A stretch of DNA of 64,000 nucleotides from Acidobacteriota bacterium (GTDB lineage Bacteria; Acidobacteriota; Terriglobia; Acidiferrales; UBA7541), in NCBI GenBank assembly GCA_003223245.1, contig QHYI01000109.1:1-64000 (forward strand), read 5' to 3'. The notes beneath the pieces are model-generated. The model saw only the letters and a list, made by a program, of their open reading frames with translations, was not told where the DNA came from and did not search any database. Numbering within the stretch: the stretch's first letter is position 1; each line of letters opens with the position of its first letter. The position numbers and the translations under genes are program-made. Shown here piece by piece: positions 1 through 64,000 of this stretch.

Positions 1-948
1 GCAGACAATGGCGCACAGTTTAGAGTTGCGGTCAGCAATGTAGCGGGGAACGTGACCAGCAACGCGGCTACGCTTACAGTGAACGCGGCAGGCACGATGC
101 CGCAGTTTGCACACGTTTTCCTCGTTGTCGGCGAAAACACCTCCTATAGCAAAACCTATAACAGCAGCAATATGCCGTACTTGACCTCGCTGGCCAATCA
201 GTACGGGCTGTCCACCATGTATTGGGCGGATACCCATCCTTCGATCGGCAACTACGAGGGTATGACGGCGGGAAAAATCTTTACCAACAACGACAGCGAC
301 ACGCCCTCCAGCTTGCCCCTCTCCTCGGACAATATTGCCGCCGAGGTGGAGAAGGCGGGCAAGACCTGGAAAGACTACGTGGAGACGGGGGGCTCGACGG
401 CAGCTGTGAGTGGCTGTAGCGCCTTGAACAGCGGTACCTATTATGTGCGCCACGATCCGCTCGAGTACTATACCAACATCAATAGGGCCAACATCGTGTG
501 CTTCAGCCAATTCGCCACGGACCTGGCCAATAATACGCTGCCGAATTTTGCCTATCTGGCGCCGAACGGGCACGATGACGGGCACGACAGCTCCGAGTCC
601 ACTTTCGATAGCTGGCTCAAGACGGAAATTGGGCCGCTATTGGCGAGCAGCCATTTCCAAGCGGGAGGTGACAGCTTGCTGATCATCACTTTCGACGAAG
701 ACGACAAGTCGGGCAGCCCCAGCTGCTCTACCACGACGATGGGGCAAGGCTGCGGCGGCGAGGTCGAGACAGTGCTGATCAGTCCGCTTGGCAAGTTGGC
801 CTACAAGTCTACGGTCGGCGACCCCGCTAACTTCAATACAACCTACGATGAAGCCAGCATCCTGCGCACCATCGCTGAGGCGCTTGGACTAAACACGGCT
901 GGCCTGGGCGGAGCCGCCACGCGGCTTCCCATGGCCGACTTCTTCTAA
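1..948 (+). CDS. Secreted phosphoesterase (acid phosphatase/phospholipase C-like) with Ig-like domain, 5' partial
   Basis: The reading frame is open from the first base, so the gene starts upstream; the GTG at 52 is internal. The first ~30 residues (ending TSNAATLTVN) look like the last strands of a bacterial Ig-like domain. The rest matches the phosphoesterase family PF04185 (AcpA-type acid phosphatases and phospholipases C): it begins HVFLVVGENTSY with the metal-binding Glu-Asn, has a central NGHDDGHD stretch, and an ITFDEDD motif near the end. Such enzymes hydrolyse phosphate monoesters or phospholipids outside the cytoplasm. The exact substrate cannot be told. A GC-rich inverted repeat (979-984 with 997-1002) follows the stop but has no T-run, so it is a weak terminator candidate. 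Confidence 0.85.
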   Translation, partial: ADNGAQFRVAVSNVAGNVTSNAATLTVNAAGTMPQFAHVFLVVGENTSYSKTYNSSNMPYLTSLANQYGLSTMYWADTHPSIGNYEGMTAGKIFTNNDSDTPSSLPLSSDNIAAEVEKAGKTWKDYVETGGSTAAVSGCSALNSGTYYVRHDPLEYYTNINRANIVCFSQFATDLANNTLPNFAYLAPNGHDDGHDSSESTFDSWLKTEIGPLLASSHFQAGGDSLLIITFDEDDKSGSPSCSTTTMGQGCGGEVETVLISPLGKLAYKSTVGDPANFNTTYDEASILRTIAEALGLNTAGLGGAATRLPMADFF

Positions 949-1041
949 GGCGCGCTCAGTAGGCAGAGCGTATCAGGCGGGCGCTGGCAGTCGCTGGCGC
1001 CCGTCTAACGAACCTGCTCGAAACTGGCCACCATACCGCCG

Positions 1042-1800
1042 GTGGCACACCACCACGCTGCCGAGGAACTGGGAGTGGCCTGGGCCGACGAGGATGATCT
1101 GTACGCCGCCATGGACTGGCTTTCCGAACGTCAGGAGCGCATCGAGAGGAAGCTGGCCGCCAGACATCTCGAGGAGGGTGGGTTGGTATGGTACGACGTG
1201 TCGAGCAGTTTCTATGAAGGACGCACCTGCCCGCTAGCGAAATTCGGTCATGACCGCGATGGCAAGAACGGTCTACCCATCATCGTGTACGGAGTGATGA
1301 CCAATGGCGAAGGATGTCCCGTGGCAGTGAGCGTGTATGCCGGCAACACGGGAGATCCGACGACGGTAGCCGACCAAATCGAAAAGCTGCGAGAGAAGTT
1401 CGGATTACAGCGAGTGGTGCTGGTGGGAGACCGCGGGAGGCTAACGCAGCCGCAGATCGACAAGCTCAAAGAGCATCCCGGTTGGGGATGGATCACGGCA
1501 CTGACGAGCACGGCGATTCGGCAATTGGTGGAGCAAGGGACCTTGCAGCTGTCGTTGTTGGATCAGAAGAATCTGGCCGAGATCAGCGCGCCGGATTATC
1601 CGGGTGAGCGGTTGATGGTGTGTCACAACCCAGTGCTGGAGGAGCAGCGGCGGCGCAAGCGGCAGGCCTTGCTGAAGAGAAGGCTGAGCAGAAGACAGCG
1701 GTGCGATGAGTGCTTTGAGAGTGCGAAATATCCGCGCAAGCAAGTCATCAGCGTTCACGTCCGGCCCCGCGTCGAGCACACCGAGTCCGACATTCTCTGA
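1042..1800 (+). pseudogene. IS1634-family transposase, internal fragment
   Basis: This frame encodes the middle of an IS1634/IS4-type DDE transposase. It shows the region with LYAAMDWLSERQERIE, the first catalytic Asp in WYDVSSSFYEGRTCPLAK, and the second in VVLVGDRG. Family members are usually more than 500 residues. Here the N-terminal ~150 residues and the C-terminal part holding the catalytic Glu are absent. Similarity fades after about 1690, and the last ~35 residues are unrelated, probably because of a frameshift. No terminal inverted repeats or target duplication could be recognised. It is a dead insertion-sequence remnant between the phosphoesterase and the penicillin-binding gene, and cannot move by itself. 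Confidence 0.8.
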
Positions 1801-1864
1801 CAAACAAAAGCGCTGTCAACACCTCCACGGCGCGTGCCTGCCGATCAATTGTCCAGATCTGTCT

Positions 1865-2968
1865 TTAGTTTCCGCTGCTGATCGTGACCGATGGTTTATT
1901 GGACGCAAAATAGTTCTGTTCGCGCAGCCTGCGGTACATGATCCCGGCAACTTGCGCTGCCATGGGCCCTTTCACGCGCCGCGTATTTCCCCGCAATAGG
2001 ACCGCCAGCGCGATCTTCGGATGCGTTTCATCCGCGTAGGTAAGGAACCAGCCGATTTTCGAAGGGTTGGTGCGGTCGTCGCAAGTCCCTGTCTTGCCGA
2101 TCGGCAATTCGTCGCCGCCCCGGTCATAGCTTGACTTGCCCGTGCCATACAACACTGCCGCAAGCATGCCTTCGCGAATCTCAGGAAGGATTGGCGCGAT
2201 GTTCAATTCGCGCTTCACTTTGGGCGTGAAACTCGCCACCTCTTCCTTGTTTTGTGGGTACTGCAAATAATAAAGCGTCCCCCCATTGGCAAAAGCCGCG
2301 GCAAGCGCGGCAAGCTGCAACGGCGTCACCTGGATTCCTTCGCCGTAGCTGGACATCCGTGCCACTCCGCCACGCACCGGCGGAGTCGTGGGAAACGAGC
2401 CAGGATGCTCCTCAGACAAGTTGTACCCGGCAAGTTCGCCGAGACCCAGCAGCCGGCCGTACTTCGAAACCGTGTCAAATCCCATACGCAACCCGAGCTG
2501 CTCGAAGAACTCATTGTTCGAACGCGCCATCGCTTCCGTCAAATTCATGTACTTGCGGCGGCCAACCTTCAGCATAGTGTCCGGCGTGATCACGTTTTCT
2601 TCGAGCGCCGCAAGCGCGACGGTCGGCTTGATGGTGGAACAAGGAATGTAGCCGTCGCTGAAGGCAAGCTTCTGATTGACAATCGTGAGGATGCGGCCGG
2701 AGTTGGGATCGACGGCGACCACCGCGCCGTTGTAGCGCCCGAGCGCGGCAACAGCTGCGGCACGAACTTCGGGGTCGTCATAAGTCGCGTCATCCGCGCT
2801 CGTGGAATCGGCAAACGTGGGAACTCCGGGGTACCGGTTGGCGTACCGCCGTGTACGCGAGCGCGTCGACGCTGCCGCTCCCGCCGGCATTGCCGGCACC
2901 GGCAGCGCGAACATCGCCGCCATCAAAATCGCAATACCACTTTTTCCGGACTGCTTCACCGTTCCCAC
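1865..2968 (-). CDS. Penicillin-binding protein, transpeptidase domain only
   Basis: A 367-residue exported protein with a signal peptide or membrane anchor at about residues 10-33. It carries the three serine acyl-enzyme motifs in order: the SxxK box in PCSTIKPTVA, the SxN box in ARSNNEF, and KTGT near residue 290. It corresponds to the transpeptidase half of class B PBPs; the dimerisation domain that precedes it in PBP2/PBP3 is missing and replaced by a short Arg/Ser-rich stretch. It probably cross-links peptidoglycan outside the membrane, or is a DD-peptidase-like paralogue. A class D beta-lactamase is less likely because of the SYGEGIQVTPLQLA block, typical of PBPs. It stands alone, with long gaps on both sides. 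Confidence 0.85.
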   Translation of the reverse strand: MGTVKQSGKSGIAILMAAMFALPVPAMPAGAAASTRSRTRRYANRYPGVPTFADSTSADDATYDDPEVRAAAVAALGRYNGAVVAVDPNSGRILTIVNQKLAFSDGYIPCSTIKPTVALAALEENVITPDTMLKVGRRKYMNLTEAMARSNNEFFEQLGLRMGFDTVSKYGRLLGLGELAGYNLSEEHPGSFPTTPPVRGGVARMSSYGEGIQVTPLQLAALAAAFANGGTLYYLQYPQNKEEVASFTPKVKRELNIAPILPEIREGMLAAVLYGTGKSSYDRGGDELPIGKTGTCDDRTNPSKIGWFLTYADETHPKIALAVLLRGNTRRVKGPMAAQVAGIMYRRLREQNYFASNKPSVTISSGN

Positions 2969-3609
2969 CCCTCATAACGGAGCCGATACCGCTTGTGGTT
3001 CAACCCCGGAATACCCCACCCCTCATCACGCAGGGGCGAATTTGTACCTTAGGCTATTACTTAGCGTCAACAAACAATCTCAAGAACTGTTCGTTGTTGC
3101 TACGGGCCACGAGGCTTGCTTTTGCCCGTTCGGGGATACCTTGCACCCCGCAAACCAATCAGGAGTTCTGTTGATTCGATGCCACTTAGCGCTGCAGCGC
3201 TTGCTCAAGATTGGCCAAACGCTGCACTAAATAGGCGCACTCCTTCTCAACTTGCGACATTAATTCTATGTTCTCCCCGGTACTACCGCAATAGAGGATA
3301 AGCTCTAGTACGCTCTTATGTGCTTTATTTTCAACTAGCTGATCTGCTGGTCAGGCCCCTGTCCCTCCGCCCGGTTGGCGTGTTTTTCCATCGCCGATAC
3401 GGCAGTTTTCCCATCTCATCTTGAAACGGTTCCAGAACCTCTGGGGCGCAGGGCGCGAGCCCTCGGGTCTGTGCGTCATTTGAATGCGCCGACCTTGGAA
3501 CTCCCGCCGCAGTTTCAACGCCGATCGGACATATCTAAAAGAATAGGAGCGCATCGATCGTGCCCCTCTTTGATTTTTCTCTTACGGTGAACTGCAAGCT
3601 GTCGACTTC
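2969..3609. other. Intergenic region without recognised gene
   Basis: About 640 bases between the divergently placed 5' end of the PBP gene and the 3' end of recA. Short open frames occur on both strands but show no family likeness, no good ribosome binding site and no protein-like composition. No RNA gene, repeat or strong terminator was recognised. Confidence 0.5.
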
Positions 3610-4743
3610 TTACCGCGCCGGTCGTGCTTTCGACGCATCGGCGCCGGCTACAGCGGTCGCCGTCTTCACCGGCGGCTTTTCGCCATGCGCTGCGGCGGGA
3701 GCCGCAGCAGCGTGCCCATTTGCTCCCGAAGCGGCGCCGGAATTGCCCGGCTGCGGAATCTCCATCTTTTTTCGCAGCGCATTTTCCAGCTTGTCGCGAA
3801 TGTCCGTGTTTTCCTTCAAGAAAACACGCGCATTCTCCCGGCCTTGCCCCATGCGTTCGCCGCCGAAGCTCAACCACGTTCCGGCCTTCTCGATCAAGCC
3901 CTTGTCCACGCCGAGATCGATCAAATCACCCTCGCGCGAAATCCCTTCCCCATACAAAATATCGAATTCCGCTTCGCGGAACGGCGCTGCCACTTTGTTT
4001 TTCACTACTTTCCCGCGCGTCCGCGAACCCACCACTTTGTCGCCTTCCTTGATGGACTGCACGCGCCGGATGTCCACGCGCATCGAGGCATAAAACTTCA
4101 GCGCGCGCCCGCCCGTGGTCGTTTCGGGATTCCCGAACATCACGCCAATCTTTTCGCGTATCTGGTTGATGAAAATCAGGCAGGTGCGCGACTTCGAAAC
4201 GATCGCCGTCAGCTTTCGTAGTGCCTGGGACATCAGCCGCGCCTGCAAACCCATCTGCGGTTCGCCCATTTCGCCTTCCAGTTCCGCCTTCGGCACCAGC
4301 GCCGCCACCGAGTCCACCACCACGACGTCCACGCCGCCCGAACGGATCAGCGTCTCCGCAATTTCCAGCGCTTGCTCGCCGTTGTCCGGCTGCGACACCA
4401 GCAGATTGTCCACGTCCACGCCCAGCTTTCGCGCGTACACCGGATCGAGCGCGTGCTCTGCGTCGATGAACGCGGCCTGCCCACCGAGCTTCTGCGCCTC
4501 GGCAATCACATGCAGCGTCAGCGTCGTTTTACCGCCGGACTCCGGCCCGTAAACCTCGATCACGCGCCCGCGAGGGAATCCGCCGACGCCCAGCGCCGCA
4601 TCGAGCGACAGGCATCCGCTCGGGATCACGCTGACGGGCACCAGCACGTCTTTGCTGCCCAGCCGCATGATCGAGCCTTTGCCGTACGACTTCTCAATCT
4701 GCGATATCGCCGCTTCGAGCAATTTCTGTTTCTCGTCTGCCAT
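3610..4743 (-). CDS. recA: Recombinase A
   Basis: A full-length RecA of 377 residues. It forms ATP-dependent filaments on single-stranded DNA, drives strand exchange and triggers LexA cleavage. Visible are the start [26 protein letters not shown], given here in two parts as [12 protein letters not shown] and [13 protein letters not shown], the Walker A sequence [10 protein letters not shown], the Walker B region [12 protein letters not shown], the DNA-binding loop region with [17 protein letters not shown], and the [22 protein letters not shown] block, quoted in part as [14 protein letters not shown]. The C-terminal tail is Ala/Gly-rich rather than the usual acidic tail. ATG at 4743 follows CGAGG at a suitable distance. 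The gene appears to be transcribed alone. Confidence 0.98.
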
Positions 4744-4772
4744 TTCACACCTCGGTGGAGGGAATTAGGAAA

Positions 4773-4808
4773 CTTATACAGCCGAGCCGAACCTCTTTTT
4801 GTTCGAAC
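4773..4808 (-). promoter_or_regulatory. Candidate recA promoter with GAAC/GTTC element
   Basis: On the minus strand a TATAAG hexamer (4773-4778) lies ~30 bases before the recA start codon. Just upstream is a GAAC-N8-GTTC arrangement (4789-4804) and an 8-base palindrome GTTCGAAC (4801-4808). LexA boxes of the Gram-positive type use GAAC and GTTC half-sites with a shorter spacer, so this could be an SOS operator of unusual spacing, but that is inference from position and half-site likeness only. Confidence 0.3.
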
Positions 4809-4813
4809 TGTAG

Positions 4814-4833
4814 CTCAGGCCTTTAGGCCTGAG
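4814..4833. repeat. Perfect 8-bp inverted repeat upstream of recA
   Basis: CTCAGGCC and GGCCTGAG are separated by TTTA, forming a tight hairpin ~75 bases before recA. It is immediately followed by GAATCTC. No T-run follows on either strand, so it is more likely part of an interspersed palindromic repeat than a terminator. The rest of the 4744-5287 gap has no recognisable gene. Confidence 0.45.
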
Positions 4834-4900
4834 GAATCTCTGTCCTCGGCCATGCCTTTTGCCTTGATCGCCGGATCATCCGGCCACCCAAACAAAACGT

Positions 4901-4926
4901 GTCATTCCGAGCGAAGCGAGGAATCC
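4901..4926 (+). repeat. Interspersed repeat fragment (ATTCCGAGCGAAGCGAGGAA type)
   Basis: A stretch containing ATTCCGAGCGAAGCGAGGAA is a phrase commonly met in intergenic repeats of many bacterial genomes. Only one copy is seen in this window. It lies within the gap between recA and the dehydrogenase gene. Confidence 0.35.
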
Positions 4927-5287
4927 GGAGTCTCTTCGTCATGATTTCTTCCCCCTGTGCGGGTCTCAAAAAGCTCCTTTTTCGAGCCTCGCGCTCCTAT
5001 CAGCTTAGACCATCGCTCGCAAAACCGTGCAGGATACCCCTGTTGAAAATGCCGGGAGGCAAGGTAGCATGCGGGCGAACAAAAAGCAAATATTATTATT
5101 CGCCTTATTCGCCTTACGTGCGCCCAGGAGAGCCATCCTTCTGAGTCCCAACCTTTGCAGACCTTCATCCTGTCAGCCTGCGTCGGCGATCATAGCTCGC
5201 AACGTGCCGATAGGAAACCTGTCATTCAACGCTTGCTAGGGCCCACAACTCGACGGCCATCAGCGGTAAATACGGTGGCTGCCGCAA

Positions 5288-6148
5288 TTATCCATAGCTG
5301 TAAAATCCCCGCCCGGACTTGCGCCCCAGCCACCCCGCCGCCACATATTTCTTCAGCAGCGGGCACGCGCGATATTTCGGATCGCCGAGCCCTTCGTGCA
5401 GCACGTGCATAATGTCGACGCAAACGTCCAACCCGATAAAATCCGCCAACTCCAGCGGCCCCATCGGATGATTCATTCCCGTTTTCATCACCGCATCAAC
5501 GGCCTCGATAGTCGCCACCCCTTCCATCACGCAATACGCCGCTTCGTTGATCAAAGGCATCAGCACGCGGTTCGAAACGAACCCCGGCGCGTCGTTCACC
5601 GCCACCGGCTTTTTCTCCAGCTTCTCTGCCAGCCGCATCGTGGTCTCAAAAGTCGCATCGCTCGTCTGCAGCGCGCGAATCACTTCCACCAGCACCATCA
5701 CCGGCACCGGATTCATGAAGTGCATCCCCACGAAGCGGTCCGGCCGCTTGGTCATCGCCGCCAGCGTGGTCATCGAAATCGAAGAAGTGTTGCTCGCCAG
5801 GATCACTTCCGGCCGCAAAATCGCGTCTGCTTCGGTCAGCACCGCGCGTTTGATTTCGATTTTTTCCGGCACCGCCTCTACCACAAAATCCGCCGGCACA
5901 ATCGCACTCATGTCCGTCACCGGTTTCAGACGCTTCGAAACTGTTCCCTTGTCTGCTTCCTCCAGCTTCCCTTTTTTGATTTCGCGATCGAGATTTTTCC
6001 CAATCGTCTCCAGCGCCCGTTCCAGAAATCGCTGCTCCACATCGCGCAAAATCACCTCATATCCCGCGCGCGCAAACACATGTGCGATCCCGTTTCCCAT
6101 CGTCCCCGCGCCCAGCACCGCCACCGTCTTGATTCGCTCAAGGTTCAT
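5288..6148 (-). CDS. 3-hydroxybutyryl-CoA dehydrogenase
   Basis: 286 residues, the usual length for the single-function enzyme. It opens with a Rossmann dinucleotide-binding motif [15 protein letters not shown], then has [11 protein letters not shown] and the [13 protein letters not shown] signature of the 3-hydroxyacyl-CoA dehydrogenase family, and ends with the all-helical C-terminal domain containing [14 protein letters not shown]. It interconverts 3-hydroxyacyl-CoA and acetoacyl-CoA with NAD(P), in fatty acid or butyrate-type metabolism in the cytoplasm. No partner genes of beta-oxidation lie next to it. The ATG at 6148 is the first start codon compatible with the domain. Confidence 0.93.
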
Positions 6149-6402
6149 ACGTTCTCCATTTCAGCGCAACCCTACGGAATCACGCGAATTCGCGACAAGT
6201 CAGCGATGGCCCGCCCACGCTTTCAAAGATTCGAGCGCAACCTGAAAACGCCCCTACAAAGCCGCAGACAACCCCGCACCAAAATTGTGCATCGGTAAAT
6301 GATGGTAGCGGCTGTCTTTCACCTTTGGCGCCGCTGCCACGTTGCGAGCGTTTTTTCTGCTCCACGGAACCATGAAAAAGTTGCACCCGGAGGTTTCTAG
6401 AT

Positions 6403-6954
6403 ATGCGTAAGTTTGCGTGTCTCGCGGTCGTGTCTCTCTTCCTGTGCCTGTCAGCAAATGCCCAGGAGGAGAGGACGACGACAACCGATGTCACTCTGAG
6501 CTACTCCTACATCCGCGCCAGGCCCGCCATGCGAAACTCCACGGACTTCAACATGCAGGGAGGGAATGCGGAAGTCGCGCTGAACCCGCGCAATTGGTTT
6601 GGCATGGTTGGAAACTTCGGCGGTTACCACATGGATCGCTTTGATTCGACCATGCAAACCTATCTCTTTGGTCCGCGCTTCTATGCTCCACTCTACCATC
6701 GCATCACTCCCTTCGCGGAAGGTCTGTTCGGCTTGGCCCACACGACTGGCGGAACGGCGTTCAGCATCCCCGGATCGAGAAGCTCCTTCGCCATGGCGCC
6801 CGGAGGCGGTCTGGATATTGCCGCCACCAAGCATCTCAGTGTTCGGCTGGGTGAGGTGGACTATCTGATGACCAATTTCCGCGAAGTCCCAGGCATCGGC
6901 CGCCAGGTACAAAACAACCTGCGCGTTTCAACGGGCTTCAAATTCCGGTTTTAA
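6403..6954 (+). CDS. Outer-membrane beta-barrel protein
   Basis: 183 residues with a cleavable signal peptide (residues 1-20, ending LSANAQ) followed by alternating amphipathic strands and a C-terminal aromatic residue in FKFRF, typical of OmpA-like or OmpW-like small barrels. Short segments such as YSYIRARPA and GMVGNFGGYHMD suggest eight strands. Many Acidobacteriota carry several such porin-family proteins; the ligand or function is unknown. ATG at 6403 follows GGAGG with good spacing. A strong terminator follows at 7003-7028. Confidence 0.75.
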   Translation: MRKFACLAVVSLFLCLSANAQEERTTTTDVTLSYSYIRARPAMRNSTDFNMQGGNAEVALNPRNWFGMVGNFGGYHMDRFDSTMQTYLFGPRFYAPLYHRITPFAEGLFGLAHTTGGTAFSIPGSRSSFAMAPGGGLDIAATKHLSVRLGEVDYLMTNFREVPGIGRQVQNNLRVSTGFKFRF

Positions 6955-7002
6955 GCAAAAACCGGTTTTAGCCTAAACGTAAAACTCGAAGTTGTCCCCG
7001 AA

Positions 7003-7028
7003 AGCCGGGCCAGCCCCCGGCTTTTTTT
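7003..7028 (+). terminator. Rho-independent terminator after the beta-barrel gene
   Basis: AGCCGGG (7003-7009) pairs perfectly with CCCGGCT (7016-7022) over a 6-base loop and runs into seven Ts. It lies ~50 bases after the stop of the outer-membrane protein gene. Confidence 0.85.
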
Positions 7029-7110
7029 GCAGAGATTATCAAACGTCCGATTGACCACGCGCGAGCCTGCCCCTAAAATTTTTGGTGAAGGTTTTTCGGA
7101 GGTTCCATTT

Positions 7111-7692
7111 ATGAGGGCCATGCCTTTGAGTGCGGGTGGCAAGCGATCCTTGAGGGAGTTCCTCGGAGAACTGGTCTGGCGGCGCTTTTTCGCCGATGTT
7201 GGTTTGGAGGAGCCGGAGGTCGCCACTTACGTTTCCGGTATGCTGGCGGACTTTGCTCACATCGACAATCTTTACCGCATCCGAAACGCTCAGGGGAAAC
7301 GCCTTGAGGATGTCGGCGAAATGCTGGTCGAGTCGAACCCTTTGCTGGACGCCTCTTCGTTTGACCGCGAGCGCGAGGTCCGCAAGCACGTGGGCGATTA
7401 CACTTTGTTTATGACCGGTCTGTTCCCGGAAAGCGTGGCCCGGGGACGGCAAAGCCGGAAGCCTCGCTTGGAGGCTTTCGTCGATTTCCTGCAGGCGGGC
7501 AAGGAGTCCTACGCGATCGTTTCTTCCTTTGATCAGTTCGAATACAAAGACGAGGCGCCCCTTTTCCGCAGGCTCTCTGAAACTTTTGAGCTCTGTGTTG
7601 TCGGGCTCAATCTCGTCAAGCAGGACTTGCAACAACTTCAGCGGGAATCTTACCAGCGGCTCGAACAAGTTCTCGGTGAGGTCGCCGAATAG
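7111..7692 (+). CDS. Conserved protein of unknown function
   Basis: 193 residues, soluble, no signal peptide or membrane segment. The start was set at ATG 7111 because a GGAGG lies 7 bases upstream (7098-7102) and because the extra N-terminal residues of the longer frame overlap the preceding terminator. Features include LREFLGELVWRRFFADVG, a Glu/Asp-rich middle, and RKHVGDYTLFMTGLFPE, a phrase I associate with a family of unknown function found in several soil bacteria. The C-terminal third is helical with possible coiled coil (QDLQQLQRESYQRLEQVL). No function is assigned. It is transcribed on its own after the upstream terminator. Confidence 0.7.
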   Translation: MRAMPLSAGGKRSLREFLGELVWRRFFADVGLEEPEVATYVSGMLADFAHIDNLYRIRNAQGKRLEDVGEMLVESNPLLDASSFDREREVRKHVGDYTLFMTGLFPESVARGRQSRKPRLEAFVDFLQAGKESYAIVSSFDQFEYKDEAPLFRRLSETFELCVVGLNLVKQDLQQLQRESYQRLEQVLGEVAE

Positions 7693-7904
7693 CCACTCCC
7701 TCATCCCGACCCTCGGGCGCGGGCTTCCGCGGCCGAAGGCGCTGGTTTTCCGCTCTGTGCCCGCCGGAGCCGCCCGATTCTGCTTACACCTCCCAGACAC
7801 GCGGAAGGACCGAACAGCGATTCCAGAATCACCAAGAGCGTTTGCTATTTTGCGGGGCTTGGCCCGCGTCCGACAACGAGGGGTCGCGAGAAATCTCGCC
7901 CGCC

Positions 7905-8334
7905 TCACAACCTAGAGCGTTCCCTTGCTTCCGCAACTTCCTTGGCCTCGTCGGGACTCAGCAGAGAATCTCTGCAGTAGCCTTCGCCGATCTTGCAAGC
8001 CAAAAGATTTCTGTCGTGTTCGCTCTTGCCGGCTTCTTGCGCTTGCTCCGGCGTCAGCAACGATTTGTCGCATGCGCTTTGGCCGATTTCACATGCCAGC
8101 AGTCGGCCACTTCCTTCGCCTCGCCTGGTGAAAGCTCGGAACGATCGCAGACCGCATAGCCGGTCAGGCAAAATTCCATAGGTCGCGATCATGTTCGAGC
8201 GCCTTAATTTGCTGCGCCTGGTCTTCCGTCAAAAGCGAACGATTACAGCTCGAGAAACCAGCCAGGCAATCGCGCAGGTTTTGGTTTTTGTCCGGACCTT
8301 GGCTTTCGGCGAAGGCGGCCGTTGCCAGAGTAGC
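7905..8334 (-). pseudogene. Decayed cysteine-repeat protein gene
   Basis: Reading the minus strand in three frames gives successive units of one repeat: NLRDCLAGFSSCNRSLLT, then FCLTGYAVCDRSELSPGEA, then LLACEIGQSACDKSLLTPEQ, then LLACKIGEGYCRDSLLSPDE. Each has the pattern Cys-x6-Cys followed by Leu and an acidic helix, as in the intact gene at 47848. The frame changes near 8170 and near 8070, and no start codon precedes the first unit; the sequence that looks like the end of a signal peptide (ATLATAAFAE) begins directly after the GroEL stop codon. It is therefore a broken gene with a missing 5' end and at least two frameshifts. Confidence 0.75.
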
Positions 8335-8493
8335 TCAGTACATCCCCGTGCCCGCGCCGGGGGCCCCTGCGGCGGCTGCCTTCTTCTCTTCTTCCTTAAT
8401 CTCCGCCACTAGTGCTTCGGTTGTAAGCATTAGCGCGGAGACCGAAGCTGCATTTTGCAGCGCCAGGCGTGTGACCTTTGCCGGATCGAGAAC
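8335..8493 (-). pseudogene. groEL: groEL 3' fragment (last 51 codons)
   Basis: On the minus strand this stretch reads [18 protein letters not shown], then [18 protein letters not shown], then an Ala/Gly/Pro-rich tail ending GTGMY and a stop at 8335-8337. This is the canonical C-terminal end of GroEL: the last equatorial helices, including the Asp that corresponds to E. coli Asp495 of the nucleotide pocket, and the Gly/Met tail. It has no start codon and is separated from the main groEL gene by the serine recombinase element. Joined to residue 492 of the upstream part it gives a normal-length GroEL of 543 residues. Confidence 0.9.
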
Positions 8494-8512
8494 CCTCACT
8501 CAGGATGCCTGG
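8483..8512 (-). other. Predicted attachment site (groEL 3' side)
   Basis: Junction between the element and the groEL 3' fragment. On the minus strand the element side reads AGGCATCCTGAGTGAG and the groEL side GGTTCTCGATCC; the presumed core GT is at 8492-8493 (AC on plus). The recombinase stop TGA is within the site. Confidence 0.7.
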
Positions 8513-10628
8513 CATTATCATCTCCTTCGTTTTCAGCGAACAAAGGCGGCTGATTTTCCGTGCGGCCCCTCGCTAGCATCAGCTTTCCGGTCCGAAGGAG
8601 GCGCTCAACGATGCTCCGCACCGGTTCGGCACTCAGATCCGCGCGGCGAATTTCCCAAGGGGCGCGAGGAGCAGTTTGTTCGCACTTCAACAGGCCTGCC
8701 TCCACGAGCCGTTCGATTGTGCGGTGACTCACGCCACATACTCGAGCGGCCTCGCTCAAACTAACTCTCTCAGGATCGGGTAGCGCGCGTTTTTGACCAG
8801 GAATTGAATAGTTGCGCCGAGCCGTGGCTACACGATTCTGATTCCATCGTTTCCCTTTTCCCGTGGAATGCCCAAGTCGGTTCAAAACGGAAGCAATCTG
8901 GTCGTCACCGTGGCGTACGGACATCCGACGAATGATCTCCAACGCTTCCATGGGTGTGGTCATCTCGGTCGCGGGACGAGGCCGTTCCATCTCGAGCTGA
9001 GTGTGCGTACCTCCGCTCCAGTGAATAGTGAACTGCAGAGTTTTGTTCTGCTTTTCTTCGCGCACGATGATCTCTTCTATGGCTGTGCGAAAGATCATCT
9101 TCTTGAGGGTCGGCGGACAGCGATCGCTTCGCCAGATTTCAGAAAAGTTCGCACCCATCAAACGAATTCTGGTTTCCTCTTCGGAAGACAACGAATAGTG
9201 CTTCTCATTGAGGCTGGAAAGTCGTTGTTTGACGGTCGTGATCTCCTCCAGCTTTTCGTTCCAGCGACGCTCCAATTCGCCAGCTACCAAACGATTCCTG
9301 GCATCCACCGTATCGTATTGTTCAAACGCCTTCTTGGCCTCGTACTCGAGCTGCTCGAGTTTGCTCGACAGGGTGGCCCGCTGTGCGGCATCTCCTGCGC
9401 TCAATCCCTCAAGTGCCCTCAGACTGGCTTCCACCCCAAAAGGTGAGATCACTCCCAGCAGTTCTTGCCCCAACCGGCGGTCCACCGAAGCCCCTCCAAA
9501 GCCGAGGCAATATTGCCCACCGTCGTCATAGTCTCCTTTGCAGAGGTAACGCGCATGGGTGCCGCTGCCTCCCCAGTAGCGCACATGCAGTTTCCGCCCA
9601 CAGTGGCCACAGCGCAGAAGTCCCACCAGAAGACCTTGCCCAGCACGGATCGCCGCCATGGTTTCGTCGCTCTGCCAGTTCACTGAATTACGCCGGGTCA
9701 TTCGTTGGTTCTCTTCATAGGTGGCCCAGTCAATATAACCTACGTGATGATCGCGGATGAAGACCCGGCAATCTTCTGCTCGGCGTTTGGCACTTTGACG
9801 TTTTTCTAGCCTGCCCTCGATCAATAAAGTCTCGACCGGGCGACGGCCCCAGACATAGGCGCCGGCATAGAAGGGATTGCATAGAATGTCGCGGACCAAG
9901 CTCTGGGTCGGAATCTTCCAGACGAGCCGCGTTCCCTGGATTGGGTTGGCTGGTAACTCTACGTCGTGATCCCGAAACCACTGGAACGTTTGCCGCACGC
10001 TCCACCGTTCACGGAACTTTGCGAATACGAGCCGAATGGCTTCGCAAATCCGTTGATCGGGATGCAACGCGATCTTACCCAGGGGGTCCTGGACATAGCC
10101 GACCGGAAGCCTCTTAAACAGCTCACCGCGGCGTGCTTTGGACTCTTGGCCCGCCTGCATTCGTTGCCGAAGAACCTTAAGTTCGACGACGCTGAGTGTC
10201 CCCTTGATGCCCATGACCAGTTGGTCGTCAAGATAGTTCAAGTCATACACCTGTTGCTCGTCGGCGATCAGGGTTCCAAAAATCTGGCACACCTCCAGCA
10301 ACCGGCACCAGTCCTTGTCCGTGCGCGACAGCCGGGAGGCCTCTCGACTGGCAACGATTCCCACTTCCCCTAACGCTACCGAACTGAGTACACGCTCAAA
10401 TCCATCGCGGCGCGCGGAAGCGATGGCCGCGCTGGATCCAAGATCGCAATTGATAATTTCCACCTCCTTCCAACCCAGGGCACGCATCCGCTCGGCCACG
10501 TCGTACTGAAGACGCTGGCTTTCCTTGTTCTGCCGTACCTGTTTATCGCTGGATTGCCGTAGATAGACGATGGCTTTGCGAGCCAGGTGCTCTGCTTTAA
10601 TCTTGGGATTGCACTGTATCTCTAGCAT
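8496..10628 (-). CDS. Large serine recombinase
   Basis: 710 residues. The N-terminal resolvase domain contains YLRQSSDKQ with the nucleophile Ser26, an AEDERD-type region replaced by [18 protein letters not shown], and the Arg-rich [14 protein letters not shown] motif. It continues with the recombinase domain (~170-290), a zinc beta-ribbon with CGHCGRKL and later Cys residues (~350-385), a coiled coil, and a C-terminal helix-turn-helix ([20 protein letters not shown]) near residue 650. These enzymes cut both strands with 2-base staggers and integrate or excise DNA without extra factors, excision often needing a directionality factor. Start chosen at ATG 10628, preceded by AAGGAGG; the TTG one codon earlier is less likely. 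It overlaps the small gene upstream by 32 bases, so translation is probably coupled. Confidence 0.93.
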
Positions 10629-10773
10629 CAACTGTTCCTCCTTCCGCTTGAAAGACCGCCATCAAAATGCGGGCCATGAGATCGATGATTTCGGTCTGTG
10701 CCTTTGCGTCCATCGGCACGGCGACGCTTTCCGTTGGGATCTTCAGAACCAGAAGTTGTAGTTGCAGCACGCT
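10597..10773 (-). CDS. Small element protein (58 aa), possible recombinase accessory factor
   Basis: Start GTG 10773 was chosen because GGGAGG lies directly upstream. The protein begins MLQLQLLVLKIPTESVAV, has a hydrophobic helix in IIDLMARILMAVFQAEGG and ends in the recombinase start region, overlapping it by 32 bases. Similar short frames, to my recollection, sit before related recombinases, which suggests a real gene. Its place in a recombinase operon makes an accessory or directionality role possible, but there is no recognised domain and this is inference. Confidence 0.55.
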   Translation of the reverse strand, partial: SVLQLQLLVLKIPTESVAVPMDAKAQTEIIDLMARILMAVFQAEGGTVDARDTVQSQD

Positions 10774-11014
10774 CACCTCCCTTGCATCCATCAACAACTG
10801 TCTGCAGAAGGTTATCGTGAACGTGGCCTTCAGGGTCGGGTAGTGATAGTAACGATGCTAGAGAGAGAAGAGCTTTCTTACTCAGATGCGGTCGCTCGGT
10901 AATCTTGATCTCAGCGCAATCCGACGACAGCATCCACACCGGAATTTTCAGGCGTCTCCCCGTTGGGTCGATGACAGATACAGCGCCATCTCCCCGCTTC
11001 GGCCTGCGGATCAC
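10628..11014 (-). CDS. Small element protein of unknown function (128 aa or shorter)
   Basis: From GTG 11014 the frame reads MIRRPKRGDGAVSVIDPTG, then LKIPVWMLSSDCAEIKITE and LSKKALLSLASLLSLPDPEG, a plausible small globular protein. The last ~55 residues are Arg/Gly/Ser-rich and overlap the 58-residue gene in another frame, so the ancestral protein may have been shorter (~80-95 residues). Its stop codon overlaps the recombinase start as TGATG. It is the first gene of the three-gene element operon. No known domain; a DNA-binding or regulatory role would be a guess. Confidence 0.5.
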   Translation of the reverse strand: MIRRPKRGDGAVSVIDPTGRRLKIPVWMLSSDCAEIKITERPHLSKKALLSLASLLSLPDPEGHVHDNLLQTVVDGCKGGERAATTTSGSEDPNGKRRRADGRKGTDRNHRSHGPHFDGGLSSGRRNS

Positions 11015-11079
11015 TTGGAGCGATGCGCCATGGAGAGGATGGAATGGATAGAAGACTTGGACGGACGTGTTTTCTACGC

Positions 11080-12657
<1,578 letters not shown>

Positions 12658-12978
12658 TTACCTCTTTGCGGAAGCCGCCTTCGCCGCTTTTGCGTACTTG
12701 CCCAACACGTCTTCTTCGCGAAGAATCAAATAGTCTTCGTCTTCGATTCTGATTTCCGTCCCGCTGTACTTCCCAAAAAGCACGCGGTCGCCCACGGCCA
12801 CATCCAGGGGAATCCGCTTGCCCTCGTGCAGTTTGCCTGCGCCCACGGCAATGACCTCCCCTTCTTGCGGCTTCTCTTTTGCCGTGTCGGGTACGATGAT
12901 GCCTCCCTTCACGGTTTCCTTTTCCTCGGTGCGCTTCACGAGGACGCGGTCGTGTAATGGTGTCACTCTAGCTGCCAT
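12658..12978 (-). CDS. groES: GroES co-chaperonin
   Basis: 106 residues, slightly longer than usual because of an Ala/Lys-rich tail ([13 protein letters not shown]). It begins [15 protein letters not shown] and has [18 protein letters not shown], containing the mobile loop that docks on GroEL, then [14 protein letters not shown]. It forms the heptameric lid of the chaperonin. It is the first gene of the groESL operon, with a CIRCE operator ~350 bases upstream. Intact, unlike groEL. Confidence 0.97.
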
Positions 12979-13331
12979 CTTTTTAACCTCTACAAAACTG
13001 GTATTTCTCTTTGCAAGCTGTTCACCGGATTCAGAGTTGCGCCCTAAGTGGCGCTAGCCGCATACAATTTGCACGAATAGGAAGGCCGAGCGGTGCGCTC
13101 AACCGGAGCCTCACTCGTCAGTGTATGGATCTCCCTCAACTGCAGGGAAGCCCCTAGGCTCGCCCATCTCGTTTGGTTGGCGCGCCGGCGGATGGAACCT
13201 CGGTGCAAATTCGGGCTGATTGCAGCTCTGGAGACTATGCCCATCATGCGATTCTTCGTTAGCATCACTTCCCACCTCAACCGTGAAAATTATTCTGCTG
13301 AGCCGCCAAGGAAGGGCGCTAAGGACTTGCT
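12979..13331 (-). other. Long groES leader region
   Basis: The stretch between the CIRCE operator and the groES start is ~350 bases, long for a groESL leader. Short open frames on both strands lack support. No known thermosensor or riboswitch was recognised. Confidence 0.4.
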
Positions 13332-13358
13332 TTGGCACTCTCCCTTAGCGAGTGCTAA
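13332..13358 (-). promoter_or_regulatory. CIRCE operator (HrcA binding site)
   Basis: TTGGCACTC and GAGTGCTAA flank a 9-base spacer, on both strands matching the CIRCE consensus TTAGCACTC-N9-GAGTGCTAA with one mismatch. It overlaps the -10 region of the groES promoter, so HrcA binding would repress groESL at normal temperature. Confidence 0.95.
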
Positions 13359-13385
13359 TTTTACTCCACGCGAGGCTTTTGTCAA
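13358..13385 (-). promoter_or_regulatory. Sigma70-type promoter of groESL
   Basis: On the minus strand TTGACA (13380-13385) and TAAAAT (13358-13363) are separated by 16 bases. The start of transcription would fall in the CIRCE operator just downstream. Confidence 0.8.
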
Positions 13386-13486
13386 GAGGTATCGTTCTAG
13401 AAGCTTATCGTAACTCACTGATTCTCCGTTAGTTGTATGCGTATACCAGCTTGCTCAATCTGACGCACAAATTCTTTTTGAGCCCC

Positions 13487-15676
13487 TCATTTTACAGAAA
13501 TGATGTCCACGTTTCCCTGCTTTCTAAGCAAGCGGACATCAACCCCGTCTCCTTCAGTCTGGATCAGCAAGTCTACGTTTGCACTGCCTACGGTAAGATT
13601 TCGGATTTCGATTTGCCTGAGAGACGCTGGCAACACCGTCCGGCGAAAGAGCACGCGCGGCGGAGAGACTTGCAGCCGCACTCCCAGGCACGCTTGAAGA
13701 ATGAGAAACACCGCTGCGGCAGCCCACGATTGCGGTGAGCAAGCCACTGGATAAAGCGTGGGAGCTTGCCCCGTGCGCCGGTGAAATCCGCAGAACAGTT
13801 CCGGCAGCCGGTGCAAGTCCACGAACAGACTGGCGTCGAGTAGCCCGGTGAAAATCTTGAGGGCTTCCTGGCGGAGTCCGTATCGGCTAAACCCGCGCGC
13901 AATAAGGGCATTGTCGTGCGGCCACACCGAGCCGTTGTGGTAGGACATCGCGTTGTAGCGAGCTTCACGCGAGCTTAGCGTTCGAACGCCCCATCCGGTA
14001 AAGAAATCCTCGCTCAGAAGCCCGTGCGCCACGCGCTGGGCCCGTTCGGGACTTGCAATTCCTGCGAACAGGCAATGGCCCGCATTAGAAGTGCGAACGC
14101 CGCACGGCCGCTTCTCTCCGTCCAAGGCAAGCGCGTAGGTCGACAGTTCCTCCCGCCAGAACGCCTGTTCAAATCGCTGTTGAAGTGATGCCGCCTGATC
14201 TTTGAGTTCTTCGGCCAGCTTGGTTTGTCCCAGGGCGCGAGCGATCACTGCGGCTTCGCGCTTAGCAGCGTACACATAAGCTTGCACCTCGCAGAGAGCA
14301 ATGGGGCCTTCCGCGAGCGTGCCGTCGCTGTGGAACACGGCGTCGCTTGAGTCTTTCCAGCCCTGATGTACGAGCCCCCGAGAGGACCTCCGGCAATATT
14401 CGACGAAGCCGTCACGGTCTCGATCGCCGAATTCGTCGATCCATCGAAGCGCCGCTTTGATATTCGGCCAAATTTGCTTTAGGAAGGCGAGGTCCGCTGT
14501 GCGCTGGAAATACGCTCCGGCAAGCATGACGAACAAGGGAGTGGCGTCGACGCTCCCGTAGTAACTGCCGAAGGGAACTTCTTTAAGCGCCGCCATTTCC
14601 CCCTTTCGCGTCTCATGCAGAATTTTTCCCGGTTCCGCATCGGCCTCCGGCAATTCTTCGGTTGCTTGCGTATGCGCCAGGAATGCCAGGACGCCGCGCG
14701 CGAGCGACGGCTTTACCCACATTGTTTCCAAGGCGGTGATGATTCCGTCGCGCCCAAATGCCGTGCTGAACCAGGGAACTCCGGCGTAAGGATACGGTCC
14801 CTGCGGCGTTTCTGTGATCATCATGTGCAGGTCGACGAACGAACGATTGACCCAATCATTGAACTGTTCGTTCGCCGTGTAGATATTGGCCTCGTCTTCT
14901 CGCGCTTCCTGCAAAGCGCGAGCAGCCTCGGAGGCCGCAGCATGGTGAAAGATGACTTGCGGGCGGTGTGCTGGACAATCGCAGGAGACCGTCAAATAGT
15001 AGGTCTGCTGTCCTTTCGGCTCCAGGGAAACGTCCAGCAGGATTTCGGAGTTGGTGATCTTCTGCGGCTGCGGGGAACAGTGTATGCGTGTTCGCCGAAT
15101 CACTCCATCCAGGCCTCGATAGGAAATCGTCGCTTTGCTCTGGTTCAGAAAGTCAATCAGCCGCTCGCCCCTTCGCTCGCGCCGCGTCCCTCGAACTTCG
15201 AAAATGTCCGCAAAATCGCAGGCGAACTGAATGGACATCAAGCAGCGCAGGGGAGACAAGCTGTAGTTCATCAGCTGTAGTTGTTCGTAGTGCGTGCCCT
15301 TCCAGAGGAATTTCGAGCGAGCGATGTGCAGCGTGCCGTGCGGCAGATAAATTTGCCCGTTCGCGGAGAGGTTGGGATTGGTCAGATCAACGGCGAGAGA
15401 GCCATTGTCGTCTTTGACTCCGGAACTGAGCAGCCAGGGCCGCTCGCTCTGCAGGCGAAGCGCCCATTGCGACAAATAGCGCGTCCCTTCGTGGTAGATG
15501 CCTTGGACACCCTGGCCAAAGGGCTCGATATCGCCCCTGCGGTCAAAAACGGCAAAAGTCTCGCCGTACTTGAGCACGCGTACGCGGTCATCCGCCAAAG
15601 AAGAGGTCGAGAGGATGTAGTAGCGGTCCTCTACTCGGAGGATGTCATCCAAAAGTCGTTCTCCTCTGACCTGCAC
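13487..15676 (-). CDS. Amylo-alpha-1,6-glucosidase (glycogen debranching enzyme family)
   Basis: 729 residues. The N-terminal ~230 residues are the GDE_N-type domain (YHEGTRYLSQWALRL, NPNLSANGQIYLPHGTLH), followed by an (alpha/alpha)6 glucosidase barrel with GVPWFSTAFGRDGIITAL, VEYCRRSSRGLVHQGWKDS, and MSYHNGSVWPHDNALIARG. It probably hydrolyses alpha-1,6 branch points of glycogen-like or other alpha-glucans in the cytoplasm. The GTG start at 15676 has GGAG five bases upstream; a TTG at 15652 with AGGAGA is an alternative. It overlaps the glycosyltransferase gene by 46 bases, so the two are translationally coupled in an operon that begins with the yheT-like gene. Confidence 0.88.
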   Translation of the reverse strand: MQVRGERLLDDILRVEDRYYILSTSSLADDRVRVLKYGETFAVFDRRGDIEPFGQGVQGIYHEGTRYLSQWALRLQSERPWLLSSGVKDDNGSLAVDLTNPNLSANGQIYLPHGTLHIARSKFLWKGTHYEQLQLMNYSLSPLRCLMSIQFACDFADIFEVRGTRRERRGERLIDFLNQSKATISYRGLDGVIRRTRIHCSPQPQKITNSEILLDVSLEPKGQQTYYLTVSCDCPAHRPQVIFHHAAASEAARALQEAREDEANIYTANEQFNDWVNRSFVDLHMMITETPQGPYPYAGVPWFSTAFGRDGIITALETMWVKPSLARGVLAFLAHTQATEELPEADAEPGKILHETRKGEMAALKEVPFGSYYGSVDATPLFVMLAGAYFQRTADLAFLKQIWPNIKAALRWIDEFGDRDRDGFVEYCRRSSRGLVHQGWKDSSDAVFHSDGTLAEGPIALCEVQAYVYAAKREAAVIARALGQTKLAEELKDQAASLQQRFEQAFWREELSTYALALDGEKRPCGVRTSNAGHCLFAGIASPERAQRVAHGLLSEDFFTGWGVRTLSSREARYNAMSYHNGSVWPHDNALIARGFSRYGLRQEALKIFTGLLDASLFVDLHRLPELFCGFHRRTGQAPTLYPVACSPQSWAAAAVFLILQACLGVRLQVSPPRVLFRRTVLPASLRQIEIRNLTVGSANVDLLIQTEGDGVDVRLLRKQGNVDIISVK

Positions 15677-16713
15677 GACCTCTCCGTACTTTCCCCGGCG
15701 AGCTGGACATAAGTTTCAAGGTATTCTCGCGCCATGCGCTCCGCATTGAAGCGTCTTTCAAAGGCGCGCCGGCACTTCCTGCGGTCAAACCGGACGGCCT
15801 TCGGCACGGCCGAGACTGCCCCTTCCACGCCATCTACGATAAATCCCGAATCCCCTTCGTCCACGATCTCTGGAACCGAACCCCGAGGAAACGCAATCAC
15901 TGGTGTGCCACACGCCATGGCCTCGATCATGACTAATCCAAAGGGTTCGGGCCAGTTGATCGGGACCAAAAGGGCCACTGCGTCTCCGAGGAACGCGTTT
16001 TTCTCCGCGTCATTGATTTCGCCAAGGAAGCGAATCGACGGACCCTTGAGCAGCGGCTTGATCACTTCCGCAAAGTATTCCCGATCGGCCTGATCCACCT
16101 TCGCGGCGATCCACAATTCCATGTCCACTTTTTTCGCAATTTCAATCGCCTTGTCCACGCCCTTTTCCGGTGAGATGCGGCCCAGGAACGCAAGATATTT
16201 GCCCGGACGCGGACTGAAGTTGTACAAATCCGCAGGCAAACCGTGGTACACCGTGCGCCGCCAGTTGAGCCAGGGCAGCGGAATCCGCTGCGCATTGGAA
16301 ATGGAGATGACGGGCATGGAGTCAAATTCTCGAAAGAGCGGCACGAGATCCGGCAGATCGAGGCGCCCGTGCAAAGTCGTCACCGCCGGGGTCGTCTGCC
16401 TGGTGGAAAACGGAAAGTGCAGGTAATCGCAGTGAAAGTGGAGGATGTCGAAGTCGTCCGCTCTTCGAAAGACGCGCTCCAGCATCAGGATGTGGTGCGC
16501 TAAAGGGTCGACGCAGCACGGATCTAACCGCAGTGCCTCCTTGCAGCAAGGTACCAGCGGTCCCGAAGTCTCCGAATCGCCGCTCGCAAAGAGGGTTACC
16601 TCGTGCCCCATTCGCACCAATGCTTCGGTCAGATAAGAAACGACGCGCTCCGTCCCGCCGTACAGTTTGGGAGGCACGCTTTCATAGAGCGGTGACACCT
16701 GCGCAATTCTCAT
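15631..16713 (-). CDS. Glycosyltransferase family 4
   Basis: 360 residues with a GT-B fold. The N-terminal domain opens MRIAQVSPLYESVPPKLYGG followed by TERVVSYL, typical of a group that includes sucrose- or glycan-related retaining glycosyltransferases. The C-terminal donor-binding domain has LAFLGRISPEKGVDKAIEIA and the EPFGLVMIEAMACGTPVIAF motif with the E-x7-E pair. Donor and acceptor are not known. The place between a debranching enzyme and a hydrolase suggests glucan or trehalose-type metabolism but does not prove it. It overlaps the genes on both sides by 32 and 46 bases, so the three form one transcript. Confidence 0.88.
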   Translation of the reverse strand: MRIAQVSPLYESVPPKLYGGTERVVSYLTEALVRMGHEVTLFASGDSETSGPLVPCCKEALRLDPCCVDPLAHHILMLERVFRRADDFDILHFHCDYLHFPFSTRQTTPAVTTLHGRLDLPDLVPLFREFDSMPVISISNAQRIPLPWLNWRRTVYHGLPADLYNFSPRPGKYLAFLGRISPEKGVDKAIEIAKKVDMELWIAAKVDQADREYFAEVIKPLLKGPSIRFLGEINDAEKNAFLGDAVALLVPINWPEPFGLVMIEAMACGTPVIAFPRGSVPEIVDEGDSGFIVDGVEGAVSAVPKAVRFDRRKCRRAFERRFNAERMAREYLETYVQLAGESTERSCRSEENDFWMTSSE

Positions 16714-17677
16714 TCTTCTTCAAACCCTTTCCTATCTCCGAACGCTGCGCGCAAAATTCCACCACGCGCGACTCTGCCCAGAAGCGCTCGCGCCCGCCGT
16801 TCCGCGAAATGAACGCGCAGTGCCCGCCGCGCTCCGGCGCAATTAACGTGATGAACCGGTTCCCGGCAATGGCCGGGTGCCGAAACGATTCGAACGGAAT
16901 GAACGGGTCATCCTGCGCCGTCACCATGAGCGTGGGTACGCGGATCTGGCCCACGACACGAAGCGCGCTCGCCTCCTGGTAATACTCGGTGGCATCTTTG
17001 TAACCGCACGCCGGCGCGGTAACCGCTTCATGCCACTCGCGCAGGCTCCACACTCTCGGCAACGCTCCGACCCGATAGCGCTCCGGGAACAGCTTGGCTT
17101 TTTTCCCCAGCGTGCTTTTCAAGCAGCGAAGGAAGTACCATTCGTACAGGAAATTCCGCGCCAGACCGCTGCCATTGGAACACGACGCCAGATCCAGACA
17201 CGGACTTACGGCGCACACTCCGCGAAGCTGTTTCGGTGCGCTCCCTCCTAACTCCCCCGCCATCTTCAGAACCAGGTTTCCGCCAACCGAATAGCCGGCG
17301 AAAAAGAGTTCGGCGAGCGCGTCGCAAGTGATTAGCTCTTGGAGGATGGCGCGGTAGTCTTGTGAAAGTCCGCAATTTTGGAGCGTCGGCGTCAGATGCT
17401 CGGTCCCGCCGCAGTTCCTCTGGTTCACGCGCAGGACATTGAAGCCCGCTTCGAACGCTTTCTCTGCGATTCCCAGCATGTACGGCGATTCGCTCGAGCC
17501 TTCTAGCCCATGCACCAGCACTAGCGTCGGATGCCGTCGCCGGCTTTTATGCCAGTGACATTTCGCAAGAAGCTGGGTGCCGGGTTCCACTTCGAAGAAG
17601 CGTTCGGTGACGAGTGCAGCAGGAACCGTTCTCAGCCAGCACGCCGCTACCGCTGTTGCGACATGGGGATTGCGCAA
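16682..17677 (-). CDS. YheT-like alpha/beta hydrolase
   Basis: 331 residues of the YheT/ABHD group of alpha/beta hydrolases. The oxyanion region LVLVHGLEGSSES, the NQRNCGGTEHLTP block and the nucleophile elbow FFAGYSVGGN with Ser130 are all present, with an acid residue in VTAQDDPFIP and a catalytic His in GGHCAF. Members are esterases with unclear physiological substrates. It heads the operon with the glycosyltransferase and the debranching enzyme; the stop lies 32 bases inside the next gene. Confidence 0.85.
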   Translation of the reverse strand: MRNPHVATAVAACWLRTVPAALVTERFFEVEPGTQLLAKCHWHKSRRRHPTLVLVHGLEGSSESPYMLGIAEKAFEAGFNVLRVNQRNCGGTEHLTPTLQNCGLSQDYRAILQELITCDALAELFFAGYSVGGNLVLKMAGELGGSAPKQLRGVCAVSPCLDLASCSNGSGLARNFLYEWYFLRCLKSTLGKKAKLFPERYRVGALPRVWSLREWHEAVTAPACGYKDATEYYQEASALRVVGQIRVPTLMVTAQDDPFIPFESFRHPAIAGNRFITLIAPERGGHCAFISRNGGRERFWAESRVVEFCAQRSEIGKGLKKNENCAGVTAL

Positions 17678-17782
17678 CAGCGGATGCGGCTCGAAGTTCT
17701 TCTATAGCGTGCCGAGTATTTCCAACCACGCGCTCCATACATACTTCTACCCGCTTGCTTCAACGTGCCACCTAATCGGGCC

Positions 17783-19342
17783 TCACGAAGGAACATTGCC
17801 CGCCAGGAACATCGTCAGCAATCCCCGGTCCTGGTCTTGGCGCAGCACCTTGAAGACAACCTCATCGCCCGGGTGGAGGCGTCCCAGTTGCTCGCGCAAT
17901 TCGTTGTACGACTCCACGCCTTTCTGATTGACTTCGACAATCACGTCGCCTTGCTGGAAGCCGATGTCTTCGGCGAAGCTGCCGGCATCCACATTGGCAA
18001 CGAGTACGCCGCGCTGTCCTTCCATCCCGAGTTGCCGCGCGCGTTCCGGGCTCAGCGTTTCAACATTCAGACCGAACCTCGCGGGAGAACTCTCCCCGGA
18101 TGGAGCTTCTGCGCTCGAATTGTTCCCGAAGACCCGGTCCATCGACTCCACCGTCACGCTCGCCTTCCTCTCCTTGCGGTCCCGGATGTAGGTGATTTCG
18201 ACTTTGCTTCCCACCTGCGCCTGCGTGATGGCGTTCACCAGATCGTCTCCGCTTTTCACCGGATTTCCGTTCACTGCCGTGATCACGTCGCCGCCCTGCA
18301 ATCCCGCTCGCGAAGCAGGACTGCCTGGCTTTACGCTTTCAACGATAATTCCGTACGGTGCTCCCAATTGCTTCAGCACCATCGGATTCGTGCTTTGTTC
18401 TTCTTGGGAACTGAAGGTGACGCCGATCGAGCCGCGCGTGACTTTGCCATGCGCGATGAGGTCGTTGTAGACCCTGATCGCTGTGTTGGACGGTAACGCA
18501 AATCCCACGCCTTGATAGCCGCCGCTTTGCGTCTCGATCGCCGTATTGATGCCGATGACTTGCCCAGCCATATCCACCAGCGGGCCGCCCGAATTGCCCG
18601 GATTAATCGCCGCGTCGGTTTGCAGAAAGTGTTGGAACTCCCCGCCGACGCCCTCCGCCTGGCTGCGGTCCTTCGCGCTGATGATTCCGGCGGTCACCGT
18701 AGCCCGCAGCCCAAACGGACTGCCAATTGCCAGCACCCAGTCGCCTACGCGCACGCCTTCCGAATTGCCTAGCTTGGCTACCGGCAGTTCGCGGTCGGCA
18801 TTGATTTTGAGCACCGCCAGGTCCGTTTGATCGTCCGTGCCTACCACCTTCGCCGTGTATTTTGTCGATTGCCCATTGAGTTGCACCTGGATTTTCGTCG
18901 CACCTTTCACCACGTGGTCGTTTGTCAGGATGTAACCGTTCTTGTCGACAATCACTCCCGAACCCAAGCTGTGTTCGGTCATCGGCCCCATGTCCGGAAA
19001 ACTGAAGAAGTGGTTCCAGAAATCCCCGAAAGGGCCTTGGTCGAACCCGCGCGGCAGCCGCGGTTGCTTCGGCGCGCGGTGCACCTCCGTGGTCGAAATG
19101 TTTACGACCGCGGGCTCCACGTTTTCGACGATAGAAGCAAATTCATTGGAAAGATGTACTGGATTCGGGATGGCCAGGGGTTTTGGGGGATCCTTGACGC
19201 CCATGGCTCTCGAGATCGCGCTGCGGCCCGGCAGAACCGTACCGACCAGGAGCCCGCAAACCAGGGTGACAAAAATCAAAAGTGCCAAGTCCCAGCGGTG
19301 TCCCTTCGTCATATTTTTGAACCGGCTCATATCAATTTTCAT
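17783..19342 (-). CDS. HtrA/DegP-family serine protease
   Basis: 519 residues. A single membrane-spanning segment (~20-38) anchors the protein, probably facing the periplasm. The trypsin-like domain carries His143 (LTNDHVVKG), Asp174 (QTDLAVLKI) and Ser251 (NPGNSGGPL). Two PDZ domains follow (about 300-395 and 415-510; GLQGGDVITAVNGNPVKSG and FQQGDVIVEVNQKGVESYN). Such enzymes degrade or refold damaged envelope proteins. It belongs to a local set of stress genes with Hsp20 and groESL, though each is transcribed separately. An interspersed repeat lies between it and the hsp20 gene. Confidence 0.95.
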   Translation of the reverse strand: MKIDMSRFKNMTKGHRWDLALLIFVTLVCGLLVGTVLPGRSAISRAMGVKDPPKPLAIPNPVHLSNEFASIVENVEPAVVNISTTEVHRAPKQPRLPRGFDQGPFGDFWNHFFSFPDMGPMTEHSLGSGVIVDKNGYILTNDHVVKGATKIQVQLNGQSTKYTAKVVGTDDQTDLAVLKINADRELPVAKLGNSEGVRVGDWVLAIGSPFGLRATVTAGIISAKDRSQAEGVGGEFQHFLQTDAAINPGNSGGPLVDMAGQVIGINTAIETQSGGYQGVGFALPSNTAIRVYNDLIAHGKVTRGSIGVTFSSQEEQSTNPMVLKQLGAPYGIIVESVKPGSPASRAGLQGGDVITAVNGNPVKSGDDLVNAITQAQVGSKVEITYIRDRKERKASVTVESMDRVFGNNSSAEAPSGESSPARFGLNVETLSPERARQLGMEGQRGVLVANVDAGSFAEDIGFQQGDVIVEVNQKGVESYNELREQLGRLHPGDEVVFKVLRQDQDRGLLTMFLAGNVPS

Positions 19343-19454
19343 CTGCTATATTCCTCCACCCCGTTCACCGCTCAGTTTCTTCTTGGGCGAAACGAAGCCC
19401 TCATCCGGCAGAACTGAGCGGAATGAATCGGAATTTCTTCTGCCGGTTGCGAGC

Positions 19455-19507
19455 GGGGAGCCGCCCTGGAGGCGGGAAGCCTCCAGAAGCGGTTCTTCGC
19501 GAGGAGT
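19455..19507. repeat. Palindromic repeat, copy A
   Basis: CTGGAGGC (19466-19473) and GCCTCCAG (19479-19486) form a perfect hairpin, followed by a tail GGTTCTTCGCGAGGAGT. A related sequence with a palindrome and the same kind of tail lies inside thiE at 30362-30420, so this is a candidate dispersed palindromic element. This copy is intergenic, just after the hsp20 stop codon. Confidence 0.5.
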
Positions 19508-19513
19508 AAGCCT

Positions 19514-20005
19514 TCAGGCGGCGATCTGCTTGGATGCCGGCGCGGCTTTGACTTCAATGCGTCGGGGTAACGCAGCAGCCGCCACCGGCGCCGTAAGTTC
19601 CAGGACGCCGTTGTGATACTCGGCGCTTAGTTTGTCGCCGTCCACGCCTTCGGGCAAAGTGAGCGTTCGTTCGAACGCTCCGTAGGAAATTTCTTCGTAA
19701 TGGGGATCGACATCCTTATCCTTGTGCTTCTCCTTGCGTTCTCCGCTGATCGTGAGCGTGTTTCCCTGGGCATGAACCTGCACTTCCTTGGGGTCCACAC
19801 CGGCAAGCGCTACACGCAGGTGGTACTTCTTGGCGTCTTTGTCGACGTAGGATTCGACCGACGGAGTAAAACCAATAGCGGTTCCCGATGCTGGCACTTC
19901 GCGGAAGGGCCAGCCGCTCAGCATGCGGTTGAAAATTTGGTCAAAGTCCCTGCGGACATCGAACAGATCCTGAAAAAAGCTATTACGCGGAACAAGGTTG
20001 CTCAT
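19514..20005 (-). CDS. Hsp20/alpha-crystallin small heat shock protein
   Basis: 163 residues. ATG 20005 was chosen because GGAGG lies six bases upstream; the longer frame adds 16 unlikely residues. It starts MSNLVPRNSFFQDLFDVRRD, and the alpha-crystallin domain follows with YHLRVALAGVDPKEVQVH, LTISGERKEKHKD and the GVLELTAPVA ending with the I-x-I/V type C-terminal extension (RRIEVKAA). It holds unfolded proteins in a refoldable state without ATP. No clear heat-shock operator was seen upstream, although the 5' gap holds a TTAGCAC half-site. Confidence 0.93.
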   Translation of the reverse strand: MSNLVPRNSFFQDLFDVRRDFDQIFNRMLSGWPFREVPASGTAIGFTPSVESYVDKDAKKYHLRVALAGVDPKEVQVHAQGNTLTISGERKEKHKDKDVDPHYEEISYGAFERTLTLPEGVDGDKLSAEYHNGVLELTAPVAAAALPRRIEVKAAPASKQIAA

Positions 20006-20221
20006 GACATACCTCCTAATCCAGAACATCTGGACCCTCGGATGAGAGGGCATGTGATGGCGCAGGTCAGCGTCGTCCGGCGCTAACTCCGCAACCTATT
20101 TTTTTCATTAGCACGTTCTTTTAGACGCGTCAACTCAGAGAAAGGAAGCCTCGCATTCAGGCATTCACTGGAATCCGCTTCGGGGAGCTGCGCAGGTTTC
20201 GCTTTTTGTAGCGCACGGCGC

Positions 20222-20240
20222 AAGCCCTGCGGGGCTTTTT
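20222..20240 (+). terminator. Possible terminator hairpin
   Basis: AAGCCC and GGGCTT flank TGCG and are followed by TTTT on the plus strand. No plus-strand gene ends here; it lies between two minus-strand genes, so its role is doubtful. Confidence 0.3.
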
Positions 20241-20293
20241 ATTGCGGAAAGGAGCTTGGACACCGCGGAAGACATCCGGCAAAAAAACTTTAC

Positions 20294-21016
20294 TCACTCC
20301 GGCGGCACGCCCTCCACAACTTGTTTCACAATCTCCCGCGCTCGCGCTTCGTCTCGTGAACGGACGAGCAGCGACTCCCTCCCGCTGGAATTCGAGCGGT
20401 GGACGTCAATTTTATTTTCGCGGAGTGACGCGACCAAGATATCGCCAAGGGAATCCTCATGGCCGGACCAAACTTCGATTCCATCGCCTTGCCACTCTAA
20501 CTCCCCGTCAACGCTGACCTCTTCGCCTACATCGGGCGGGCCTGGAATATTTTCTTCTTTGCTTGGCGTGAGACTTTCCGGAAGCTTTCGAATGGCCCTC
20601 GAGCCTTCGGGAATCAGAGCCGGCGGGTTCAGCGCTTGCACGGCGTCCGGACCGGAACTGTCCATCTCGTAAGCATCCTTCACGGCGTTCTCTGCTTTTT
20701 CGAACAGCGAGAAGGGCACTCCAATCTGGAAAGCCGGAAAGTTTTTGAGATTGAAGAGATGATCCTCGCGGCGAACGGTTTTGTGGGGAATTCCTGCTTC
20801 ATCAAGGACGGTGCACAATTCCACGTGCAAACGCGCATCGTCGCCTTGCCAGAACGCGCAGAATGGATCTTCCTCGTCTTCGCCGGGCGATGCGCCTTGA
20901 TGCGATTCGAATGCGTCGGTTCTTGCCAACGGGAGTTCGTGCACCAGATCGACATCGCAGTCGGTGCAGTGCGTGAAGCCGGGACGATATTCGACGCCGC
21001 ATTGCGGGCAGAACAT
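20294..21016 (-). CDS. Zinc-ribbon protein with DUF2007-like domain
   Basis: 240 residues from ATG 21016, which starts the zinc ribbon MFCPQCGVEYRPGFTHCTDC; the longer open frame upstream does not look coding. The four Cys ligands are CPQC and CTDC. The C-terminal region (~170-240: GDILVASLRENKIDVHRSNS) resembles the DUF2007 'putative signal transducing protein' fold, and a similar block occurs earlier (LHVELCTVLDEAGIPHKTV), so it may hold two copies. The linker between them is acidic and Pro-rich. Function unknown; cytoplasmic. Confidence 0.7.
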   Translation of the reverse strand: MFCPQCGVEYRPGFTHCTDCDVDLVHELPLARTDAFESHQGASPGEDEEDPFCAFWQGDDARLHVELCTVLDEAGIPHKTVRREDHLFNLKNFPAFQIGVPFSLFEKAENAVKDAYEMDSSGPDAVQALNPPALIPEGSRAIRKLPESLTPSKEENIPGPPDVGEEVSVDGELEWQGDGIEVWSGHEDSLGDILVASLRENKIDVHRSNSSGRESLLVRSRDEARAREIVKQVVEGVPPE

Positions 21017-21508
21017 AACAAGGGAAAGTCTACACCGAGGGTAACCTTGTTTAAACTTCCATTCCCTATGCAAGCGAAGGCATGCCATCTTTGGGAGCGG
21101 ATAGAGCGCGGTCAGAATCATGAGCCTTTCCGGTTCATGGATGATGCCGTCGACCTTCAAGAGTTCCCGCGGGCGTCTGGTCGGGGCAGTGGACATTTCT
21201 TCCAAGTAAGAGCAACTCGATTCCATAGGTACTTTGTCTTGAAAAACTACCTGGCCGCAGAATCTACATAGCGAGATCTTTTTGTCCGGCTCCCCCAGGA
21301 AACTGGTCTTTCCCTTGCGAGTCTCCGAATCATGGTAACTTGCTAAAACCACATTACTTAGGCTGGAGGGGTCTTCTTGCGTCTTTTTGCGTCACCAGGC
21401 CGTATAGCAGTTAGAATGAACCCCACAACTGCATGTCTGACTTCTCGGCCAACCAGCCTGCCCTTCGTTTCGAGCGCTTTCGGGCAAGCGCTCTCCTTCC
21501 GGACGCTG

Positions 21509-22072
21509 ATGCGCGATGAATCGAAAAGCATCGCGCGCGGCTTGCAGCAGCGCGATCCCGACTTGCTCGACCGCCTTATCGAGCAGTATCAATACCGGCT
21601 GTTTCGGTATCTCATGTACATTACCGCCGACAAGGCGCGCGCCGAGGATTTTTTCCAGGAGACCTGGATTCGCGTCCTGGAGCGCGGCCATCAATACGAC
21701 GGCAAATCGAAATTTGAAGCTTGGCTGTTCGCCATCGCGCGGCATCTGGTGATCGACTGGCAGCGCACGAAGAAGGCGCAGAGCCTGGATGCGCTCATTG
21801 ATCCCGAGCAGCAGAAGCCGCTGCAGATCAAAGACGAAATCGAACCTTCGCCGTTCGATCAAGTGCTGACGCAGGAGAGAGAAGAAGACGTGCAGTCTTC
21901 GCTACAGAAAATTCCTGCCATTTACCGCGAAGTGCTGGTCCTGCGCTTTCAGGAAGAGTTGCAGATCGAAGAGATGGCGGGAGTTTTGAGCATTCCCGTT
22001 TCGACGGTGAAGTCGCGGCTGTATCGCGGGCTCGATGCACTCCGTGGCGCCCTTCAAGGAGGCGCGGCATGA
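21509..22072 (+). CDS. RNA polymerase sigma factor, ECF type
   Basis: 187 residues from ATG 21509 (longer starts at 21377 or 21416 add a poorly conserved N-terminus). Region 2 is visible in YQYRLFRYLMYITADKARAE and FFQETWIRVLERG, and region 4 in AIYREVLVLRFQEELQIEEM and IPVSTVKSRLYRGLDALR, a helix-turn-helix. It directs RNA polymerase to a stress or signal regulon. The next gene, overlapping by four bases (ATGA), encodes its likely anti-sigma partner. Start uncertain because no clear ribosome site precedes any candidate. Confidence 0.88.
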   Translation: MRDESKSIARGLQQRDPDLLDRLIEQYQYRLFRYLMYITADKARAEDFFQETWIRVLERGHQYDGKSKFEAWLFAIARHLVIDWQRTKKAQSLDALIDPEQQKPLQIKDEIEPSPFDQVLTQEREEDVQSSLQKIPAIYREVLVLRFQEELQIEEMAGVLSIPVSTVKSRLYRGLDALRGALQGGAA

Positions 22073-22557
22073 GCGAGAACTTGCACACGCGCGCCTTGCA
22101 ACTCGTGGCGAAGGCTAGAGTCGAGGGCCTCGCGGACTCCGAGCGCGATTGGCTCAATACGCATTTGCAAGATTGCGAGTTTTGCAACGAACACGCGCTC
22201 CAGACCGCTCGCGCGCTGCGCGCGTTGCGCACAGCAGCGATTTCCGTGCCCACGGACCTGGCGAGCCGCACACAATTCCGCGTGCGCTTGCGCGCTATGG
22301 AATTGCGCGAGAGCGAACCCAAGCGCCGCATGTTGTGGCTCGCTTGCGCCGCTTCGTGGATTTTTGGCATTGCCAGCGCGCCCTACGTCTGGCGCGTCTT
22401 CGAATGGTTTGGGCACGTGACCGGCGCGCCGAAATTGGTTCTGGAAATCGGTTTTGCCCTTTGGTGGACGATTCCCGCGCTGTTCGCAGTGATTGTGTTG
22501 CTCTTGGAGGGTGTGCAGAACTCCGAAGAACGTGACTGGATGAGACCAGAGCGTTGA
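22069..22557 (+). CDS. Anti-sigma factor, zinc-finger type
   Basis: 162 residues. A ZAS-like motif H-x3-C-x2-C occurs in THLQDCEFCNE, typical of anti-sigma factors that bind the cognate sigma factor through the zinc finger. Two membrane segments follow (LWLACAASWIFGIASAPYVW and ALWWTIPALFAVIVLLLEGV). It overlaps the sigma gene as ATGA, so the two are made together. The signal sensed is unknown. Confidence 0.82.
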   Translation: MSENLHTRALQLVAKARVEGLADSERDWLNTHLQDCEFCNEHALQTARALRALRTAAISVPTDLASRTQFRVRLRAMELRESEPKRRMLWLACAASWIFGIASAPYVWRVFEWFGHVTGAPKLVLEIGFALWWTIPALFAVIVLLLEGVQNSEERDWMRPER

Positions 22558-22615
22558 AAAAGGTGAAGGGAACGGGGCCGGTATCCCGAGGCTTCGCGTG
22601 GCGAGAGAGAGGAAA

Positions 22616-23239
22616 ATGGCCGATTACTCACAAAAAGTGGCGGGTTCCTTCAATGAAAGGATGCGGCTCAACCGCGTTCGCAGGAGAAAAGAGAAGCTGC
22701 GCTTCTGGGAAGAGTTTCGCATCATTCCGCGCTGGCTGGTCGGCTTGGTGGTGGTGCTTTTTTTTATCGCGCAAGGTGTCGCGCTTCTGGTGAACCTGAC
22801 CGCCCCGGAGCGCGGGGACCAGATTTTTCCCCCGGAACTCGGCGAGCACGGCCACGTGATACTGGCTTCTCTGGCCTTGGCCGGCATCATCACGCTGGTC
22901 AGTATCCTGTTTGCGGGCTTTATCTTTCTGACGGCGTACGTAAATCGCGATGCCAGCCGTCGCGGAATGAACGCCGCGTTGTGGACCATCCTGATTCTGA
23001 TTTTTTTCCCAACGTGGGGGCTGATCGGATTTGTGATTTACTTTTTGATCCGTGAGCCGTTGCCCTATCCGTGTCCGCAATGCGGCGCGTCGGTCAGCGC
23101 GCGATTCAACTTCTGCCCCAACTGCAAATGCAACCTCCAGCCGTCCTGCCAGCAGTGTAAACGCGAAGTGGCGGAACTCGACAAGTTCTGCCCCTACTGC
23201 GGAAATGACTTGGCATCACCCCAGCCCCCCAACCCGTAG
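22616..23239 (+). CDS. Membrane protein with C-terminal double zinc ribbon
   Basis: 207 residues; ATG 22616 follows a GAGAGAG purine tract. Three membrane segments are seen (IIPRWLVGLVVVLFFIAQGV; LASLALAGIITLVSILFAG; LWTILILIFFPTWGLIGFVI). The C-terminus has CPQCGASVSARFNFCPNC and CQQCKREVAELDKFCPYC, two rubredoxin-like zinc ribbons facing the cytoplasm. Such fusions are often found beside regulators and secretion genes in Acidobacteriota. It lies 58 bases after the anti-sigma gene and may share its transcript. Function unknown. Confidence 0.7.
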   Translation: MADYSQKVAGSFNERMRLNRVRRRKEKLRFWEEFRIIPRWLVGLVVVLFFIAQGVALLVNLTAPERGDQIFPPELGEHGHVILASLALAGIITLVSILFAGFIFLTAYVNRDASRRGMNAALWTILILIFFPTWGLIGFVIYFLIREPLPYPCPQCGASVSARFNFCPNCKCNLQPSCQQCKREVAELDKFCPYCGNDLASPQPPNP

Positions 23240-23246
23240 CGCCGGG

Positions 23247-23268
23247 CGAAACCCGCTGGGGGTTTTCG
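23247..23268. terminator. Possible bidirectional terminator
   Basis: CGAAACCC and GGGTTTTCG face each other between two convergent genes (stops at 23239 and 23338). The stem has A/T ends on both strands, so it could act in both directions. Stem is short. Confidence 0.4.
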
Positions 23269-23337
23269 ACAACCTGGCAGCTGCGAAATTCGCGGACGAG
23301 GAATGAAGTACAAAGAAAGCGGCTGTGCTTCCAACAA

Positions 23338-24126
23338 TCAGCGGCGCGAAGGTTCGAAGATTGCAAAAGCGGCGCCCTGCGGATCGGCCATCACGGCCAT
23401 CCGTCCGACGTCTTCCACCTTCATCGGAGGCATGTAGAGGTTCGCGCCAAGGTTTTTCGCTTTCGAAGCAATGGCGTCGCAATCGGAAACCTGCAGGTAG
23501 ATCTGCCAATACGGAGGTGTTTCCGGATTGCGAAACGCCGGCGGAAGAATTCCCCCGATGTATTCATCGTGATGGAAGAGGTGGTAATAGTTGTGGCCGG
23601 GTGTTTCCTCTTCCCGGCCGACGCGCCATCCGAAAAGCTGCTCGTAGAAACGGCTCGCCGCCTGCTGATCAGAAGTGCTAAGGTCAGCCGCGCAAAACGT
23701 GCCGGGAACGCCCTTGATACCCCAGCCGCTGGGGCGCTTTGCTTGCCACATGGAGAAAACCGCTCCGGTCGGGTCCTGCAAAACGGCCATTCGCCCGATA
23801 TCGAATACATCAAACGGCGCAGCAAGCACCTTCGCGCCTAACGCCGTCGCGCGCCCGGCAGCACCGTCGGCATTCTCGACAGCAACGTAGATATTCCAGT
23901 GCGCCGGAATGCCTTGCTCCCGCTGCTCCGCGCGCAGCGTATAGGTGGCTCCCACATCGCGACCGGCGATTTTGAAAGTGGTATAGAAATCGTTCGGCCC
24001 CATGGGAAGGTCGCTCGCGGCCCAGCCGAAAAGTTCAGCATAGAAGCTCTTCGCAGCGGTTTGGTCCGTGGTGGCCAGCTCAATCCAGCAAAAATCGCCC
24101 GGCAGGTGCTTTTCGACGATGGCCAT
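23338..24126 (-). CDS. VOC-family protein with two glyoxalase-like domains
   Basis: 262 residues made of two tandem vicinal-oxygen-chelate domains. Domain 1 starts GDFCWIELATTDQTAAKSFY and domain 2 starts GTFCAADLSTSDQQAASRFY; each has the FYEQLFGW/FYAELFGW block and ends in DPTGAVFSMWQ or DPQGAAFAIFEP. Proteins of this type were first noted as bacterial hydrolases or antibiotic-binding proteins, but most have unknown substrates. It is cytoplasmic and stands alone, facing the zinc-ribbon gene across a possible bidirectional terminator. Confidence 0.85.
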   Translation of the reverse strand: MAIVEKHLPGDFCWIELATTDQTAAKSFYAELFGWAASDLPMGPNDFYTTFKIAGRDVGATYTLRAEQREQGIPAHWNIYVAVENADGAAGRATALGAKVLAAPFDVFDIGRMAVLQDPTGAVFSMWQAKRPSGWGIKGVPGTFCAADLSTSDQQAASRFYEQLFGWRVGREEETPGHNYYHLFHHDEYIGGILPPAFRNPETPPYWQIYLQVSDCDAIASKAKNLGANLYMPPMKVEDVGRMAVMADPQGAAFAIFEPSRR

Positions 24127-24352
24127 CCCGCAATCTTACGCTTTCTCCGGTCACACGCAATGGTTGCCCTTCCCAGCTTCACAGCCAATTTGTAGAAGAT
24201 GGCCTCAGGGGCGTTCACGGAGGCGGCGGTCGATGCGGCGGCGTATGTCGCGAAAATAAGCCTCGTCGCCCGGGTCGCAGGAGATGACCGGCTTTGGAGG
24301 CTAGCCGTTCGTTAAGCGAACCTGGTTCACACCCTGCGAGAAAAAGGAATTC

Positions 24353-25117
24353 CTACTGGTAGATCAGCTGCGCAAGTTCGTGCAGGTCGGCCACCGAAAC
24401 GTCCGAGACGGCGCAGTACTCCATTCCTTGATGGCGCCAATGCAGCCACTGATAGCCTTGCCGCAAACCAGGCGGATGAATCGGTGTGTCCGGCTCTTTT
24501 GTGGGCAACACAAAAACATTGATGAAGTGCTTGCGCCGTGCATAGACGAGCACCGCGACGTTCCGGCCGCCCAAAACGTCCAAGCGTCCACCAATCAAAG
24601 AAAAGCCGTCATCGGCAAAGTCCTTCACCGGCGGTGCAAAGTCGAGCTTCCCGTCGAACCACGGCTTTACCGTGTGCTGATCGGTCGAAGCAACGTCGGT
24701 AAGGTGGCCAGGCTGCAGGGAACGAATATGTGCGTCGATGAGTTCTGCTGCGGTGAACGGCGGCGGGGCGACACTCCTGGTCACAGAACCCGGCCGGGGC
24801 CAAACATACCAGGAAATCGTGGCCACAACGAGAATGGAAGCCGCCACAGCCGCCCATCGCCAAGCGGCGATTCGCGGCCTAGCGGGGGAAGAAGTTGCCG
24901 CATCCAATTCCGCTCGGATCTTCTTGCGCAGTGAAATCGGAGCGCTTTCACAAAGACTGCTGCGCAGAAGAGCGGAGCGCAGCGATTCTTCCACCTCCAG
25001 GGCTTTAGAGCAATCGCGGCAACCCTCGAGGTGGCGCTCAAATTCCGCGGAACCGGAGGCGTCCAGCTCGCCATCGAGGTAGCCGTGCAGGGCCGTGTGC
25101 GTGAAATCACAACTCAC
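24353..25117 (-). CDS. Anti-sigma factor, zinc-finger type, membrane-anchored
   Basis: 254 residues. The N-terminal zinc-finger reads LHGYLDGELD and FERHLEGCRDCSKAL (H-x3-C-x2-C). One membrane segment follows (WAAVAASILVVATISWYVW, ~86-106). The outer domain contains SLIGGRLDVLGGRNVAVLVY and GYQWLHWRHQGMEYCAVSD, typical of anti-sigma factors of the RsiW-like group. It overlaps the sigma gene by 11 bases. The operon runs opposite to the phosphoesterase-cupredoxin genes, which are its likely targets. Confidence 0.85.
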   Translation of the reverse strand: MSCDFTHTALHGYLDGELDASGSAEFERHLEGCRDCSKALEVEESLRSALLRSSLCESAPISLRKKIRAELDAATSSPARPRIAAWRWAAVAASILVVATISWYVWPRPGSVTRSVAPPPFTAAELIDAHIRSLQPGHLTDVASTDQHTVKPWFDGKLDFAPPVKDFADDGFSLIGGRLDVLGGRNVAVLVYARRKHFINVFVLPTKEPDTPIHPPGLRQGYQWLHWRHQGMEYCAVSDVSVADLHELAQLIYQ

Positions 25118-25679
25118 GATTGGCCTCCTGCATGGGAGGTTGTGTCAGGGCGCGCTCAAGCCGCTTGCGGGCGCGCGCCAGCGCGGACATTACCGTCCCA
25201 ATCGGAATCGCTGTAATCGTCGCAATCTCCTTATATGAACAGCCTTCCAGTTCCCTCAGCACTAGCACTTCGCGGAAGCGCGGCGGCAGCGTTTCCAGCG
25301 CGCGGCTGAGGCGTTCCCGGTTGTCTCCCGCAATCGCCAGGCTCTCCGGGGACACGCTGGGCTGCGCGTGCAATTCTTCGTCGAATTCGGCCATCAGTTC
25401 CACCGGTCTATTCTTTTCCAGCCAGGTATAACAGGTATTCCGCACAATTTGCAAAAGCCAGGCGCGCGCGTCTCCTCCATGGAACCCGCGGAAAAAGCGG
25501 TAGGCGCGGAGCATGGCTTCTTGCGTAACATCTTCTGAATCCTCGCGGCTCTTGAGCAGCCAGCGCGCAAGGTTAAAGGCGGCGTCGAGGTGGGGCAAAA
25601 CAAGCTGCTCGAAGCGCGCCCGCTCATGCGCGTCCAACACGTCCGAGCTACTTCCCTGCTCAATCCCACTCATGGACAC
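25107..25679 (-). CDS. RNA polymerase sigma factor, ECF type
   Basis: 190 residues with region 2 (FNLARWLLKSREDSEDVTQE, AMLRAYRFFRGF) and region 4 (LETLPPRFREVLVLRELEGC, IPIGTVMSALARARKRLE). ATG 25679 is the start; it lies ~250 bases from the divergent Tat phosphoesterase gene, and the shared region probably holds the promoter that it recognises. The anti-sigma gene overlaps its end, so the pair is co-produced. Confidence 0.93.
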   Translation of the reverse strand: MSMSGIEQGSSSDVLDAHERARFEQLVLPHLDAAFNLARWLLKSREDSEDVTQEAMLRAYRFFRGFHGGDARAWLLQIVRNTCYTWLEKNRPVELMAEFDEELHAQPSVSPESLAIAGDNRERLSRALETLPPRFREVLVLRELEGCSYKEIATITAIPIGTVMSALARARKRLERALTQPPMQEANREL

Positions 25680-25936
25680 AAACCGTCCCTTGAAGGATTT
25701 TATTCCCTATTATCCCTTTAGAGTGACGAATGTGGACACAGCTTGGTAAGCACGGATGGAAAATCAGCCCTGGGAATAACTGGCCTTGCTTAACGGTCTG
25801 CATAAACGAAACACGTCCCATACGCGGCGCGGGCTCCCTGGACTCTCTCACCCGCGCCGCCCTCCAAGCAGGTTGGCAGGAAACGGCGACGAAAAATAAC
25901 GGCGGAATTGGTGTGTCCAAAAACGAGGAGGAACGC

Positions 25937-26947
25937 ATGTCCCCCATCACCGAGGCTCGAAAGACGGTGCTCAGAAACTCACAAAATGAGCTGTTGCACG
26001 ACCACAATCATGACGGCATCGACCGGCGCGGCTTCCTGAAGTGCATGGCCTGGGCCGGCACCGGCACTTTTTGCGTGATCCGCGGCGGCATGCTGCGCTC
26101 CTACAGCATGAGCCGCCTGGCGGAGTTGGACCCTAGGGAGATGGCCAAGGAAATAGCTGGCGAACTGAGCTTCGCCCAGATCAGCGACAGCCACATGGGC
26201 TTTAATAAAGCGGCCAATCCGGACGTCGCGGGGACTTTGCAGGCCGCTGTGGACAAGATCAATGGCCTCGCCGTCCGACCGGAATTTCTTCTGCACACCG
26301 GCGACATCAGCCACCTTTCGAAACCGGAAGAATTCGACGCCGTCGAGCAAATCCTGAAGAACGCCAAGCCGAAGGATACTTTTTATGTGCCCGGCGAGCA
26401 CGACGTGCTGGACGACGATGGCAAGCAGTTCCTGGACCGCTTTGGAAAAGGCAGCCAGGGCGCGGGCTGGTACAGCTTCGACAAAAAGGGCGTGCACTTC
26501 GTTGGGCTTGTAAACGTCATGAATTTGAAGGCCGGTGGCCTGGGAACCTTGGGCCACGACCAACTCGAGTGGCTGGAAGACGACGTAAAGCATTTGAAGC
26601 ACAGCACTCCCATCGTGGTCTTCGCACACATTCCGCTGTGGTCGGTGTATCCGGAATGGGGCTGGGGCACCGAAGACAGCGCGCAGGCGCTCGCATACCT
26701 GAAGAAATTTGGCTCAGTCACGGTGTTGAACGGGCACATCCATCAGACCATGCAAAAAGTCGAAGGAAACGTGACGTTTCATGCCGCCGCATCAACGGCG
26801 TTTCCGCAGCCGGCGCCGGGCAAGGCGGATTCCCCCGGGCCGGTGAAAGTGCCCGCGGAGCAACTGAAAAGCGTTCTAGGAATTACCGACGTGAATTTCG
26901 TGCGCGGGAAGCAGGCGCTTGGGGTGGTCGATTCCACACTGGAGTAG
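25937..26947 (+). CDS. Tat-exported metallophosphoesterase
   Basis: 336 residues from ATG 25937, preceded by GGAGG at five bases. The Tat signal is in DRRGFLKCMAWAGTGTFCV. The calcineurin-like catalytic motifs follow in order: AQISDSHMG (D-x-H), LHTGDISHL (GD), YVPGEHDVL (GEHD instead of GNHD), VVFAHIPLW, and LNGHIHQTM (GHxH). It probably hydrolyses a phosphate or phosphodiester in the periplasm after cofactor loading in the cytoplasm. It heads an operon with the cupredoxin and DUF420 genes and is divergent from a sigma/anti-sigma pair that may control it. Confidence 0.9.
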   Translation: MSPITEARKTVLRNSQNELLHDHNHDGIDRRGFLKCMAWAGTGTFCVIRGGMLRSYSMSRLAELDPREMAKEIAGELSFAQISDSHMGFNKAANPDVAGTLQAAVDKINGLAVRPEFLLHTGDISHLSKPEEFDAVEQILKNAKPKDTFYVPGEHDVLDDDGKQFLDRFGKGSQGAGWYSFDKKGVHFVGLVNVMNLKAGGLGTLGHDQLEWLEDDVKHLKHSTPIVVFAHIPLWSVYPEWGWGTEDSAQALAYLKKFGSVTVLNGHIHQTMQKVEGNVTFHAAASTAFPQPAPGKADSPGPVKVPAEQLKSVLGITDVNFVRGKQALGVVDSTLE

Positions 26948-27015
26948 GGGCAGCCACAAATTTTGAATCTCTAAACTCGTTCGAAACCAACTAAGCAAAA
27001 GGAGCAGAAAAAATC

Positions 27016-27378
27016 ATGAGGAGAAGTGTATCTGTCGCCGTTTTCATTACCGTTGAAATTCTGGTAATCGCGGCGCTAAGCACTGGCCGGCAAAACGCGG
27101 CTTTGGCGGCGCAGCAAAAAACCGAAGCCGCCGAAGTGAAGATCGACAATTTCAGCTTCGGTCCGGCCACGTTGACCGTTTCGGTGGGAACCACGGTGAC
27201 TTGGACAAATCGCGACGATATCCCGCACACCGTGACCAGCGCGGACGACCCCAAGGCGTTCAAGTCCAAAGTGCTCGACACCGACGAGAAATTTTCTTTT
27301 ACCTTCACCCAGCCGGGAACGTATCCCTATTTCTGCTCTATTCACCCGAAGATGACCGCCAAGGTCGTCGTCCAATAG
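27016..27378 (+). CDS. Cupredoxin (plastocyanin/amicyanin-like)
   Basis: 120 residues with a signal peptide (~1-33). The mature part has FGPATLTVSVGTTVTWTNRD and the type 1 copper ligands His (IPHTVTS), then Cys, His and Met in YPYFCSIHPKMTAKV. Proteins of this class shuttle electrons in the periplasm or store copper. It follows the phosphoesterase after 68 bases and precedes a DUF420 membrane protein, which suggests a link to a copper/haem oxidase or copper handling pathway. ATG 27016 has an A-rich weak ribosome site (AGGAGCAG) upstream. Confidence 0.92.
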   Translation: MRRSVSVAVFITVEILVIAALSTGRQNAALAAQQKTEAAEVKIDNFSFGPATLTVSVGTTVTWTNRDDIPHTVTSADDPKAFKSKVLDTDEKFSFTFTQPGTYPYFCSIHPKMTAKVVVQ

Positions 27379-27403
27379 CGACTTGCAAGGCGGAGGCAGA
27401 ACC

Positions 27404-27865
27404 TTGAGCGAAGGGTTTCTTGGAACTTCGGCGCCGCTGGCACCCGACGTGGTTCTGCTGTTGGAAGTCGCCATGGGGGTGGCGCTGCTTGTAGGCACTT
27501 GGTTAGCGCGCACCAAGCGTTTTCGACCACACGCGTGGTGCCAATCAACTATCGTGCTTCTCAACTTGGTGGTGGTCGCCGTGGCAATGACCCCATCGTT
27601 TCGCGCACAGGTGCTTGCCAGCATTCCGGTTAAGCTCAGTAAGTCCTACTACGCGTTGGCCACCGTGCACGCCGCATTCGGAAGCATCGCGGAACTCGCC
27701 GCTTTATACATTTTGCTCGCGGCAGGAACCCGCCTTTTGCCGGAGCAGCTTCGGATCACGCGTTACAAAGCTTGGATGCGCAGCGTTGTCGTTCTTTGGT
27801 GGCTAGTTCTTTTTTTAGGAGTCGCCACTTATGTGCGCTGGTATGTCCCCAATTTCCGTCGCTAG
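27404..27865 (+). CDS. DUF420-like membrane protein
   Basis: 153 residues. TTG 27404 is preferred because GGAGG lies seven bases upstream, better than TTG 27383. Four membrane segments: VVLLLEVAMGVALLVGTWLA, QSTIVLLNLVVVAVAMT, AFGSIAELAALYILLAAG, and VVVLWWLVLFLGVATYV, with conserved His residues (RPHAWCQ; ATVHAAFGS). DUF420 proteins are found with cytochrome c oxidase assembly genes. It is the last gene of the phosphoesterase-cupredoxin operon. Role inferred only from family and neighbours. Confidence 0.7.
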   Translation: MSEGFLGTSAPLAPDVVLLLEVAMGVALLVGTWLARTKRFRPHAWCQSTIVLLNLVVVAVAMTPSFRAQVLASIPVKLSKSYYALATVHAAFGSIAELAALYILLAAGTRLLPEQLRITRYKAWMRSVVVLWWLVLFLGVATYVRWYVPNFRR

Positions 27866-28363
27866 ATGGGCACGCGTAAAGCCGCAGGCGAGGCAGTACT
27901 ATCGGCCCATTCCCTTCGTGGAGGCTCGGCTGCCGCTCCATCTATCTCACTGATTCTAAATCTATTATCTCGCTCCCAACCGCTGCTACGGCAAGCCTAA
28001 ATTAGGCGTCTCGTACTACGACCCGCGTACCCTGTCCAATGGCTCCGCCGAACCATTGAGCCTTGCAGGGCGCGCGCGTAGCGTGCTAAGAACGGGTTGG
28101 GGGCCGCGCGGGGACAGCGGCCCCGAAAGGGACCGTGTGCGAGCTACCCAACCCGCCGATTCCTTTCTTCCTTTTCAATCCCAGCCCTCGGAAACAAAAC
28201 CTGCAAAATCGCTCGCCCCAGACGCCCAAGCCCCTAGCGCGGAAGCAGGTTGCCGGAATCGGTTCGCCACCTGCTCCTAGCGAAACGTGGCAAAGGCGAT
28301 GGGCGATGGAAATGCTGCGAAATCCGTGTGTTGCCGATTGGGCTGACGGTTCACAATGACAGG
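27866..28363. other. Intergenic region with a GC-rich hairpin
   Basis: About 500 bases without a supported gene. A strong inverted repeat GGGGCCGC/GCGGCCCC (28100-28124) lies in the middle; it has no T-run. Frames on either strand in this stretch are Pro/Ser/Arg-rich and look non-coding. Confidence 0.45.
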
Positions 28364-29245
28364 ATGGTGCGACAGGTGAAGGGTCGGTCCGACAACCCGG
28401 GTGCGCTCCGAGCAGCAATGCTGATCGTGGCGATGTTGTTTGCTGCGCTCCGGGACTTTGCCGAAGGCCTGGAACCGGCTAAGTTACACGCGAACACGCT
28501 CGAAGCGTTCGACCGCTACGTGAAATTGACGGAAGCGCGGAACGAGAAAGAGCTACGGGGCGGGACAAATCTGCTGTGGATTGACGAGCTTCCGGAAGCG
28601 GAGCGTGCGGAAGCTTACGCGGCGCTCAAGCGCGGCGAAGTGAAAATGAAGAAGCTCGAGACGCTCGACGCGGGAGGGGCCATCGCATGTCCCGGAGGCA
28701 TCATCCATCACTGGGTAGGCGTCGTGTTCGTCCCGGGAGCCAAACTCGACAACGTGCTCGGGATGCTGAGGGATTACGACCAGCACTGGGTATACTTCGG
28801 GCCAGATGTGGAGCAGTCGAAGATTGAATCGAGAAATGGCGAGCACTTCCGCGTATTCTTGCGGTTTCGGCGGCACAAAGTCATCACCGTGGTGCTGGAC
28901 ACCGAGCATGAGATTAACTACTACCTGGACGGGCCGGAGCGGGCGCATAGCCGCAGTTCCGCGGTGCGCATCGCGGAAGTGGAAAATCCCGGCAAGCGCG
29001 ACGAACGCGAGAAACCACCGGGCCAGGACGGCGGCTTCTTGTGGCGCATGGAAACGTGGTGGAGGATGGAAGAGCGCGACAGCGGCGTGTACGTCGAGAG
29101 CGAAGTGGTTTCTCTGACCCGCGACATTCCCGTGGTGCTGCGGTGGATGATCGAGCCCTTTGTCACGAGCATCCCACGGGAAACTTTGGCCGCGACACTA
29201 CTCGCTACCCGCAAAGCCGTGCATACCCGCATGGCCGCCCGCTAG
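28364..29245 (+). CDS. Conserved exported protein of unknown function
   Basis: 293 residues from ATG 28364, with a signal peptide near the start (ALRAAMLIVAMLFAALRDF). It contains FDRYVKLTEARNEKELRGG, IHHWVGVVFVPGAKLDNVLG, YFGPDVEQSKIESRNGEHFR and a Trp/Arg-rich C-terminal half (GGFLWRMETWWRMEERDSGV, ending VTSIPRETLAATLLATRKAV). The layout recalls acidobacterial exported proteins with a ligand-binding SRPBCC-like fold, but I cannot name a family with confidence. It lies 35 bases before the DinB-like gene and probably shares its transcript. Start upstream (28250) is less likely as it adds a non-hydrophobic stretch. Confidence 0.65.
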   Translation: MVRQVKGRSDNPGALRAAMLIVAMLFAALRDFAEGLEPAKLHANTLEAFDRYVKLTEARNEKELRGGTNLLWIDELPEAERAEAYAALKRGEVKMKKLETLDAGGAIACPGGIIHHWVGVVFVPGAKLDNVLGMLRDYDQHWVYFGPDVEQSKIESRNGEHFRVFLRFRRHKVITVVLDTEHEINYYLDGPERAHSRSSAVRIAEVENPGKRDEREKPPGQDGGFLWRMETWWRMEERDSGVYVESEVVSLTRDIPVVLRWMIEPFVTSIPRETLAATLLATRKAVHTRMAAR

Positions 29246-29280
29246 AAGCTCGCAAAAACGTGACAGCCGAGGAGGGTGGC

Positions 29281-29739
29281 GTGAATACCGCGAGGTTGGT
29301 GCTGGCACTGCTCGACGAGGCTTATGAGAGGAAAACGTGGCATGGGCCGAACCTGAAGCAGTCGCTCAAGGGCGTGTCGGTGGTCGAGGCGGCGTGGCGG
29401 CCGAGAGCGGGCCGGCACAACATCTGGGAAGTGGCGCTGCACGCGGCGTACTGGAAGTACACGGTGCGGCGCAGGATTGCGGGCCAGAAGCGCGGCTCGT
29501 TCGCTTTGAAAGGCAGCAATTTCTTTGCTCGGCCGGAGAAAGGCAATGCGACCGAAGCGGCGTGGCACGCGGACAAGAAGCTGCTCGAACAAGAACATCG
29601 CGCGCTATGCGCGGCGGTGGCGCAGGCGTTGCGCAAGCCGCACGACACTAAGTTTTTGAAACAGCTTTATGGTGTGGCGTTTCACGATGTTTATCACGCG
29701 GGGCAGATTCGGCTGCTGAGGAGGATGCAGGAAACGTGA
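29281..29739 (+). CDS. DinB-like putative metal-dependent protein
   Basis: 152 residues from GTG 29281, preceded by GAGGAGG. It has the DinB/YfiT four-helix-bundle pattern: LVLALLDEAYERKTWHG at the start, HNIWEVALHAAYWKY with two His that could bind metal, and FHDVYHAGQIRLLRRM at the end with a third and fourth His. These proteins bind Zn or Ni and include thiol transferases; the substrate here is unknown. Cytoplasmic. It follows the exported protein gene closely. Confidence 0.78.
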   Translation: MNTARLVLALLDEAYERKTWHGPNLKQSLKGVSVVEAAWRPRAGRHNIWEVALHAAYWKYTVRRRIAGQKRGSFALKGSNFFARPEKGNATEAAWHADKKLLEQEHRALCAAVAQALRKPHDTKFLKQLYGVAFHDVYHAGQIRLLRRMQET

Positions 29740-29904
29740 TCGGAGGACGGAGAGTGGAGATCGGGGAACAAGGGCTGGGGACTGGGGACAGGAAGCAGAA
29801 AAGAAAAAAGCAGATCCCTCACCCCGTTCGCGGCAATTTTTGTGCCCGCTTGCCGCGGGCAAGCGCGACCGGGTTCGGTATGACAATGTTTGCGGAGCTG
29901 TGGG

Positions 29905-30711
29905 TCAAGGCCGCAGTTTTCGGAGAGCGTAGATGAGCGCGGGGAGGTTCGAGGCGTCCTGGAAGAGGCGGATGGCGGCGATGCCGGACGCGCCAGCGGA
30001 AAAACACGCTGCGGCATTCTCCAAGGTGATGCCGCCGATGGCCAGCACCGGCAACGCGACGGCGCGGCAGACTTCGGCGAGGCGCTCGAGCCCTTGCGGC
30101 GCACCGTAAGCGGCCTTCGACGGTGTGGCGAACACGGGACCGAACAAAAGATAGTCTGCGCCGCCTCGCTCTGCCGCCTTGGCGGCCTCGAGCGAGTGGC
30201 AGGAAACGCCGACCAAAAAATCTTCGCGGTCGAGTGAGTTCACCAGCCGGCGCGCTTCCTGCGGCGGCAGGCTCCGGTCGCCGAGATGCACGCCCCCAGC
30301 GTGCGCCGCGAGAGCGACGTCCAGGCGATCGTTGATCAGAATGCGCGTGCGGTGGCGCGCAGGGGCGGCTTCCCTGGTGGAGGAAGCCGCGGCGGCAACG
30401 GAATTCTTCGCGCGAGGAGTTTTGTCGTGGGCAAAACTTTCCTGGTGTGCCGCTTGGTCGAGGCTAGAGGCTGCGAGGCGCACGGCTTCGCGAGCGAGCG
30501 CGCCGCACTGTTTTCCGGAGAGATCCTTCTCGCGGAGCTGGACCCAGTCGACGCCGGCCTCCACAGCCGAAGCGATTTTTTGGAGGAGAATTTTGTGTCG
30601 CTCTGGGGGTTCCGCCGCCACAAGGCTGCGGCGATCCGTCACGTAGCCGAGCAGCGGAGCCCCGGGCGATTTAGGCAGGGGGGACACGGCCTGGATCCGA
30701 GCGCGAGCCAA
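29905..30711 (-). CDS. thiE: Thiamine-phosphate synthase with an inserted linker
   Basis: 268 residues against ~210 in the family. It contains the TIM-barrel motifs LGYVTDRRSL, VDWVQLREKDLSGKQCGAL, ILINDRLDVALAAHAGGVHL, VGVSCHSLEAAKAAERGGAD, YLLFGPVFATPSKAAYGAPQ and LPVLAIGGITLENAAACFSAG, so it should condense hydroxymethylpyrimidine diphosphate and thiazole phosphate. Between EAVRLAASS and RILINDR are ~40 extra residues (with TPRAKNSVAAAASST) that correspond to a palindromic repeat in the DNA, inserted in frame. Whether the insertion is tolerated is untested. It overlaps the upstream small membrane protein gene by 41 bases. Confidence 0.9.
   Translation of the reverse strand: MARARIQAVSPLPKSPGAPLLGYVTDRRSLVAAEPPERHKILLQKIASAVEAGVDWVQLREKDLSGKQCGALAREAVRLAASSLDQAAHQESFAHDKTPRAKNSVAAAASSTREAAPARHRTRILINDRLDVALAAHAGGVHLGDRSLPPQEARRLVNSLDREDFLVGVSCHSLEAAKAAERGGADYLLFGPVFATPSKAAYGAPQGLERLAEVCRAVALPVLAIGGITLENAAACFSAGASGIAAIRLFQDASNLPALIYALRKLRP
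30362..30420. repeat. Palindromic repeat, copy B, inside thiE
   Basis: GGCTTCC (30367-30373) and GGAAGCC (30382-30388) form a hairpin, followed by a tail with AATTCTTCGCGCGAGGAGT. It resembles the intergenic copy at 19455-19507 in both the palindrome and the tail. On the minus strand it codes for the extra residues in ThiE and keeps the reading frame open. Confidence 0.5.
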
Positions 30712-30916
30712 CCCATCCGATGGCCAGAAGGATGTCCAGAATGCCGATGCCGCTGACGGCGCCGCGGAACGAAGGATGAAGCAGGATGGAGCGGAGCAAG
30801 GGATAATGATTCAGGAAAAAATTCTGTTCCCAATAGATGGACCACGGCAAATAGAGCAGTAGCGCGCCCATTTCGAACGCGAGCACAACCAGAAGTGCGC
30901 GATAAATGCGGTTCAT
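30671..30916 (-). CDS. Small membrane protein of unknown function
   Basis: 81 residues from ATG 30916. Two membrane segments: YRALLVVLAFEMGALLLYLP and VSGIGILDILLAIGW. It sits 40 bases after the large TPR gene and overlaps thiE by 41 bases, so the three genes form an operon. No known domain. The second start downstream of the longer frame (30949) adds residues without a ribosome site. Confidence 0.6.
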   Translation of the reverse strand: MNRIYRALLVVLAFEMGALLLYLPWSIYWEQNFFLNHYPLLRSILLHPSFRGAVSGIGILDILLAIGWVGSRSDPGRVPPA

Positions 30917-30955
30917 CGATGTGAGGAAACCCGTCCCGCTTGGGTGCATTTTGAA

Positions 30956-33886
30956 TCAGCGGATGGGCTTCTGAAGAGCGGCGATGCGTTCGGCTACGTC
31001 GCGGTAGTCGATATTCATCGCGTAGACTTGGGAAAAACTCTTAAGCGCCGCTCCCGGCTCGCCCGCCGATTCCTGGGCCACACCCAAATCATACCGCAAG
31101 GCGAGGGTACTTTCCGGGTCGATTCCAGGAGTGTGGAGAGCGCGCTCGTACCAGATGGCGGCGATGGCGGGCTGGCGTTTTTCCATAAAGGCCAGGCCCA
31201 GCAGAGTGCAGCACTGCATGGTGTAGCGGAAGGCGCGGCCGTTGTCGCTGGCTTTGGCGACTTTCTGGAATTCGCTGATGGCTTCTTCGAGAAGACCCAT
31301 TTCGCGGAAAGCGATGCCGAGATTGTAGTGCGTCTCGAGATCTTCTTCTTCGGCGCCCATTTCGCCGAGTTCGGCGCGAAACTCTTCGAAGACCTCCTTG
31401 AGCGGGCCCTCGGCGGATGGTGGAGCAGGCGCTGGAGCTTTCGGCTTTGCCGCGGGAGGAGCTGGAGCGCGTGGCTTGGCATTGGAGAAGGACGGAGAGA
31501 GCGAGTCCATGCCCAGCTGATCGATTTCCTTGGCGAGATCGGCCAGGAACTGGTCGGATTCAAAGCCATTTTCCGGAGGCGGCGCGGCTGCTTTGTTTTG
31601 CGCAGCAGCTCGCGGCGGCTGAACGGCGGGCGGCTGCGGAGGCTTCTGATCGTAGGCGGGAACCAGCGGTTCCTGCTCGAGCACAAGTTCGTACTCTTGC
31701 TCCTGCTGCAAACTGAGTTCGGGCTGGGCTGGCTTAGGCGGTGTCGGCGGAGCTTTCTGGGAGGGTTTCTCGGGCGCTTTTTCTTTGGACTTGGCTGCCG
31801 GAGCTTTGGCTGCGGGTTGCTCTAACGGAATTGGCGGTGCCGCGGCTGCGGGCGTTTCGTCTTCTGCCACCGGAGCCGGCTCTTCGCTGATCTGAAATTC
31901 TTCAACCTCCGCGGGCTTTGCGGGGGCCGCTGCCGTGGCGGGAGCTTTGGCCGGCGGGGCGGCTTTTGGTTCGGGCTCCTGAGTTTCCTCGAGAAGCGTG
32001 GCCCACTCGTCGGACAAATCGACTTCCTGAACTTCCGCTTCTTCCGAAGCAGCCTCGGCTTCGACAGGTTCCCTTGCAGGTTCAGGTTCGGCGGCTGGGG
32101 GAGCGGGCGCGGAATCCACCGGTGCGGGAGCAGGCTCCGGTTCCGCGGGCACAGCGGTGATTTCCGGAATGGCCATTTCGCCCAGTTCTTCGGCTGGAGT
32201 TTGCGGCGCGGCGGCAGCAGGCTTAGCGGGAGCTGCAGCGGCCGCGAGTTCCTCGTCGGAAAGGCCTGCGGCGCGCTGAAAGCGGCGGCGCAATTCCGCA
32301 AAGCGCTCGGCGCTGCGCTTGTCGCCGGCCTCGGTGTGAATCTGTTCGAGCTGTGCAGCGAGTTCGGCGGTGCGGCGGTCGTCGCCAGCGCCCAGGACAA
32401 AGTCGAGAAGCTTTTCGAGCGTGGGAGTGTGGCGCGGGGCGCGGCGCAGAATGGCTTCCAGCAGGCCAATGGCTTTTTGCGTGAGGCCGTAGCTCGCGAA
32501 GAGGTCCACGTCGGTGAGCGATTGGGCGATGAATTTTTGCGTCTCTTCATTCAGTTGAGAGTCAGCGGCAGATACGGCGGCCTTGTCCGGAGTCTCCGGA
32601 CCAAAGCCGGTAACATCGGTACGCAGCTTCGGCGTGGGAGCTTTGGGTATTTCGGCGCGGAGATGATCCTCGGGAATCGCGGGGACTTCGTCGGGGATAT
32701 CTGATGCCGCAGGCGTGCCTAACCTGCGCAAGACGCCGTTCAGTTTGCGCTTGGCCGAGTCACTGTCCGGCTGGCGTCCGACAAGCTGCTCGAAAATTTC
32801 TTTGGCGCGGTCGAACTGCTCGTCTTGCACGAGGGCATCGCCCAGCTTCGCGAGGGCGTCGGGCAGGTGGAAAGAATCACTGGTGCGGCCGTAAAGCTCG
32901 ACTAGCCATTCCAGCGGCTCAATTCGGCCGGGCATTCTGTCGGCGAGCGCGTTGAGCATTTTTCCGACGGCCTCGTGCTCGCCCCCATCGATGAGCGGGA
33001 TACGGGATTGCTCCAGAATCCCCATGGCTTTTTGGGTTTGTCCGGCCTCTAGCAAGGCCTCCACGACCTTTTGGAGCGGGCCGTAGTTTTTGGCGTCGGC
33101 CTCGAAAACCTGCACGGCCAAAGTGACGGCTTGATCCCAACTGGAATTCTTGAGATGGAAATCGAGCAGGAGCTCAGCGTGCTCGCCGCCCTTTTCGAGA
33201 CTGGGGACTTGCTGGAGGAGCTGCGCGGCCTTGGTGAGGTCCCCTTGCAATGAATAAGAGCGCGCACGGACGATGAGCGCGGCGGCGTTCGTGGGCTCAA
33301 GCTTCAGGGCTTTGTCGGCGAGCTTTTCGCTTTCTGATTGATCGCCACGAGCAAGAGAGCGCTCGGAGGCGGAAACGTAGGCTTCGACCGCGTCGCGCGT
33401 CTGGCCCATGGCCTGGTACAAATCGGCAAGCCGAATCTGGATGCGAAGATTGTCGGGTTCGGCCTGCAAAAGTTTCTTCAGCAAGCCGACGGCTTCGGCT
33501 TGACGGTTTTGCTTCAGGTGGATTTCAGCTAGCTGAAGGAACAGGGGCCGGGCCTCGCTCATTACGCCCTGCTGAACGTACAGGTCGGCGAGCTTTTCGA
33601 GGGGGCGAACCTCTTCGGGAGCGAGTTTGGCAATGCGCTTGTAGACGGCAATAGCTTTCGTGAGGAAACCATCGCCGACGAAGATCTGGGCCAAGCGCTC
33701 AAAGTAGTCGATGGCCTGAAAAGTCTCGCCTTGCCGGATATACAGCTCGCCAACGGTCATCAAGGTGACCTGGTCACGGGGCTCGTGCTTGAGAATTCGC
33801 TGGTATTCGGCGATGGCTTGGGCGACTTTGCCCTGGTTCAGCAGCTTTTGTGCGGCTTCGACGTTTTTGCTTTTGTTATAAGCCAT
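30956..33886 (-). CDS. Large tetratricopeptide-repeat protein
   Basis: 976 residues from ATG 33886; the 14 residues added by the longer frame are unlikely. The first ~400 residues are tandem TPRs (GKVAQAIAEYQRILKHEPRD, YIRQGETFQAIDYFERLAQ, GFLTKAIAVYKRIAKLAPEE, and so on). The middle (~480-810) is Pro/Ala/Glu-rich and probably disordered, and the last ~130 residues carry further TPRs (THYNLGIAFREMGLLEEAIS). There is no signal peptide. Similar acidobacterial proteins have been linked to pilus or secretion assembly, but the function here is unknown. It heads an operon with the small membrane protein and thiE. Confidence 0.85.
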   Translation of the reverse strand: MAYNKSKNVEAAQKLLNQGKVAQAIAEYQRILKHEPRDQVTLMTVGELYIRQGETFQAIDYFERLAQIFVGDGFLTKAIAVYKRIAKLAPEEVRPLEKLADLYVQQGVMSEARPLFLQLAEIHLKQNRQAEAVGLLKKLLQAEPDNLRIQIRLADLYQAMGQTRDAVEAYVSASERSLARGDQSESEKLADKALKLEPTNAAALIVRARSYSLQGDLTKAAQLLQQVPSLEKGGEHAELLLDFHLKNSSWDQAVTLAVQVFEADAKNYGPLQKVVEALLEAGQTQKAMGILEQSRIPLIDGGEHEAVGKMLNALADRMPGRIEPLEWLVELYGRTSDSFHLPDALAKLGDALVQDEQFDRAKEIFEQLVGRQPDSDSAKRKLNGVLRRLGTPAASDIPDEVPAIPEDHLRAEIPKAPTPKLRTDVTGFGPETPDKAAVSAADSQLNEETQKFIAQSLTDVDLFASYGLTQKAIGLLEAILRRAPRHTPTLEKLLDFVLGAGDDRRTAELAAQLEQIHTEAGDKRSAERFAELRRRFQRAAGLSDEELAAAAAPAKPAAAAPQTPAEELGEMAIPEITAVPAEPEPAPAPVDSAPAPPAAEPEPAREPVEAEAASEEAEVQEVDLSDEWATLLEETQEPEPKAAPPAKAPATAAAPAKPAEVEEFQISEEPAPVAEDETPAAAAPPIPLEQPAAKAPAAKSKEKAPEKPSQKAPPTPPKPAQPELSLQQEQEYELVLEQEPLVPAYDQKPPQPPAVQPPRAAAQNKAAAPPPENGFESDQFLADLAKEIDQLGMDSLSPSFSNAKPRAPAPPAAKPKAPAPAPPSAEGPLKEVFEEFRAELGEMGAEEEDLETHYNLGIAFREMGLLEEAISEFQKVAKASDNGRAFRYTMQCCTLLGLAFMEKRQPAIAAIWYERALHTPGIDPESTLALRYDLGVAQESAGEPGAALKSFSQVYAMNIDYRDVAERIAALQKPIR

Positions 33887-34064
33887 TCGCGAAAGGAGAC
33901 AAATTTTCCAGGAAGCAGTCCCAAACACACGCTCCCGGCTGGCCGACGGGCAGAAAACGCCCTTCGGAGCTTCATTGATAACGCTAACAGGCGGGAAAAA
34001 GGCAAGTCAACGAGCCGAAAGTTTGTTGTGAGCAGGCAGTTATCCCCGTGCTAGTTAGGAAATT

Positions 34065-35474
34065 CTAGAGCGAAGACAAGACGAAACTACTAAGGAACGG
34101 GAGCGAAGGCTTCGAGACCCGGTAGAGGGCGGAGGCGTGCGGGGGCAGGGTCACGGTGAGGGATGCGAATACGCCCAGGTCCTTGTGCTCCCAGAGGTCG
34201 CGGAGAAGGTATTTTCCGCCGGGTAACTCAAGGTCTTTCCAGGAATAGTGGAACTCCTGCGAACTTGAGCTGAGATTGAAGATGGCGAGGTAATCGTCCT
34301 CGCCCGAGGACGGGCGAGCGAGCCAGACAGCGGCTTTGTCTGTGGTTAGCACCGCATGGTTGCCAGTGGAGTGCTGGTCGACGGCGATGACTTCAGGGTT
34401 GCTGAGCAGGGATTCGGTCCATTCATCGCACAAGGTCAGGTTGCCGCCCATCATGAGCGGGGAGCGGAAGATGGACCACAGGGTCAGCAACGTGCGCTGT
34501 TCATCGTGGGTCAGACGCGTGTCGCGGGGCTGGCCCCAGCCTGGCGCCGGTTCGAGCCTGCCAATGGGGAGCATATCGGCGTCCGGCCAATGGCCGGGCA
34601 GGGAAGAAGGAGCCCATTTGGCGGCGCGCGCGAACTGGTTCTCGACGCCTGACGGAAACCGCGTGTCACTGTGCCAAAGGTCCCAAACGTCGTCAGAAAT
34701 GCGCCACATCTGGGCGTACTTGCTTACTTCATCGGCTTTGTCCAGCGCGGTAGGACCGGGAGAAAGACTGAGGATGATCGGTCGGCCGGCTTTGCCAATG
34801 GCTTCGCTGATCAGCCGAATTTCATCGCCTTTGTAAGGATGATCCGCGATGCAGTCCACCTTCAAGAAGTCCACACCCCAACTTGCGTAGAGTTGTGCGA
34901 TGGAATCGTAGTAGGCCTGAGCGGCAGGCTTGCTGGCGTCGAGGCCGAAATTGAAGGGATTCCAAGGACAAGTGTCGGCGGTGTTGGCAGCGTCGGCAGC
35001 GTGAAAGGAAGTGCCCGCGATGGGGAGATTTCTATTCACGGCTTCCTTCGGGATGCCACGCAAAATGTGGATTCCGAATTTCAAACCAAGCGAATGCATG
35101 AAATCCGCCAGCGGCTTGAAGCCGGCATCCCCGGCAGCGGAAGGAAAAGAGTTTGTCGCGGGAGTGTAGCGGCCGTAAGCGTCCAAGCTGAACTCCGCTT
35201 CCTTGGCGTTTGCGCCGACCGAGTGATTGGTTACATACCAGCCGAGATCGACGACGATGTATTGCCAGCCAGATTTCCTGAGATGTTCCTCCATCCATCG
35301 GGCGTTCGCGCGAATGTCCGCTTCGCCCACAGTCTCGGCATAAGAATCCCAACTGTTCCAGCCCATGGGAGGAGTTTCAGCAAGCACACGGGGTTTCTGC
35401 GCAGCAGCCGGCCGGATCGTGGGGAGGGCTGCAGCGGTTAGAAATACTGCGACAAACACACAGGGTCGTGGCAT
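34065..35474 (-). CDS. Secreted GH27 alpha-galactosidase
   Basis: 469 residues from ATG 35474, preceded by GGAG at seven bases, with a signal peptide (VFVAVFLTAAALPTIRPAAA). The GH27 barrel begins PPMGWNSWDSYAETV and has the nucleophile in FLKVDCIADHP and the acid/base in WRISDDVWDLW, with ADMLPIGRLEPAPGWG as another family block. It ends with a C-terminal beta domain (WLARPSSGEDDYLAIFN). It releases terminal alpha-linked galactose from oligosaccharides or plant heteroglycans in the periplasm or outside. The stop of an unrelated frameshifted phosphoesterase lies 111 bases upstream. Confidence 0.95.
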   Translation of the reverse strand: MPRPCVFVAVFLTAAALPTIRPAAAQKPRVLAETPPMGWNSWDSYAETVGEADIRANARWMEEHLRKSGWQYIVVDLGWYVTNHSVGANAKEAEFSLDAYGRYTPATNSFPSAAGDAGFKPLADFMHSLGLKFGIHILRGIPKEAVNRNLPIAGTSFHAADAANTADTCPWNPFNFGLDASKPAAQAYYDSIAQLYASWGVDFLKVDCIADHPYKGDEIRLISEAIGKAGRPIILSLSPGPTALDKADEVSKYAQMWRISDDVWDLWHSDTRFPSGVENQFARAAKWAPSSLPGHWPDADMLPIGRLEPAPGWGQPRDTRLTHDEQRTLLTLWSIFRSPLMMGGNLTLCDEWTESLLSNPEVIAVDQHSTGNHAVLTTDKAAVWLARPSSGEDDYLAIFNLSSSSQEFHYSWKDLELPGGKYLLRDLWEHKDLGVFASLTVTLPPHASALYRVSKPSLPFLSSFVLSSL

Positions 35475-35584
35475 GGGAATTCTCCGGAAAAGAGTTCTCT
35501 TCTGCGTGTGCCAACCCACCTCAGTTCCAATTTCCACTGCGACAGAGTATACCGCCGGGAACGAGACATCGCGTGGAGGCAGCT

Positions 35585-36324
35585 TTATTTCAATTCGGCG
35601 CGGGAAAATATTTCCAACATCTGCGCCTCCGAGGGCCGCTGAAGAACATTGCGCGCCGCAAAGTCCTCCACCAGCGGATAATCCGTCGAACGAATGAGGT
35701 TGGCGGCCTTTCCTAAAATCGTAGAGTGTCTTTTGAAACTGGATCTCTGGCCCAAGCAGGAGCCAATCGGCGCCTGGCTCCCCAAAAGGCATCCCGACGC
35801 TGCCCGCATTCACCACACGAGTAGTCCCAACCTTTCGATCGAATTGCATGTGAGTATGGCCGCAGATGACGAGGGGCGAATCGCTTCCCGCAAAAACAGG
35901 CAACAGGCGGTCTTCCGGTGTAAGGCGAGTGAAACATTGATTTTCGTTTCGCGGCGTGGCATGGCAAAAGAGAAGGTCGCCAAGGCCGGAAATCTCAAGA
36001 CGCAGCGTCTTCGGCCAACCAGCCATGAGTCGCTCCTCCCCCGGAAGAAGTTGCTGCACGGTCCACTGGACAATGGGGCGAAACGGTTCAGGGACGGCCG
36101 AGGGCTCGCGGCCTGCCGTTTGTTCAAGCACAGCGACCTCGCCATTTCCCTGAATGCATTGCAGCGGAATCCCACAGCCCAGCGATGGTTTCTCGTGGCA
36201 TCGGGCCGGGAACAACGTCTCCTCCTACCACGATAAGCTCTACTTCGGCCTTCCGAATGTCCCCGAGCACGGCCTCAAGCGCGGGAAGGTTCGCATGAAT
36301 ATCGTAGATCGCGGCAATGCGCAT
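35585..36324 (-). pseudogene. Calcineurin-like phosphoesterase (YfcE-type), two frameshifts
   Basis: The first part from ATG 36324 reads AAIYDIHANLPALEAVLGDI and VGGDVVPGPMPRETIAG, then runs into a stop. Similarity continues in another frame at about 36170 (GIPLQCIQGNGEVAVLEQ, LLFCHATPRNEN, VICGHTHMQFDRKVGTTRVV) until about 35720, where an extra base in a GGCCGCC stretch moves it into a third frame (STDYPLVEDFAARNVLQRP, SEAQMLEIFSRAELK) ending at 35585. All metal motifs (DxH, GD, GNGE, GHTH) are present across frames. It would be an intact ~245-residue enzyme if two single-base changes were undone, so it is a recent pseudogene or an assembly error. Confidence 0.75.
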
Positions 36325-36405
36325 GACGGATCTGTGTAAGCTTCGCCGAGCGGGCTATCGGGGCGTTTTCTGTCTTTTCGGCCGTCGCAGAACAGCGTGG
36401 CGGCA

Positions 36406-37056
36406 CTAGAAAATCGGGAGCGCGGTTTGCGTGGCGCCGGTGGCCCAGCAACCGGAATCGCGCACGGGCGCGAATGAATAGCGATGCAGGGGCGTAGGGC
36501 CATGGACGCGCAGGGCTTCGAGATGATCCGGCGTGGCGTAGCCTTTGTGGCGCGCGAGACCGTATTGCGGATAGACGGCGTCCCACTGTTCCATGCGGGC
36601 GTCGCGGTGCGTTTTCGCGAGGATGGAAGCTGCGGCGATGGAAATGCTGCGCGCGTCGCCCTTGATCAAAGACTTTTGCTCAATGAGCACGTCGAGTTGC
36701 ATGGCATCAACGAGGAGATAGTCGGGCGCGATGGTGAGACGCTCGAGCGCGGCGGTCATAGCCTGGCGCGAAGCCTGATAAATGTTCCAGGCATCGATGC
36801 GTTGCGCATCCACTTCCGCAACGGACCAAGCCACCGCGTGTTCGCAAATGCGCTCGCGGAGTTCGGCGCGGCGCTCCGGAGTGAGTTTCTTCGAATCGTC
36901 GAGACCGACAATACGGCGCTTGGGATTGAGAATCACCGCGGCGGCAACCACCGGGCCAAACAGAGCGCCGCGTCCGGCTTCATCGATGCCGGCGATGCGC
37001 GTCCAACCCAATTTGCGCGCCGCTCGCTCGAAACGGGAAGAGCAGAGCCGGCTCAT
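36406..37056 (-). CDS. rnhB: Ribonuclease HII
   Basis: 216 residues with the RNase HII signature IAGIDEAGRGALFGPVVAAA, the catalytic Asp in YLLVDAMQLD, and SIAAASILAKTHRDARME. It removes ribonucleotides from DNA and RNA from hybrids. In many bacteria rnhB follows rplS; here a divergent S9 peptidase gene stands between them. The C-terminal ~15 residues are divergent. Start ATG 37056 is well placed for the family. Confidence 0.96.
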   Translation of the reverse strand: MSRLCSSRFERAARKLGWTRIAGIDEAGRGALFGPVVAAAVILNPKRRIVGLDDSKKLTPERRAELRERICEHAVAWSVAEVDAQRIDAWNIYQASRQAMTAALERLTIAPDYLLVDAMQLDVLIEQKSLIKGDARSISIAAASILAKTHRDARMEQWDAVYPQYGLARHKGYATPDHLEALRVHGPTPLHRYSFAPVRDSGCWATGATQTALPIF

Positions 37057-37189
37057 CGGGTGGGGATTTTAGCACGATGTGGCCAAGCTGTTGCGAGCAG
37101 TTTTCTTGACGAGGCAACTTGCTGCGTGACACGATACAGCGCCTGCACGCCAAAAAATATGTGTTCCTGCAAAATCGGAGGAGAATCTC

Positions 37190-39259
37190 ATGCCACTTCG
37201 CCAGAAACTTCTTTTACCGCCCTCAAGACTCATCTTCTTTGCGACGTTGTGTTTTTTCACGCGCCCATTTGCTGGTGCGCAAGAGCTGGCCAGCAGCGAT
37301 CTTTCGAAGCTGCGTTCGGTCGGAGGCGTGGCGCTTTCGCCCGATGGGCGCCATCTGGCGTACTCGGTCGTGATGCGCGATGAACCGGGGCGTCCTTACG
37401 GGCAACTGTGGGTGATGGACCTGGGCACCCAGAAATCGATTCGCTTCGGAGGCGACAAGGATCGCGGCGGCGGTGCGGTGTGGTCGCCGGACGGAAAGTG
37501 GGTGGCGTTTTTCGGGCGGATCGGAGACAAGCACGGGCTGATGATTGCGAGGCCGGATGGCTCGGAGGTTACCGAGCTGGCTTCGGCCGAAGGAACGAAT
37601 AGTCCCCTGCCCGGAACCGGCAACGAACTGACGTGGTCGCCGGGCGGGAAGCAGATTGCCTACATTTCGTCCACGCCAGACAGCCGTGCGGCGGAAGCGA
37701 GCGGCGACCCGAGGGTAATTACGAGGTATTTGTATAAGCCGGATGCGGGCGAAGGGATGACGCGTTTCAACGACAACCAGCGATTGCACATTTTTGTGGT
37801 GGACGTGGCCACGAAGCAGACGCGGCAATTGACAAAAGGCGACGCGGATGAGCATTCCATCGACTGGTCGCCGGACGGCCAAGAGATTTTGTATTTGACG
37901 AATCCGGAGCCGAACCAAGACGAGTTTTTCAATTACGATGTGTTCGCGCTGAAGGTGGGGGACAACAACGTGCGGCGGATTACGGCCACAGAGTCGAACG
38001 AATACGATCCCGTGTGGTCACCCGACGGCAAGCGCATTCTGTTTCGCGGGACAAAGCGCGGTCTGACCGACCGCGAGACCACCATGGAAGACACGCACGT
38101 GTGGGTAATGAATGCGGACGGCAGCGACCGTCGCGAGATAGGCGCGTTGATTGACAATCGCCAGGGTTCGCCGCACTGGGCGCCGGATGGGAATTCCGTG
38201 TACTTCACGGTGCAGGAGCGGGGAAGCAATTATTTGATGCGCCAACCGGTTTCGGGAGGCAGGCCGGAGTACGTGGTGAAGGAGCCCGGGTTTGTGGGCT
38301 CGTTTTCGGTCGGAAAAGACGGCGCCGTGGCCTACAGCTATGCGTCGCCGCGTGATTTGAATCAACTTTATTTGAAGAGCGGCAACGCCGCGCCACGCAA
38401 GCTGACGGATTTGAACGCGCAAGTTTTGGCGGGAAAGCCAGTCGCCGAAGTGGAGGCGTTCACCTTTATCAGCAACGACAATAAATACGAGGTCGAAGCG
38501 TTTCTCACCAAGCCGCTGGGAATGACGGCCACGTCCAAGCATCCGCTGATCGTAAACATCCACGGCGGGCCGCACGGGGAGAATGGCCCGGCGTTTAATT
38601 TCAAGAATCAGGTGTATGCGGCGCACGGCTGGGCCGCGCTGAACGTGAATTACCGTGGGTCGACCGGCTACGGGCAGAAATTTGCGGACGCGGTGTTTGG
38701 CGACCAGGACGGCAACGAGGGCCAGGACGTGTTGTACGGCGTCAGCGCGGCGGTGCGGCGCAATCCGTGGATCGACCGTGAGCGCATGGGCATCGAAGGC
38801 GTCAGCTACGGCGGACAACTGACCGATTGGCTGATTACGCAGACCCATGAATTCAAGGCTGCGGTGCCCATCGCGGGCATCGCCAATCTCGTGAGCTACA
38901 ACTACATGACGTATTACAACCAGTACGAAGAAATGGAATTCGGGCAGTTCCTGCACCAGGGCAATCTGATGGACGTGGCTTGGGAGCGCTCGGCGTTGAA
39001 GCATGTGGCCGCGGCGCATACGCCGACGATGCTTATGCACGGCGAAAATGACAACGACGTGCCCATTGCGGAGGCGGAGCAGTTCTTTATTGCGCTGAAA
39101 GACGTGGGGACGGAAGCGATTTTTGTGCGCTATCCGCGGGAAGGCCACGGACTGGCAGAGACGGGGCACAATATTGATTCCATCAACCGCTGCATCGCAT
39201 GGTATGAGAAACATTTTCCAAAGCCGGGGGCGGAAGGAATCACCAACGTTCAGCCGTGA
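37190..39259 (+). CDS. Secreted S9-family prolyl oligopeptidase-like peptidase
   Basis: 689 residues; ATG 37190 has GGAGGAG upstream. Signal peptide (~1-30, ending RPFAGAQ). Residues ~40-400 are TolB/WD40-like propeller blades (LSPDGRHLAYSV, WSPDGKWVAFFG, WSPDGQEILYLT, WSPDGKRILFRG). The C-terminal alpha/beta hydrolase domain contains the nucleophile Ser539 in GVSYGGQL, an acid in HGENDNDVP (~621), and His653 in REGHGL. It is an exported exo- or oligopeptidase of the DPP/acylaminoacyl group, probably for peptide scavenging. It interrupts the ribosomal-protein cluster on the other strand. Confidence 0.95.
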   Translation: MPLRQKLLLPPSRLIFFATLCFFTRPFAGAQELASSDLSKLRSVGGVALSPDGRHLAYSVVMRDEPGRPYGQLWVMDLGTQKSIRFGGDKDRGGGAVWSPDGKWVAFFGRIGDKHGLMIARPDGSEVTELASAEGTNSPLPGTGNELTWSPGGKQIAYISSTPDSRAAEASGDPRVITRYLYKPDAGEGMTRFNDNQRLHIFVVDVATKQTRQLTKGDADEHSIDWSPDGQEILYLTNPEPNQDEFFNYDVFALKVGDNNVRRITATESNEYDPVWSPDGKRILFRGTKRGLTDRETTMEDTHVWVMNADGSDRREIGALIDNRQGSPHWAPDGNSVYFTVQERGSNYLMRQPVSGGRPEYVVKEPGFVGSFSVGKDGAVAYSYASPRDLNQLYLKSGNAAPRKLTDLNAQVLAGKPVAEVEAFTFISNDNKYEVEAFLTKPLGMTATSKHPLIVNIHGGPHGENGPAFNFKNQVYAAHGWAALNVNYRGSTGYGQKFADAVFGDQDGNEGQDVLYGVSAAVRRNPWIDRERMGIEGVSYGGQLTDWLITQTHEFKAAVPIAGIANLVSYNYMTYYNQYEEMEFGQFLHQGNLMDVAWERSALKHVAAAHTPTMLMHGENDNDVPIAEAEQFFIALKDVGTEAIFVRYPREGHGLAETGHNIDSINRCIAWYEKHFPKPGAEGITNVQP

Positions 39260-39325
39260 AGAAGGGACCCGGGAAAAACGGGGCTTTTGCAAAGTTGAAA
39301 TGAGCTGCTCGAGGAAGGGCGGCTC

Positions 39326-39739
39326 TTAGGCTTTGGCTTCCGTGCCGGCGGTGGCGGCAACCGGCGCGGCTTCTTCTTCCTCGCGGCCGGCGCGCTTGAT
39401 ACGCGCAGCCTTGCCCCTCAAATCGCGGAGGTAATACAGGCGAGCGCGGCGCACTTTGCCTCGGCCAACCACCTCGATGGAGCTGATCGTTGGTGAGTGC
39501 AGGGGGAAGATGCGTTCGATGCCAACGCCAAAGCTCACGCGGCGGACGGTGAAGGTAGCGCTGGAAGCGCGGCCTTTTTTCGAGATCACCACCCCTTCAA
39601 AAGCCTGCACGCGCTCTTTTTCCTTCTCACCCTCGCCTTCTTTAAGGCGCACATTCACGCGGACCGTGTCGCCGGAGCGGAATTCAGGCAGGTCTTTGCG
39701 CAGTTGCGCTTCATGCAATTTACGAATTGCCGGGTTCAT
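39326..39739 (-). CDS. rplS: Ribosomal protein L19
   Basis: 137 residues. The conserved core is [40 protein letters not shown] and [20 protein letters not shown], plus [20 protein letters not shown]. The C-terminus has an Ala/Glu-rich extension that some lineages carry. It lies in the 50S subunit at the interface with 30S. In most genomes it directly follows trmD; here two unrelated genes separate them. Confidence 0.97.
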
Positions 39740-39892
39740 GTTCGTGCTTCCTTTGGACCCACTCAGGCGGGGCCGACTCTAGAGAGACAAATAGCAATTA
39801 TAAAGAAAAACCGGGAAAACACCTAATCAATTTGAGGGCTTCCAGAGGGCTTCCTTTTGGCGGGGGTTCAAAAAGCCTTTGGCTTGAGGAGC

Positions 39893-40936
39893 TTACGCAG
39901 GGGCCGAAAGCGATGAGCCGCGACGAATCACGGTTTCCGCAAAGCGCTCCATTTCTTCCAGCTGCGGGCTGAATTGCAGGAGGACGAGGTCCACGCCAGA
40001 AGCCTCAAATTGTGCGAGGCGCTCGGCAACTTGCTCGGGCGTGCCGACCAGGCCCGAGCGCAAACCGCGATTCGAAACGGAATAGTCTGCTAGCGAAACG
40101 CGCTGCTCGAGTTGGGTGCCTGCGAGCCATTGCTGGTAATTGGCGTAACCCGCGGCGGACTGCTGCACGTCGGTGATGCGGCGCAACTCGTCTTGAGCTT
40201 CGCGCTCGGTTTCGCGCACGACGGCATAACCGGCGACGCCGAATTTCAGCGGGGGAAGATTGTGCTTCCGGCGGCGCTCGCGCAAGTCGACGATCTTTTC
40301 GCGCACACGTTCGGGCGGATCCCCGTGCATCAGGTAGGCGTCGCACTTCCGCGCAATCAACTCCTTTGCAGCAGGAGATTCGCCTCCTGCATAGAGCGTG
40401 GGACGCGGCTTGGCCACGGGCTTGGGTTTGAGTACGTTGTCCTCGACGCGGTAGTATTTGCCGGAATACGAAAAATGATCCTGCTTCCAAACACCATCGA
40501 GAACGTCGAGCCATTCGCTGGTGCGCGCGTAACGGTCGTCGTGCTGTTCGAACGAGACCCCGTATTTGCGCGCTTCGTCGGCCCACCACGAGGAAACGAC
40601 GTTCAGCGTGAGCCGTCCTTTGCTGATGTGATCGATGTTGGCGGCTTGCTTTGCCAATAACGCGGGTAAATGAAAAGTGGGGCGCACCGCAACCATCAGT
40701 TCGATGCGTTCTGTGACCGCAGCCAGCGCTGCAGCGGTTGACCAAGCATCGAGCGAGTCTGCTTCCACGCCCTTGATGTCGTTTAGATTAAGCTCCGCGA
40801 TAAGCGTGACGTCGAAGCCGATTTTTTCGCTGCGCTCGGTGAGCCGCTTCACATAGGCCCAGGTGGCTTGCATGTTTTCGTTCTCGACGTTGCGCAGCCA
40901 CCCGCCAAAAACCGGCAGCCAGTATCCGTATCTCAT
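39893..40936 (-). CDS. LLM-class flavin-dependent monooxygenase (SsuD-like)
   Basis: 347 residues from ATG 40936, preceded by GGGAGG at six bases; the longer frame upstream belongs to the neighbouring gene region. It begins MRYGYWLPVFGGWLRNVENE and has ELMVAVRPTFHLPALLAKQA, DHISKGRLTLNVVSSWWADE and LYAGGESPAAKELIARKCDA, all typical of bacterial luciferase-like TIM barrels such as alkanesulfonate monooxygenase. These use FMNH2 and O2 to oxidise small organics. Its start overlaps the stop of the ATP-grasp gene by four bases, so both act together. The substrate is unknown. Confidence 0.9.
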   Translation of the reverse strand: MRYGYWLPVFGGWLRNVENENMQATWAYVKRLTERSEKIGFDVTLIAELNLNDIKGVEADSLDAWSTAAALAAVTERIELMVAVRPTFHLPALLAKQAANIDHISKGRLTLNVVSSWWADEARKYGVSFEQHDDRYARTSEWLDVLDGVWKQDHFSYSGKYYRVEDNVLKPKPVAKPRPTLYAGGESPAAKELIARKCDAYLMHGDPPERVREKIVDLRERRRKHNLPPLKFGVAGYAVVRETEREAQDELRRITDVQQSAAGYANYQQWLAGTQLEQRVSLADYSVSNRGLRSGLVGTPEQVAERLAQFEASGVDLVLLQFSPQLEEMERFAETVIRRGSSLSAPA

Positions 40937-41967
40937 CGCGGGCCTCCCGTCGCGGCAACATGCTCGGCCTGCTTTGCTTCGTGGCGCTGGGCCTCGGCAA
41001 TCAGAAAATCCGCCAGCCGCGCGTAGGGGTTGAATCCGATCACGCGAACGGGATCGGCGACAAAATTCGACAGAGCATTCACGTCGTAATAAAGCTGCCG
41101 GCCGATTCGCTCGTCGAAAACGTACTCGATGCCGCCGACTTCGACTCCGGCGAGTTCGACGATGCGCTCGACCTCTTCGATAACCTGCCGAGGCGGCTCG
41201 TAGCCTTCGACTTTCATGCCGGTTTTCGGTGCGTCGACCGGGCACGCGATGCGCGTTAGCTCTTCGCCTCGCGTATTTTGGCAAATGTCGGCAGGACACA
41301 AGTTGAAGCTTTCGCCGGTCGTGTGGATGCGAATGGCGTAGAGATATTTCCCGCCGAGGACTTCCACGCGCGTAATGATTCCGTCGCGGGCGGTGAAGGC
41401 TTCCTGCACCAGCGCGGTCGAATCGATGCCGAAATAGAGGCGATTCGCTTCGACGGCGGCGCGCAATTGGTCCGCAGAGCTGAAGCGTTCGATTCCCGCA
41501 CCGCTCCCGCCGATGTTGGGCTTCAGCACAACGGGATAGCCGATGGCTCCGGCCGCGGCGAGCGCCTGGGACGGGTGATGGATGACGCGGGCTTTGGGGT
41601 AAGGAAGGCCGAGCTTTTCCAGGTTGGTGAGCTGCTGCGCTTTGGAAATTTCGTGCGCGAAGCAGCGGTAGCCGTTGACGACACGCACACCTTTGGCCTC
41701 CAGGTGCGCCAGGTAATCGAGCGTGTAGAAGATTCCGTGGGCCAAGCCGCGTTGCCAGGCCGAAGGGCTCATGCGATTGAAGAGCAGCGAATATTCACGC
41801 TCGGGCGAGGCCGCGTCGTAATAGTGATGGCGCGCGTCAATCTTCAACCAGTTCACGCCGCGTTCGTCGAGCTGCTGAAACAAGGGCCGGAACCAGTCCG
41901 GGTGCTCGTAGTAAACGCCGATCGGTTTTTCCAGTGCGTAGCCGTTGCTGCCCATTTCTTCACTCAT
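40933..41967 (-). CDS. ATP-grasp ligase of unknown substrate
   Basis: 344 residues from ATG 41967 (a longer frame starts at 42000). It has the ATP-grasp fold: YPVVLKPNIGGSGAGIERFS as nucleotide-binding loop, YLYAIRIHTTGESFNLCP, and a C-terminal metal-binding region with GGIEYVFDERIGRQLYYDVN. It resembles RimK-type or D-ala-D-ala-like carboxylate-amine ligases. It overlaps a luciferase-like monooxygenase gene by four bases, an unusual pairing that suggests a small dedicated biosynthetic or modification step. It is inserted between trmD and rplS in a conserved cluster. Confidence 0.85.
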   Translation of the reverse strand: MSEEMGSNGYALEKPIGVYYEHPDWFRPLFQQLDERGVNWLKIDARHHYYDAASPEREYSLLFNRMSPSAWQRGLAHGIFYTLDYLAHLEAKGVRVVNGYRCFAHEISKAQQLTNLEKLGLPYPKARVIHHPSQALAAAGAIGYPVVLKPNIGGSGAGIERFSSADQLRAAVEANRLYFGIDSTALVQEAFTARDGIITRVEVLGGKYLYAIRIHTTGESFNLCPADICQNTRGEELTRIACPVDAPKTGMKVEGYEPPRQVIEEVERIVELAGVEVGGIEYVFDERIGRQLYYDVNALSNFVADPVRVIGFNPYARLADFLIAEAQRHEAKQAEHVAATGGPR

Positions 41968-42011
41968 TCTGAATTTCTCATTAGATGCTAAGGACCGCAA
42001 GCCGTTTCCCT

Positions 42012-42794
42012 TTATTCCCTGAGTAGAAGGTCCCCCCGGTTGCGGCGAGTTTTTTCAAGAGCCTTTTGCTGGCGCCATTTGGCGACTTCTGCATGGTTCC
42101 CGCTGATGAGAACTTCCGGCACCTTCCAGCCGCGATATTCCGCAGGACGGGTGTAATGAGGAAAATCGAGGAGCATGGGAGAGGTGACTGGTGACTCATG
42201 ACTAACTTTTGACCGGATGCCGGTGTTTAGAAGCATTTCTTGGCGGGGGCTAAAGGACTCGTTCTGCGTGGAGGCTTCGTTGCCAACTGCCCCCGGAAGC
42301 AGCCGCGTGATGGCATCCATGACCAGCAGGGCCGGCAACTCGCCGCCGCTCAGGACAAAGTTGCCGATGGAAATTTCCTCGGTCGCGAGGTGCTCCGCCA
42401 CGCGCTCGTCCACTCCTTCGTACCGCCCACAAATCAGAAGGATTCGTTGGAGCTGCGAGAGCCTTCGTGCTGTTTCCTGGTCGAAAAGCTTTCCCGCTGC
42501 GGACATCAGCAGAACCGCTGTGCCTGGATCCTGCGGATTCTGCTTCGAGGCATCGCCGACGCCGTGGCCGAGCAAGGATTCGACAGCTTCAAACAGCGGT
42601 TCCGGCTTCAAGACCATACCTTCGCCGCCGCCGAACGGCCGGTCGTCCACAGTGCGGTGGCGGTCTTTCGTGAATTCCCGCAGGTCCTGGACATGCACGT
42701 GAATGAGCCCGCCCTCGCGCGCTCGACGGATAATTCCGTGATCGAGCGGACCGCCAAAAAACTCCGGGAAGATAGTAATGAGATCGAAGCGCAT
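42012..42794 (-). CDS. trmD: tRNA (guanine37-N1)-methyltransferase
   Basis: 260 residues. It has FDLITIFPEFFGGPLDHGII, RTVDDRPFGGGEGMVLKPEP, LLICGRYEGVDERVAEHLAT and SIGNFVLSGGELPALLVMD, the knotted SAM-binding motifs of TrmD, and the C-terminal DFPHYTRPAEYRGWKVPEVL. It methylates G37 to prevent frameshifting. There is a small insertion near residue 195 (NTGIRSKVSHESPVTS) compared with the usual sequence. It follows rimM by 61 bases in the classical cluster. Confidence 0.97.
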   Translation of the reverse strand: MRFDLITIFPEFFGGPLDHGIIRRAREGGLIHVHVQDLREFTKDRHRTVDDRPFGGGEGMVLKPEPLFEAVESLLGHGVGDASKQNPQDPGTAVLLMSAAGKLFDQETARRLSQLQRILLICGRYEGVDERVAEHLATEEISIGNFVLSGGELPALLVMDAITRLLPGAVGNEASTQNESFSPRQEMLLNTGIRSKVSHESPVTSPMLLDFPHYTRPAEYRGWKVPEVLISGNHAEVAKWRQQKALEKTRRNRGDLLLRE

Positions 42795-42855
42795 AGAAAT
42801 TCTTCAATGCATAGGATTATGCATGGTGACGCGCCGGCAGGGAATTCCTGAATTG

Positions 42856-43500
42856 TCAGTTTAGGTCGCGGAGCCCTTCGGGCAGCACCACATCGATGCG
42901 CCGCGCGAGAGGATCGATTTTTGTGCAGATCTCTTCCGCTAGGGGAATCAGCAGTTCGCCTTGTGAAGTGTCCACTTCGAGGAACGGCGTTCCGGCCGTT
43001 TCTTCGCCAGGAAACTGAACGTCGCGAACTGTTCCGAGCAGGGCAGGAACTTCCGCGAGCGAACACGGCGAGGATGCCACGACGGGCGGGTTTGCCGGCG
43101 TTTCAAACACGTTGCAACCGATGAGGTCGGAAACGAAATACTGTCCTGCCGGCAAGCTGACGCGTTGTTCGATGCGCAGGAACACTTCGAATCCGCGAAG
43201 CTTATCCGCTGCAGAAATCGAATTCACATTTTCGAAATGGAAAACCGCCTGCCCGGGATGGTTCTGGCTCAACCAACAGGATTGCAACTCCATTCGATGC
43301 GGCTCACCCTTGCCTTGGGGATCTCCGAGAAAAACTTCCTGCAATTTCGTGAGCCGCTCTGGAAAATCGGTAAGAATTTCTGCGGCGACTTCGCCCTTGT
43401 TGCCTCGCGCGCGGAGGATGCGCGCCACCAGGACCCATCGTGGAGTGTCTGGGCTCAAGGAAAATTTTGACAAGCGCGGCCCGCTCTGAAGCCGCTGCAA
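42856..43500 (-). CDS. rimM: 16S rRNA processing protein RimM
   Basis: 214 residues. It has WVLVARILRARGNKGEVAAE, the PRC-barrel part with GQYFVSDLIGCNVFE and ELLIPLAEEICTKIDPLARR, which fits RimM, needed for 30S maturation. The TTG at 43500 is the only early start and gives a four-base gap to khpA; a later start would remove non-conserved residues. N-terminal ~20 residues are poorly supported. Part of rpsP-khpA-rimM-trmD. Confidence 0.93.
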   Translation of the reverse strand: MQRLQSGPRLSKFSLSPDTPRWVLVARILRARGNKGEVAAEILTDFPERLTKLQEVFLGDPQGKGEPHRMELQSCWLSQNHPGQAVFHFENVNSISAADKLRGFEVFLRIEQRVSLPAGQYFVSDLIGCNVFETPANPPVVASSPCSLAEVPALLGTVRDVQFPGEETAGTPFLEVDTSQGELLIPLAEEICTKIDPLARRIDVVLPEGLRDLN

Positions 43501-43504
43501 AAAA

Positions 43505-43738
43505 TCAGTCTTCGAGGATCTCCAGCGTGAAGCGCTTCTTCAACTTCATACCCGCGGCACCGAGAAGAGTGCGCACCGCCTTGGCCGTTCGGCCCTGCCG
43601 CCCGATGACTTTTCCCAAGTCCTCGGGATGCACGCGCAACTCCAGCACGGTCACCTGCGATCCCTCGACAGACTTCACTTGAACGTCGTCGGGATGGTCT
43701 ACGAGGGCCCTGGCGATCGATTCGACCAGCTCCTTCAT
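43505..43738 (-). CDS. khpA: KH-domain RNA-binding protein (KhpA/YlqC)
   Basis: 77 residues from ATG 43738, with GCGGAG upstream. The KH motif [18 protein letters not shown] contains the GxxG loop GRQG. KhpA-type proteins bind RNA and in some bacteria act in cell division; it always follows rpsP in this cluster. The longer frame upstream is not supported. Confidence 0.95.
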
Positions 43739-43884
43739 TTGGGCTACTCCGCTTGAGCTAATTTCCAGCGGCAACTTACCGCGCCCTCCAGAAACGGTTA
43801 ACGCCTCACTGGCACCACGGGAGCCGTGGAAGCCCTGCCGGTCGAAGCCGGCACGAGCAATTTTTAGGGAGCTGGGGTGTGCGT

Positions 43885-44124
43885 TTACGCGATTTTCTGC
43901 TGACGTAGAAAACTGCGTACTGTATCGCTGGGCTGTGCGCCCAGTGCAATCCAATGCTTGATGCGCTCGGCGTCGAGCTTGATTTCCGCAGGCTTCTTCA
44001 GCGGATCATAGGTTCCTACCGCTTCTCTTATGCGGCCATCGCGTGGCCGAGTTCTCTCGATCACGACCACGCGGTAATAGGGCTTCTTCTTCTTGCCAAT
44101 CCGAGACAGCCGAATCGTGAGCAC
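43885..44124 (-). CDS. rpsP: Ribosomal protein S16
   Basis: 79 residues from GTG 44124 with AAGGAG upstream (the frame extends further but without family support). It starts [20 protein letters not shown] and has [20 protein letters not shown] and [16 protein letters not shown], the usual S16. Primary 30S assembly protein. It heads the rpsP-khpA-rimM-trmD operon and is divergent from the GH3 gene. Confidence 0.97.
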
Positions 44125-44393
44125 TAGCCTCGCTCCTTCTAAACTTTGACATTGTAGCCTGTCTCGGTGCTTTGCGGCAAACGAAACTCTTTGGGCCTGA
44201 AAGGGACCCCGTCCAATATGCCTCGGGGGGATAACTTCGCAGGAAACTCTGAAATTATATAAACGATTAGGAAACAGAGCAGGCATGGGCCTTCCGGAGA
44301 CCGGCAAAGTGTCGCCCGAAAAACGCCAGTCTTTGCCTCGTTTGCAAAACTCGCTCCTGGACAGTTGCAAGCGATTGCAGGAAAATCTCCGCC

Positions 44394-47096
44394 ATGTCAC
44401 GCAAATCACTTCGTTTCATCTCGGTCTCGTGCCTTGTTCTGCTTTGCACTTCTTATTTACGAGCCCAATCTACGTCGAACCCAGCTTCTTCCACCACGAC
44501 ACCCCGTCCACCTTATTTGGACCCGAGTGTGCCTATTGAGCAGCGCGTCGACGACCTTGTTACGCGCATGACCATGGAAGAAAAGGCTTCCCAAATGCAG
44601 GACGTCGCCCGCGCCATCCCGCGCCTCGCAATTCCCGCTTACAATTGGTGGAACGAAGGCCTGCATGGTGTCGCGCGCGCCGGGCATGCCACGGTCTTTC
44701 CGCAGGCCATCGGCTTGGCCGCTACCTGGGACAGCGATCTCGTCCACCGCATTGCCGGTGTCATCTCGACCGAAGCTCGCGCCAAGTACAACGACGCCAT
44801 TCAGCACGGAAATACCGGCCGCTATTTCGGCCTGACCTTCTGGTCGCCCAACATTAATATCTTTCGCGATCCCCGCTGGGGGCGCGGCCAGGAAACTTAC
44901 GGAGAAGATCCCTTCCTTACCGGCCGCATTGGCGTAGCCTTTGTTACCGGCCTGCAAGGCGAAGATCGCAAATATTTGAAAACGGTTTCAACTCCAAAGC
45001 ATTTTGCCGTTCACAGCGGCCCGGAAACATTGCGTCACCGCTTCGACGTCCCCGTTTCCCCGCACGATTTTGCGGATACCTACGCTCCCGCATTTCGCGC
45101 CACGGTGATCGAAGGCCATGCTGATTCCGTGATGTGCGCCTATAACGCGGTGCGTGGAGCACCAGCGTGCGCGAATCAATTTCTCTTGGACACGTTGCGC
45201 AATAAGTGGGGATTCCAAGGCTATGTCGTTTCTGATTGCGGGGCCATCAGCGATATTCATCAGGGCCACGGCTTCGTTCTTACACTGCAACAGGCGGACG
45301 CCCTCGCGGTCAAAGCGGGAACCGATTTGAGCTGCGGCCCGGAATACGCGGCGCTGCCTTTCGCCGCGGAGAATCGCCTACTCTCACCCGCGGACGTCGA
45401 TCGCGCGGTGAAGCGTCTGTTTGAAGCGCGATTGCGCCAGGGCCTGTTCGATCCGCCGGACTCGGTGCCCTGGTCGAAGCTGACTCTCGCCGACAACGAT
45501 ACGCCGGCGCATCGGCAACTGGCTCTCGAGGCCGCGCGCAAATCCATCGTGTTGTTGAAGAATGAGCGCAACTCGCTGCCGCTGAAGTCTTCCGTGAAGT
45601 CCATCGCCGTCGTCGGCCCCAACGCCGATTCCTTGCCGGTTCTGCTGGGCAATTACAATGGGACTCCTTCCGCCTATACCACCATTCTCGAGGGCATTCG
45701 CAAGCGCTTCCACGACGCCAAAATCAGCTATGCCATCGGCGCTCCCCTCACCGAAACGAGCGGCGTCGCGATTCCCGCCTCAGTTTTTCTGCCCAACACT
45801 CAGGGCAGCGTACCGTACGGCAACGTCGTGCCCTGCAAAGGTGTGCCGGTCCCCGGACTCTCTGCTGAATTCTTCGCCAATACCACGCTCTCCGGTTCAC
45901 CCGTTGCTACGCGCGTCGATCCGTCAGTGAATTTCGAGTGGAACAATGTCTCCCCAGCGCCTGGTGTCCCGGCCCAAAACTATTCCGTCCGATGGTGTGG
46001 CAATTTTATCCCTCCTGTTGATGGTGACTATCGCTTGGGCGTCGACACCGACGGCGGGTCCCGGCTCTTCCTCGACGGCAAAAAAATTATCGACGATTGG
46101 GCCCCGCATGGTGCGCGTGTAATGACCACGCTCGTGCACTTGCAAGCTGGCCATGCTTATCCCATTCGCATGGAATATTTTCATCATTCTTGGGAATCCA
46201 CTGCGCGCCTTCTCTGGCTGCCGCCAGATCTAGTTCAAGAAGCCGTCGAGGCCGCGCGCAAATCCGATGTGGTCATCGCCGTGGTGGGCCTGACTGGTCA
46301 ACTCGAAGGCGAAGAATCGGAAACCAGTGCTCCGGGCTTTTTCGGGGGCGACCGCGTCGATCTCGATCTCCCTCGTCCTCAACAAGAACTTCTCGAAGCT
46401 CTCTCCGCCACCAGAAAGCCGCTCATCGTCGTTCTCACCAGCGGCAGCGCCCTCGCGGTCAACTGGGCTCAGGAACATGCCGCCGCCATCCTCGAAGCCT
46501 GGTATCCGGGCGAAGAAGGCGGCACTGCCGTGGCCGACGTTCTTTCGGGCGAGTACAATCCGGCTGGCCGCTTACCGGTCACCTTCTATAAATCCGTCGC
46601 GCAACTCCCGCCCTTCACCAGCTACAGCATGAATGGGCGCACGTATCGCTATTTCGCCGAGCAGCCGCTCTATCCTTTCGGCTTTGGTTTGAGCTTTTCT
46701 TGGTTTAACTACTCCGACGCAAAAATCGTACCGGACCAAGTCGCCGCCGGCACCCCCGTGACGGTGTCCGCTCTCGTCACGAACGCCAGCTCCGCTCCCG
46801 GCGACGAAGTCGTCCAGCTTTATCTGTCGCATCCTGGCGTCGATGGCGCTCCCCTTCGCGCGCTCGCCGGTTTCCAGCGCATCCATCTCGCGGCGTCCGC
46901 TTCGCAAACGGTCAGGTTCACGTTACACGACCGCGACTTGAGCATTGCCGACGAGGACGGTGTTCGTCGCGTCGCCCCGGGCCCGGTGGAGGTCTGGATC
47001 GGCGGCGGCCAGCCCATCTCCGGTCCCGGGCAGCCGTCTACCAAGGGCGTCTCCGCAAAATTCACTATCACTTCTGCGGCTACGCTTGACGACTAG
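44394..47096 (+). CDS. Secreted GH3 beta-glucosidase/xylosidase with PA14 domain
   Basis: 900 residues with a signal peptide ending YLRAQ. The GH3 N-terminal barrel reads MTMEEKASQMQDVARAIPRL, YNWWNEGLHGVARAGHATVF, RDPRWGRGQETYGEDPFLTG, and the catalytic nucleophile lies in GYVVSDCGAISDIH. The GH3 C-terminal domain follows, split by a PA14 domain (~470-600, DGDYRLGVDTDGGSRLFLDG), and the chain ends with a fibronectin III-like domain. It should act on beta-linked xylo- or gluco-oligosaccharides outside the cytoplasm. Start ATG 44394 lies ~270 bases from the divergent rpsP. Confidence 0.95.
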   Translation: MSRKSLRFISVSCLVLLCTSYLRAQSTSNPASSTTTPRPPYLDPSVPIEQRVDDLVTRMTMEEKASQMQDVARAIPRLAIPAYNWWNEGLHGVARAGHATVFPQAIGLAATWDSDLVHRIAGVISTEARAKYNDAIQHGNTGRYFGLTFWSPNINIFRDPRWGRGQETYGEDPFLTGRIGVAFVTGLQGEDRKYLKTVSTPKHFAVHSGPETLRHRFDVPVSPHDFADTYAPAFRATVIEGHADSVMCAYNAVRGAPACANQFLLDTLRNKWGFQGYVVSDCGAISDIHQGHGFVLTLQQADALAVKAGTDLSCGPEYAALPFAAENRLLSPADVDRAVKRLFEARLRQGLFDPPDSVPWSKLTLADNDTPAHRQLALEAARKSIVLLKNERNSLPLKSSVKSIAVVGPNADSLPVLLGNYNGTPSAYTTILEGIRKRFHDAKISYAIGAPLTETSGVAIPASVFLPNTQGSVPYGNVVPCKGVPVPGLSAEFFANTTLSGSPVATRVDPSVNFEWNNVSPAPGVPAQNYSVRWCGNFIPPVDGDYRLGVDTDGGSRLFLDGKKIIDDWAPHGARVMTTLVHLQAGHAYPIRMEYFHHSWESTARLLWLPPDLVQEAVEAARKSDVVIAVVGLTGQLEGEESETSAPGFFGGDRVDLDLPRPQQELLEALSATRKPLIVVLTSGSALAVNWAQEHAAAILEAWYPGEEGGTAVADVLSGEYNPAGRLPVTFYKSVAQLPPFTSYSMNGRTYRYFAEQPLYPFGFGLSFSWFNYSDAKIVPDQVAAGTPVTVSALVTNASSAPGDEVVQLYLSHPGVDGAPLRALAGFQRIHLAASASQTVRFTLHDRDLSIADEDGVRRVAPGPVEVWIGGGQPISGPGQPSTKGVSAKFTITSAATLDD

Positions 47097-47198
47097 CCCC
47101 ATTTCGCTCGCTGATTACGTCTTGTCGGTCACCCTAGGCCGTCGCCCTTTGCGCAGTGCGCTGTTTCTCTAGTAACCTGACGCTTCGGAGAAAACACC

Positions 47199-47654
47199 GT
47201 GCCAGCGCAACCCGATCCGCCGTCTAACTCTGTTTTAAAGAACCCTTCCTTCTACTCGAAGAGCCTTCTCGTTGCGGTTGCGCTCATGGTTGGCTGGATT
47301 TTCTTTTCCCGCTGGTGGCAAAACCGCTCCATCGAATATCGTCTCCGGCAGGAACGCGCGGAAAAGCAGCGCGCAGATGACCGCGCGGCGCTCGAACAAA
47401 TGGGCGGTAAGGAACTTGCCATCCAGACCTTTTACGCCACTCCCGGTGAGATTCGCCGCGGCCAGTCTGTCCAACTCTGCTATGGGGTCGCGAACGCCAA
47501 AACCGTCGAGCTCGAGCCGCAATCCAACCCCGTCTGGCCTTCCTACACCCGCTGCGTCGAAGTCGCTCCCGCCAAAACCACCACTTATACGCTCACCATC
47601 CGGGACGCTGCCGGAAACAGCAAGTCCCAGTCCCTCACGATCACGGTTCGCTAG
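47199..47654 (+). CDS. Membrane-anchored protein with Ig-like domain
   Basis: 151 residues. One membrane segment (LLVAVALMVGWIFFSRWW) near the N-terminus is followed by a charged coiled-coil stretch (YRLRQERAEKQRADDRAALE) and a beta-rich C-terminal domain (FYATPGEIRRGQSVQLCYGV, TYTLTIRDAAGNSKSQSLTI) similar to bacterial Ig-like folds. Probably extracytoplasmic. Starts GTG 47199. It follows the GH3 gene by ~100 bases. Function unknown. Confidence 0.6.
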   Translation: MPAQPDPPSNSVLKNPSFYSKSLLVAVALMVGWIFFSRWWQNRSIEYRLRQERAEKQRADDRAALEQMGGKELAIQTFYATPGEIRRGQSVQLCYGVANAKTVELEPQSNPVWPSYTRCVEVAPAKTTTYTLTIRDAAGNSKSQSLTITVR

Positions 47655-47698
47655 TTTTTCCGCTTTTCTACGTTTTTCGTAACCCTTCCGACTGAAGC

Positions 47699-47717
47699 TA
47701 TATCGTAATGCGATATA
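47699..47717. promoter_or_regulatory. Candidate operator, perfect palindrome
   Basis: TATATCG and CGATATA flank the pentamer TAATG. The arms resemble operators of small dimeric regulators (PadR-like or MarR-like). It lies 131 bases before the cysteine-repeat gene, and the downstream part reads CGATATAATGG, which also contains a TATAAT-like -10 hexamer. Confidence 0.4.
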
Positions 47718-47847
47718 ATGGAACCCGCGCGAGATAACCCCGACGCGGAATCGAGCGTCTATTCTAGGGATGGCCCATGGCATGCGATGACCTGCCGAGT
47801 AGAAACGGTGAAGCGTCGGAAAGGGGCCTGTTCCTGGAGGGTTTCGA

Positions 47848-48540
47848 ATGAAATTACAGCATTGGGTTTTCTGCGTCGCGCTGGCTGCCGGCCTTGGCCC
47901 TGCTGCTGTCCAGGCAGCGGCGCAAAAGATTGCCTCCGCGCATGCGGAAAATCTGGAGCATTGCCTGGAAGGCTTCGCGTCCTGCGATTACGCTCATTTG
48001 GACCCGCAGGAAAAACAAGCCGTTCAAGATGTCAATCGGGAAAACAATTTTATGGATTGTTTCCACGGGTTCTCCGACTGCGACAAAAAGCAATTAACTG
48101 CCGAACAGCGGCAGGAAGTGGATCGCGCTCACCGCATTCAGAACCTGCAGAACTGTGTGGACGGCATCGGCGAATGCGACACTTCGCTGCTAAACGACCA
48201 ACAGCGCCAGCAAGTTGCTCTCCTGGCCCGCGTGCGGAACTTCCAGAACTGTTTGGATGGAACGGGAATCTGTGACCCGAAACAACTCACCGACGAGCAG
48301 AAACAACAAGTCGCGGAAGCCAATCACTACAACAATCTGCAGAATTGCCTCGAAGGAATGGGCGACTGCAACCGCGCTCTGTTGAGCGGCGAAGAGCAGC
48401 AAGAAGTCGCGCGCGCGACGCACAATCGGAATCTCCGGCAATGCCTCGACGGCTCCGACACCTGCGATCCTTCCCAGCTCAACGGGGCCGAAAAGCGCGA
48501 AGTTGCCGAGGCGGCCCAGGGCCGCAAAATCTCGAACTAA
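47848..48540 (+). CDS. Secreted six-repeat cysteine-rich protein
   Basis: 230 residues with a signal peptide (~1-26). The mature protein is six tandem ~32-residue units, each starting N-x-x-x-C, then a second Cys seven residues on, then Leu and an acidic helix; for example NLQNCVDGIGECDTSLLNDQ, NFQNCLDGTGICDPKQLTDE and NLQNCLEGMGDCNRALLSGE. The Cys pairs (12 in all) and Gly between them suggest small disulfide-stabilised helical hairpins. ATG 47848 has GGAGGG upstream. A palindromic candidate operator lies 130 bases before. The same repeat is found broken beside groEL. I know of no named function. Confidence 0.8.
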   Translation: MKLQHWVFCVALAAGLGPAAVQAAAQKIASAHAENLEHCLEGFASCDYAHLDPQEKQAVQDVNRENNFMDCFHGFSDCDKKQLTAEQRQEVDRAHRIQNLQNCVDGIGECDTSLLNDQQRQQVALLARVRNFQNCLDGTGICDPKQLTDEQKQQVAEANHYNNLQNCLEGMGDCNRALLSGEEQQEVARATHNRNLRQCLDGSDTCDPSQLNGAEKREVAEAAQGRKISN

Positions 48541-48689
48541 AACGGCCGTGAGGTCGTTCCCCGGGTTTCCGTAAGCCGCTGCAAAGCCGCGCATTTTTCT
48601 ACCCCGTGTCACTCTGCGCCGTATGCGCCGTAGGCGTTAATTCTTTTTCTTTCCATTTAACTTTAAACTGTCAACTTTCGACCTCTTTC

Positions 48690-50135
48690 TCACGGCAGGG
48701 GATGCTTGGGGCCTTCCCACTTCGGGCTGGTTGCCGCAACGGCGGACACTCTTCGGCACGCTGCAGCGATTCCCTCAGTCAACTTCTGCCCCACGCGTGG
48801 TTTTACTGGAATGGCACCCGAGGCCGACCGGGACTTGCTTGACGGCGCGCTTCGCCGTTTCGCTTTGATTAGGACGTCCACGGAATCCGGGCGGCCGTTC
48901 CAGAAATCCAGGCGGATGCGGCCATCGGGCAGTTGCGAAACCGTGGCCGGGATGGCGCTGGCGGTCAGATACCATCCCGCAGGGAGCACCACCGCGTTGC
49001 GTGAGCGGCCCAGGCTTCGATCGAAGACCAATTCATCGCCGTCGAGTCGGTAGCTCATGGGAGCTGTGTAGGTTTCCGAAATTCGCAAGCGCAAAGACTG
49101 GCCCTCTTTCACTGGCGGAAAAGCAAGCACCACGATTTGCGTTTCCGGCTTGACCGGTTCGCTCGCGTCGATTTTCGCGGCAGCCAGCTCCGCGCCGGTC
49201 ATCAGCCTCGTGGCCAGTTTTTCGCCGGTATCGAGGACGTACGCCGAGGGATCAGAAACCGTGCTTCCCTCGCGAACCACGTTCAAGTACTGTGCAACGC
49301 CTGGACGCGATTCGGTGTAGTCGTGATAAAGGCTGAACGCGTGCGTCTCCGGCTGCTGCAGGAAGTACACGATGTCACGATTTTGGTGAGCGCGCTCGGA
49401 GAGGCGCTGCCGCTCGGTTTCTCCCGGGAAGGGCGCTTCCCAACTGCGCGATTCAGTTGGCGGACGCGGCACCGCCGCGGGACCAGTCTGCGCGCCCAGC
49501 TTCGCGCGGACCACAAGAGGGGCTTCGCCGGCGCTGGCGTTCATGAAGCTGATGGCGATGCGGCCATCGGGTTCCGGCAAAACCTGCGACGGCACGTTGC
49601 AGCCGACAAGTTCGTACCCCGCAGGTAAAACTACACTGTTGCGCTTGATGCCAAGGCCGCGATTGAAAATGATGGCCTCCCCCTCGCGGTAGTAGCTTTT
49701 CGGGTCTTTGTAAGTCTTCACGATGAGCAGGCGGCCGCGCCCTTCCGGCGGAACGGCGCGAGCCAGCTGAATCTTGATGTAACTTTCATCGGCAGCAGCA
49801 TCTGCCATCAGCGGATCCTTGCGGGCTTCCGCCCCGGAGACGACCTCGAAGCGCAGCGCTTCGCCGGTCATGCTGTCGTAAACGGCTTCATTGCTGGCGA
49901 CGCTGCCTTTGCGAATAGGATTGAAGAAAACTTTGGCGCCGGACGTCGTGGCGGAAACTTCATAGAAAATCTTGAAACTCGCGGTATCGGGGGCCAGGAG
50001 TTCGTAGCGCGTGTATTCGTCGGCTTCCGTTTGGCGCGCACCGGTCGCACCAGGAGCTTGCCCTTGCGCGCACAAAGCCGCGGCGCAAGAACACGCAAAC
50101 AGAACGAGGACCAGCAGCGTGGCAGGCTTGGGCAT
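48690..50135 (-). CDS. Secreted protein with internal duplication
   Basis: 481 residues with a signal peptide (~1-23). Two similar halves: the first has FNRGLGIKRNSVVLPAGYEL and PDGRIAISFMN (~170-215), the second FDRSLGRSRNAVVLPAGWYL and PDGRIRLDFWN (~370-420), each followed by a low-complexity tail. Beta-rich, probably periplasmic; no known catalytic motif. The last ~50 residues are basic and Ser-rich. It stands divergent from the metallo-beta-lactamase fold gene; function unknown. Confidence 0.7.
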   Translation of the reverse strand: MPKPATLLVLVLFACSCAAALCAQGQAPGATGARQTEADEYTRYELLAPDTASFKIFYEVSATTSGAKVFFNPIRKGSVASNEAVYDSMTGEALRFEVVSGAEARKDPLMADAAADESYIKIQLARAVPPEGRGRLLIVKTYKDPKSYYREGEAIIFNRGLGIKRNSVVLPAGYELVGCNVPSQVLPEPDGRIAISFMNASAGEAPLVVRAKLGAQTGPAAVPRPPTESRSWEAPFPGETERQRLSERAHQNRDIVYFLQQPETHAFSLYHDYTESRPGVAQYLNVVREGSTVSDPSAYVLDTGEKLATRLMTGAELAAAKIDASEPVKPETQIVVLAFPPVKEGQSLRLRISETYTAPMSYRLDGDELVFDRSLGRSRNAVVLPAGWYLTASAIPATVSQLPDGRIRLDFWNGRPDSVDVLIKAKRRSAPSSKSRSASGAIPVKPRVGQKLTEGIAAACRRVSAVAATSPKWEGPKHPLP

Positions 50136-50271
50136 GAGATTCTCCTCCGGCTTTCCACCTTCGCGGGACTGGAGCCAGCATGATCGCCGATTCGGGGAGC
50201 GGAGTAAATCCGCGAGCCGCGCTCGAATGCAATTGGAGCGTCCTGCGATACACTACTTTCTCAGACCTGCG

Positions 50272-51183
50272 ATGCATACGATCACCACACTTGACGACAA
50301 TTGGATGGGGCGCGCGAAGTCGATCGGCACGGCGTTGCTCGAATCGGACGGACATCGCGCGATCGTGGATCCCGGCCCTGGCTCGACTCTGGAGACGCTG
50401 AAGAAAGAGCTTCGCGCGCGCGGTGTCGCGGTGCGCGACCTGGAAGCGATTCTCTTGACCCACATCCACTTGGATCACGCGGGGGCTACCGGCGCGCTGG
50501 TGAAAGAAAATCCGCGAATAGCGGTCTACGTCCACAAGGTTGGCGCGCCGCACATGACCGATGCGTCCAAGCTTCTGGCCAGCGCAGCGCGGCTCTGGCC
50601 GGACAATTTGCAAGAGCTTTTTGGTGAAATGGTGCCGGTCCCGGCGTCGAATCTGCGCATCCTGGAAGGCGGCGAGACCATTGCCCTTGGCTCGCGCAGA
50701 ATCGAAGTGGCATACACGCCAGGCCATGCTTCGCATCACGTCAGCTACTTTGAAAACATCGACGGCGTCGCCTTTGTGGGAGACACTACGGGAATCCGCA
50801 TCGAAGGGCACTCTTACGTTATGCCGGCCACGCCTCCGCCGGATATCGACTTGCAACTGTGGGATAGGTCCTTCGCGACCATTCTGGAGCGCAAACCAAA
50901 GCGCCTGTTTCTGACGCATTTTGGGTTTTCCGACAGTCCCCCTGCGCACATCGCCCAATTCCGCGAACGGTTGCACCGCTGGATGGAAACGACGGAGAAA
51001 ATCCTTCAGACGGCCCAGGACGACGCGCAAGCGATGGAATCGTTCATGGCGACCGCGCGCGCGGAAATTGCCCAGCACCTTCCTGCCGGAGACACCGACC
51101 AATACCTGCAAACCGCCGGGCTGAACCTTTCCTTCCTCGGGCTGGCCCGCCACGCCCGCAAGCGCGCGCAGGCGGCGCCGTGA
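50272..51183 (+). CDS. Metallo-beta-lactamase-fold hydrolase
   Basis: 303 residues from ATG 50272; the 87 residues of the longer frame upstream do not look coding. It has the zinc motif LTHIHLDHAGATGA (HxHxDH), YTPGHASHHVSYF and a distal His (FLTHFGFSD). It belongs to the broad group of hydrolases acting on thioesters, lactones or sulfur compounds; the substrate is not predicted. Cytoplasmic. Divergent from the duplicated secreted protein gene. Confidence 0.87.
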   Translation: MHTITTLDDNWMGRAKSIGTALLESDGHRAIVDPGPGSTLETLKKELRARGVAVRDLEAILLTHIHLDHAGATGALVKENPRIAVYVHKVGAPHMTDASKLLASAARLWPDNLQELFGEMVPVPASNLRILEGGETIALGSRRIEVAYTPGHASHHVSYFENIDGVAFVGDTTGIRIEGHSYVMPATPPPDIDLQLWDRSFATILERKPKRLFLTHFGFSDSPPAHIAQFRERLHRWMETTEKILQTAQDDAQAMESFMATARAEIAQHLPAGDTDQYLQTAGLNLSFLGLARHARKRAQAAP

Positions 51184-51262
51184 AAAGGGACGAGACCCGA
51201 GATCAGCGCACGTGCCGCGCTGCGCACTAGAGCCGGAGCCCCTCAGATCGGACGTGCTCAAG

Positions 51263-51484
51263 TTAGAATCTCTCATTACAACCGGGCTCGGCAGGGGCGA
51301 AAATCAGGTGGTGTCTGTCCAGCGAATAGCCGTTTCGCGCAAACATGGTCATCGCGCCCTTTTTGATTTGTTCCGGCGTGGCCGGAATCACAAGGTGAGT
51401 GGGCGACTTGTCCTCTGCGTTTCCGAAGCAGGCCGGGAGCAGCAGGAGTGCGACTGTTGTAAACGAGGTGCGGAGATGTACCAC
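51263..51484 (-). CDS. Short putative secreted lipoprotein, possibly truncated
   Basis: 73 residues. It has a signal peptide with a lipobox-like LLLPACFG, then IPATPEQIKKGAMTMF and NGYSLDRHHLIFAP. The pattern looks like the start of a longer acidobacterial lipoprotein family that ends soon after a similar block, so the gene may have lost its end. Low confidence because the flanking sequence gives no more similarity. Confidence 0.35.
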   Translation of the reverse strand: MVHLRTSFTTVALLLLPACFGNAEDKSPTHLVIPATPEQIKKGAMTMFARNGYSLDRHHLIFAPAEPGCNERF

Positions 51485-51684
51485 GCCTCCTTGCGAGATG
51501 CGGTTGATGCCCCCAAAGTTTAGCGCCCGACGTTCGGCAGCTTCAAGAGCTGATTCATGATGGCCTGGTGGGAACCTGTCTTACCTCGGTCTCCCTTATC
51601 GTCTGCATCAGGCACGGTGAACGCAATTCTTGCGGGGTTCAGATTTTAACGGTGCAGCTGCAGACAACCAGTTAGGAATGAAAA

Positions 51685-51713
51685 TTGACATTTCGGCGAA
51701 CAACCTTTCTAAT
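51685..51713 (+). promoter_or_regulatory. Candidate murJ promoter
   Basis: TTGACA (51685-51690) and TCTAAT (51708-51713) with a 17-base spacer. Transcription would begin ~10 bases before the TTG start codon assigned to murJ, so the mRNA may be nearly leaderless. Confidence 0.5.
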
Positions 51714-51731
51714 CGAACCTTTTGAAACTCT

Positions 51732-53384
51732 TTGGATACTCGATTCCCTTCGATCGTGACTCGATCTGAACCGAGCAGTACCCATCGCGCGCCTTCGGCC
51801 CGCTTCGCCTTGCTGGTAGCGGCGGGAATCTTCTTAAGCCGGATTTTCGGACTGATCCGTGACCGCGTTTTTGCGCACTACTTCGGGAATTCGGATGCCG
51901 CGGACGCCTTCCGCGCGGCCTTCCGCATTCCCAATTTCCTGCAAAACCTTTTTGGCGAAGGGGTGCTCTCCGCTTCTTTCATCCCGGTTTACGCCAGCTT
52001 GCTGGCACAAAAGGAGGATGAAGAAGCGCGCCGCACTGCAGGGGCGGTAGCGGCGCTCCTGGGATTGACCGTTTCCGCTCTCGTGCTCGTCGGTGTGCTG
52101 GCGACTCCTTACCTCATCGACGTCATCGCACCGGGTTTTTCCGGCGAAAAGCGAGAGTTGACCGTCCGGATCGTGCGCATTCTTTTTCCCGGCGCGGGCT
52201 TATTGGTTTTCTCCGCCTGGTGCCTTGGCATTCTCAACAGCCACCATCGCTTTTTTCTTCCCTACGCCGCGCCGGTGATTTGGAACACGGCGATGATCGC
52301 GACGTTGTGGGGATTCGGCCGCAACCACATGCAGAACCAGCTGGCGGTGATCCTGGCCTGGGGTTCCGTGGCGGGAAGCGCGCTGCAGGTAGGCGTGCAA
52401 TTGCCCTCCGTGCTGCGGCTCCTGCAAGGACTACACCTGTCGCTGGCCGATCCTCGGGGAAACGTGGCCATCGTGGTGCGAAATTTCATTCCTGTTTTTG
52501 TCGGGCGCGGGGTCCTGCAAATCAGCGCGTACGTTGACGCGCTTCTCGCAAGCCTTTTGCCCACCGGCGCCGTGGCCGCGCTTTCCTATGCGCAGACACT
52601 GTACACGCTGCCCGTAAGTTTGTTCGGGATGTCCATCTCCGCGGCCGAGCTGCCGGTGATGTCCGGCACGATTGGGGAGGAAGGTGCGGTCGCGGAAACG
52701 CTGCGGATGCGGCTCAACTCCGGTTTGCGGCGGATTGCGTTTTTGGTCGTACCCTCGGTCGCGGCGTTTCTGGTCCTGGGCGACGTGATTGTGGGCGCCA
52801 TCTACCAGTCAGGACGATTCCGGCATGCCGATACCATGTACGTGTGGGGCATTCTTGCGGGCGCCAGTGTAGGGTTGGTTGCCTCAACCTTTGGCCGACT
52901 GTACGCCTCGACCTACTACGCGCTGCGCGATACGCGCACGCCGCTGCGGTATGCCGTAGTGCGCGTGGTGCTGACGACAATTCTTGGCTACCTTTTTGCT
53001 GTTCCCCTGCCGCCCGCGCTGGGCATCGAAGCCCGCTGGGGAGTCGCCGGACTGACGATTTCCGCGGGGATTGCTTCGTGGCTGGAATTCGTTCTGTTGC
53101 GGCGCACGCTGAACCGGAGGATCGGACATTCTGGAGCGCCGCCAGCCTACCTCGTTAGTCTCTGGGCGGCCGCATTGCTTGCTGCTGCGGCGGGCTGGGG
53201 GATTCACCATTTCCTGGCGGTTCGCTCGACGATTCTTCGCGCGCTCTTGGTGCTTGGATCGTATGGCGTGCTTTATTTCGTCTTTACGATGGCTTTTGGT
53301 TTGACGGAAGCGCGCGAAGGCCTGCAGCGGGGCATGCGCTTGCTTCGCGGCTTGGCTTCAGGCACTCGGTTCAGGCAGGGCTGA
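51732..53384 (+). CDS. murJ: Lipid II flippase MurJ
   Basis: 550 residues, MviN/MurJ family, with ~14 membrane helices. Recognisable: GIFLSRIFGLIRDRVFAHYF, FRIPNFLQNLFGEGVLSASF, SWCLGILNSHHRFFLPYAAP and VAALSYAQTLYTLPVSLFGM. It moves lipid-linked peptidoglycan precursor to the outer leaflet. The start is uncertain: TTG 51732 is the first in frame, GTG 51756 is another, and no ribosome site is seen. A good promoter lies just before. Downstream is a broken arginase gene on the other strand. Confidence 0.93.
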   Translation: MDTRFPSIVTRSEPSSTHRAPSARFALLVAAGIFLSRIFGLIRDRVFAHYFGNSDAADAFRAAFRIPNFLQNLFGEGVLSASFIPVYASLLAQKEDEEARRTAGAVAALLGLTVSALVLVGVLATPYLIDVIAPGFSGEKRELTVRIVRILFPGAGLLVFSAWCLGILNSHHRFFLPYAAPVIWNTAMIATLWGFGRNHMQNQLAVILAWGSVAGSALQVGVQLPSVLRLLQGLHLSLADPRGNVAIVVRNFIPVFVGRGVLQISAYVDALLASLLPTGAVAALSYAQTLYTLPVSLFGMSISAAELPVMSGTIGEEGAVAETLRMRLNSGLRRIAFLVVPSVAAFLVLGDVIVGAIYQSGRFRHADTMYVWGILAGASVGLVASTFGRLYASTYYALRDTRTPLRYAVVRVVLTTILGYLFAVPLPPALGIEARWGVAGLTISAGIASWLEFVLLRRTLNRRIGHSGAPPAYLVSLWAAALLAAAAGWGIHHFLAVRSTILRALLVLGSYGVLYFVFTMAFGLTEAREGLQRGMRLLRGLASGTRFRQG

Positions 53385-53421
53385 GCTGCGTGAAGGTTGC
53401 CCATAGGGCTGAAGCCCGGCG

Positions 53422-54346
53422 CTACGCAGTGGAGCCCGAAGAGGAGACTTCGGTGGTACCGGAGGGTTCGGGCGGAGGCGTTTCAAAGGATTGCAAGCGG
53501 GCAGCGAGGATTTCTACCAGAAGGTCGACGAGCTTTCTTGCACCGCTCCCGTCGGGGTCTTTGTCGGGGTTGTACTGGGCGACGTCGAGGCCGAGAAGAT
53601 TTTTGTGCTTGCCGAATTCCAGGAGCGCCGAGCTGACATCGTCGAAGCGCAATCCGCCGCTGCCGGGAACATTGACGGCGGGAAAATCTTCCTGGGCGAT
53701 GACGTCGATATCCAAGTGAAGCACAAACTCGTGGGCGCCGGCGTGCATGTGCGAGAGCGCGTCCTCAGCCGCGCGCGCGCCGCCCTTGAATTGAATGTCT
53801 CCCGCGCGGTAATGCCGCATGGGAGACTTGGCCAGGTATTCCTGCTCCGGAGGATCGAGCCTCTCAATGCCGAAAAGGGTCACGTCGGGCTCGCGCACCA
53901 GAGGCGACTCACCCCAGAAACGCACCAGTTCGGGTGCGCCTTTGCCGAGAATGTGCGCGACAACCATGCCGTCAATGCGGCCGGAAGGCGTAGACGCGGG
54001 AGTGTTCAGGTCGGCGTCGCGGTCGACCGGCGCAATCGCCGCCAAGGACCAGCACCAAGGCGCCGCTCTTGACCGCCAATTCTGCGCGCAGCTTTAGGTC
54101 GTTGAGCCCGGCGACGATTTCGGTGAGATTGCGCGCGCGGCGATGCTCTTCGTCATCGGCAAAAAGGCGGGGCGCACAATCGCCGTGGTCGATGATCTCG
54201 TAGCCGGCAGCCTGGAGCTTTTCGGCGAGGCCCGCACCGCGCAGGGCGGCGGGGGCCTTCTCGCTGCCCAGAGAAAAGGCGCCGGCGCTCGAAGGCGCGC
54301 CAATCAGCGCAATCTTTTTTGGCTGACGGACGATTTTGACCGCCAA
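53422..54346 (-). pseudogene. Arginase/agmatinase-family gene with internal deletion
   Basis: The 5' part from ATG 54346 reads KIALIGAPSSAGAFSLGSEK, AAGYEIIDHGDCAP and ALVLVLGGDC, then stays open into unrelated residues. The 3' part, in another frame, reads VDRDADLNTPASTPSGRIDG, HAGAHEFVLHLDIDVIAQED and FPAVNVPGSGGLRFDDVSS and ends at 53422. The two meet at about 54040, where roughly 15-20 residues between GGDC and DRDADLN are missing compared with arginases, and the deletion is not a multiple of three. Manganese ligands from both halves are present but the protein cannot be made whole. Confidence 0.8.
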
Positions 54347-54404
54347 GGTCCGCTCCTTGCACTCCGTTTCGAGCCGGTGCGTTTTGGGTACGCGCTAAGC
54401 GCCC

Positions 54405-55382
54405 CTACAACGGCAAAAACTTTAGCGGCGCGGGCGCGATGGTCGCCAGTTCCGGAGGCAAGGTGAAGCGCACGTCCTCGCGGATCAGGTCCAAATCGCG
54501 CTGATCAGTAAAGCCGAACTCGGCCAGCCGCTGGCTGACCTGTTCGACCAGGACCTCCGGCGCGGAAGCGCCCGCCGTGAGACCCACCCGCGAAACGCCT
54601 TCGAGCCAACGCATGTCAATGTCCGCCGCCGAGTCGATCAGCTTAGCCGACACGCCGCTGCGCTGCGCCACTTCCACGAGGCGGTTGGAGTTCGAGCTGT
54701 TCGGCGAACCGACAACCAGGATGAGGTCCACGTCCTTGGCCACCTGTTCGACGGCTTCCTGACGGTTTTGCGTAGCGTAACAGATGTCATCGCTGGCCGG
54801 ACCCTGAATTGCGGGGAATCTCTGGCGAAGCCGCGCGACGATTTCCTGCGTATCGTAAAGGCTAAGGGTCGTTTGCGTGAGGAAGGACAGCTTGAGCGGA
54901 TCCTCGACTTCGAGCGCGTCCACGGCGGCTACGGAGTCCACGACCAGGGTGCGGTCCGGAGCCTCGCCGGAGGTTCCGATGATTTCCTGGTGGTCCCGAT
55001 GACCAATCAAGATAATGGTGCGCTTCTCGCGCGCAAACTTCAGGGCTTCCAAATGGACTTTGGTAACCAGCGGGCAAGTGGCGTCGATCACTTTAAGCTC
55101 GCGGGCTTTGGCTTCTTCGCGGACGGTGGGCGGAACTCCATGGGCGCTAAAGACCAGGACGGCTCCGTGCGGCACTTCATCAATCGCTTCCACGAAAATG
55201 GCCCCGCGGCGGCGCAATTGCTCCACGACGTAGGTGTTGTGAACAATTTCATGATGAACGTAAACCGGCGAGCCATAAGCTTCTAGAGCCAGTTCTACGA
55301 TGTCAACGGCGCGCACGACGCCGGCGCAAAAGCCGCGAGGTCTTACACGGAGAAGCACTTTTCCATTATGCGTGTTCTGCAT
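54405..55382 (-). CDS. ispH: 4-hydroxy-3-methylbut-2-enyl diphosphate reductase
   Basis: 325 residues from ATG 55382 with AGG six bases upstream. It has the three Fe-S cysteines in RPRGFCAGVVRAVDI, VIDATCPLVTKVH and DDICYATQNRQEAV, and the His residues of HHEIVHNTYVVEQL and FSAHGVPPTV. It carries out the last step of the MEP pathway, making IPP and DMAPP. Full length. It stands alone between the broken arginase and an intergenic gap. Confidence 0.97.
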   Translation of the reverse strand: MQNTHNGKVLLRVRPRGFCAGVVRAVDIVELALEAYGSPVYVHHEIVHNTYVVEQLRRRGAIFVEAIDEVPHGAVLVFSAHGVPPTVREEAKARELKVIDATCPLVTKVHLEALKFAREKRTIILIGHRDHQEIIGTSGEAPDRTLVVDSVAAVDALEVEDPLKLSFLTQTTLSLYDTQEIVARLRQRFPAIQGPASDDICYATQNRQEAVEQVAKDVDLILVVGSPNSSNSNRLVEVAQRSGVSAKLIDSAADIDMRWLEGVSRVGLTAGASAPEVLVEQVSQRLAEFGFTDQRDLDLIREDVRFTLPPELATIAPAPLKFLPL

Positions 55383-55388
55383 TGTCAC

Positions 55389-55834
55389 CCTAGTTTAAAG
55401 AAACCCAGAAAACTTTATCATACTTCACGAGTCGGCCGGAGAGCATCCTGAATTCGCTGAATTAGATGGTCTGGCGCTCGCAAGCGGGCCGTCGCGATTG
55501 AAAATTATGCGCTGTTCTGCCCCAAGGGTAATTATTTTGCTATCAATTCCGCCTACACGGAGCGAATACCTGTCGAAAAACGGCGCAGGCAGGCCTCCTC
55601 TCAAGTAAAGTTTACAATCTCCATGCAATTTGCGCCGTCTTGCAAGCGCGCTCATTTTTTCGCCTCACTTGGCAACATGCAAATTCTGAAACACTTATAA
55701 GCTCTTGCGCTTTGGCCTCTCAGAAGCACACCCCAGTCGGAGTGTTTCCTTGTCCCCAATAATCGGAGGGAACAAAGCCCCGCGAAACGGGGCCGGGAAT
55801 TTCCCACGAGCCCGACCTCCAGCAAGACAACAAA
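55389..55834. other. Intergenic region with hairpin leader before the HD-GYP gene
   Basis: About 445 bases without a supported gene. Near its end GCCCCG (55777-55782) pairs with CGGGGC (55788-55793) around the loop CGAAA, next to a CCGGGAATTTCCC stretch. It could be a structured leader of the HD-GYP mRNA; it does not match the cyclic-di-GMP (GEMM) riboswitch consensus. Confidence 0.4.
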
Positions 55835-56845
55835 ATGAGTGAGAGGTACGGGCTCATGAATCCAACGATCTTGCTTGTGGACGTAGCTTCGGCGGAACGG
55901 GAGAATTGGAAAGTCTTCCTGGAAAGTCAAAGGTACGAAGTTTTCACCGCGGAAAGCGCGGAATGCGCCTGTCAACTTTGCCTACAACTTCAACCGGATC
56001 TGGTGCTCTTGCACGATCATCTTCCGCAGGTTCGCGGCTATGAGCTTTGCAAGCGCCTGAAACAAGATCCTCTCAACCAACTCACGCCCGTTGTCCTTAT
56101 CTCCTCATCCCCAACGGCAACCGAGCTGGAACTGGGACGCGAAGCGGGAGCAGCCGATTTCTGGGGTATGCCGTCTTCGCTGGGGGAAGGGTTGGGCCGC
56201 ATTCAGTCGCTTTTGCGGCTGAAGAACTACATCGACGAACTGGCGAAATCCGTCATTCTCTCGCTCGCGCGCAGCATTGAGGCAAAGCACTCCCTGACGG
56301 ACGGACACTCCGACCGCCTGGCGGACTTTGCCGCACAACTCGGAGAAAGCTTGGGCTTGGCCGCGGAGGATTTGGAGGAATTGCGGCTCGGCTGCCTTCT
56401 TCACGACATTGGGAAAGTGGCCGTACCGGACAGCATTCTTCTCAAACCGGGACGCCTGAACCCGCAGGAAGCCGAGGTGATGCGCCAGCACCCTGTAATT
56501 GGAGAGCAAATCTGCGCTCCGCTTAAATCCCTCCGGCCCATCCTCCGGATCATTCGGCATCACCATGAGCGAATGGACGGCACGGGGTATCCCGACGGTC
56601 TCTACGGATCGGAGATTCCGCAGAAGGCGCGCATTTTGCAAGTCGCAGATGTGTATGACGCACTAACCAATAACCGCCCCTATCGGGAAGCCCTTACCTC
56701 CGAAGAAGCCCTGGAAATCCTTCGCCAGGAAGCGATGCACGGGTGGCTCGACGCTTCGCTGGTTTGGAAGTTTTCGCAAATCTGCCAATCGGCGGATGAC
56801 CTCCCGGTCCGGAGCCGGTCCATGCTGGCCTCCTACTACGCCTAG
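55835..56845 (+). CDS. HD-GYP phosphodiesterase with degenerate receiver domain
   Basis: 336 residues. The N-terminal ~120 residues have a response-regulator fold (TILLVDVASAERENWKVFLE), but the phosphoacceptor Asp is replaced: the usual DxxxP site reads HDHLP, and the acidic pair is VD followed by V. A linker helix leads to the HD-GYP domain: GCLLHDIGKVAVPDSILLKP and HHHERMDGTGYPDGLYGSEI, with QVADVYDALTNNRPYR. Such enzymes hydrolyse cyclic di-GMP. The degenerate receiver suggests control by other means than phosphorylation. A PilZ gene follows at 57010. Confidence 0.92.
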   Translation: MSERYGLMNPTILLVDVASAERENWKVFLESQRYEVFTAESAECACQLCLQLQPDLVLLHDHLPQVRGYELCKRLKQDPLNQLTPVVLISSSPTATELELGREAGAADFWGMPSSLGEGLGRIQSLLRLKNYIDELAKSVILSLARSIEAKHSLTDGHSDRLADFAAQLGESLGLAAEDLEELRLGCLLHDIGKVAVPDSILLKPGRLNPQEAEVMRQHPVIGEQICAPLKSLRPILRIIRHHHERMDGTGYPDGLYGSEIPQKARILQVADVYDALTNNRPYREALTSEEALEILRQEAMHGWLDASLVWKFSQICQSADDLPVRSRSMLASYYA

Positions 56846-57009
56846 CGAAGCTTGGCCTCTGCAAGATTTGCGGCCGGTCCAACAGCAAGCCAAAAGCTTG
56901 TTCAAGCGGGGCGTTATTTTCCTGGCTCTGCCTTTGACGCAACGCACCACGCATTCGGCACCGTGTTCAGAACCCTTCCCAAGGTGGAATCAGGTACAAT
57001 TCGTGCCCT

Positions 57010-57360
57010 ATGGCCAATTCTTCTAGTCCCGTAAACCGCCGCCGCAGCGAGCGGGTGATGCTGCGTATGCGCCTCACCGTGATCGCGGAAGACACCGCGC
57101 GCAAACAGCAGCAGGTCGAGGGCATGACGCAGGTCGTCAATGCCCACGGGGGGCTCATGAGAATACAAATGGAGCTGCATGTAGGGCAACCTATGTTGCT
57201 GGTCAATCCTCAGAACAGGGTGGAACAGAAGTGTCGCGTCGTGCGCATAGAGGATACCCCAGAGGGCGATTTCGCCGTGGCCTTTGAGTTCGATACTCCA
57301 AACCCCAAATTTTGGCCGATCGTTTTCCCACCGGAAGACTGGGTTGCCGTGCCCGTGTGA
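57010..57360 (+). CDS. PilZ-domain protein
   Basis: 116 residues. It has RRRSERVMLRMRLTVIAED, matching the RxxxR c-di-GMP motif, and VVRIEDTPEGDFAVAFEFDT at the other end of the barrel. The second motif (D/N-x-S-x-x-G) is imperfect here: VNAHGGL stands in its place. It may still bind cyclic di-GMP or only have kept the fold. It lies 164 bases after the HD-GYP gene, so both may be part of one c-di-GMP circuit. Confidence 0.82.
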   Translation: MANSSSPVNRRRSERVMLRMRLTVIAEDTARKQQQVEGMTQVVNAHGGLMRIQMELHVGQPMLLVNPQNRVEQKCRVVRIEDTPEGDFAVAFEFDTPNPKFWPIVFPPEDWVAVPV

Positions 57361-57447
57361 AAAAGCGCGGATAGCCCGCTTCCGCGCAACTCCTTTTTAT
57401 TGCCCGTGTTCAATAGAGTGGCAATGGTGTCCGCTTGGAGGACCCTC

Positions 57448-58110
57448 ATGAAGCATTGGAAGATGGGCTTCAGGAAGTCATCTGCGCTCGCAGTTTCAGC
57501 TCTATTCTGTAGCTCCTTAGTGGCAGGTTGCGATGAGTATGTCCAAATCACGCGTGATCCCGACGTACCTATTCACAAGCTGGCCACCTGGGCCTGGCGG
57601 CCGGTAACCGAGCAAGCGAAAGCGCGCGATTTGCACCCGGTCGTCTCTCGCGATGTCATCTCTCGCAACGAAACCGTGCAACGCGACACCAATGCCGACA
57701 ACGAAATGGTCCGCCAGCGCGTGAAAACGGCCATTGCGCAGACGCTGGCCTCCAAGGGGCTCAATCAGATCAGCGATCCTAAGGCCGCTGATTTCCTTGT
57801 GGACTATCATTTCGCGGTCGAGCGGCGCAACGCCACCGTTCCGGTCGCCTACGGTGGTTATCCAGGAGTTGTTTGCGGGCCGTTTGGCTGCTGGGATTCC
57901 TGGGGCTGGGGGCCTGCCGCAGTTGGGTACGAACACATCCGGTTTCGTGAAGGAACGATCGTTTTCGATTTCATCCAGCAGTCCGCGCGTCACCTTGTCT
58001 ATCGCGCGGTCGGCGAAAAACGCCTGCACTACAACACCTTTACGCTCACCCAGAGCGATATCAATGGCCTGGTCCATCACCTGCTCAAAGACTTGAGGAC
58101 CACCAAATAG
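57448..58110 (+). CDS. DUF4136-family lipoprotein
   Basis: 220 residues from ATG 57448, preceded by GGAGG. The signal peptide ends in the lipobox LVAGC. The mature part has FVDYHF-like ADFLVDYHFAVERRNA, TIVFDFIQQSARHLVYRAVG and a Gly/Trp-rich loop (YGGYPGVVCGPFGCWDSWGW). DUF4136 proteins are periplasmic lipoproteins of unknown function common in Acidobacteriota and Bacteroidota. Transcribed alone. Confidence 0.85.
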   Translation: MKHWKMGFRKSSALAVSALFCSSLVAGCDEYVQITRDPDVPIHKLATWAWRPVTEQAKARDLHPVVSRDVISRNETVQRDTNADNEMVRQRVKTAIAQTLASKGLNQISDPKAADFLVDYHFAVERRNATVPVAYGGYPGVVCGPFGCWDSWGWGPAAVGYEHIRFREGTIVFDFIQQSARHLVYRAVGEKRLHYNTFTLTQSDINGLVHHLLKDLRTTK

Positions 58111-58243
58111 GCTACGCAAGCGCCTGAAATTTCCGGCGTCATAAACTTCACAAAATCTGAAGCGCCCGCTGGGACTGCCCAATCGGCTTGCTTCGCTTCG
58201 AGTGTCTTCGATTTCCCATGAGCAACTTGCTTTTCCTCTGGAT

Positions 58244-58726
58244 ATGATGTCGTTAGCCATGCAGCTGCCCGCAGCCATCGTCAACAAGCTGCGCTGCTGG
58301 TCTTTCTACTTTTGGGGCTGTTATCGCGGCACGCTGGAATACATTGCGGAGGATTCGAGCGAGGTGCGGCTGGAGCTGCCGCTTTCCCGGCGCACGCGCA
58401 ATTATGAAGGCACGATTTTTGGCGGCAGCATCTATTCCGCGATCGATCCCTTCTGCATGCTCATGCTGATGCACCGTCTGGGACCGGACTTCATCGTGTG
58501 GGACAAAGCCGCAAAAATCGAATTCCTGAAACCCGGCCGGGAAACACTGCACGCGCGGTTCGTGATTGACGACGCGGAGTTGGCGTCCATCCGTGCCGCC
58601 CTGGACACACAGCGTTCGGTTGACCGCAGCGATGTCGTGGAATTGACAGATGGTAAAGGAACGGTGTGCGCCCGCGTGGAAAAAATCATCTACATCCGCC
58701 GCGAGTCGACGTCAACAAGAAGCTAG
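58244..58726 (+). CDS. Hotdog-fold protein, DUF4442
   Basis: 160 residues from ATG 58244 (58202 is another candidate). It has YEGTIFGGSIYSAIDPFCML, the HGG-like hotdog signature, and IVWDKAAKIEFLKPGRETLH. DUF4442 proteins are related to acyl-CoA thioesterases of the YiiD type. Its stop overlaps the stop of the convergent PQQ-propeller gene by two bases (58723-58726). Start not certain. Confidence 0.8.
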   Translation: MMSLAMQLPAAIVNKLRCWSFYFWGCYRGTLEYIAEDSSEVRLELPLSRRTRNYEGTIFGGSIYSAIDPFCMLMLMHRLGPDFIVWDKAAKIEFLKPGRETLHARFVIDDAELASIRAALDTQRSVDRSDVVELTDGKGTVCARVEKIIYIRRESTSTRS

Positions 58727-60342
58727 TGCAGTAGGCCAAACACCGCGACGCTGGTTTTCGTGCCGATATACGCCCTTCCGTTCGCGACCATCGGCGTGAT
58801 GAAATGCCCTCCGACTGGGGAAAAGTGATCGCGGTTCCCGGCAGCTTGATTCGAGTCGTAAAGTTCCTTGGTAAGGTCCGTGGCGTCGTAAGCGAATAGA
58901 ACGCCCGCTCCCCAATCGAGCGCCCAGATGATGCCCTGCGCCGTGCCATTCGCCGAGACGCTAGGCACAGCCCCGTTGCTGCCAAATCGATGGGCACTCT
59001 GCGAAGAAGGCGAGGTCGCCAAAAGCGCCTGGGAAATCGGAAAGGCCTTTAACGTGTTGTTTGTCGGACAAACATAAACTGTATTGTTGAAGAAGACCGG
59101 CGACGATTGATTTTCGCCTGAACTCAAGCTGAATTGCTGATAGACGCTGTTCCTGGTGGAATTAAACTGTCCGAGGTTGTCCCGGTTTAAGACGTAGAGA
59201 TTGCCATCTTTCCCGGCACCTACTGCGAGGTGACGAGTTACTCCGTTCGCGTCGACCACATCGGGGAGGAGAAGCGGCCCAGCCGAACCGAAATCCTCGT
59301 CCGCAGAATCCTCGGCATTGGTGTTGAATGGCGTGAAATAGTCGCCGACCGTGAGGCCGCTTGCTGTCGAAAGACGAACGAACGAGTTTCCATAGCTGCT
59401 GTTCGTCCCCGGTGTATCCCCAAAGCCGTTGCCGGTGATTACGTATACATCTCCGGAGGCGCCTGCTGCCGCTCCGCCTCCTCCCATCCACATGCCTCCC
59501 CCGGAATTGTTCGGCACCAGGTCAATTGCCGCGGTTTGTTTCAGCGTACCGGCATCATACGCAATCACCCACGCGGAATAGGCTCCACAATCGCCATTCA
59601 ACCCCGACCACGCGGTATAAATAACGTTACCGCTCTGCAGCAGCGCGGCCCGTTCATGGTGAACATTGGGAAGGAAAGTGACGACCCCGCCACTGCTGTT
59701 CCCGCCCGTACCCGGGTAGGTTGCGGTGATGGTTGTGGGTCCGCCGAACAGCTCATTACCATTGGTCAGGTCGAGCGCGTGCAACCGATGGATGATATTT
59801 CCAGCGGAGTTTTGAGACAGGGCTTCGACATAAATGGCATTACGGCTGCGGCCAATAACCGGCGTAGCCGTAATTCCGTTTGGACTGATATTTCCGCACG
59901 GCAAGTTCGTCGCTGGAGATTCCCCGGCGGCGAGAACGGACGTTTTCCAAAGGATTGTGGCCGAGTTGCCGCTGACGCTTTGCGCGTCCACCGCATAAAC
60001 GGTGTCGTTTTCGGTAGCCACATACAAAACGTCCTTGGTTCCTTTTCCCGGGATGGCAAGCTGGCTCAGAAAGAGCGCCTGACCATCAATCTGGCCATCC
60101 ACCGCCAGCTCACCCACCTTTCCAAACGTGGAAGAGTTCACGTTTGCAGGCGTCAGCGTGACTTCATTCAGATTCTGCCCCGTGCGCTGATTGTCATAGT
60201 GATAGGTGACGACATCGGTGGTCGAGGGCGGCGCCGGTGCCGGCGGGTTTCCGTTGAGGACAGGACTCGACGAACCGCAACCTACAAAGACAGTGGACGC
60301 GAAAACCGGCGCAACAAAGATGAGAAAGTTAAATCGCGGCAT
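58723..60342 (-). CDS. Secreted PQQ-like beta-propeller lipoprotein
   Basis: 539 residues. The signal ends in VFVGCGSS, a lipobox. It has repeated propeller motifs with Trp/Gly (YVATENDTVYAVDAQSVSG, GNVIYTAWSGLNGDCGAYSA, YVLNRDNLGQFNSTRNSVYQ, IIWALDWGAGVLFAYDATDL). Outer-membrane or periplasmic; such proteins may serve as dehydrogenase-like or scaffold proteins. The N-terminus is Pro/Ser-rich. No cofactor ligand set is clear. It runs convergent to the DUF4442 gene with overlapping stops. Confidence 0.85.
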   Translation of the reverse strand: MPRFNFLIFVAPVFASTVFVGCGSSSPVLNGNPPAPAPPSTTDVVTYHYDNQRTGQNLNEVTLTPANVNSSTFGKVGELAVDGQIDGQALFLSQLAIPGKGTKDVLYVATENDTVYAVDAQSVSGNSATILWKTSVLAAGESPATNLPCGNISPNGITATPVIGRSRNAIYVEALSQNSAGNIIHRLHALDLTNGNELFGGPTTITATYPGTGGNSSGGVVTFLPNVHHERAALLQSGNVIYTAWSGLNGDCGAYSAWVIAYDAGTLKQTAAIDLVPNNSGGGMWMGGGGAAAGASGDVYVITGNGFGDTPGTNSSYGNSFVRLSTASGLTVGDYFTPFNTNAEDSADEDFGSAGPLLLPDVVDANGVTRHLAVGAGKDGNLYVLNRDNLGQFNSTRNSVYQQFSLSSGENQSSPVFFNNTVYVCPTNNTLKAFPISQALLATSPSSQSAHRFGSNGAVPSVSANGTAQGIIWALDWGAGVLFAYDATDLTKELYDSNQAAGNRDHFSPVGGHFITPMVANGRAYIGTKTSVAVFGLLH

Positions 60343-60578
60343 ACCGGTGCCTTGCAGTCAAGTTTACCGGCTGGGGGAGACGCACGCTAGAGACGACGTA
60401 AGGAGGTTGTTGCATTACACGAAGATTGCAGCAACTTTCGAAAATTTTTCTTTACGGCATTGGGAGACGGGAAACACTCGAATACCTGCCGCTTCAGCAG
60501 TACGGGAACAATTCCTCCGAAGCAACGCAGCCAGCTCCTTGCTTCCCCGCCGGTTTCCCTTCTATCCTCATTGTCCCG

Positions 60579-61361
60579 ATGCTGCTGAAAAATCAAGTGG
60601 CGCTTGTCACCGGTTCGGGCCGAGGCATCGGCCGAGCCGTCGCTCATTTATTCGCCAAGGAAGGTGCCGCGGTGTTCCTCGCGGCGCGCACTGAAAAAGA
60701 ACTCGCCGCGGTGGCCAAGGAAATAGCGGAGAGCGGCGGCCGGGCTGAATATGCAACCGCGGATCTAACGCAAGAACCGGCGTGCACGCACATCGTTGCT
60801 GCGGCGCGCGAAAAATTCGGCAAGGTCGACATCCTGGTGAACAATGGGGGGCACTACGGGCCGGTCGTTCCCGTGGAAGAGTATCCGCTCGCGGAATTCG
60901 ACAAAGTGATCGCCGTGCATCTGCGCGCGGCATTTTTGCTGTCAAAGCTGGTGCTGCCGGAAATGTACGCGCGCGGTTCGGGCATAATTCTGAATATTTC
61001 CAGTCTCTCCGCCAAGGCGGCGTATTTGTGGGGTTCGGCGTATGCCGCTGCCAAAGCCGGAATGCTCGGCCTGACCCGTTCGACGGCGGCGGAAGCGGCC
61101 CAGAAAGGCGTGCGCGTAAACGCCATTTGTCCGGGGCCGGTCACGGGAACGCGCATGTCGAAAGAATTGGGCGCGGACTTGGCCAAGCGTCTGGGCATCA
61201 GTGCCGAAGAACAATTGAAAGGCTTTTTGAGCAGTGTGCTGCAAGGCCGCGCGCAAACCGCAGAGGAAATCGCGCGCGCCGCGCTCTTCCTGTGCTCGGA
61301 ACAGTCTAGCGCCATCACTGGGCAATCCATCAATGTGGACGGCGGTGTCGCGTTTTACTAA
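60579..61361 (+). CDS. Short-chain dehydrogenase/reductase
   Basis: 260 residues from ATG 60579. It has VALVTGSGRGIGRAVAHLFA (TGxxxGxG), ILVNNGGHYGPVVPV (NNGG), ILNISSLSAKAAYLWGSAYA with the catalytic Ser, and YAAAKAGMLGLTRSTAAEAA with Tyr and Lys (YxxxK). Classical SDR; 3-oxoacyl-ACP reductase (FabG)-like is possible, but the substrate is not set by sequence. Transcribed alone. Confidence 0.93.
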   Translation: MLLKNQVALVTGSGRGIGRAVAHLFAKEGAAVFLAARTEKELAAVAKEIAESGGRAEYATADLTQEPACTHIVAAAREKFGKVDILVNNGGHYGPVVPVEEYPLAEFDKVIAVHLRAAFLLSKLVLPEMYARGSGIILNISSLSAKAAYLWGSAYAAAKAGMLGLTRSTAAEAAQKGVRVNAICPGPVTGTRMSKELGADLAKRLGISAEEQLKGFLSSVLQGRAQTAEEIARAALFLCSEQSSAITGQSINVDGGVAFY

Positions 61362-61446
61362 TTTCCTTCAGCAATAGTGTCGCGCGCCAAATGGATTCTG
61401 CTCCTCCGTTTTTGGCTATTTTGCGTAAATTTTGCGTAGCTTTGCC

Positions 61447-61475
61447 TTGACTTCAACGTGAAGCCGGTCTACACT
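61447..61475 (+). promoter_or_regulatory. Candidate promoter of the TraR/DksA gene
   Basis: TTGACT (61447-61452) and TACACT (61470-61475) with a 17-base spacer, ~50 bases before the TraR/DksA start codon. Confidence 0.6.
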
Positions 61476-61524
61476 GTGGAGTTTTTAGGTGGCCCCAAGT
61501 AGTATGCAGAGGGGCGGGACTTCC

Positions 61525-61878
61525 ATGGACAAGAAACGACTCGATTATTACAAGAAGAAATTGCTGGCACGGCGCGAGGAATTGATGAAAACCATCGCCC
61601 GCACCCAGGAAGAAGGAAGAACGGCGGACGAAGACCCCACCGTGGACCTGGCAGACAAAGCGGCCAACTCCTATACCAAGGAGTTTCTCTTCGGCATGAC
61701 CAATGCCGACCGCTCGCTTCTGAATATGATTGACGCCGCGCTCAAGCGCATTCAGGAAGACGAATACGGCGTCTGCGCCAACTGCCAGGAGGAGATGCAG
61801 CAAAAGCGGCTGGAAGCCGTGCCTTGGGCCAAGCACTGCATTGCGTGCCAGGAAAAAATGGAGCAGGGCCTGTTGTAG
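61525..61878 (+). CDS. TraR/DksA C4 zinc-finger protein
   Basis: 117 residues from ATG 61525. It begins DYYKKKLLARREELMKTIAR, has DPTVDLADKAANSYTKEFLF, and a C4 zinc finger in YGVCANCQEEM and HCIACQEK. It belongs to DksA-like transcription regulators that bind RNA polymerase in the secondary channel; whether it answers ppGpp is not known. A comF remnant lies just downstream, as in genomes where both are neighbours. Longer starts at 61489 and 61504 are less likely. Confidence 0.9.
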   Translation: MDKKRLDYYKKKLLARREELMKTIARTQEEGRTADEDPTVDLADKAANSYTKEFLFGMTNADRSLLNMIDAALKRIQEDEYGVCANCQEEMQQKRLEAVPWAKHCIACQEKMEQGLL

Positions 61879-61953
61879 GGGGCCCCTTCGGGGAAATTGC
61901 CTTTAGTGCCGAAAAAAGCCTATCCGGCACTATCGAGTAATTCTCGCTTTAAT

Positions 61954-62229
61954 ATGTTCACTGCGGATGTTGTCGTGTCGGCTCCGCTGCACCGCCAGCG
62001 CGAACGCGTGCCCGGCCCGACAAGCGTATTCTCAGCCTCGCAGAACGCTGGGAATCGGTGCGTGGCGCGCTTGGCCACACGTCCGGGCAGCCAAGTTGAC
62101 AATCGTCGCGTTCTACTGGGCGCTGATGTATTGACGACTGGAGTCACGGTGGATGCCTGCACGCGAGCTTTGTGGGAAGCGGGTGCCGAGTCGGTAGTAG
62201 GATTGCGGCCCGGGTGGTCCGGCCGGTAA
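61954..62229 (+). pseudogene. comF: comF remnant (phosphoribosyltransferase/competence protein)
   Basis: The first part reads ADVVVSAPLHRQRERVPGP, like the PLHRxRxRxRGFNQ block of ComF, then the frame is lost. A second frame gives LSLAERWESVRGAL, and a third gives ATRPGSQVDNRRVLLGADVL and TTGVTVDACTRALWEAGAES, the PRPP-loop region of ComF. Parts between these blocks are missing. There is no way to make a full protein, so it is a decayed gene with at least one deletion and two frameshifts. Confidence 0.7.
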
Positions 62230-62280
62230 GAAATCCACTCCCAAGCCCTGTAGAATGGTAGAATAGTCTAGGCAAGCTCA

Positions 62281-62925
62281 ATGGGACCAAACCGGCACAT
62301 GGCGGCCGATTCCCGAGGGGCTCATTCCCCCCAAGCGGAGAGCGTGGCTGCGCCCGATTCCGATGCTCCCGCTGGTAGTAGAATCCACAACTCGATTTCC
62401 CGCCGCGCATCCTTGATGCAGGAACCGGTGCTCGTCTTGAATGCGACTTACGAGCCGATCAATGTCACCGCGGTGCGCCGAGCGATGGTATTGATGCTGA
62501 AGGGGGTAGCCCAGGCGGAAGAGCTGCATAGCGCCGAGGTGCACTCCGCCACGCATGCTCACCAAGTCCCATCCGTGATTCGCCTGCTGGCATACCGGCA
62601 CATTCCCCAACAGAGCCGCGCGCTTTCCCGGAAGAATATTCTGCTGCGTGACCGGAACACCTGCCAGTTCTGCGAGCGTGTGTTTCCGAGTTCCGAGCTG
62701 ACGCTGGACCATGTGTTGCCCCGGTCCCGCGGAGGGCGTTCTTCTTGGGAAAATCTCGTGGCCTGCTGCTACCGCTGCAATAACGCCAAGGGGGATCGCA
62801 CCCCGGAAGAAGCGGGGCTAAAGCTGGCTCGCAAGCCTCGGCCCTTTACACTCCACACCTCCCGGCAACTGATGCGGCTGATTGGCCACCGTGATGACCG
62901 CTGGCGTAAGTACTTGTTTTATTGA
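62281..62925 (+). CDS. HNH endonuclease
   Basis: 214 residues (a shorter start at 62416 begins [20 protein letters not shown] and is a good alternative). The HNH domain has [20 protein letters not shown] and [20 protein letters not shown] with paired Cys that bind zinc, and His/Asn of the active site. It belongs to a family of HNH proteins widely spread as single genes; target unknown. A strong terminator lies downstream at 63035. Confidence 0.85.
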
Positions 62926-63034
62926 GATTTTGCCTTACTAAATCGATTTTGCCAAAATTTTTTTCTAGCCAAGGAAACCTTTTTGGCTCGCACACATCTA
63001 ATATTACAAAACCACTTCGAGGACACACCCCGGG

Positions 63035-63063
63035 AAGCGGTTAGGGCTTGCCCCTAACCGCTT
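63035..63063 (+). terminator. Rho-independent terminator after the HNH gene
   Basis: AAGCGGTTAGGG and CCCTAACCGCTT form a perfect 12-base stem with a 5-base loop. Followed by CTCTCCTTTT. It ends about 110 bases after the HNH stop. Confidence 0.8.
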
Positions 63064-63342
63064 CTCTCCTTTTACGGATGAATTTCCTCACAAAATCTGT
63101 AAAGGCTCAGCTGTCCGCATCGGGAAAACCCCCTAACGCCGCTTTCTTCGCTGGGAAATTCAGGGAATACCTGATAGAGGCTAGATAATCTTCAGCACTT
63201 CCTGCACCTTCGCTACCTTACCTTACATCTGGCCGCCTTTTCTCACCACCGAAACGTACCTTTTCGCCATTTCTCCAATTCCCGAGCTGTCCCGATACCT
63301 CGAGCGGGCCAAGTTCAGCAGGATGTGCTTATCCCCTTTTTT

Positions 63343-64000
63343 CTAGCGCTGTGTAATGGCGTCTCGAAAAATGCTCCAATCTCGAAGGATGTCACGTGTC
63401 GAATGGGCAGCGCAGCGGGCTATTGCCGCATGACCACGCGCGGCGACGATGGATTCGAGCGCGGGCTTGGCCCGCTGCAAAAGGGCTTCCGATTCGCGCG
63501 CAGGGACGAGCCAGGTATCCACATTGCCGGCGCGCCGCGGATCGATTTTTTCGAGAATGTCAAGCAGCGAATTGTGCTCATACAACTCCACTGCGAGGTG
63601 TGAGTCAAGCGCTCCAACGCGGTGCGCCACGGTTCGTGACGTATCCTTGGGAACAACCAATCGAAGTCCTGTGATTGCTCCGTCAGCGCTCGAACGGCGG
63701 GCGTGTGCCAGCCAGAGCAGCGCAAAGGTGAGGCAGTTGTCGATGGTGTCTGAGGATTCCACTCGCGCGCGCAGTTTCCGGAAAGAGAGTGCTCCAGGTC
63801 CGCGGAAGCAGGTAGGGATTCGACATTTTCGTCCGGGAACTGTTCGGCAAGGAGCTGGCTCCAGCCGCGCGCGGAATTCTTCACACGACAGCTGGCGGGC
63901 GTCACGTTCAAATTCCCGGCGCACAAATTCCAGCCGGTCCGGCTTGGCACGGTCGAAACGTTCGACAGCCAGGACCATTCGTTCCTGGGAATGATCCGTG
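63343..64000 (-). pseudogene. Conserved acidobacterial gene with two frameshifts, 5' partial
   Basis: One frame gives EFERDARQLSCEEFRARLE, then another QLLAEQFPDENVESLPASAD, then the first again from SSDTIDNCLTFALLWLAHAR to GLRLVVPKDTSRTVAHRVGA, and ends at 63343. Together they match a conserved acidobacterial protein of unknown role that I recall with this order of motifs; each frameshift can be undone by one or two bases. The frame stays open to the window end, so the start may be outside, though ATG 63978 is possible. Function unknown. Confidence 0.6.

Follow-up and report, generated by a model that had tools for sequence, protein, structure and literature searches.

An exported repeat protein with 32-residue cysteine-pair units in Acidobacteriota and a palindrome predicted to be a MarR-family operator

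The repeat gene and its surroundings

In the 64,000-nucleotide stretch of an Acidobacteriota genome analysed here (contig QHYI01000109.1; hereafter the window), an ORF at 47848..48540 on the + strand (ATG start, stop codon included) encodes a protein of 230 aa that had initially been annotated as secreted and as built from six C-x6-C units of about 32 residues. Both descriptions hold. The N terminus (residues 1-25, 47848..47922, +) is a hydrophobic, signal-peptide-like stretch with an AxA-type end (...AAVQAAAQ), at which the exact cleavage site is our estimate, and the six Cys pairs follow each other with a period of exactly 32 residues: unit 1 (residues 34-65, C39/C46, 47947..48042), unit 2 (66-97, C71/C78, 48043..48138), unit 3 (98-129, C103/C110, 48139..48234), unit 4 (130-161, C135/C142, 48235..48330), unit 5 (162-193, C167/C174, 48331..48426) and unit 6 (194-225, C199/C206, 48427..48522), all on the + strand. 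The twelve Cys residues counted initially are those of the mature protein, and one more lies inside the signal peptide.

A chance origin of this Cys register is excluded because shuffling the protein 100,000 times placed at most three of the six Cys pairs in register, a maximum that was reached once, and because a DNA pattern of two consecutive units has 5 matches in the window versus 0 expected. The units can, by contrast, no longer be called near-perfect repeats: their pairwise identity is 31-50% at the amino acid and 44-60% at the nucleotide level, and Tandem Repeats Finder detected no remaining DNA tandem repeat in the gene. Purifying selection acts on the ORF (NG86 comparison with the ortholog of genome G030: dN 0.19, dS 1.41), and the orthologs in G030, G031 and G019 have six units each.

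Upstream on the same strand lie a gene for a secreted GH3 glycosidase with PA14 and Fn3-like domains (44394..47096, +) and one for a 151-aa protein with one membrane segment and a C-terminal stretch that is weakly Ig-like, below the cut-off (47199..47654, +). The 151-aa gene is also found upstream in G030 and G018, and the order GH3 - 151 aa - repeat gene is the same in G030 and probably in G018. A decayed paralog with frame breaks (7917..8286, -) directly follows the 3' end of groEL elsewhere in the window; the intact order, groES-groEL-repeat preceded by a CIRCE element, is seen in G018 (L024). No CIRCE is found near the window's own repeat gene, and the CIRCE at 13332-13358 belongs to the groESL operon in another part of the window. 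Rfam returned nothing in the window.

Three further observations concern the same loci. In the groESL region of the window (8335-12984, -; groES at 12700-12984), groEL is cut near its 3' end: a large ORF for a serine recombinase (8496-10631) is inserted in it and lies between the main piece (11107-12582) and the C-terminal fragment (8335-8499); other groEL copies are present in the host genome. The G018 ortholog of the repeat gene (L021 9617-10296) shifts frame mid-gene, reflecting either a pseudogene or an assembly error. Finally, 48690-50135 (-) encodes an exported-looking protein of 481 aa with two halves that appear similar by eye and with no match in Pfam or NCBIfam.

An exported repeat family and its predicted fold

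To define the family we used as bait the DNA pattern of two consecutive units (N-x3-C-x2-G-x3-C-x4-L, 32 apart), which matched 101 stretches in 84,980 prokaryote species genomes, a few of which may be unrelated, such as L126, a long cysteine-rich protein of another type. The hosts are mostly Acidobacteriota (Terriglobia, Bryobacterales, Vicinamibacteria), along with Massilia, Duganella, Rugamonas, Polynucleobacter, Thalassomonas, Methylonatrum and others. The family also occurs on one IMG/VR contig, and the phage records searched gave no match. On that contig a clade D repeat gene (L045 13512-14297, -) sits at the edge beside genes that look by eye like tail, capsid and portal genes, reflecting either the border of a prophage or cargo carried by a phage. 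A profile search across the phylum found the family in at least 7 of 396 genomes, a lower bound as 8 candidates per genome were scored. Among 36 congeneric genomes 7 carry it, and since it is absent from most of them the family is not essential.

Nearly all complete relatives consist of a signal peptide, repeats (a few to 12 units) and little else. The consensus of 395 units reads R-N-[LVF]-x2-C-x2-G-x3-C-[DN]-x-S-x-L-[TS]-P-x-[EQ]-A-x2-V-x2-A-x-[HR]-x, with conservation of 99% for Cys, 98% for L, 94% for N and 88% for G, values that are somewhat inflated because the pattern itself selects for these residues (N, C, G, L) in both bait units. Spacing of the C-x6-C pairs is exactly 32 in 604 of 625 cases, and in-register arrays keep both Cys in all 605 distinct units, end units being partly selected for Cys. 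The window protein shares the signal peptide, the exact 32-residue period and the motif N-x3-C-x2-G-x3-C-[DN]-x3-L; in the tree it groups with the proteins of G030, G031 and G019 as clade A (support 100/99). Clades B to E, on which the neighbour counts below are based, are our own grouping from the tree and the protein type. A C-terminal segment (CAENGSCYGDIS...GTYVRGHYRS) is added in the Massilia/Janthinobacterium group and a few others; segments of this type occur in L017, L023, L049, L064, L084 and L155, from different phyla, and match nothing in Pfam or NCBIfam.

AlphaFold2, run on an alignment of 64 sequences from which the plasmid-derived row was left out, modelled the six units with a mean pLDDT of 96.7 and a pTM of 0.77, which leaves the long-range shape open; a three-unit piece reached a pLDDT of 94.8. 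Helices are predicted at residues 28-47, 60-80, 92-112, 124-144, 156-175 and 188-204 of the mature protein, and behind each helix come a Gly turn, a loop and a turn of three residues. The model thus predicts with confidence that each unit is one helix of about 20 residues plus a short loop, and that the six units join into a continuous array. The helix is likewise confidently predicted to start with an L-[TS]-x-x-[EQ] cap and to finish with a C-x-x-G cap, where the Cys pair of each unit brackets the Gly turn. The stack of disulfide hairpins suggested earlier is not supported by this arrangement. The acidic helix of the initial annotation is partly borne out: the mature protein has a pI of 4.9, but the median pI of the family is 6.2. 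The simplest pairing in the model is a disulfide within each unit, because a whole 20-residue helix would separate its second Cys from the first Cys of the following unit. DsbA-family proteins are encoded in the host genome, in which VKOR had no match.

The unit was at first called uncharacterised, and the searches agree. In a Pfam scan of 65 members no family matched more than 14 and the matches were scattered and mutually inconsistent, NCBIfam gave nothing relevant to the repeat protein, and a profile search of PDB sequences returned ankyrin/SOCS proteins alone, at E values of 0.06 or worse. Neither the six-unit nor the three-unit model had a PDB fold match at E <= 0.001 (best 0.48 and 0.63), the BFVD fold search gave nothing significant, and a literature search found no paper on the 32-residue unit. 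It therefore constitutes an uncatalogued family that Pfam, NCBIfam and PDB sequence families do not account for, with the proviso that absence from libraries is no proof that it was never described. The sole curated model above the cut-off for the window protein, aRib (PF18938; 33.1 bits), was rejected as an identity, as its longest good match extends over 25 of 71 positions, mostly helix, and 12 of 65 relatives match.

Several known architectures resemble the family in part. Helicobacter Hcp proteins (Sel1-like repeats) are likewise exported and built of helical tandem repeats that each hold a conserved Cys pair; their Cys are separated by seven residues (PMC4792463), and disulfides were observed in HcpB and HcpC (PMC4746701). 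The units described here, however, have 32 residues with six between the Cys and one predicted helix of about 20 residues, whereas Sel1/Hcp repeats have two antiparallel helices per repeat of about 36 residues. The Sel1 profile (PF08238) matched neither the window protein nor its relatives, and SEL1L scored E 3.3 and TM 0.24 in the three-unit fold search. Alpha-solenoids (TPR, ANK, HEAT, PUF) are also tandem helical repeats of about 32-40 residues, from which the family differs in having one helix per unit; the best PDB match of the six-unit search was a PUF protein (E 0.48), with TM <=0.17 among the matches listed.

A palindrome before the repeat gene and a candidate MarR regulon

About 130 bp before the ATG of the repeat gene lies the palindrome TATATCGTAATGCGATATA (47699..47717), a predicted MarR-family operator. 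It overlaps a -10-like hexamer (TATAAT, 47714..47719, +), the sole TATAAT on the + strand of the window, for which a consensus scan found no matching -35. Each of the five congeneric clade A genes is preceded by the palindrome, some 65-215 bp before the start, and the genes of G031 and G019 have two copies. Outside clade A it was found near a repeat gene in L128 only, where it lies before a PEGA-OmpA gene with a clade B repeat gene behind it. The pattern TATCGTRNYRCGATA has nine sites in the 6.3 Mb host genome and the reversed control none; over 36 congeneric genomes the reversed pattern gave one match.

Several host-genome sites belong to envelope genes: before the OmpA/Pal-type lipoprotein gene directly after tolB (tolB-pal operon), before tonB, at the gene of a PEGA-domain protein, full-length relatives of which carry OmpA at their end, at a DUF4142 protein gene, and at a gene for a small membrane protein, behind which an ECF sigma factor containing a zf-HC2 domain is encoded. 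The repeat and PEGA-OmpA genes of G031 are divergent and have the pair of sites between them, and G019 has a further site before a DegP gene that adjoins the repeat gene. Non-envelope sites in the host genome comprise a TPR protein gene, a marR-CLC pair and a ferritin-like gene, in which the site is perhaps internal.

A MarR-family gene was found in 32 of the 36 genomes. When the marR loci were placed relative to the palindrome by tblastn, the palindrome (0-2 mismatches; none in 14 of 29) ended 10 bp (13 bp once) before the marR start at 29 of 30 loci in the genus, compared to none in control windows. MarR-family proteins commonly repress their own genes via such palindromes, and on these two grounds the MarR-family protein is likely the regulator at the palindrome; the marR gene itself looks self-regulated. 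The repeat gene is accordingly placed among candidate targets, and the sites predict that it is switched on together with cell-envelope maintenance genes.

The regulon, with the operator TATCGY-N3-RCGATA (G000 C190:21262-21616 and congeneric genomes), is apparently undescribed. Its marR gene (G000 C190:21262-21582) is followed by a CLC-type channel gene, with a GNAT gene nearby.

Neighbours of the relatives and possible roles

The regulon and the gene neighbours suggest a part in maintaining the envelope. We hypothesize, with a probability of roughly 55%, that the protein is exported to the cell envelope as an all-helical repeat protein stapled by disulfides, has a structural or protective role there and is under MarR control. 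DsbA-type oxidation would join the two Cys within each unit, and the disulfide would pin the end of the helix to the following loop, giving a rigid array that could dispense with a large hydrophobic core. The oxidised helical rod would be periplasmic or sit at the outer envelope, where it may have a structural or protective function without being an enzyme. Its gene would be expressed along with pal, tonB, PEGA-OmpA and the ECF sigma factor once the putative MarR-family repressor leaves its operator. Against this reading, palindrome sites also lie at non-envelope genes (the CLC channel behind marR, the TPR protein and the ferritin-like gene).

Chaperone genes are recurrent neighbours of the family. 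The groESL genes adjoin the repeat gene in G018, G124, L080, L086 and L144 and are near it in L137, and Hsp20 is near it in several loci. These neighbours, and the DegP gene in G019, would fit an ATP-independent periplasmic chaperone of the Spy/CpxP kind, with a helical surface holding unfolded envelope proteins under stress. Spy/CpxP/LTXXQ chaperones are also exported and all-helical and come with a stress or envelope context, and the L-[TS]-x-x-[EQ] at the helix start of the repeat unit resembles their LTxxQ motif. Spy, however, is a short cradle dimer, and the tandem array with its predicted disulfides would be more rigid. Moreover, no hydrophobic cradle is evident (the array has one narrow V/A stripe only), Pfam LTXXQ did not match the window protein at E values up to 5, and L-[TS]-x-x-[EQ] is also a generic helix N-cap, so that we regard a chaperone as unlikely.

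Extracellular roles were weighed in clade D, in which an exosortase gene is present at 12 of 20 loci along with genes for a Wzz-kinase, UpxY and PrsT-like TPR proteins. With unit numbers that vary from protein to protein and no catalytic motif, such proteins could form a rod or filament outside the cell, its length set by the unit number, to space out or cross-link exopolysaccharide. Clade A genes nevertheless lie outside EPS loci, no PEP-CTERM sorting signal was seen on the repeat proteins, and most proteins of the regulon belong to the periplasm or the outer membrane; we consider this matrix or surface role slightly less probable still than that of a chaperone.

The Janthinobacterium and Massilia repeat genes are located inside copper-resistance islands, the basis for a role in binding or buffering metal (copper) through Cys. 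Metal binding had been raised initially and survives at best as a minority reading, as such islands are confined to some Oxalobacteraceae. Twelve regularly spaced C-x6-C Cys in an exported protein of a DsbA-bearing genome instead point to disulfides, Met and His are few, no metal motif is conserved, and metal genes are not among the commonest neighbours at Acidobacteriota loci, all of which makes this the most improbable role by far.

The envelope reading draws on two other neighbour types. PEGA-OmpA genes lie beside both clade A and clade B repeat genes, and in clade C a SYLF/Ysc84 gene is present at 21 of 41 loci, 19 of which have it a short way upstream in the same orientation, against a background of about 2 copies per genome. 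A Burkholderia SYLF protein resembles the Brucella envelope integrity protein EipA, and SYLF domains bind lipids (PMC10787603). In all these counts the loci of one clade share ancestry and do not represent independent events. As the neighbour sets differ between clades, the role may differ as well.

Disulfide-bearing helical repeat proteins, to which the protein would belong, are already known as a kind. The precise definition of the 32-residue unit now describes a recurring exported family for which there is no curated model or fold match, and the copy in the window is linked to a specific predicted operator, to a MarR protein as its candidate regulator and to several envelope genes, making its function testable in cultured strains. 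Acidobacteriota are abundant in many soils and, to our knowledge, their envelope stress biology is barely known; a large unnamed family of soil bacteria, mostly Acidobacteriota, thus gains a first testable role. More tentatively, and with the odds somewhat against it, the family may represent a new fold class: a disulfide-stapled rod with one helix per repeat, spread throughout Acidobacteriota as a passive envelope element, belonging to an undescribed MarR envelope regulon and repeatedly recruited to chaperonin, SYLF, exosortase and copper loci.

A relative on a Cupriavidus plasmid (L018 8917-9852) has C-x7-C units and adjoins a gene for a J-domain protein.
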